A stretch of 18,907 bases of DNA, taken from positions 1 through 18,907 of the forward strand of contig CAMLKQ010000008.1 in NCBI GenBank assembly GCA_946480585.1, given 5' to 3'. How positions within the stretch are numbered: position 1 is the stretch's first letter; each line of letters opens with the position of its first letter. Of this stretch, positions 1 to 18,907 are shown piece after piece. The position numbers and the translations under genes were made by a program. The DNA comes from an uncultured Kangiella sp. (lineage in GTDB: Bacteria; Pseudomonadota; Gammaproteobacteria; Enterobacterales; DSM-103792). Below the pieces are notes generated by a model. It was not told where the DNA came from. It ran no database searches and saw only the letters and a program-made list of their open reading frames with translations.

Positions 1-6
1 CTGCGC

Positions 7-12
7 TAGAAT
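7..12 (+). promoter_or_regulatory. Possible -10 element of the asd promoter
   Basis: TAGAAT matches the sigma-70 -10 consensus at five of six positions and sits 46 bases before the asd ATG. The matching -35 would lie left of the window, so this is only a weak suggestion. Confidence 0.22.
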
Positions 13-58
13 TGCGCCGGTTTTTCCGCTCCACCTTCTTCGCTACAAGAGTCCAGTC

Positions 59-1081
59 ATGAGCCAGTCCATTGATGTCGCGGTGCTCGGTGCCACCGGC
101 GCGGTCGGTTCCACCGTCATTGAAATCCTTGAACAACGGGAATTCCCGGTCGGCAAGCTGTATGCGCTGGCGAGCAAACGTTCGGCCGGTGAAACGCTGA
201 TGTTCCGCGGCAAACCGGTGCTGGTTGAGGACGCCGAACAGTTCGACTGGTCAAAAGTGAAGCTGGCGTTCTTCGCCGCCGGTGGTTCGGTCTCGGCCGA
301 ACTGGCGCCGCGTGCCACGGCGGCCGGGGTGGTCGTCATCGACAAGACCTCGCAGTTCCGCTATGAGCCGGACATTCCGCTGATCGTCCCGGAGGTCAAC
401 GGCCATCAGCTCGGCGAGTACAAGCAGCGCAACATCATCGCCTGCCCGAACTGCTCGACCATCCAGATGGTGGTGGCGCTCAAACCCATCCACGACGCGG
501 TCGGCATCGACCGCATCAACGTCGCGACTTATCAGGCGGTGTCCGGTACCGGCAAGGCCGCCATCGAGGAGCTGGTCCAGCAGACCGCCCAGTTGCTGAA
601 CGGCAAGGGCGCGGACGCGAAGGTCTATCCGAAGCAGATCGCCTTCAACGTGCTGCCGCACATCGACAGCTTCATGGACAACGGCTACACCAAAGAAGAG
701 ATGAAGATGGTCTGGGAAACCCAGAAGATTCTGGGCGACGACAGCATCCGGGTGAACGCCACCGCGGTCCGGGTGCCGGTGTTCTACGGCCATTCCGAGG
801 CCGTTGCCATCGAAACCCGCCAGCCGATCAGCGCCGACGCGGCCACCAAGCTGCTCAAAAAAGCGCCGGGCGTGAAGGTGGTCGACGGCCGCAAGCCCGG
901 TGGTTACGCGACCCCGGTGACCGAGGCGGCGGGCGAGGACGCGGTGTTCGTGTCCCGTATCCGGGAGGACATTTCCCACCCGAATGGCCTGAATTTGTGG
1001 ATTGTGTCCGATAACGTGCGGAAAGGTGCTGCGCTGAACTCGGTACAGATCGCGGAAATGTTGGTCAAAGAGTATTTCTAG
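59..1081 (+). CDS. asd: Aspartate-semialdehyde dehydrogenase
   Basis: Makes L-aspartate 4-semialdehyde from 4-phospho-L-aspartate with NADPH, the branch-point step to lysine/diaminopimelate, threonine and methionine; cytosolic. The 340-residue protein has the usual family length. A Rossmann loop GATGAVG lies at residues 11-17, the active-site Cys is C132 in ACPNCST, and Q159, R238 (VRVPVF) and H245 (FYGHSE) match the substrate-binding and general-base positions known for this family. The ATG at 59 follows a modest purine stretch (AAGAG) eight bases upstream. It lies immediately upstream of fimV on the same strand, an order known from Pseudomonas. A hairpin after the stop suggests at least partial separation from fimV. 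The identification is very secure; only the promoter lies partly outside the window. Confidence 0.97.
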   Translation: MSQSIDVAVLGATGAVGSTVIEILEQREFPVGKLYALASKRSAGETLMFRGKPVLVEDAEQFDWSKVKLAFFAAGGSVSAELAPRATAAGVVVIDKTSQFRYEPDIPLIVPEVNGHQLGEYKQRNIIACPNCSTIQMVVALKPIHDAVGIDRINVATYQAVSGTGKAAIEELVQQTAQLLNGKGADAKVYPKQIAFNVLPHIDSFMDNGYTKEEMKMVWETQKILGDDSIRVNATAVRVPVFYGHSEAVAIETRQPISADAATKLLKKAPGVKVVDGRKPGGYATPVTEAAGEDAVFVSRIREDISHPNGLNLWIVSDNVRKGAALNSVQIAEMLVKEYF

Positions 1082-1119
1082 GCTATAGTTCGGCCCTAGT
1101 TAAAGAACAATCTTAAGAT

Positions 1120-1150
1120 CGGGCAGTATCTTAGGCTGCCCGTTAGGGTT
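1120..1150 (+). terminator. Hairpin between asd and fimV, weak terminator or attenuator
   Basis: CGGGCAG at 1120-1126 pairs perfectly with CTGCCCG at 1136-1142 across a 9-base loop. A mixed TTAGGGTTT follows in place of a clean T run, so termination would be partial. It lies 39 bases after the asd stop and 165 bases before the fimV start. Confidence 0.38.
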
Positions 1151-1307
1151 TCGGCGATTAAACCACTGCCGGAGACCCGGATTGCCACAGGGCCGGATGT
1201 CGGGATTCCGACAGGCCGGTGCGGTCGTGCCAGCGCACGGCCGCCACCGTCTGCCTTCCGCCGCCCGTGGGCTTTCTGCACCGGTCGGGACAGTGAAGGG
1301 AATAACT

Positions 1308-3671
1308 ATGCTGCGCAAGCTTGCCTTTGTCGTTGGTTCAGCCAGTCTCGTGGCGGCGTCAGTCGCACACGCCTTGGGACTCGGTGACATCCGACCCGGC
1401 TCAGGCCTCAACCAACCGCTCAATGCCGAGATCCAGTTGGTGGCACTGCGCGGCGTTGCGCCCGAGGAAATCCGCGCCACCATCGCCAGTGCCGATGAAT
1501 TTGATCGTGCCGGCATTGAGCGTGTCTATGCGCTCAACGATCTCAAGATGGTCGTGCAAGGCACCGCCGATGGCGAAGCTGTCATCAAGCTGCGGACCAC
1601 CGATGCGGTGCGCGAGCCGTTCCTGAATTTCATTGTTGAGTTGAACTGGCCGAATGGCCGTTTGCTGCGCGAATACACCCTGTTGCTCGATCCGCCGGTG
1701 TTTGCCGATGAGGCGCCGGTGATCACCGCGCGTCCGCGCGTGCAGACGCCGGCGACCACCACCGGCACCGTGACCAGCGCGCCGGTTCAGACGCCGCAAC
1801 CGAGCGAGACTGCCGCGCCGTCCGCACCGGTCGGCAACACCATGGCAGGCGCTGACAGCTACGGTCCAATCAGCGCCAACGATACGCTGTGGAGCATTGC
1901 GTCGCGGGTGCGTCCCAATGACAGCGTGACGGTGCAACAGACGCTGGTCGCCATTTTGAAAGCGAATCCGCAAGCCTTTATCAACAACAACCCCAATCAG
2001 ATGCGCCAGGGCGAAACCCTGCGTATTCCGAGCGCTGACGACATTGCAGCCGTGCCGCATCGTCGTGCCCTGGCCGAGTTTGTCGGTGCCGGCGCCGTGG
2101 TCGAAACCGCGCGCCGCAGCGGCAGTGCCGGCAGCACAACTTCCGGTAGCGGTCGTTTGACGCTGGCAGCGCCGCCGGAAAATTTCAGCACCGGCAAAGG
2201 TGGTGCTTCGCGTGAAGCCGCGGAAGTGCTGAATCAGGAAAACGAAGCGCTGCGTGGTGAGCTTGGCAAGCTGGTCGACAAGACCCAAAAGCTCGAGAAG
2301 CTGGTTCAGCTGAAAGATCAGCAACTGGCGGCTGTTACCGGCAAAGCACCGGACAGCAGTGCGCCGGTTGAAGAACCGGCACCGAGCACCGTTGCCGAAA
2401 CGCCGGCGACGGACGCCGGTAGTGTCGAGGCGACTCCGGGCACGACTCCTGACATGAGCACCGAGCCGGCAGCAAGCTTGCCGGCCGCGGAAACGGCAGA
2501 ACAAGCGCCAGCCGAAAAGCCGAAGAAAAAACCGACGACGCCGGCCAAACCGGTTGAACAGCCGTCGTTCTTTGAGGATTTGCTGGGCGAAAACTGGCTG
2601 CTGTACCTGCTGGGTCTGGCCGGCGTGATTGTCGGTGGCTTGGGCTTCTTGTTCTGGAAGCGTCGCCAGGTTGCCGAAGAAAACTTCCACGAATCGCTGC
2701 TGCCGCTGGAGCCGGAAGACGACGACAGCATGCGTATCGAGGACGATCTGAATCTGCCGGAAGTCGGTGAGGATTTCTTGGCGCCACCGCCAGCTGCAGC
2801 CAGCAATGAAAACGTGTCGGGTTCGACCGAGGCCGTTGCCGATCCGCTCGGCGAGTCGGACATATACATCGCCTACGGCAAATACGAACAAGCCGAGCAG
2901 CTGCTGTTGCGCGCCTTGCAGGATGATCCGCATCGCCATGAACTGCGCGTCAAACTGCTTGAGTGCTATGCCGAGATGCAGGACCAGCACAAATTCCGCG
3001 ATCAGGTGGCGATGTTCCAGGATGCCATCGATGCTGATCCGCAGCTCGCCAAGCAGGTCGAGAAGTTGCAACAGCGGGCGTGGCCGTCGGATCACTTCAG
3101 CACCAAGACCGCACCGACGCCGATCCCGAGCGCAGACGACATTTTCGGCAGTGTCGGTGTCGGCAAGACTGCAGCCGCACCGGCGCCGGTACAGGAAAGC
3201 AGTTGGGCACCAACCCGGAAAGAAAGTGTCGCCAGCGATTTTGATAACGATGGCGAATTCAATCTGGATCTCGATGCCGATCTGGCAAACCTGGGCAAGG
3301 CAGAAGCACCGGCACCGGTAGCAGAATTGGATTTGGCAGCTGACGACAGCGAATTCAGTTTTGATCTGGACGAGCCGGCCAGCCTCAATCCGAAAGCGCA
3401 AGCCGATTGGCAGCCGGAGCAGGAACCAACGCCGAGCCGCGCTTCGGCCGTTGACAGCAGTTTCAACCTCGACGACATGGATGCTGAGCTGCCGTCCGGT
3501 GACGAACTTGGCATGGGCGATATCGATGAAATCGCCACCAAGCTCGACTTGGCTCGCGCCTACATCGAAATGCACGAAGTCGACGGTGCCAAAGAGATTC
3601 TGCAAGAAGTGGTCAGCGAAGGAAACGCCCAACAGAAGCAGGAAGCGCAAGCGCTGCTGGCCAAGCTGTAA
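1308..3671 (+). CDS. fimV: FimV-family LysM/TPR polar hub protein
   Basis: FimV-type inner-membrane protein that, in Pseudomonas and Vibrio, binds peptidoglycan and organises the cell pole for twitching motility and chemotaxis. I start it at the ATG at 1308, preceded by GAAGGG, because a signal peptide then begins at residue 1 (MLRKLAFVVG... with an AHA-type cleavage near residue 22); an upstream in-frame start would bury it. Order along the 787 residues: conserved FimV N-terminal domain (about 24-135), Ala/Pro/Thr linker, LysM domain (about 185-243, NDTLWSIASRV to QGETLRIPS), coiled coil (about 300-343), Pro/Ala-rich linker, one membrane segment (about 430-450), then an acidic cytoplasmic part with TPR-like helices (IYIAYGKYEQAEQLLLRAL) and repeated FDLD/LDLD motifs, ending in the conserved C-terminal FimV domain (LDLARAYIEMHEVDGAKEIL). 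Somewhat shorter than P. aeruginosa FimV (about 919 residues). Bounded by its own strong terminator. Confidence 0.93.
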   Translation: MLRKLAFVVGSASLVAASVAHALGLGDIRPGSGLNQPLNAEIQLVALRGVAPEEIRATIASADEFDRAGIERVYALNDLKMVVQGTADGEAVIKLRTTDAVREPFLNFIVELNWPNGRLLREYTLLLDPPVFADEAPVITARPRVQTPATTTGTVTSAPVQTPQPSETAAPSAPVGNTMAGADSYGPISANDTLWSIASRVRPNDSVTVQQTLVAILKANPQAFINNNPNQMRQGETLRIPSADDIAAVPHRRALAEFVGAGAVVETARRSGSAGSTTSGSGRLTLAAPPENFSTGKGGASREAAEVLNQENEALRGELGKLVDKTQKLEKLVQLKDQQLAAVTGKAPDSSAPVEEPAPSTVAETPATDAGSVEATPGTTPDMSTEPAASLPAAETAEQAPAEKPKKKPTTPAKPVEQPSFFEDLLGENWLLYLLGLAGVIVGGLGFLFWKRRQVAEENFHESLLPLEPEDDDSMRIEDDLNLPEVGEDFLAPPPAAASNENVSGSTEAVADPLGESDIYIAYGKYEQAEQLLLRALQDDPHRHELRVKLLECYAEMQDQHKFRDQVAMFQDAIDADPQLAKQVEKLQQRAWPSDHFSTKTAPTPIPSADDIFGSVGVGKTAAAPAPVQESSWAPTRKESVASDFDNDGEFNLDLDADLANLGKAEAPAPVAELDLAADDSEFSFDLDEPASLNPKAQADWQPEQEPTPSRASAVDSSFNLDDMDAELPSGDELGMGDIDEIATKLDLARAYIEMHEVDGAKEILQEVVSEGNAQQKQEAQALLAKL

Positions 3672-3692
3672 TCGCTGGTTGATTGCTACAAT

Positions 3693-3747
3693 CGGGCCGT
3701 TGGTCTGGTCGGGTGACACCGACAAGACCAACGGCCCGTGTTGTTTC
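3693..3747 (+). terminator. Strong rho-independent terminator of fimV
   Basis: A 14-bp perfect stem (3693-3706 with 3725-3738) continues, after one mismatch, into a 5-bp inner stem GTCGG/CCGAC (3708-3712 with 3719-3723) around the loop GTGACA. T-rich sequence (TGTTGTTT) follows. It starts 21 bases after the fimV stop. Confidence 0.8.
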
Positions 3748-3871
3748 CGGACCGTGCGTTGTAACACTCTCTTCAACCGCTGTTGCAGCAGGGAAGGTGA
3801 GAGGGGCGCCTCGCCAGTCTGAAACAAGCATCAGCTGACTCTCGACACTTTTGATTCGCAAGCGACAGGTC

Positions 3872-4666
3872 ATGCCCCGTTACGCCGCCATCATCGAATA
3901 CCACGGACATGCCTATGCCGGTTGGCAATGGCAGGGGCACACCATCGGCGTGCAACAAGTGGTCGAGGAAGCGCTCGCCAAGATTGCCAACGAACCGGTT
4001 GATACCATCTGCGCCGGTCGCACCGATGCCGGCGTCCACGCCAGCCACCAAGTGGTTCATTTCGATGTCGCGGCCGAGCGGCCTGACAAGGCCTGGCTGA
4101 TGGGGGGCAATATCCATCTGCCGCCGGACATCAGCGTGCGCTGGGCCGGCCGCGTCGCTGACGATTTCAACGCCCGCTTCTCCGCGCTCGCTCGCCGTTA
4201 CCGTTATGTCATCTACAACAAACCTGGGCGCACGGCGTTGCTGCCGCACGGCGTCACGCCGTTCATGTATCCGCTCGATGTCAATCTGATGCAGCAGGGC
4301 GCGCAGCATTTTCTCGGCGAACAGGATTTTTCTTCGGTACGCGCTGCCGAGTGCTCATCGGCGACAGCGTGGCGGAATATTCACCATCTGCAGGTTTTTC
4401 GGCTGGGTGATTACGTGGTCGTCGACATCGCAGCCAATGCCTTTCTGCACCACATGGTGCGGAACATCGTGGGCACCTTGCTGACGGTCGGGCAGGGTAT
4501 TCGTTCGCCCGATTGGGTAGCTGAGTTGCTGCGGCTTCGTGATCGCAAAAAAGCGCCGGGCACTGCACCGGCCGAAGGGCTGTATCTGGTCGGCGTGAAA
4601 TATCCGGCGCGCTTCCAGATTCCGCAGTTACCGGCCGGGCCATTGTGGCTAAATGGCATTTGCTGA
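3872..4666 (+). CDS. truA: tRNA pseudouridine(38-40) synthase TruA
   Basis: Converts uridines 38-40 in the anticodon arm of many tRNAs to pseudouridine; cytosolic. The catalytic aspartate is D52 in CAGRTDAGVHA, the family signature. Other family landmarks are the N-terminal YHGHAYAGWQWQ, the central ARRYRYVIYN and the C-terminal FLHHMVRNIVGTLL. Starting at the ATG at 3872 gives 264 residues beginning MPRYAAIIEYHG, which matches usual TruA starts; a TTG seven codons earlier is possible but less likely. There is no strong Shine-Dalgarno. It follows fimV as in Pseudomonas but lies behind the strong fimV terminator, so it probably has its own promoter in 3748-3871, where I could not pick a convincing one. 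No trpF gene follows, unlike in Pseudomonas. Confidence 0.96.
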   Translation: MPRYAAIIEYHGHAYAGWQWQGHTIGVQQVVEEALAKIANEPVDTICAGRTDAGVHASHQVVHFDVAAERPDKAWLMGGNIHLPPDISVRWAGRVADDFNARFSALARRYRYVIYNKPGRTALLPHGVTPFMYPLDVNLMQQGAQHFLGEQDFSSVRAAECSSATAWRNIHHLQVFRLGDYVVVDIAANAFLHHMVRNIVGTLLTVGQGIRSPDWVAELLRLRDRKKAPGTAPAEGLYLVGVKYPARFQIPQLPAGPLWLNGIC

Positions 4667-4698
4667 CCACGAACGATTCGTTCTTGCTCAAGCATCTG

Positions 4699-4721
4699 AC
4701 CCGACCATGAGTCGGGTTTCA
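4699..4721 (+). terminator. Short hairpin after truA, probable terminator
   Basis: ACCCGAC (4699-4705) pairs with GTCGGGT (4711-4717) around a 5-base loop, followed by TTCATT. The stem is short and the T tract poor, so efficiency is doubtful. It starts 33 bases after the truA stop. Confidence 0.45.
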
Positions 4722-4879
4722 TTCGATTGATTGCGTACGGCGTGCGCGTGACGATATTGAATGGTGCACGCGTAAGCGCCGACGCAGTAACGCTAGCTAG
4801 ACACGGGTTCGCCCCTTACTGCGCGCGGGGCGAGCTGATTGTGTTGTGCATTCTTGTGTCGGATCCGGCGCGCGGCCAT
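4722..4879. other. Intergenic stretch without a recognisable gene; one GC-rich hairpin
   Basis: No convincing reading frame, tRNA or known RNA is seen. A 9-bp stem with one G-T pair (4807-4815 with 4827-4835, GTTCGCCCC/GGGGCGAGC, 11-base loop) is followed on the plus strand by a U-rich run (TGATTGTGTTGTGCATTCTTG). It could be a second terminator for truA or part of a small RNA. Confidence 0.4.
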
Positions 4880-5113
4880 TCAAATGCTGAGATCTTTCGG
4901 AAAGCCCACCAGCTGATCGTGATCGAGTTTGTCGATTGCTTCCGGGCCGAGTTCGCGGCTGTTCCAGGCGTAGTTCAGTTTGGCGTAGATCATCGGCATC
5001 AGTTCCGGCAGCAGTTCGTCGACAGCTTCCGGGTCGGATTCCAGTTCGACAATCGCGTCTTCGAGGGCGCTGAGGGCATCGTTGAGGGTGGTGAGAATCC
5101 AGTCGGCGTCCAT
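4880..5113 (-). CDS. Small acidic protein of unknown function
   Basis: I do not recognise this protein. It is 77 residues, strongly acidic in its first half (EDAIVELESDPEAVDELLPELMP) and predicted mostly helical, with no signal peptide, membrane segment or Cys motif, so probably cytosolic. I chose the ATG at 5113 because GGAG lies six bases upstream. An in-frame ATG at 5155 would add 14 residues (MPHPYVIDHALEPV) but has only a pyrimidine-rich leader without a Shine-Dalgarno. The gene lies downstream of pckA on the same strand, beyond the pckA terminator, with a short tandem repeat just upstream. That it is real is supported by the ribosome-binding site, GC-rich third codon positions and a sensible globular composition; its role is open. 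Confidence 0.68.
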   Translation of the reverse strand: MDADWILTTLNDALSALEDAIVELESDPEAVDELLPELMPMIYAKLNYAWNSRELGPEAIDKLDHDQLVGFPKDLSI

Positions 5114-5119
5114 TACAGG

Positions 5120-5123
5120 CTCC
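5120..5123 (-). promoter_or_regulatory. Ribosome-binding site deciding the start of the small acidic protein
   Basis: GGAG read on the minus strand, six bases before the ATG at 5113. The alternative ATG at 5155 has no such site, so this decides the start. Confidence 0.6.
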
Positions 5124-5166
5124 AGGGCATGATCGATGACGTAGGGATGCGGCATCGTAAACGAAA

Positions 5167-5213
5167 AAGCGGTTCAACAAAAAAGCGGTTCAACAAGAAG
5201 CGCTTCAATAAAA
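5167..5213. repeat. Three-copy AT-rich tandem repeat (15-16 bp)
   Basis: AAGCGGTTCAACAA begins at 5167 and again at 5183, followed by a diverged copy AAGCGCTTCAATAA at 5198. The third copy contains the palindrome GAAGCGCTTC and supplies the A run that, on the minus strand, is the U tract of the pckA terminator. The array lies between that terminator and the small acidic gene. Confidence 0.75.
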
Positions 5214-5244
5214 AACCAAGGGCCGCGGTTGCGGCCCTTGGTTT
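5206..5244 (-). terminator. Rho-independent terminator of pckA
   Basis: Perfect 14-bp stem (5213-5226 with 5231-5244, AAACCAAGGGCCGC and its complement) with a 4-base loop. On the minus strand it is followed by TTTTATTG. It starts 27 bases after the pckA stop. Confidence 0.9.
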
Positions 5245-5271
5245 AACACGTGTTTGTGAACGGTCGCGCGA

Positions 5272-6825
<1,554 letters not shown>

Positions 6826-6831
6826 GATCAA

Positions 6832-6836
6832 TCCTC
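6832..6836 (-). promoter_or_regulatory. Ribosome-binding site of pckA
   Basis: GAGGA on the minus strand, six bases before the ATG at 6825. It rules out the TTG at 6831, which would sit directly against it. Confidence 0.65.
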
Positions 6837-6880
6837 GTTGGGCAGGTCGGTTACGACGGGCGGGTCAAAAATCGGCGCGT

Positions 6881-6886
6881 ATTATC
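6881..6886 (-). promoter_or_regulatory. Probable -10 element of the pckA promoter
   Basis: GATAAT on the minus strand matches the -10 consensus at five of six positions, 55 bases upstream of the pckA ATG, inside the divergent gap to the lipoprotein gene. No good -35 is visible at the usual distance, so an activator may be needed. Confidence 0.35.
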
Positions 6887-7062
6887 ACCGATCCGCCATG
6901 GGGCACGCCACGTCGGCGTTGCCGGATGTAGTGTGCACAGCGCTGGTGCGAACCGGGAAGTGGAATAAACATGCCAACTGAGCTGGTCAAAAAGGAACCA
7001 AGCTGTGGCCGCCGTTTCCAAGCTTGGCTTGGCAGAGGCCGGTACGGACAAGGAGCAGGAAC

Positions 7063-7497
7063 ATGAGCAGATTGAAGGCAGGAATCGGTGTGTTGGCCGC
7101 CGCCATGCTGGTGGCATGCGCCAGTAGCAGCGGCCCTTTTGTGCGCTCCAGCGAGCCGCACGGCATTGTCGATCTGGATATTCCGCGGCAAGCCCATCAG
7201 CAGTACGAAGCGTTTTTCCTTGCCGTTGATGGCCAGAATGTCGTGCCGGATCGCAAGCAATTGCTGTTGCGACCGGGCCAGCACACCATCCGGCTCGGTG
7301 CCAAGCTCGAGAACCTGTATGGCGCTGGCGCCATTTCCCGGCCTGGCAATCGGACGTCCGAGCACGGCACGGTGACCATCGAGGTGAAGGAGGGCATGCG
7401 TTACAGCGTGGCAGCCAAACTCGACGGTCCGTACACCGATGATTGGAAGGCGATTGTCAGCCGAGAGACACCGCTGCAGGGCTATGCCAACCGCTGA
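7063..7497 (+). CDS. Small putative lipoprotein of unknown function
   Basis: Residues 1-19 form a lipoprotein signal (MSRLKAGIGVLAAAMLVAC) with the lipobox LVAC and Cys at 19, so the mature protein is expected to be lipid-anchored in the envelope, starting CASSSGPF. The ATG at 7063 has AAGGAG seven bases upstream and puts the signal at the N-terminus; a start 13 codons earlier would not. The mature part (about 125 residues) looks like a small beta-rich domain: VDLDIPRQ, then YEAFFLAVDGQNV, a GQHTIRLGAKLE strand, TVTIEVKEGMRYSVAAKL. The 'PGQHTIRL... V.EGM.Y.V' pattern resembles PEGA-like or carboxypeptidase-regulatory-like surface domains, but I cannot assign a family. It diverges from pckA and is followed by its own hairpin. 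Confidence 0.82.
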   Translation: MSRLKAGIGVLAAAMLVACASSSGPFVRSSEPHGIVDLDIPRQAHQQYEAFFLAVDGQNVVPDRKQLLLRPGQHTIRLGAKLENLYGAGAISRPGNRTSEHGTVTIEVKEGMRYSVAAKLDGPYTDDWKAIVSRETPLQGYANR

Positions 7498-7520
7498 TTG
7501 AGCGGATACCTGTTGAAACC

Positions 7521-7552
7521 AACGCCGCGCCAGCTCGCGGCGTTGTTGTTTG
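7521..7552 (+). terminator. Terminator after the lipoprotein gene
   Basis: AACGCCGCG (7521-7529) pairs perfectly with CGCGGCGTT (7536-7544) around a 6-base loop, followed by GTTGTTTGG. It starts 24 bases after the stop. The U tract is interrupted. Confidence 0.65.
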
Positions 7553-7628
7553 GATGTGGCTTGCGCTGACAAGTTGCTCGGAAATGGTTATGGTTTGCCA
7601 TGATTGTCCTGGTCACTTTTGCCACCGC

Positions 7629-7633
7629 TGGAG
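7629..7633 (+). promoter_or_regulatory. Ribosome-binding site for the GTG start of the DUF4870 gene
   Basis: TGGAG lies eight bases before the GTG at 7642. It favours that start over the in-frame ATG at 7600, which has no comparable site. Confidence 0.55.
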
Positions 7634-7641
7634 ACTGCATC

Positions 7642-8001
7642 GTGTCCGACTTTCCGTCACAACAAGAAATCAAGGCCCGGCAATGGGGCATGTTCATCCA
7701 TTTGTCGATCCTCGCCGGTTACCTGATCCCGTTTGCCGGTTTTATCGTTCCCATCGTCATGTGGCAGATGAAGAAATACGAACATCCGCTGATTGACGCC
7801 CATGGCAAGAATGTCGCCAACTGGCTGTTGTCGTTTCTGCTATACGGGTTCATTTGCTGGATTCTGGCGCTGATTCTGATCGGTTTCTTTTTTCTCTGGG
7901 TGCTCGGCATTCTCAATATCGTGTTTGCGATCATTGGTGGCCTCAAGGCCAACAACGGCGAAGTCTGGGCCTATCCGTTCACGATTCGCTTCTTCAAATG
8001 A
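7642..8001 (+). CDS. DUF4870 (Tic20-like) small membrane protein
   Basis: DUF4870-family integral inner-membrane protein of unknown biochemical role. From the GTG at 7642 the product is 119 residues and starts MSDFPSQQEIKARQWGMFIHL. The family pattern is plain: a short polar N-terminus, a first hydrophobic segment (LSILAGYLIPFAGFIVPIVMW, about 21-41), the conserved loop KKYEHPLIDAHGKNVANW (about 43-60), then two more hydrophobic segments (about 59-75 and 80-100) and a C-terminal GGLKANNGEVWAYPFTIRFFK. Starting at the upstream ATG at 7600 would add 14 residues that do not fit the family. It is a monocistronic gene followed by a good terminator shared with the convergent aldehyde dehydrogenase gene. 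Confidence 0.9.
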   Translation: MSDFPSQQEIKARQWGMFIHLSILAGYLIPFAGFIVPIVMWQMKKYEHPLIDAHGKNVANWLLSFLLYGFICWILALILIGFFFLWVLGILNIVFAIIGGLKANNGEVWAYPFTIRFFK

Positions 8002-8016
8002 GTTCGTGATAATTGA

Positions 8017-8043
8017 AAAAGCCCCGCATTGCGGGGCTTTTCC
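8017..8043. terminator. Bidirectional terminator between DUF4870 and aldehyde dehydrogenase genes
   Basis: AAAAGCCCCGC (8017-8027) pairs with GCGGGGCTTTT (8031-8041) across a 3-base loop, with T runs on the plus strand and A runs on the left that serve the minus strand. The genes end at 8001 and 8070. Confidence 0.88.
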
Positions 8044-8069
8044 TTTGCTGCATCGGCGATACGGCCGGT

Positions 8070-9512
8070 TTAGTGCTGTTCCTTCGGCGGTGTTCGGATG
8101 ATCAGCATGCGCAGCTCGGTCATGTCCTCGATGGCGTAACGGATGCCTTCGCGGCCGAGGCCGGAGTCTTTCACGCCGCCGTAGGGCATGTGATCGACCC
8201 GCCAGCTCGGGATATCGCCGATGACGACACCGCCGACTTCCAGTACATCCCAAGCGCGCTGGATCTTGTAGATGTCGCGAGTGAACACGCCGGCCTGCAG
8301 ACCGAAATCGCTGTTGTTGACCTCATGGAGCGCGGCATCGAAATCGTTAAAGGAACTGATGACCGCGACCGGACCAAACGCTTCCTGACAGGAAATATTG
8401 GCCGCGTTCGGCACATTTTCCAGCAAGGTGGCTTCCAGCATGGCGCCTTGTCGTTTGCCACCGCACAGCAGCGTGGCGCCGCCGGCAACGGCTTCGTTGA
8501 CCCAGCCTTCGAGACGCTCGGCTTCCTTGCTGGAAATCATCGGGCCGATGAAGGTTGCCGGATCTTTCGGGTCGCCCATTTTCAGCGCCTTGGTGGCGGC
8601 AACGAGCTGATCACGGAAAGTCTTGTAAATGGCTTCGTGCACCAGAATGCGCTGGACACTGATGCAGCTCTGGCCGCTCTGGTAGAACGCGCCAAACACC
8701 ACTCGCTTGACCGCGTCTTCGATGTCGCTGTCGTGGTCGATGATGCAGGCGGCGTTGCCGCCGAGCTCCAACACCACTTTCTTCTTGCCGGCCTTGGCTT
8801 TCAGATCCCAACCGACTTGCGGCGAACCGGTGAACGAGAGCAACTTCAGTCGTTCGTCGGTGGTGAACAGATCGGCGCCGTCACGCGAGCAGGGCAGAAT
8901 CGAGAACGCGCCTTTCGGCAGATCGGTTTCGGCCAGCACTTCGCCGATGATCAGCGCACCAATCGGCGTCATCGAGGCCGGTTTGAGCACGAACGGGCAG
9001 CCGGCCGCGATCGCCGGCGCCACTTTGTGGGCAGCGAGGTTGAGCGGAAAATTGAACGGGGAAATGAACGAGCAGGGGCCAATGGGCACTCGCTTCCACA
9101 TGCCGGTGTAGCCGACCGCGCGGGCAGAAATATCGAGCGGCATCACTTCGCCGTATATGCGCACCGACTCTTCGGCGGCGATTCGGAACGTGTCGATGAG
9201 CCGGACCGCTTCGCCGCGGGCGTCGTTGATCGGCTTGCCGTTCTCGATGGTCAGCGCTTGGGCCAGCTCTTCCAGCCGTTCAGTAAACCGCTGCACGCAG
9301 TGCTGCAGGATTTGCTGGCGCTTGTAAGCCGGCAGCTTGCGCATCGGCTCGCTGGCGGCGTCGGCGGCGGCAATGGCGGCATCGATGGCCTTGGCATCGG
9401 CCAAGGCGACCCGGGTCGCGACTTCACCGGTGTATTTGTCGATTACGGCGAGCTCTTGGTTGGCATAAACCGGGGCATTGGCGAGATAGTAGGGGTAGGC
9501 TGGCTTGAGCAC
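8070..9512 (-). CDS. NAD(P)-dependent aldehyde dehydrogenase
   Basis: Aldehyde dehydrogenase superfamily enzyme that oxidises an aldehyde to its acid with NAD(P)+; cytosolic. All key residues are present in the 480-residue protein: N154 in SPFNFP, K177 in FVLKPAS, E249 in LELGGN, the catalytic C283 in GQSCISVQR, and E377 in QEAFGP. The GQSCISVQR and C-terminal WRVDHMPYGGVKDSGLGREG style points to the lactaldehyde/phosphonoacetaldehyde/glyceraldehyde-3-phosphate-like subgroup, but the substrate cannot be read from sequence alone. I start it at the GTG at 9512, preceded by GGAG at a spacing of nine. It stands alone, converging on the DUF4870 gene and diverging from the macrodomain gene 123 bases away, so the neighbours give little hint of substrate. 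Confidence 0.93.
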   Translation of the reverse strand: MLKPAYPYYLANAPVYANQELAVIDKYTGEVATRVALADAKAIDAAIAAADAASEPMRKLPAYKRQQILQHCVQRFTERLEELAQALTIENGKPINDARGEAVRLIDTFRIAAEESVRIYGEVMPLDISARAVGYTGMWKRVPIGPCSFISPFNFPLNLAAHKVAPAIAAGCPFVLKPASMTPIGALIIGEVLAETDLPKGAFSILPCSRDGADLFTTDERLKLLSFTGSPQVGWDLKAKAGKKKVVLELGGNAACIIDHDSDIEDAVKRVVFGAFYQSGQSCISVQRILVHEAIYKTFRDQLVAATKALKMGDPKDPATFIGPMISSKEAERLEGWVNEAVAGGATLLCGGKRQGAMLEATLLENVPNAANISCQEAFGPVAVISSFNDFDAALHEVNNSDFGLQAGVFTRDIYKIQRAWDVLEVGGVVIGDIPSWRVDHMPYGGVKDSGLGREGIRYAIEDMTELRMLIIRTPPKEQH

Positions 9513-9635
9513 GGGGGCAATCTCCGGCGGGTCGGCTGGCCGATGCGGCCATGTTTAATATTTTGAACAGGCTAGCCGTTTTGGTTGGCGATGTAAACCG
9601 CGGCGTGCGGGCGTTTCGGGGGACAAGGGGGCGGT

Positions 9636-10157
9636 ATGGCGGTACTCAAGGTCTGGCTGGGCGACCTGACCACGCTTGCGGTTGATGCCATCGTCAACGC
9701 CGCCAACACCAGCCTGCTGGGGGGCGGTGGCGTCGATGGTGCCATTCACCGTGCCGCCGGTCCCGGGCTTCTGGCAGAATGCCGCACCCTCGGCGGCTGC
9801 CCGGTTGGCGAGGCGCGATTGACCAACGGCCATCTGCTGCGTGCCCGCTATGTGATTCACACCGTCGGGCCGATTTGGCAGGGCGGTGATCGCGGCGAGC
9901 CGGCGCTGTTGGCGGATTGTTATCGCAACAGTTTGCAGTTGGCGGCGGCGCACGCCATCCGGCGGGTCGCGTTTCCGGCAATCAGCTGTGGTGTGTATGG
10001 TTACCCGCCTGCGTTGGCCGCGCCACTTGCGGTGAACACGGTGGTGACGACGCTGAGCTTGTATCCGCAGATCGAGGAAGTCACGTTCTGCTGTTTCAGT
10101 CGCGAATTTGTCCCGCTGTACCGCGATGCCTTGGCGGCGCAGGACGGCGTGGACTGA
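9636..10157 (+). CDS. Macrodomain protein, O-acetyl-ADP-ribose deacetylase (YmdB-like)
   Basis: Single macrodomain of 173 residues, close in pattern to E. coli YmdB, which removes the acetyl group from O-acetyl-ADP-ribose and also modulates RNase III and biofilm formation. Visible features: [16 protein letters not shown] with D10 (adenine contact) and N24, the glycine-rich loop [15 protein letters not shown] with D34 (N and D match the catalytic pair known in YmdB), HTVGPIW, and the phosphate loop ISCGVYGYP near residues 116-124. The ATG at 9636 follows a purine-rich AAGGGGGCGGT. The protein is cytosolic. It diverges from the aldehyde dehydrogenase gene. Assignment to the MacroD/YmdB group is firm; the physiological substrate (free metabolite or ADP-ribosylated target) is not. 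Confidence 0.93.
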
Positions 10158-10271
10158 GCGGTGCGCACCAAACGTGAGCGGAATTTTGTTGAGCCGGAAT
10201 GTGGGTGCCGGACGTAAGAACGCCAGCCGCCGACTACTTTTTTGGGCAGATCGACGCGCGCAAAACAAGAG

Positions 10272-10293
10272 CGCTTTCGTGTACACGAAAGCG
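10272..10293. promoter_or_regulatory. Perfect 22-bp palindrome, probable operator
   Basis: CGCTTTCGTGT is followed immediately by its exact reverse complement, with no loop, centred 59-60 bases upstream of the YfcH-like start. A loopless even palindrome without a T tract fits a dimeric repressor site better than a terminator. The regulator is unknown. Confidence 0.55.
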
Positions 10294-10341
10294 ATGTAGG
10301 TCACCACACAACAACAACGCCTGAATCAGGGTAAGCAAACC

Positions 10342-11232
10342 ATGCATGTCGTCATGACCGGTGCCACCGGCTTTCTGGGTAGCGCACTCGCGGCGGTCCT
10401 GTTGGAGCAGGGCTGTGAACTCAGTGTCTTCGCACGCAACGCCGCCAACGTGCGGCGCAAACTCGGCCCGCAGGTGGCGTCATTCAGTGCCTGGCACGAT
10501 GCGCCGACTCAAGCCGACGCTGTGATCAATCTGGCCGGCGAACCCTTGATTGGCGGACGCTGGACCGACGCCAAAAAAGACCGCATTCGTGCCAGTCGAA
10601 TCAGTACGACCCATGGACTTGTGCAGTGGTTGAGCCGCATGCAATTGCGCCCGGATGTACTGATTTCCGGTTCGGCGATTGGCTATTACGGTTACAGCGA
10701 CGAGCAATTGTTTGGCGAAACCGATCCGGCCGGCAGCGATTTTGGCGCCCGTCTCTGTGCCGACTGGGAAGCCAGTGCCCGCGCTGCCGACGCGCTCGGC
10801 ATGCGCGTTTGCCTGTTGCGCACCGGTGTCGTATTGCATCGCAGTGGCGGCGCGCTGGCACGCATGCTGCCGGCGTTTCGCTTTGGTCTTGGCGGACCCA
10901 TCGGTTCGGGTCTGCAAGGCTTTTCCTGGATTCATCTCGATGATTGGCTTGCGGCGGTAATGTATTTGCTGACCCATCCTGAATTGTCGGGGCCGTTCAA
11001 CCTGACTGCGCCGCAACCGGTCAGCAACGCCGAATTCAGTCAGGCGCTGGCCCAGGCGCTGGGTAAACCGGCGGCGCTTCGGGTGCCGGCATTTGTGCTG
11101 AAACTGATGGCGGGCGAAGGCGCCGAGTTGCTGCTGAACGGCCAGAAAGTCATGCCGAATCGTTTGCTGGAATCCGGTTTTGTTTTCGCCCGGCCGGATC
11201 TGGCGCAGGCGTTGGCGGATGTGCGCGGCTGA
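10342..11232 (+). CDS. TIGR01777-family epimerase/SDR39U1 (YfcH-like)
   Basis: Atypical short-chain dehydrogenase/reductase of the TIGR01777 (SDR39U1, E. coli YfcH) family, with a Rossmann fold for NADP(H) and no established substrate. The nucleotide loop GATGFLG is at residues 7-13 of 296, close to the length of YfcH (about 297). Other family marks are VINLAGEPLIGGRWTDAKK, the RISTT segment, LISGSAIGYYG, LRTGVVLHRSGGAL, FSWIHLDDW and FNLTAPQPVSNAEF. The N-terminal MHVVMTGATG is standard for the family. Cytosolic. The stop overlaps the rsuA start by one base (TGATG), so the two are surely co-transcribed and probably translationally coupled. The palindrome upstream may control both. Confidence 0.92.
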   Translation: MHVVMTGATGFLGSALAAVLLEQGCELSVFARNAANVRRKLGPQVASFSAWHDAPTQADAVINLAGEPLIGGRWTDAKKDRIRASRISTTHGLVQWLSRMQLRPDVLISGSAIGYYGYSDEQLFGETDPAGSDFGARLCADWEASARAADALGMRVCLLRTGVVLHRSGGALARMLPAFRFGLGGPIGSGLQGFSWIHLDDWLAAVMYLLTHPELSGPFNLTAPQPVSNAEFSQALAQALGKPAALRVPAFVLKLMAGEGAELLLNGQKVMPNRLLESGFVFARPDLAQALADVRG

Positions 11233-11915
11233 TGAAACGACGTATCGATCAGATCCTGAGCAGTTTTGGTTACTGCTCGCGCTGGCAGGCGCGCGTGTGG
11301 ATCAATGCTGGCCGGATCCGCGTTGGCGAAACCGTGCTCGATGATTTCGCCCAGAAAGTGGAACCGCGCGATGTGCTCGTTGATGGTGAGCCGATCCCGT
11401 TTCCGGATGGCATGCTGATCATGCTGCACAAGCCGCTTGGCTATGTCTGCAGCCACGACAGCGGCGAGGGCATGCGGGTCTACGATTTGCTGCCGCCCGC
11501 GTGGCTGCAGCGCGAGCCCAAACTGGTCAGTGTCGGTCGGCTCGACAAGGACACCAGTGGCCTGTTGTTGCTGACCGATCAATCCGCGCTGGTGCAGCGC
11601 TGGACGTCGCCGAAACACCACGTTGAAAAAGTGTACCGGGTCACCGTCGATCAGCCGTTGTCGCCGGATCTGATCAGCACGTTTGCGGCCGGCGTGCACC
11701 TGCGTGGCGAAGACAAGCCTTGCCTGCCGGCGACCTTGAACATCCGCGCGCCGCGGGAGGCCGATGTCACGGTGAGTGAGGGCCGTTATCACCAGGTGCG
11801 ACGCATGTTCGCGGCCTGCGGCTACCACGTTGAAGCACTGCACCGTGAACGTGTGGGCGCGTATGACTTGGCCGACTTGCCGGTCGGAGAGTGGCGCAGC
11901 CTGCCGCTGCCCTGA
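11232..11915 (+). CDS. rsuA: 16S rRNA pseudouridine(516) synthase RsuA
   Basis: Makes pseudouridine at position 516 of 16S rRNA during small-subunit assembly. The 227 residues begin with an S4 RNA-binding domain (about 1-60, RRIDQILSSFGYCSRWQARVWINAGRIRV), then the synthase core with catalytic D105 in GRLDKDTSG, which aligns with D102 of E. coli RsuA. HKPLGYVCS, TSPKHHVEKVYRVTV, SEGRYHQVRRMFAACG and ELHRERVG-like (ALHRERVGAYDL) segments match RsuA over RluB/RluE/RluF, so I use the symbol. The ATG overlaps the upstream stop by one base. A hairpin terminator follows. In E. coli rsuA lies a few genes from yejM; here a yejM-like gene is the convergent neighbour. Confidence 0.92.
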   Translation: MKRRIDQILSSFGYCSRWQARVWINAGRIRVGETVLDDFAQKVEPRDVLVDGEPIPFPDGMLIMLHKPLGYVCSHDSGEGMRVYDLLPPAWLQREPKLVSVGRLDKDTSGLLLLTDQSALVQRWTSPKHHVEKVYRVTVDQPLSPDLISTFAAGVHLRGEDKPCLPATLNIRAPREADVTVSEGRYHQVRRMFAACGYHVEALHRERVGAYDLADLPVGEWRSLPLP

Positions 11916-11950
11916 CAGCAAACCGGAACCGGGCGCGTCGCGTCAAAAAC

Positions 11951-11980
11951 AAAAAACCGCAATCAAGATTGCGGTTTTTG
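11951..11980. terminator. Bidirectional terminator between rsuA and yejM-like gene
   Basis: AAAAACCGCAATC (11952-11964) pairs with GATTGCGGTTTTT (11967-11979) across a very tight loop, with T runs on both strands. The genes end at 11915 and 12005. Confidence 0.9.
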
Positions 11981-12004
11981 TTGGTTTCATTCGCCTAATG
12001 CGGC

Positions 12005-13891
12005 TTACTTCTTTTTGGCGAACTCGGTCATTTCCTTCATCAAGCGCACCATCACCGGTTGGTATTTCGCTTGAATCGCTTCCTCGTCAGCAACCGGCTG
12101 GTCGTTGCGATCGGTTACCGCGTTCTCGGTGTAACCGGTCGAGCGCAGCGGGAAGACCAGCTTGTAATGCTCGTCGGCGTAACCGACGCGATCCCAGTCG
12201 CCGAACACCAGTTCCTTGCGTTCACAATCGCTCAGCAGGTTGCAACCGAACGAGTAGTCGCGCGGATCATTGGTGACGCCGAGCAAGGGCAACACGGTCG
12301 CCGGAATGTCGAGATGGCTGCTCAGCTTGTCGACTTTGGCCGGCGTCTGGTTCGGCACATGAATCAGCAGCGGTACCCGAGTCTGCTCTTCATGGAATTG
12401 CGAGTTGTGGCCCCAATGGCCTTTTTCCATGAATTCCTCGCCGTGGTCGCCGGTGATCACGACCAGCGTGTTTTCAAGCAAGCCTCGCTTTTCCAGCGCA
12501 GCAATGGCGCGGCCGAGCTGGCTATCGAGGTGATGCACCGAGTTCAGGTAACGGTTGTAGATGAGGTCGATGTCCTTTTCGAGATCCATCGTCGCGTAGT
12601 TCAGGTCTTCCAAGTAGCGCTTCTTGATCACGCTTTCTTCCGGGAAGTAGTAGCGGGCATGCGCAGACTCGAAGAAGTGGAACGCAAAGAACGGCTGATC
12701 CGGTTTGCGCTGATCAAGAAATTGTTCGAAGCGGTCGACGCCACGGCGGTCAAACTTCCAGCCCGGGCCATCGCCTTCGGGCAGATGCATGTGCTCGGCC
12801 GGCACATTGACCCACACCGTTTTGTCGAACTCGGGATAGCTGAACGCCGAGCTGGTTGAAATATGCAGCTGGTAATTGAGTTCCTGGATGCGATCGATCA
12901 GCACCGGGCTGCGGCGATTCTCCAGCACCGTGAACCAATAAGTACCGTAGAGGCCGTAGAACTGGGTGAAGATGCCCCAGCGGGTGCCGTTGCTGCCGCT
13001 GTAATGACGGCGGAAGTGCACCGCCTTGTCGGCGAACGCCTGCATCTGCGGCATGATCTCGCCGTTCAGGGTGTCAGCTCGCCAGCTTTCGGCGACCAGC
13101 CAGACAATGTTCAGCGGTTTTTCCGGCGCGACGGTCTGCAGCGGTGCTTTCGGGTAATTCAGCGTGACGTGCTCAGCGGTTTTGAATTCGCTTTGCCGGC
13201 GCACTTGATAGCCCAATTTTTTCAGCAGACTGTTGACCGTGGTCGGGTTGTGGAAGGGGAATGCGTTGGCCGCGGCCAGCACCGGTGAATGGGCGGTGGC
13301 ATGCGCGCTGGCGTAGGCAATCCGCTCGGTCACCGTCACCGCCAGGAACATATAGAGCAGTTTGCGGTAACGACCGGCGAAGCGCTGATCGAGCGCCTGA
13401 CGCAGCCGGCTGTCGCGCAGCAGATACCACGCCAGCACCTGATGACCAATCAGCAGCAACACAATCAGCACCGTGAAGCTGATCATGGTGGCGGTATCGG
13501 CGCCCATCGAGGCGATGCCACCCGGCGTCGTGATGAGATTCCAGACAAAACCGTTCAGGTGGAACGAGAAGATTTTGTAAATGCTGAAATCGGCAAACAG
13601 TGCGATGTTGACGATGGCACCAAGCAGCGCCGCGATTGCCATCAGCACACGCAAGCGCAGGCCGTGCAGGCGTTCGCCAAGCAGCTTGCCGATTGCCCAG
13701 ACCGGCAGCAGTGCCGGCACGCTGTACAGGAAGGCGTAGGTCAGCCACACCACGGTGGCAAAGCCAAACGACAGCGCGGTGTAGCCGTCGTGATGGACCA
13801 GGAACGGCAGCGCGAACAACAGGTTCAAGAACCACAAGCAGAAAAAGTAGTGCCGCAGTGGCAGCAGACGATCGAGGACAGCAGTCGACAT
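12005..13891 (-). CDS. yejM: YejM/PbgA-like inner-membrane sulfatase-fold protein (DUF3413)
   Basis: Matches the YejM (PbgA, LapC) family, whose E. coli member senses LPS at the inner membrane and controls LpxC turnover through LapB. The N-terminal 190 residues hold about five membrane segments (about 15-33, 44-66, 82-101, 134-157, 177-190) with the family motif FHLNGFVWNLI. A linker with FPFHNPTTVNSLLKKLGYQ leads to a periplasmic alkaline-phosphatase/sulfatase domain (about 258-628). In that domain E268 (LVAESWRAD), T303 (SGSNGTRWGIF) and D482-H483 (TGDHGEEF), with H495 (GHWGHN), look like an intact metal site, whereas E. coli YejM lacks the DHG motif. The length (628) is slightly above E. 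coli YejM (586). No yejL-like gene is next to it. The ATG at 13891 has only a weak Shine-Dalgarno. It could instead be an active hydrolase or transferase relative rather than a pure LPS sensor. Confidence 0.85.
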   Translation of the reverse strand: MSTAVLDRLLPLRHYFFCLWFLNLLFALPFLVHHDGYTALSFGFATVVWLTYAFLYSVPALLPVWAIGKLLGERLHGLRLRVLMAIAALLGAIVNIALFADFSIYKIFSFHLNGFVWNLITTPGGIASMGADTATMISFTVLIVLLLIGHQVLAWYLLRDSRLRQALDQRFAGRYRKLLYMFLAVTVTERIAYASAHATAHSPVLAAANAFPFHNPTTVNSLLKKLGYQVRRQSEFKTAEHVTLNYPKAPLQTVAPEKPLNIVWLVAESWRADTLNGEIMPQMQAFADKAVHFRRHYSGSNGTRWGIFTQFYGLYGTYWFTVLENRRSPVLIDRIQELNYQLHISTSSAFSYPEFDKTVWVNVPAEHMHLPEGDGPGWKFDRRGVDRFEQFLDQRKPDQPFFAFHFFESAHARYYFPEESVIKKRYLEDLNYATMDLEKDIDLIYNRYLNSVHHLDSQLGRAIAALEKRGLLENTLVVITGDHGEEFMEKGHWGHNSQFHEEQTRVPLLIHVPNQTPAKVDKLSSHLDIPATVLPLLGVTNDPRDYSFGCNLLSDCERKELVFGDWDRVGYADEHYKLVFPLRSTGYTENAVTDRNDQPVADEEAIQAKYQPVMVRLMKEMTEFAKKK

Positions 13892-14004
13892 TGAACGCGA
13901 TACCTGAAAAAACCGGCCGGCAGGATAGTGAGTTGGTGGTCAAAAAACAAGCAGGAACGCTCGTCTCGAACGCTTGCGCTGTTTGCGGGTGACAGGGTGG
14001 TGGC

Positions 14005-14036
14005 TGTGGTGACCGGCCTAGTGTCTGATCACCACA
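14005..14036. other. 8-bp inverted repeat upstream of the yejM-like gene
   Basis: TGTGGTGA (14005-14012) and TCACCACA (14029-14036) form a perfect inverted repeat with a 16-base spacer, in the 175-bp gap between the yejM-like and chemoreceptor genes. No T tract follows on either strand, so it is not a standard terminator. It may be an operator or an mRNA 3' hairpin for the chemoreceptor. Confidence 0.4.
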
Positions 14037-14066
14037 TTAACGGAGGCTTAGCGGGGGCCGGATACG

Positions 14067-15287
14067 TCAAAACCGGAACTGGCCGACCGTTTGCTGCAAG
14101 CGGCCGGCGAGCTCGGTCAGCTGTTCGCTGCTTTGGACAAAGGTCAGCGTGGTGTGACGGGTTTGATCGGTGATGTGCTGGATGGCGTTGACGTCCTGAT
14201 AGACCTGTTCGGCCAAGCTGGCCTGTTGCTCGGTAACGCCGGTAATGGCCTGGTTGCTGTCGGTGATGCTGCGGACCGAGTCATTGATGGCCGACAGCGC
14301 TTGGGCGGCGCGCTCGGCCTGGGTTTGGCTGGCGTTGGCGCGCTCGGCGCCGACCGTCATCAGTTCGACAGAGTCACGCGTTGTGTGTTGCAGCGCTTCG
14401 ACAATTTGCCGGATCTCGTCGGTGGATTCTCCGGCGCGTTGTGCCAGTTTGCGGACTTCGTCAGCGACCACGGCAAAGCCGCGGCCGCTTTCGCCGGCAC
14501 GGGCCGCTTCAATGGCGGCGTTCAGCGCCAGCAGGTTGGTTTGATCGGCGATTTCGCGAATCACGTTGAGCACGCTGCCGATGCGGTTGCTGTCTTCGGC
14601 GAGCTTGGTGATCAGCACTGAGCTTTGTTGCACGTCGGCAGCAAGCGCACGGAAGGCTTCGGTCAGCTCGGCGACGACACTGCTGCCACTCTGGGCCAGT
14701 TCGCGGGTCTGCCGCGACACCGACTGGGCATGGGTGGCCTGCTGCAGCACGGTTTGGGCGCCGGTCAGCATTTCGCGCACGCGCTGTTCGATCTGGCCGG
14801 CACTCTGCTGCTGCGACTGCATACCGGAGCGGGTTTGCTGGGCGGCGTCGCGCATGCCGTCGACTGCGCCGCGGACATCGCGGCTGGCGGCTTCCACTTG
14901 CCGGATCACGGTCAACAGCGCTTCCTGCATGGCGTTGAACGCGCGGCCCATCTCACCGACTTCGTCCTGGCTGTCGGCGGTGACCCGGACACCGAGATCG
15001 CGCTGGTGCTGCACTTTCAACATGGCTTTGAGCAGGGTGTCGATATGGCGTTCGACGAAGACGATCAGTGCCTGCGAGCCGGCCAGCACCGCCAGCATCA
15101 GCACGAACACCATGCCGGCGTAGGCGGGTGCCTCGGACCAGAACACCTCCATGAATGACAGGCTCTTGCCGGCCTCGACCAGGGCGGAGTGTGTGCGGTT
15201 GATGGCAAACAGGGTCAGCAGCGACATGCCGACGAAGGCGACGATGTTCACCAGCCAGAATTTGTACTTGAGCGGCAAATCACGCAT
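14067..15287 (-). CDS. Methyl-accepting chemotaxis protein with minimal periplasmic loop
   Basis: Chemotaxis receptor of 406 residues that would signal to CheA/CheW from the inner membrane. Two membrane segments (about 11-29 and 57-78) enclose only about 27 residues, so there is no periplasmic ligand-binding domain. HAMP follows (about 79-130, with [13 protein letters not shown]), then the long coiled-coil signalling domain with the conserved tip [24 protein letters not shown]...[10 protein letters not shown] (about 243-282). There is no CheR/CheB-tethering pentapeptide at the C-terminus (ends VGQFRF). No PAS or other cytoplasmic sensor domain is present, so the signal may be sensed through the membrane segments, HAMP, or a partner. 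The ATG at 15287 lacks a clear Shine-Dalgarno, but the N-terminus [18 protein letters not shown] is plausible. No other che gene is in the window. Confidence 0.93.
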
Positions 15288-15314
15288 GGAACGGGCAGGG
15301 TAGCTGAACGACAG

Positions 15315-15542
15315 TCATACAAGGGTAGAAGAAAACCGCCAAGCCGCCAGTCGACAGGCCGTGAAAATGGCCGGAATTCGCCAGCCCCAGAATGCATCAA
15401 GGCGACCATCGGTCGCCTTGATTTGCCGCAATTCGGATTTTAGCTTGACCCGGTCGCGGGTCCGTTCAGCCTTCTGGCTGGGGCCGTGCGCGCCACCCTT
15501 GCGCAGGATGGGGGCACAGGCATGGCGGTTTCGCGCTTTCAT
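15315..15542 (-). CDS. Small basic protein gene with an in-frame hairpin
   Basis: Not part of any family I can name with confidence. The ATG at 15542 has AAAGGA eight bases upstream, the best ribosome-binding site nearby. The 75-residue product has a very basic first part (MKARNRHACAPILRKGGAHG, then KAERTRDRVKLKSELRQ), suggestive of RNA or ribosome binding, and a hydrophobic aromatic tail (FWGWRIPAIFTACRLAAWRF). Between them, codons 41-49 are a perfect 12-bp hairpin (15396-15422). If transcripts end or are cut there, the message would lack a stop codon, as is known for arfA. The gene lies between the EamA transporter and chemoreceptor genes, same strand, 170 bases after the transporter stop. 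Alternatively translation simply continues to the stop at 15315, or the hairpin is an ordinary processing site. Confidence 0.58.
   Translation of the reverse strand: MKARNRHACAPILRKGGAHGPSQKAERTRDRVKLKSELRQIKATDGRLDAFWGWRIPAIFTACRLAAWRFSSTLV
15396..15422 (-). other. Perfect 12-bp hairpin inside the small basic gene
   Basis: ATCAAGGCGACC and its exact complement flank a 3-base loop. On the minus strand it is followed by GCATTCTGG, not a T tract, and on the plus strand by GATTTG. It could be an RNase III target or a weak terminator within the reading frame. Confidence 0.7.
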
Positions 15543-15550
15543 GTCCTGTT

Positions 15551-15556
15551 TCCTTT
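15551..15556 (-). promoter_or_regulatory. Ribosome-binding site of the small basic gene
   Basis: AAAGGA on the minus strand, eight bases before the ATG at 15542. It is the main evidence that translation begins there and not at a start further upstream in the same frame. Confidence 0.6.
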
Positions 15557-15591
15557 GGTGGAGCGGTCGCCGGTGGCGACAACGCGGCGCG

Positions 15592-15620
15592 ATTGTGTCG
15601 GACCGCGGCATCGGGCACAA
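15592..15620 (-). promoter_or_regulatory. Possible promoter of the small basic gene
   Basis: On the minus strand TTGTGC (15615-15620) and CACAAT (15592-15597) are 17 bases apart, matching -35 and -10 only partly. The position, 50 bases before the ATG, is right. Confidence 0.27.
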
Positions 15621-15712
15621 GTGCAGACTGTTACCGTTGATGTCGCGGTGTATGGCCCGCGCGGGTTGGCAACGAAGCGTGCGCGCCTTCCATCAACCGA
15701 ACGCGGCCGGCA

Positions 15713-16618
15713 TCAGGAGGCCGGTGCTGTTTTGCGCCAGCGTCGCCACCAGCTCAGCAGGATGCCGGTGGCGGTCAGCCCGGCGATGATGATCAGCACC
15801 GCGCCCGCCAATGACAGCGGATGAATCGGTTCGCGCCAGAGCAGCCAGCCGAAGGCAAAAGCGAACACCACCTGGGTGTAACTCCAGGCGCCGATGCGGC
15901 CGGGCGGCGCCAGCATGAAGGCGCGGGTCATCAGCATCTGGCCGAGCGCCGCTGTGATGCCGAGGCCGAGCAGTGCCGGCCAGTCGCTGCTGACAATCGG
16001 CTGCCATTGCACGAACGCCGGAATTGCGGTGATGACCGTGCTGATCAAACTGAAATAGAACACGATCATGTGCGCGGTTTCGGTATCGGACATGCGCCGT
16101 ATCGTCACTTTCGAGCCGGCGGCCAACACCGCACCGAGCAAACCCAGCAGATACACCGGCGAAAACGTGTCGGCATCGGGCCGCACGACCAAGGCAACAC
16201 CGGCGATGCCGATCAGTCCGGAGAAGAGATAGCGTTTCTTGAACTCATCACCGAGCCAGAAATAGGCAATCACCGGAATCCAGATCGGCGCGGTTTGCGC
16301 CAGCAGCGTCACTTCCCCGAGTGGCAACACGCCAAGGCAGTAGAAGTACAGGTACATCGAGGTGATGCCGGTGGTCGAGCGCAGAAAATGAAAGCGCAGC
16401 TTGTCGACCTTGAAAATCAGTTTGCCGCGGGCGAGCAGGTAGGGCAGCAGGATCAGCAGTGCGAACAGATTGCGGAAAAAAACGATCTGGGCGTTGCTGT
16501 AGTGCGGCGCCAGGTATTTGACCAGCGCACCGAGGCCGGTGAAGACCAGTTCCGACAACAACAACAGCATCGTGCCGCGGGCGATGAGCGCCGCGTCCGC
16601 ACGGGAAGACAAGGACAT
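15713..16618 (-). CDS. EamA/DMT-superfamily transporter
   Basis: Inner-membrane permease of the drug/metabolite transporter superfamily with two EamA repeats; substrate unknown. From the ATG at 16618 the protein is 301 residues with about ten hydrophobic segments, the family's usual size. The first repeat runs from GTMLLLLSELVFTGLGALVKYL to IAGVALVVRP, and the second from LLGLLGAVLAAGSKVTIRRM to LIIIAGLTATGILLSW. FFRNLFALLILLP and APIWIPVIAYFWLGDEF are typical EamA signatures. An upstream in-frame GTG at 16732 would add 38 polar residues before the first membrane segment and lies beyond a good -10-like element, so I reject it. No strong Shine-Dalgarno. Transcribed in the same direction as the sulfurtransferase gene upstream, 156 bases away, but probably from its own promoter. 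Confidence 0.92.
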   Translation of the reverse strand: MSLSSRADAALIARGTMLLLLSELVFTGLGALVKYLAPHYSNAQIVFFRNLFALLILLPYLLARGKLIFKVDKLRFHFLRSTTGITSMYLYFYCLGVLPLGEVTLLAQTAPIWIPVIAYFWLGDEFKKRYLFSGLIGIAGVALVVRPDADTFSPVYLLGLLGAVLAAGSKVTIRRMSDTETAHMIVFYFSLISTVITAIPAFVQWQPIVSSDWPALLGLGITAALGQMLMTRAFMLAPPGRIGAWSYTQVVFAFAFGWLLWREPIHPLSLAGAVLIIIAGLTATGILLSWWRRWRKTAPAS

Positions 16619-16672
16619 GATGAGGCCGGCAGCGAGGCGCTGTCCTTCGGGAGCAACAATTTGCCGGCGCGA

Positions 16673-16678
16673 AGTATA
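16673..16678 (-). promoter_or_regulatory. Possible -10 element of the EamA transporter gene
   Basis: TATACT on the minus strand matches the -10 consensus at five of six positions, 54 bases before the ATG at 16618. No clear -35 is present. Confidence 0.3.
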
Positions 16679-16774
16679 ACGGCTCCGCGCCAATGCTGCT
16701 GCGGCCACTTGCCGGCTGGCGCACGGCACCACTTGGTGTCGCCGGCGTGACAGCGCGAGAACCTGCCTGATGCG

Positions 16775-17614
16775 TCAGGGTTGCTCACCGCGTGCAATGG
16801 GGCGGTTCGGATCGGTGATCCACTCGCTCCACGAGCCGGGATACAGCCGTGCCGGTGGCAATCCGGCCACAGCCATCGCGAAAATGGCATGACAGGCCGT
16901 GACACCGGAGCCGCAGTAACTGACTGCCTGATCGCCGACATCGGCATAGCGCGCTTGCAACACATCGGCCGGCAGAAAACGGCCATCAGCGCCGAGGTTG
17001 CCGGCGAACGGTAGATTGATCGCGCCCGGAATATGGCCGGCGATCGGGTCGATCGGTTCTTCGCGGCCAGCGTAGCGGGCTGGGCCGCGGACATCGATCA
17101 CAACTTGCTCGGCTGTTCGCGCCAGCAGCGCGCTGGCGTCCACCGTTTGCCCGGCCTGCAATACGCCGATGAACGGCTGTGCCGTCACGGTTTCCTCGCC
17201 TGCTTGCAGTGGCAGTCCGGCGGCAAGCCACGCAGGCAGACCGCCATCAAGCAGTGTGCACTGATCATGGCCGAGCCAGCGCAGCAGCCACCACAAGCGA
17301 CTGGCGTACACGCCGCCCGCGTCATCGTAGGCGACGACCTGCGTTGCTGGCCCGATACCCCACTGTCGAAACGTGCTCGCCAACTGTGCTGGTTCCGGCA
17401 AGGGATGGCGGCCGGTTTGGCCGCGAATGATCGGCCCTGACAGATCCTGCTCCAGATGCGCATGCAGCGCACCGGGAATGTGGCCGGCAAGATACTGGCG
17501 GCGACCCCAATCGGTGTCCTGCAGTTGCGAGCGGCAATCGATCACGCGCACATCGTTGGCGGGTTCAGACAACAAACGTTGCAGCGCCGGAACATCGATC
17601 AGCAAATCAGACAT
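16775..17614 (-). CDS. 3-Mercaptopyruvate-type sulfurtransferase (tandem rhodanese)
   Basis: Transfers sulfur from a donor to thiol or cyanide acceptors; cytosolic. Two rhodanese domains are visible in 279 residues: an inactive N-terminal one (about 5-135, with VIDCRSQL, YLAGHIPGA, VAYDDAGG, LLDGGLPAWLAAG) and an active C-terminal one (about 155-275, VIDVRGPARYAGREEPID, GHIPGAINLP, then C234 in SYCGSGVTACH). The CGSGVT loop is that of mercaptopyruvate sulfurtransferases such as E. coli SseA, in contrast to CRKGVT of thiosulfate sulfurtransferases, so mercaptopyruvate is the favoured donor by family knowledge. The ATG at 17614 lacks a strong Shine-Dalgarno but gives a normal start (MSDLLIDVPALQRLL). 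It diverges from the DUF3025 gene across a repeat-bearing 143-bp gap. Confidence 0.93.
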   Translation of the reverse strand: MSDLLIDVPALQRLLSEPANDVRVIDCRSQLQDTDWGRRQYLAGHIPGALHAHLEQDLSGPIIRGQTGRHPLPEPAQLASTFRQWGIGPATQVVAYDDAGGVYASRLWWLLRWLGHDQCTLLDGGLPAWLAAGLPLQAGEETVTAQPFIGVLQAGQTVDASALLARTAEQVVIDVRGPARYAGREEPIDPIAGHIPGAINLPFAGNLGADGRFLPADVLQARYADVGDQAVSYCGSGVTACHAIFAMAVAGLPPARLYPGSWSEWITDPNRPIARGEQP

Positions 17615-17646
17615 GGCAGTGAGCGCGGGCGAAGCGGGGAGGCGGT

Positions 17647-17676
17647 ATCATAGCCAAACCGGTCTGGCGCGACCAA
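17647..17676 (-). promoter_or_regulatory. Possible promoter of the sulfurtransferase gene
   Basis: On the minus strand TATGAT (17647-17652, five of six -10 matches) lies 18 bases from TTGGTC (17671-17676, three of six -35 matches), 33 bases before the ATG. The first two copies of the 19-bp repeat overlap it. Confidence 0.33.
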
Positions 17677-17729
17677 ACCGGTTTTGCCTGAATCCACCAG
17701 TTTTGCGTGACGGAACTGATTTTGCGTAA
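17654..17729. repeat. Four degenerate 19-bp tandem repeats in a divergent promoter region
   Basis: Copies start at 17654, 17673, 17692 and 17711 and share the pattern CCAAACCGGTTTTGCGTGA. By my alignment the first two agree at 15 of 19 positions, the second and third at 13, the third and fourth at 11; TTTTGC recurs every 19 bases in the last three. The spacing is near two helical turns, which would suit cooperative binding by a regulator on one DNA face. Confidence 0.6.
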
Positions 17730-17757
17730 GCTGTACTGGCCTTCATTTCCTGCTCCC

Positions 17758-18564
17758 ATGAAACGTTCTTCACCTTCTTCGCCGAATGCCTCCGCGTGGC
17801 AACCCGGGTTTTGGTTGCAGCATCCGGGTTTTGCCAGCATTGCCAGTGCGGCAGCGCGCTGCTGCGACTGGCCGGACTGGCCGTCACCCGAAAGCTATTA
17901 CGCCGCCCTGTCTGCCGGGGCACCGGTAGAGTTTGTTGGTGTGGATGTTCAAGCGTATGAAGATCATATTGCCGAGACGGGCCAGGTGCCGACCCGTTAT
18001 GCCTGTTGGCACGACCTATTCAATGCCCTGATCTGGCATCAGTTTCCGGCCAGCAAGACAGCGCTCAATCGGCTGCACCAAACCGCGAAACTGCAACTAG
18101 GCAACGGCCAGCGCGGGCGCCGGCGTGATGCCGCCACCTTGTTCGATGAGAATGGTGCGATTGTGGTCAGCGCTGATCCGTCGTTGCTGAATCTGATTCG
18201 CCACATGGATTGGCCAAATCTGTTTGTGAGCCAGCGGGGCGCGCTGTCAGATCAGCTGCGGGTGTTTTTGTTTGGTCACGGCTTGCTGGATCAATTGCGC
18301 CAGCCGTTTCTGGGGCTGACAGCGCATGCGATGTTGCTGCATGAACCGGATCTCGCGGCTTTGACGCCAGCCGCGCTCGACGCACGCGTCGCCGAAACGG
18401 TAGCTGCCAAGCAACAGCACTGGACGCCTGCGGAACTGTTCCCGTTGCCGATTCTGGGAATGCCGGCGTGGTGGCCGGGCAATGCCGAGCCGGCGTTCTA
18501 TGACAATACCCAGTATTTTCGCCGTGAGCGGCGGCGTCAGCCACCACCACCTGATAGCGCCTGA
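17758..18564 (+). CDS. DUF3025 family protein
   Basis: Belongs to DUF3025, a family of unknown function found in beta- and gammaproteobacteria. The hallmarks are the YEDHIAETGQVPTRYACWHDLFNALIW segment followed by FPASKTALNRLH, then RGRRRDAATLFDENGAIVV, all in the first half, and FGHGLLDQLRQPFLGLTAHAML further on; WHDLFNAL and the RRRDA/LFDENG pair contain the conserved charged and His residues. From the ATG at 17758 the product is 268 residues, without signal peptide or membrane segment, so cytosolic. A GTG at 17707 would add 17 residues but runs through the repeat array and has no ribosome-binding site; the chosen ATG also has a poor one, so the start is uncertain. The gene ends 10 bases from the convergent histidine kinase gene. 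Confidence 0.85.
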   Translation: MKRSSPSSPNASAWQPGFWLQHPGFASIASAAARCCDWPDWPSPESYYAALSAGAPVEFVGVDVQAYEDHIAETGQVPTRYACWHDLFNALIWHQFPASKTALNRLHQTAKLQLGNGQRGRRRDAATLFDENGAIVVSADPSLLNLIRHMDWPNLFVSQRGALSDQLRVFLFGHGLLDQLRQPFLGLTAHAMLLHEPDLAALTPAALDARVAETVAAKQQHWTPAELFPLPILGMPAWWPGNAEPAFYDNTQYFRRERRRQPPPPDSA

Positions 18565-18574
18565 CAAAGCTGCG

Positions 18575-18907
18575 TTAGGGCGACCATTGCACGCTTACAC
18601 ACAGTCCGCTAGGGCTATTGCTGCTCAGGGAAATGCTGGCGCCCAATTGCATCGCCGCTTCCCGGGCAATGGCAAGGCCGAGTCCGGAGCCGGTGGCCTC
18701 ATTGCCAAGCTCACGGAAAAACGGTTCGAACACCTGCTCCTGCTGATCGGTGCTGATGCCGGGTCCCTGATCGCACACGCGCCAACAAAGTCCGCTGTCG
18801 TCCCGGAAAATCTGCACAGATACATCACTGCCTGCGGGCGAATACCGCAAGGCGTTGTCGAGCAGGTTGCGCAGCAGCGCCCGCAGCACCAGTTCATTGC
18901 CCGAAAT
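18575..18907 (-). CDS. Sensor histidine kinase, C-terminal fragment (cut by window edge)
   Basis: Only the last 110 residues are in the window; the reading frame is open to the right edge, beginning ISGNELVLRALL. This is the HATPase catalytic domain of a two-component sensor kinase, which binds ATP and phosphorylates its own histidine. The N box is NLLDNALRYSP, the G1 box DQGPGIS, the F box FEPFFRE and the G2 box GSGLGLAIA, all intact. The C-terminal style (GASISLSSNSPSGLCVSVQWSP) resembles the QseC/PmrB/TctE-type OmpR-partner kinases. The sensor, HAMP and histidine-bearing parts lie outside, as would any response regulator, so the signal cannot be told. Confidence 0.92.
   Translation of the reverse strand: MSGNELVLRALLRNLLDNALRYSPAGSDVSVQIFRDDSGLCWRVCDQGPGISTDQQEQVFEPFFRELGNEATGSGLGLAIAREAAMQLGASISLSSNSPSGLCVSVQWSP

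Follow-up and report, generated by a model that had tools for sequence, protein, structure and literature searches.

Small basic proteins of an unnamed family from beta- and gammaproteobacteria, with a recurrent in-frame hairpin at the gene end, as candidate ribosome-rescue factors

ArfA and BrfA are encoded by genes with non-stop ends, owing to which the back-up protein appears when trans-translation fails (PMC8012679, PMC6881298, PMC8327144). In brfA of Bacillus subtilis the non-stop mRNA results from an intrinsic terminator lying within the coding region (PMC6881298), while the hairpin of Pseudomonas aeruginosa ArfA is reported to be shorter than known RNase III substrates (PMC13159725). 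ArfT of Francisella is 40 amino acids long and carries a positively charged KKGGSTNKK stretch near its C terminus; for its gene the paper reports neither a terminator nor an RNase III site upstream of the stop codon (PMC6299226). ArfT is given a broad distribution in another report, the word hairpin being absent from its main text (PMC6514570). Finally, RtcB2–PrfH is a known repair and rescue pair, so rescue and RNA ligation can go together (PMC9223846).

The gene described here comes from the window, i.e., the whole stretch of DNA analysed, 18,907 nucleotides of a contig of an uncultured Kangiella sp. (CAMLKQ010000008.1). It has the following parts and flanks:

15542-15315 (-): small ORF of 75 codons, coding for a basic protein of 75 amino acids
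15551..15556 (-): ribosome-binding site AAAGGA, 8 nt upstream of the ATG, read from the sequence
15387..15542 (-): conserved core, codons 1-52 (MKARNRHACAPILRKGGAHGPSQKAERTRDRVKLKSELRQIKATDGRLDAFW), delimited by the identity of relatives and the family consensus
15486..15500 (-): family motif K-G-G-A-H, codons 15-19, from the alignment of 58 members
15411..15476 (-): predicted basic helix, residues 23-44, from the AlphaFold2 model
15396..15422 (-): in-frame hairpin, codons 41-49, loop GAT, the proposed site of mRNA truncation
15318..15386 (-): codons 53-75, the non-conserved tail, as a rule presumably not translated
15315..15317 (-): TGA stop of the ORF, situated past the hairpin, read from the sequence
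16732-15713: gene for an EamA transporter, flanking the small gene
15287-14067 (same strand as the small gene): MCP gene on the other flank, starting 27 nt past the small-gene stop

An earlier note on this DNA, made from the sequence alone, had proposed a tmRNA-responsive gene with a non-stop end. Its reading of the ribosome-binding site (AAAGGA at 15556-15551, 8 nt before the ATG) and of a basic N-terminal part (12 K/R against 3 D/E in codons 1-41) proved correct. The window protein (P0001) has no match in Pfam or in NCBIfam at E values up to 10. Its AlphaFold2 model (mean pLDDT 79, pTM 0.38) has a largely extended N-terminus followed by two helices, 23-44 and 47-74, and a fold search of this model against the PDB gave no match. 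Neither a tmRNA gene adjoining the small gene nor an ArfB-like gene next to it was found in the window. A gene for a macro-domain protein (PF01661) is located in the window at 9636-10157 (+).

At 15422-15396, codons 41-49 are filled exactly by the hairpin (ATCAAGGCGACC-GAT-GGTCGCCTTGAT), in which a 3-nt loop caps a perfect 12-bp stem, just as first described. Chance was rejected as its origin on the grounds of two shuffling tests: the fold of the whole ORF has a z of -3.14, with 1 of 200 dinucleotide shuffles equal or better, and when codons 34-75 were shuffled 300 times by codon, the hairpin score was never matched (p 0.003). A known RNA family was likewise rejected as the identity of the locus, as no Rfam entry passed the gathering threshold in the window. 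The stem is not followed by a T tract, which the earlier note had also remarked. A weak terminator-like site with a T-rich tail is present at 15357-15336 (-), in the ORF tail upstream of the stop; the scan for such sites gave two on both strands of the stretch that it covered, with 0.7 expected. In the relative L038 a hairpin with one mismatch is found at the position corresponding to that of the window, and its upper stem is exchanged (GACC/GGTC in the window versus CGG/CCG in L038).

A protein search with the window protein returned eight matches, and the two with a named source are from Permianibacter. Residues 1-52 show no difference (0/52) in P0002, P0003, and P0005, one in P0006, and five to seven in the other four relatives. 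Of the residues encoded by hairpin codons 41-49, all are invariant in the nine sequences except the one from loop codon 45, which is D, T or N. As to the tail, the two closest relatives, identical to the window protein over residues 1-52, share 21 and 18 of its 23 residues, and five of the eight stop early, 2 to 6 residues past residue 52. Since codons 53-75 vary or are replaced by stops, the hydrophobic aromatic tail is not a conserved element, and the idea of a conserved destabilising tail finds no support here. The second modelled helix of the window protein (47-74) falls within this tail.

A scan of genome contigs revealed a relative of the window protein in Leeia oryzae (40% identity), the gene of which has an in-frame hairpin of ca. 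22 bp in the same place, ending at the stop codon. The first profile, built from the window relatives and Leeia, matched 30 of 369 class genomes at E<=0.01, some of them spuriously (L023 and L027-L031 were judged so and left out). With the refined profile, the family was detected in 29 of 369 genomes sampled from Leeia's class (E<=1e-3), 31 of 200 sampled from its order (1e-5), and 2 of 160 sampled from the phylum, one of the latter being Leeia itself. The hairpin count also excludes L066 (E 6.7e-4), and three further rows were dropped: G491, which has no locus, L091, in which the motif pattern was not found, and the duplicate of G001. The family is thus present in many beta- and gammaproteobacteria, and it is previously unnamed: when proteins were searched with the refined profile, 171 of 410 candidates were reported, and of the 120 listed none has a Pfam domain and all the named ones are hypothetical (or uncharacterized) proteins. 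The 32 aligned members compared with Pfam and NCBIfam gave no match at 0.01, and a literature search, whose coverage leaves out most subscription journals, returned no account of the family.

The family consensus reads PRNxxAxxPxLRKGGAHxxSxxAxRxxxKxxL. Among the 58 aligned members (numbered as the window protein), G17 is found in 57 and H19 in all 58, both being partly built in by the GG.H-type pattern used to select the rows; conserved outside this pattern are R4 (53/58), N5 (50/58), and R27 (57/58), while residue 31 is K or R in 54 of the 58. Purine-rich sites precede the likely start in most of the 23 members listed. The core is present in genomes of at least three orders, and the genes downstream of it vary. 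Genome G257 carries two family copies (C1:668737-668892 and C2:513587-513727), one of them stand-alone and the other together with rtcB and X320, a gene described below.

The 3' ends of the family genes were compared in a set of 58 (29 matches from the class sample, 28 from the order sample, and the window gene). Downstream of the core and ahead of the stop, 32 of them have an in-frame hairpin significant at p<0.05 (about 3 expected) and 24 one significant at p<0.01 (0.6 expected), while the other 26 have none that is significant. For the control, 109 neighbouring ORFs contributed their 3' ends, the lengths being sampled from those of the family set; these are the longest ORFs of at least 150 amino acids, some of which may not be genes. 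A hairpin score of at least 24 is attained by 26 of the 58 family genes versus 2 of the 109 control ends (Fisher 2.6e-12). In 12 of the 32 significant genes (L041, L047, L050, L055, L070, L071, L074, L077, L078, L082, L085, and L088) a run of at least four T stands at the 3' edge of the hairpin, as in intrinsic terminators, here placed in frame. The 32 also include weak hairpins, e.g., those of L045 and L073, whose stronger terminator is situated downstream of the stop: directly past it in L073, as in L072, and 46 nt past it in L045 (= L011).

The stems vary among relatives with changes on both sides; one and the same pair is C-G in L078, U-G in L082, and U-A in L083. Sequence identity falls beyond the hairpin: L085 and L088 agree in 178 of 183 DNA positions through it and in 29 of 90 after it, and four other hairpin pairs in 148/200, 129/197, 117/164, and 126/237 positions before and in 25 to 37 of 90 after. 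Two pairs of stop-terminated genes gave 122/168 and 127/183 before the stop, and 27/90 and 43/90 after. The hairpin end is a recurrent but not universal design of the family: the 26 genes without it, together with L072, L073, and L045, are homologues of the kind that the earlier note had named as speaking against its proposal, i.e., lacking the hairpin or having a stop before it. Given these 26 and the weak hairpins among the 32, translation probably ends at a normal stop codon in many members.

The neighbourhood was examined in 59 loci, the window and 58 regions extending up to ca. 7 kb to each side (less at contig ends). In 24 of them a gene for the RNA ligase RtcB and/or X320 lies directly upstream on the same strand, the nearer one within ca. 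170 nt of the family match: rtcB in 20 loci and X320 in 11. The rtcB gene is represented by C-terminal pieces only in L103, L114, and L128 and is cut by the contig end in L109; the X320 copy of L130 is a remnant, and that of L129 was placed upstream from the coordinates of the profile match. Both genes occur in seven loci, six in the order rtcB–X320–small gene and one (L102) as X320–rtcB–small gene. In L101, rtcB is found 1.9 kb downstream of the small gene. The remaining 35 loci, including the window and Leeia, have neither gene directly upstream, and in these two neither was found anywhere near the small gene. These counts come from a separate locus scan; the mechanical survey of neighbours took the longest ORFs and at least once a wrong frame (L044). 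For the eight RtcB proteins scanned, the top-scoring NCBIfam model is an RtcB-related one, with scores that reach none of the listed cut-offs, including that of TIGR03073, presumably the PrfH-linked RtcB form, going by the model name release_rtcB.

X320 is a conserved protein of 300-325 residues with the motifs TLAWxRxDxD, LIEExQxD, and LYxxLP, usually encoded between rtcB and the small gene or directly upstream of the latter. Representative copies are:

L038:1697-2668 (-): X320
L045:1677-2657 (-): X320
L085:1656-2585 (-): X320
L050:542-1486 (+): X320
L053:539-1489 (+): X320
L054:477-1421 (+): X320

It has no match in Pfam (five copies and that of L085) or NCBIfam (the L038 copy), its best PDB match has an E value of 0.33, and it was not found in viral contigs or plasmids. 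Neither X320 nor the small protein matches PADLOC or PHROGs, and the identity of either as a phage or defence protein was rejected.

Several single loci deserve description. In G198:C105 (L103), at ca. 7240-7880, an ArfB gene (192.7 bits) precedes a remnant of the rtcB C-terminus, which in turn precedes the small gene, an arrangement that looks as if ArfB took over the place of most of rtcB; the match to the ArfB model reads with a GGQ motif, by eye from the DNA. In G016 a tmRNA gene with the tag ANDDNYALAA (L061:981-1342 (-) = G016:C10:46044-46405) lies ca. 160 bp from the family gene and divergent from it, the sole tmRNA in the 58 family loci scanned. In L113 a 694-residue EF-G-like protein is encoded (7765-9849, +) directly downstream of an rtcB–X320–small gene array. 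The more frequent Pfam families of mechanically picked neighbours, 25 out of 29 upstream and 25 out of 42 downstream, include no release-factor family. Taken as a whole, the neighbourhood points to ribosome rescue and RNA repair.

The distribution of rescue systems was compared over the same genomes. tmRNA scored above the cut-off in 38 of the 43 family genomes tried (59 found). ArfA is present in 6 of the 369 and 1 of the 200 genomes, never alongside the family; mutual exclusion of the two was rejected, since chance alone would give zero overlap with seven ArfA genomes about as often as not (P about 0.48). Among four genomes of the order that includes G191, the family occurs in G191 and ArfA in G052 and G296, an anecdotal observation. 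ArfB was followed with NF006718 (printed PRK09256.1), which we take to be the ArfB model and whose controls in E. coli and Caulobacter match. In the order sample ArfB is rarer in genomes with the family (9 of 31 versus 106 of the 169 others, p 7e-4), while the class sample as a whole shows no depletion (10 of 27 versus 24 of 53, p 0.63), this test covering 27 of the 29 positives and 53 of the 340 negatives, picked by handle number. In a post hoc split that ignores kinship, ArfB occurs in 3 of 22 and 2 of 12 family genomes unlinked to rtcB or X320, and in 6 of 9 and 8 of 15 linked ones; for the unlinked class genomes the contrast, also post hoc, has p 0.10 when all 53 negatives are used and p 0.007 when they are restricted to the 33 of at least 2.2 Mb. 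All the ArfB statistics take no account of phylogeny.

With the same gene-end design as the known factors, a basic composition, links to rtcB, and single cases of ArfB and tmRNA as neighbours, the small protein is most simply another rescue factor, and a recurrent non-stop gene end without detectable ArfA homology makes it a candidate for independent evolution. Judging from sequence and from the analogy to known factors, we lean towards the view that the family of the window gene consists of independent, non-stop-encoded, tmRNA-responsive ribosome-rescue factors. The earlier idea of a diverged or independent rescue design is supported in its non-stop end and lack of detectable ArfA homology, and unsupported as to a conserved hydrophobic tail. 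The small basic protein would act as a back-up factor as follows. The mRNA would usually be cut or terminated at the in-frame hairpin, leaving ribosomes at a 3' end devoid of a stop codon; with tmRNA–SmpB active, the nascent protein would be tagged and destroyed, and with trans-translation overloaded a product of ca. 45 residues would survive. By analogy with ArfA and BrfA, its basic KGGxH-K-R part may enter the empty mRNA channel, and the protein may bring in a release factor, thereby freeing the ribosome. The position of the gene after rtcB and/or X320 in many relatives suggests that rescue is coupled to the repair of cleaved RNA. The fuller proposal, which we hold tentatively and which falls somewhat short of being probable, is that of a new rescue family of wide occurrence in beta- and gammaproteobacteria, which shares no ancestry with ArfA or ArfB and probably none with BrfA, and whose expression depends chiefly on a failure of trans-translation, part of it in an rtcB–X320–small gene operon for rescue and repair, with stand-alone members replacing ArfB. 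If the family does consist of rescue factors, it could explain the back-up of tmRNA in many beta- and gammaproteobacteria devoid of ArfA or ArfB, and non-stop feedback control would have evolved once more, this time linked to RNA repair by RtcB. Small basic ORFs with a hairpin or terminator upstream of the stop codon could then serve as a recipe for finding such factors.

The same neighbourhood could be read differently, the small protein being an accessory of RNA repair that binds RNA or ribosomes, hands damaged ones over to its partners, the RtcB ligase and X320, and recruits no release factor, and the non-stop end doing no more than tying its level to tmRNA activity. The frequency of rtcB (20/59) and X320 (11/59) upstream on the same strand, the nearer within ca. 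170 nt, would fit such a role, and so would the existence of RtcB2–PrfH as a repair and rescue pair (PMC9223846); yet both genes are missing from the position directly upstream in 35 of the 59 loci, including the window and Leeia, and stand-alone members retain the motif and many of them the hairpin, which makes this reading unlikely. Less likely still is an accidental terminator at an operon end, in which case the gene would come last after rtcB and X320, its stop would happen to lie past the terminator, the full protein would be made, and the hairpin would have no regulatory meaning. That only 2 of 109 neighbouring-ORF ends attain the same hairpin score, that a T run, by the criterion applied, is missing from 20 of the 32 significant hairpins, that some of them belong to unlinked genes (window, Leeia), and that the sequence 3' of the hairpin is not conserved all argue against this, although the linked genes do sit downstream of rtcB and X320, and L072 and L073 do have a normal stop followed by a terminator.

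A role of the small ORF and its hairpin as a leader or attenuator of the gene downstream, in the window the MCP gene (15287-14067), is very improbable: this gene does follow on the same strand, its start being 27 nt past the stop, but no Pfam family recurs in more than two of the 44 scanned genes on the downstream side, which were picked mechanically, and the protein core persists in at least three orders with changing downstream genes. If the family does consist of rescue factors, it could explain the back-up of tmRNA in many beta- and gammaproteobacteria devoid of ArfA or ArfB, and non-stop feedback control would have evolved once more, this time linked to RNA repair by RtcB. Small basic ORFs with a hairpin or terminator upstream of the stop codon could then serve as a recipe for finding such factors.

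Of the known systems, ArfA (E. coli YhdL, PF03889) resembles the family in being small and basic, in having an in-frame hairpin upstream of the stop codon, and in the expected tagging of the product by tmRNA. With identical settings, the hairpin is significant in five of the seven ArfA genes from the same genome samples; in the other two the stem runs across the stop (L033) or the loop is longer than allowed (L035), both outside the test. The window hairpin is short, as is, reportedly, that of P. aeruginosa ArfA (PMC13159725). In sequence, the earlier note's failure to see any likeness to ArfA is confirmed: a PF03889 search with E up to 10 was negative, hhalign of the 58 family rows with 7 ArfA rows gave a probability of 0.2% over 12 columns, and the family profile matched no PDB chain at E up to 10, while an ArfA query does find ArfA chains. 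Identity as an ArfA homologue was rejected on the basis of these searches. Unlike ArfA, the family has no KGKGS motif, and it is the commoner of the two in the samples (29 versus 6 of 369 genomes, and 31 versus 1 of 200). An ArfB-type GGQ peptidyl-tRNA hydrolase domain was sought in P0001 as well, which has no GGQ and no match in Pfam or NCBIfam.

The significant in-frame hairpin with a T run in 12 of the 58 family genes may correspond to the intrinsic terminator within brfA, whereas the window hairpin has no T run; BrfA was described from Bacillus, and its sequence comparison with the family consists of the profile search of PDB chains, which gave no match. The KKGGSTNKK stretch of ArfT resembles KKGGxHxK of the family, as judged by eye from the nine published residues, and ArfT has T at the position of the family's H in this alignment; ArfT may be a distant cousin. 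RtcB2–PrfH, in which rtcB is followed by a gene of the translation-rescue type and for which a coupling of rescue and RNA ligation has been proposed (PMC9223846), resembles the linked loci, but unlike PrfH the family protein is short and basic, without a GGQ motif in the aligned members, and unlike the RtcB2–PrfH operon its loci often add X320.
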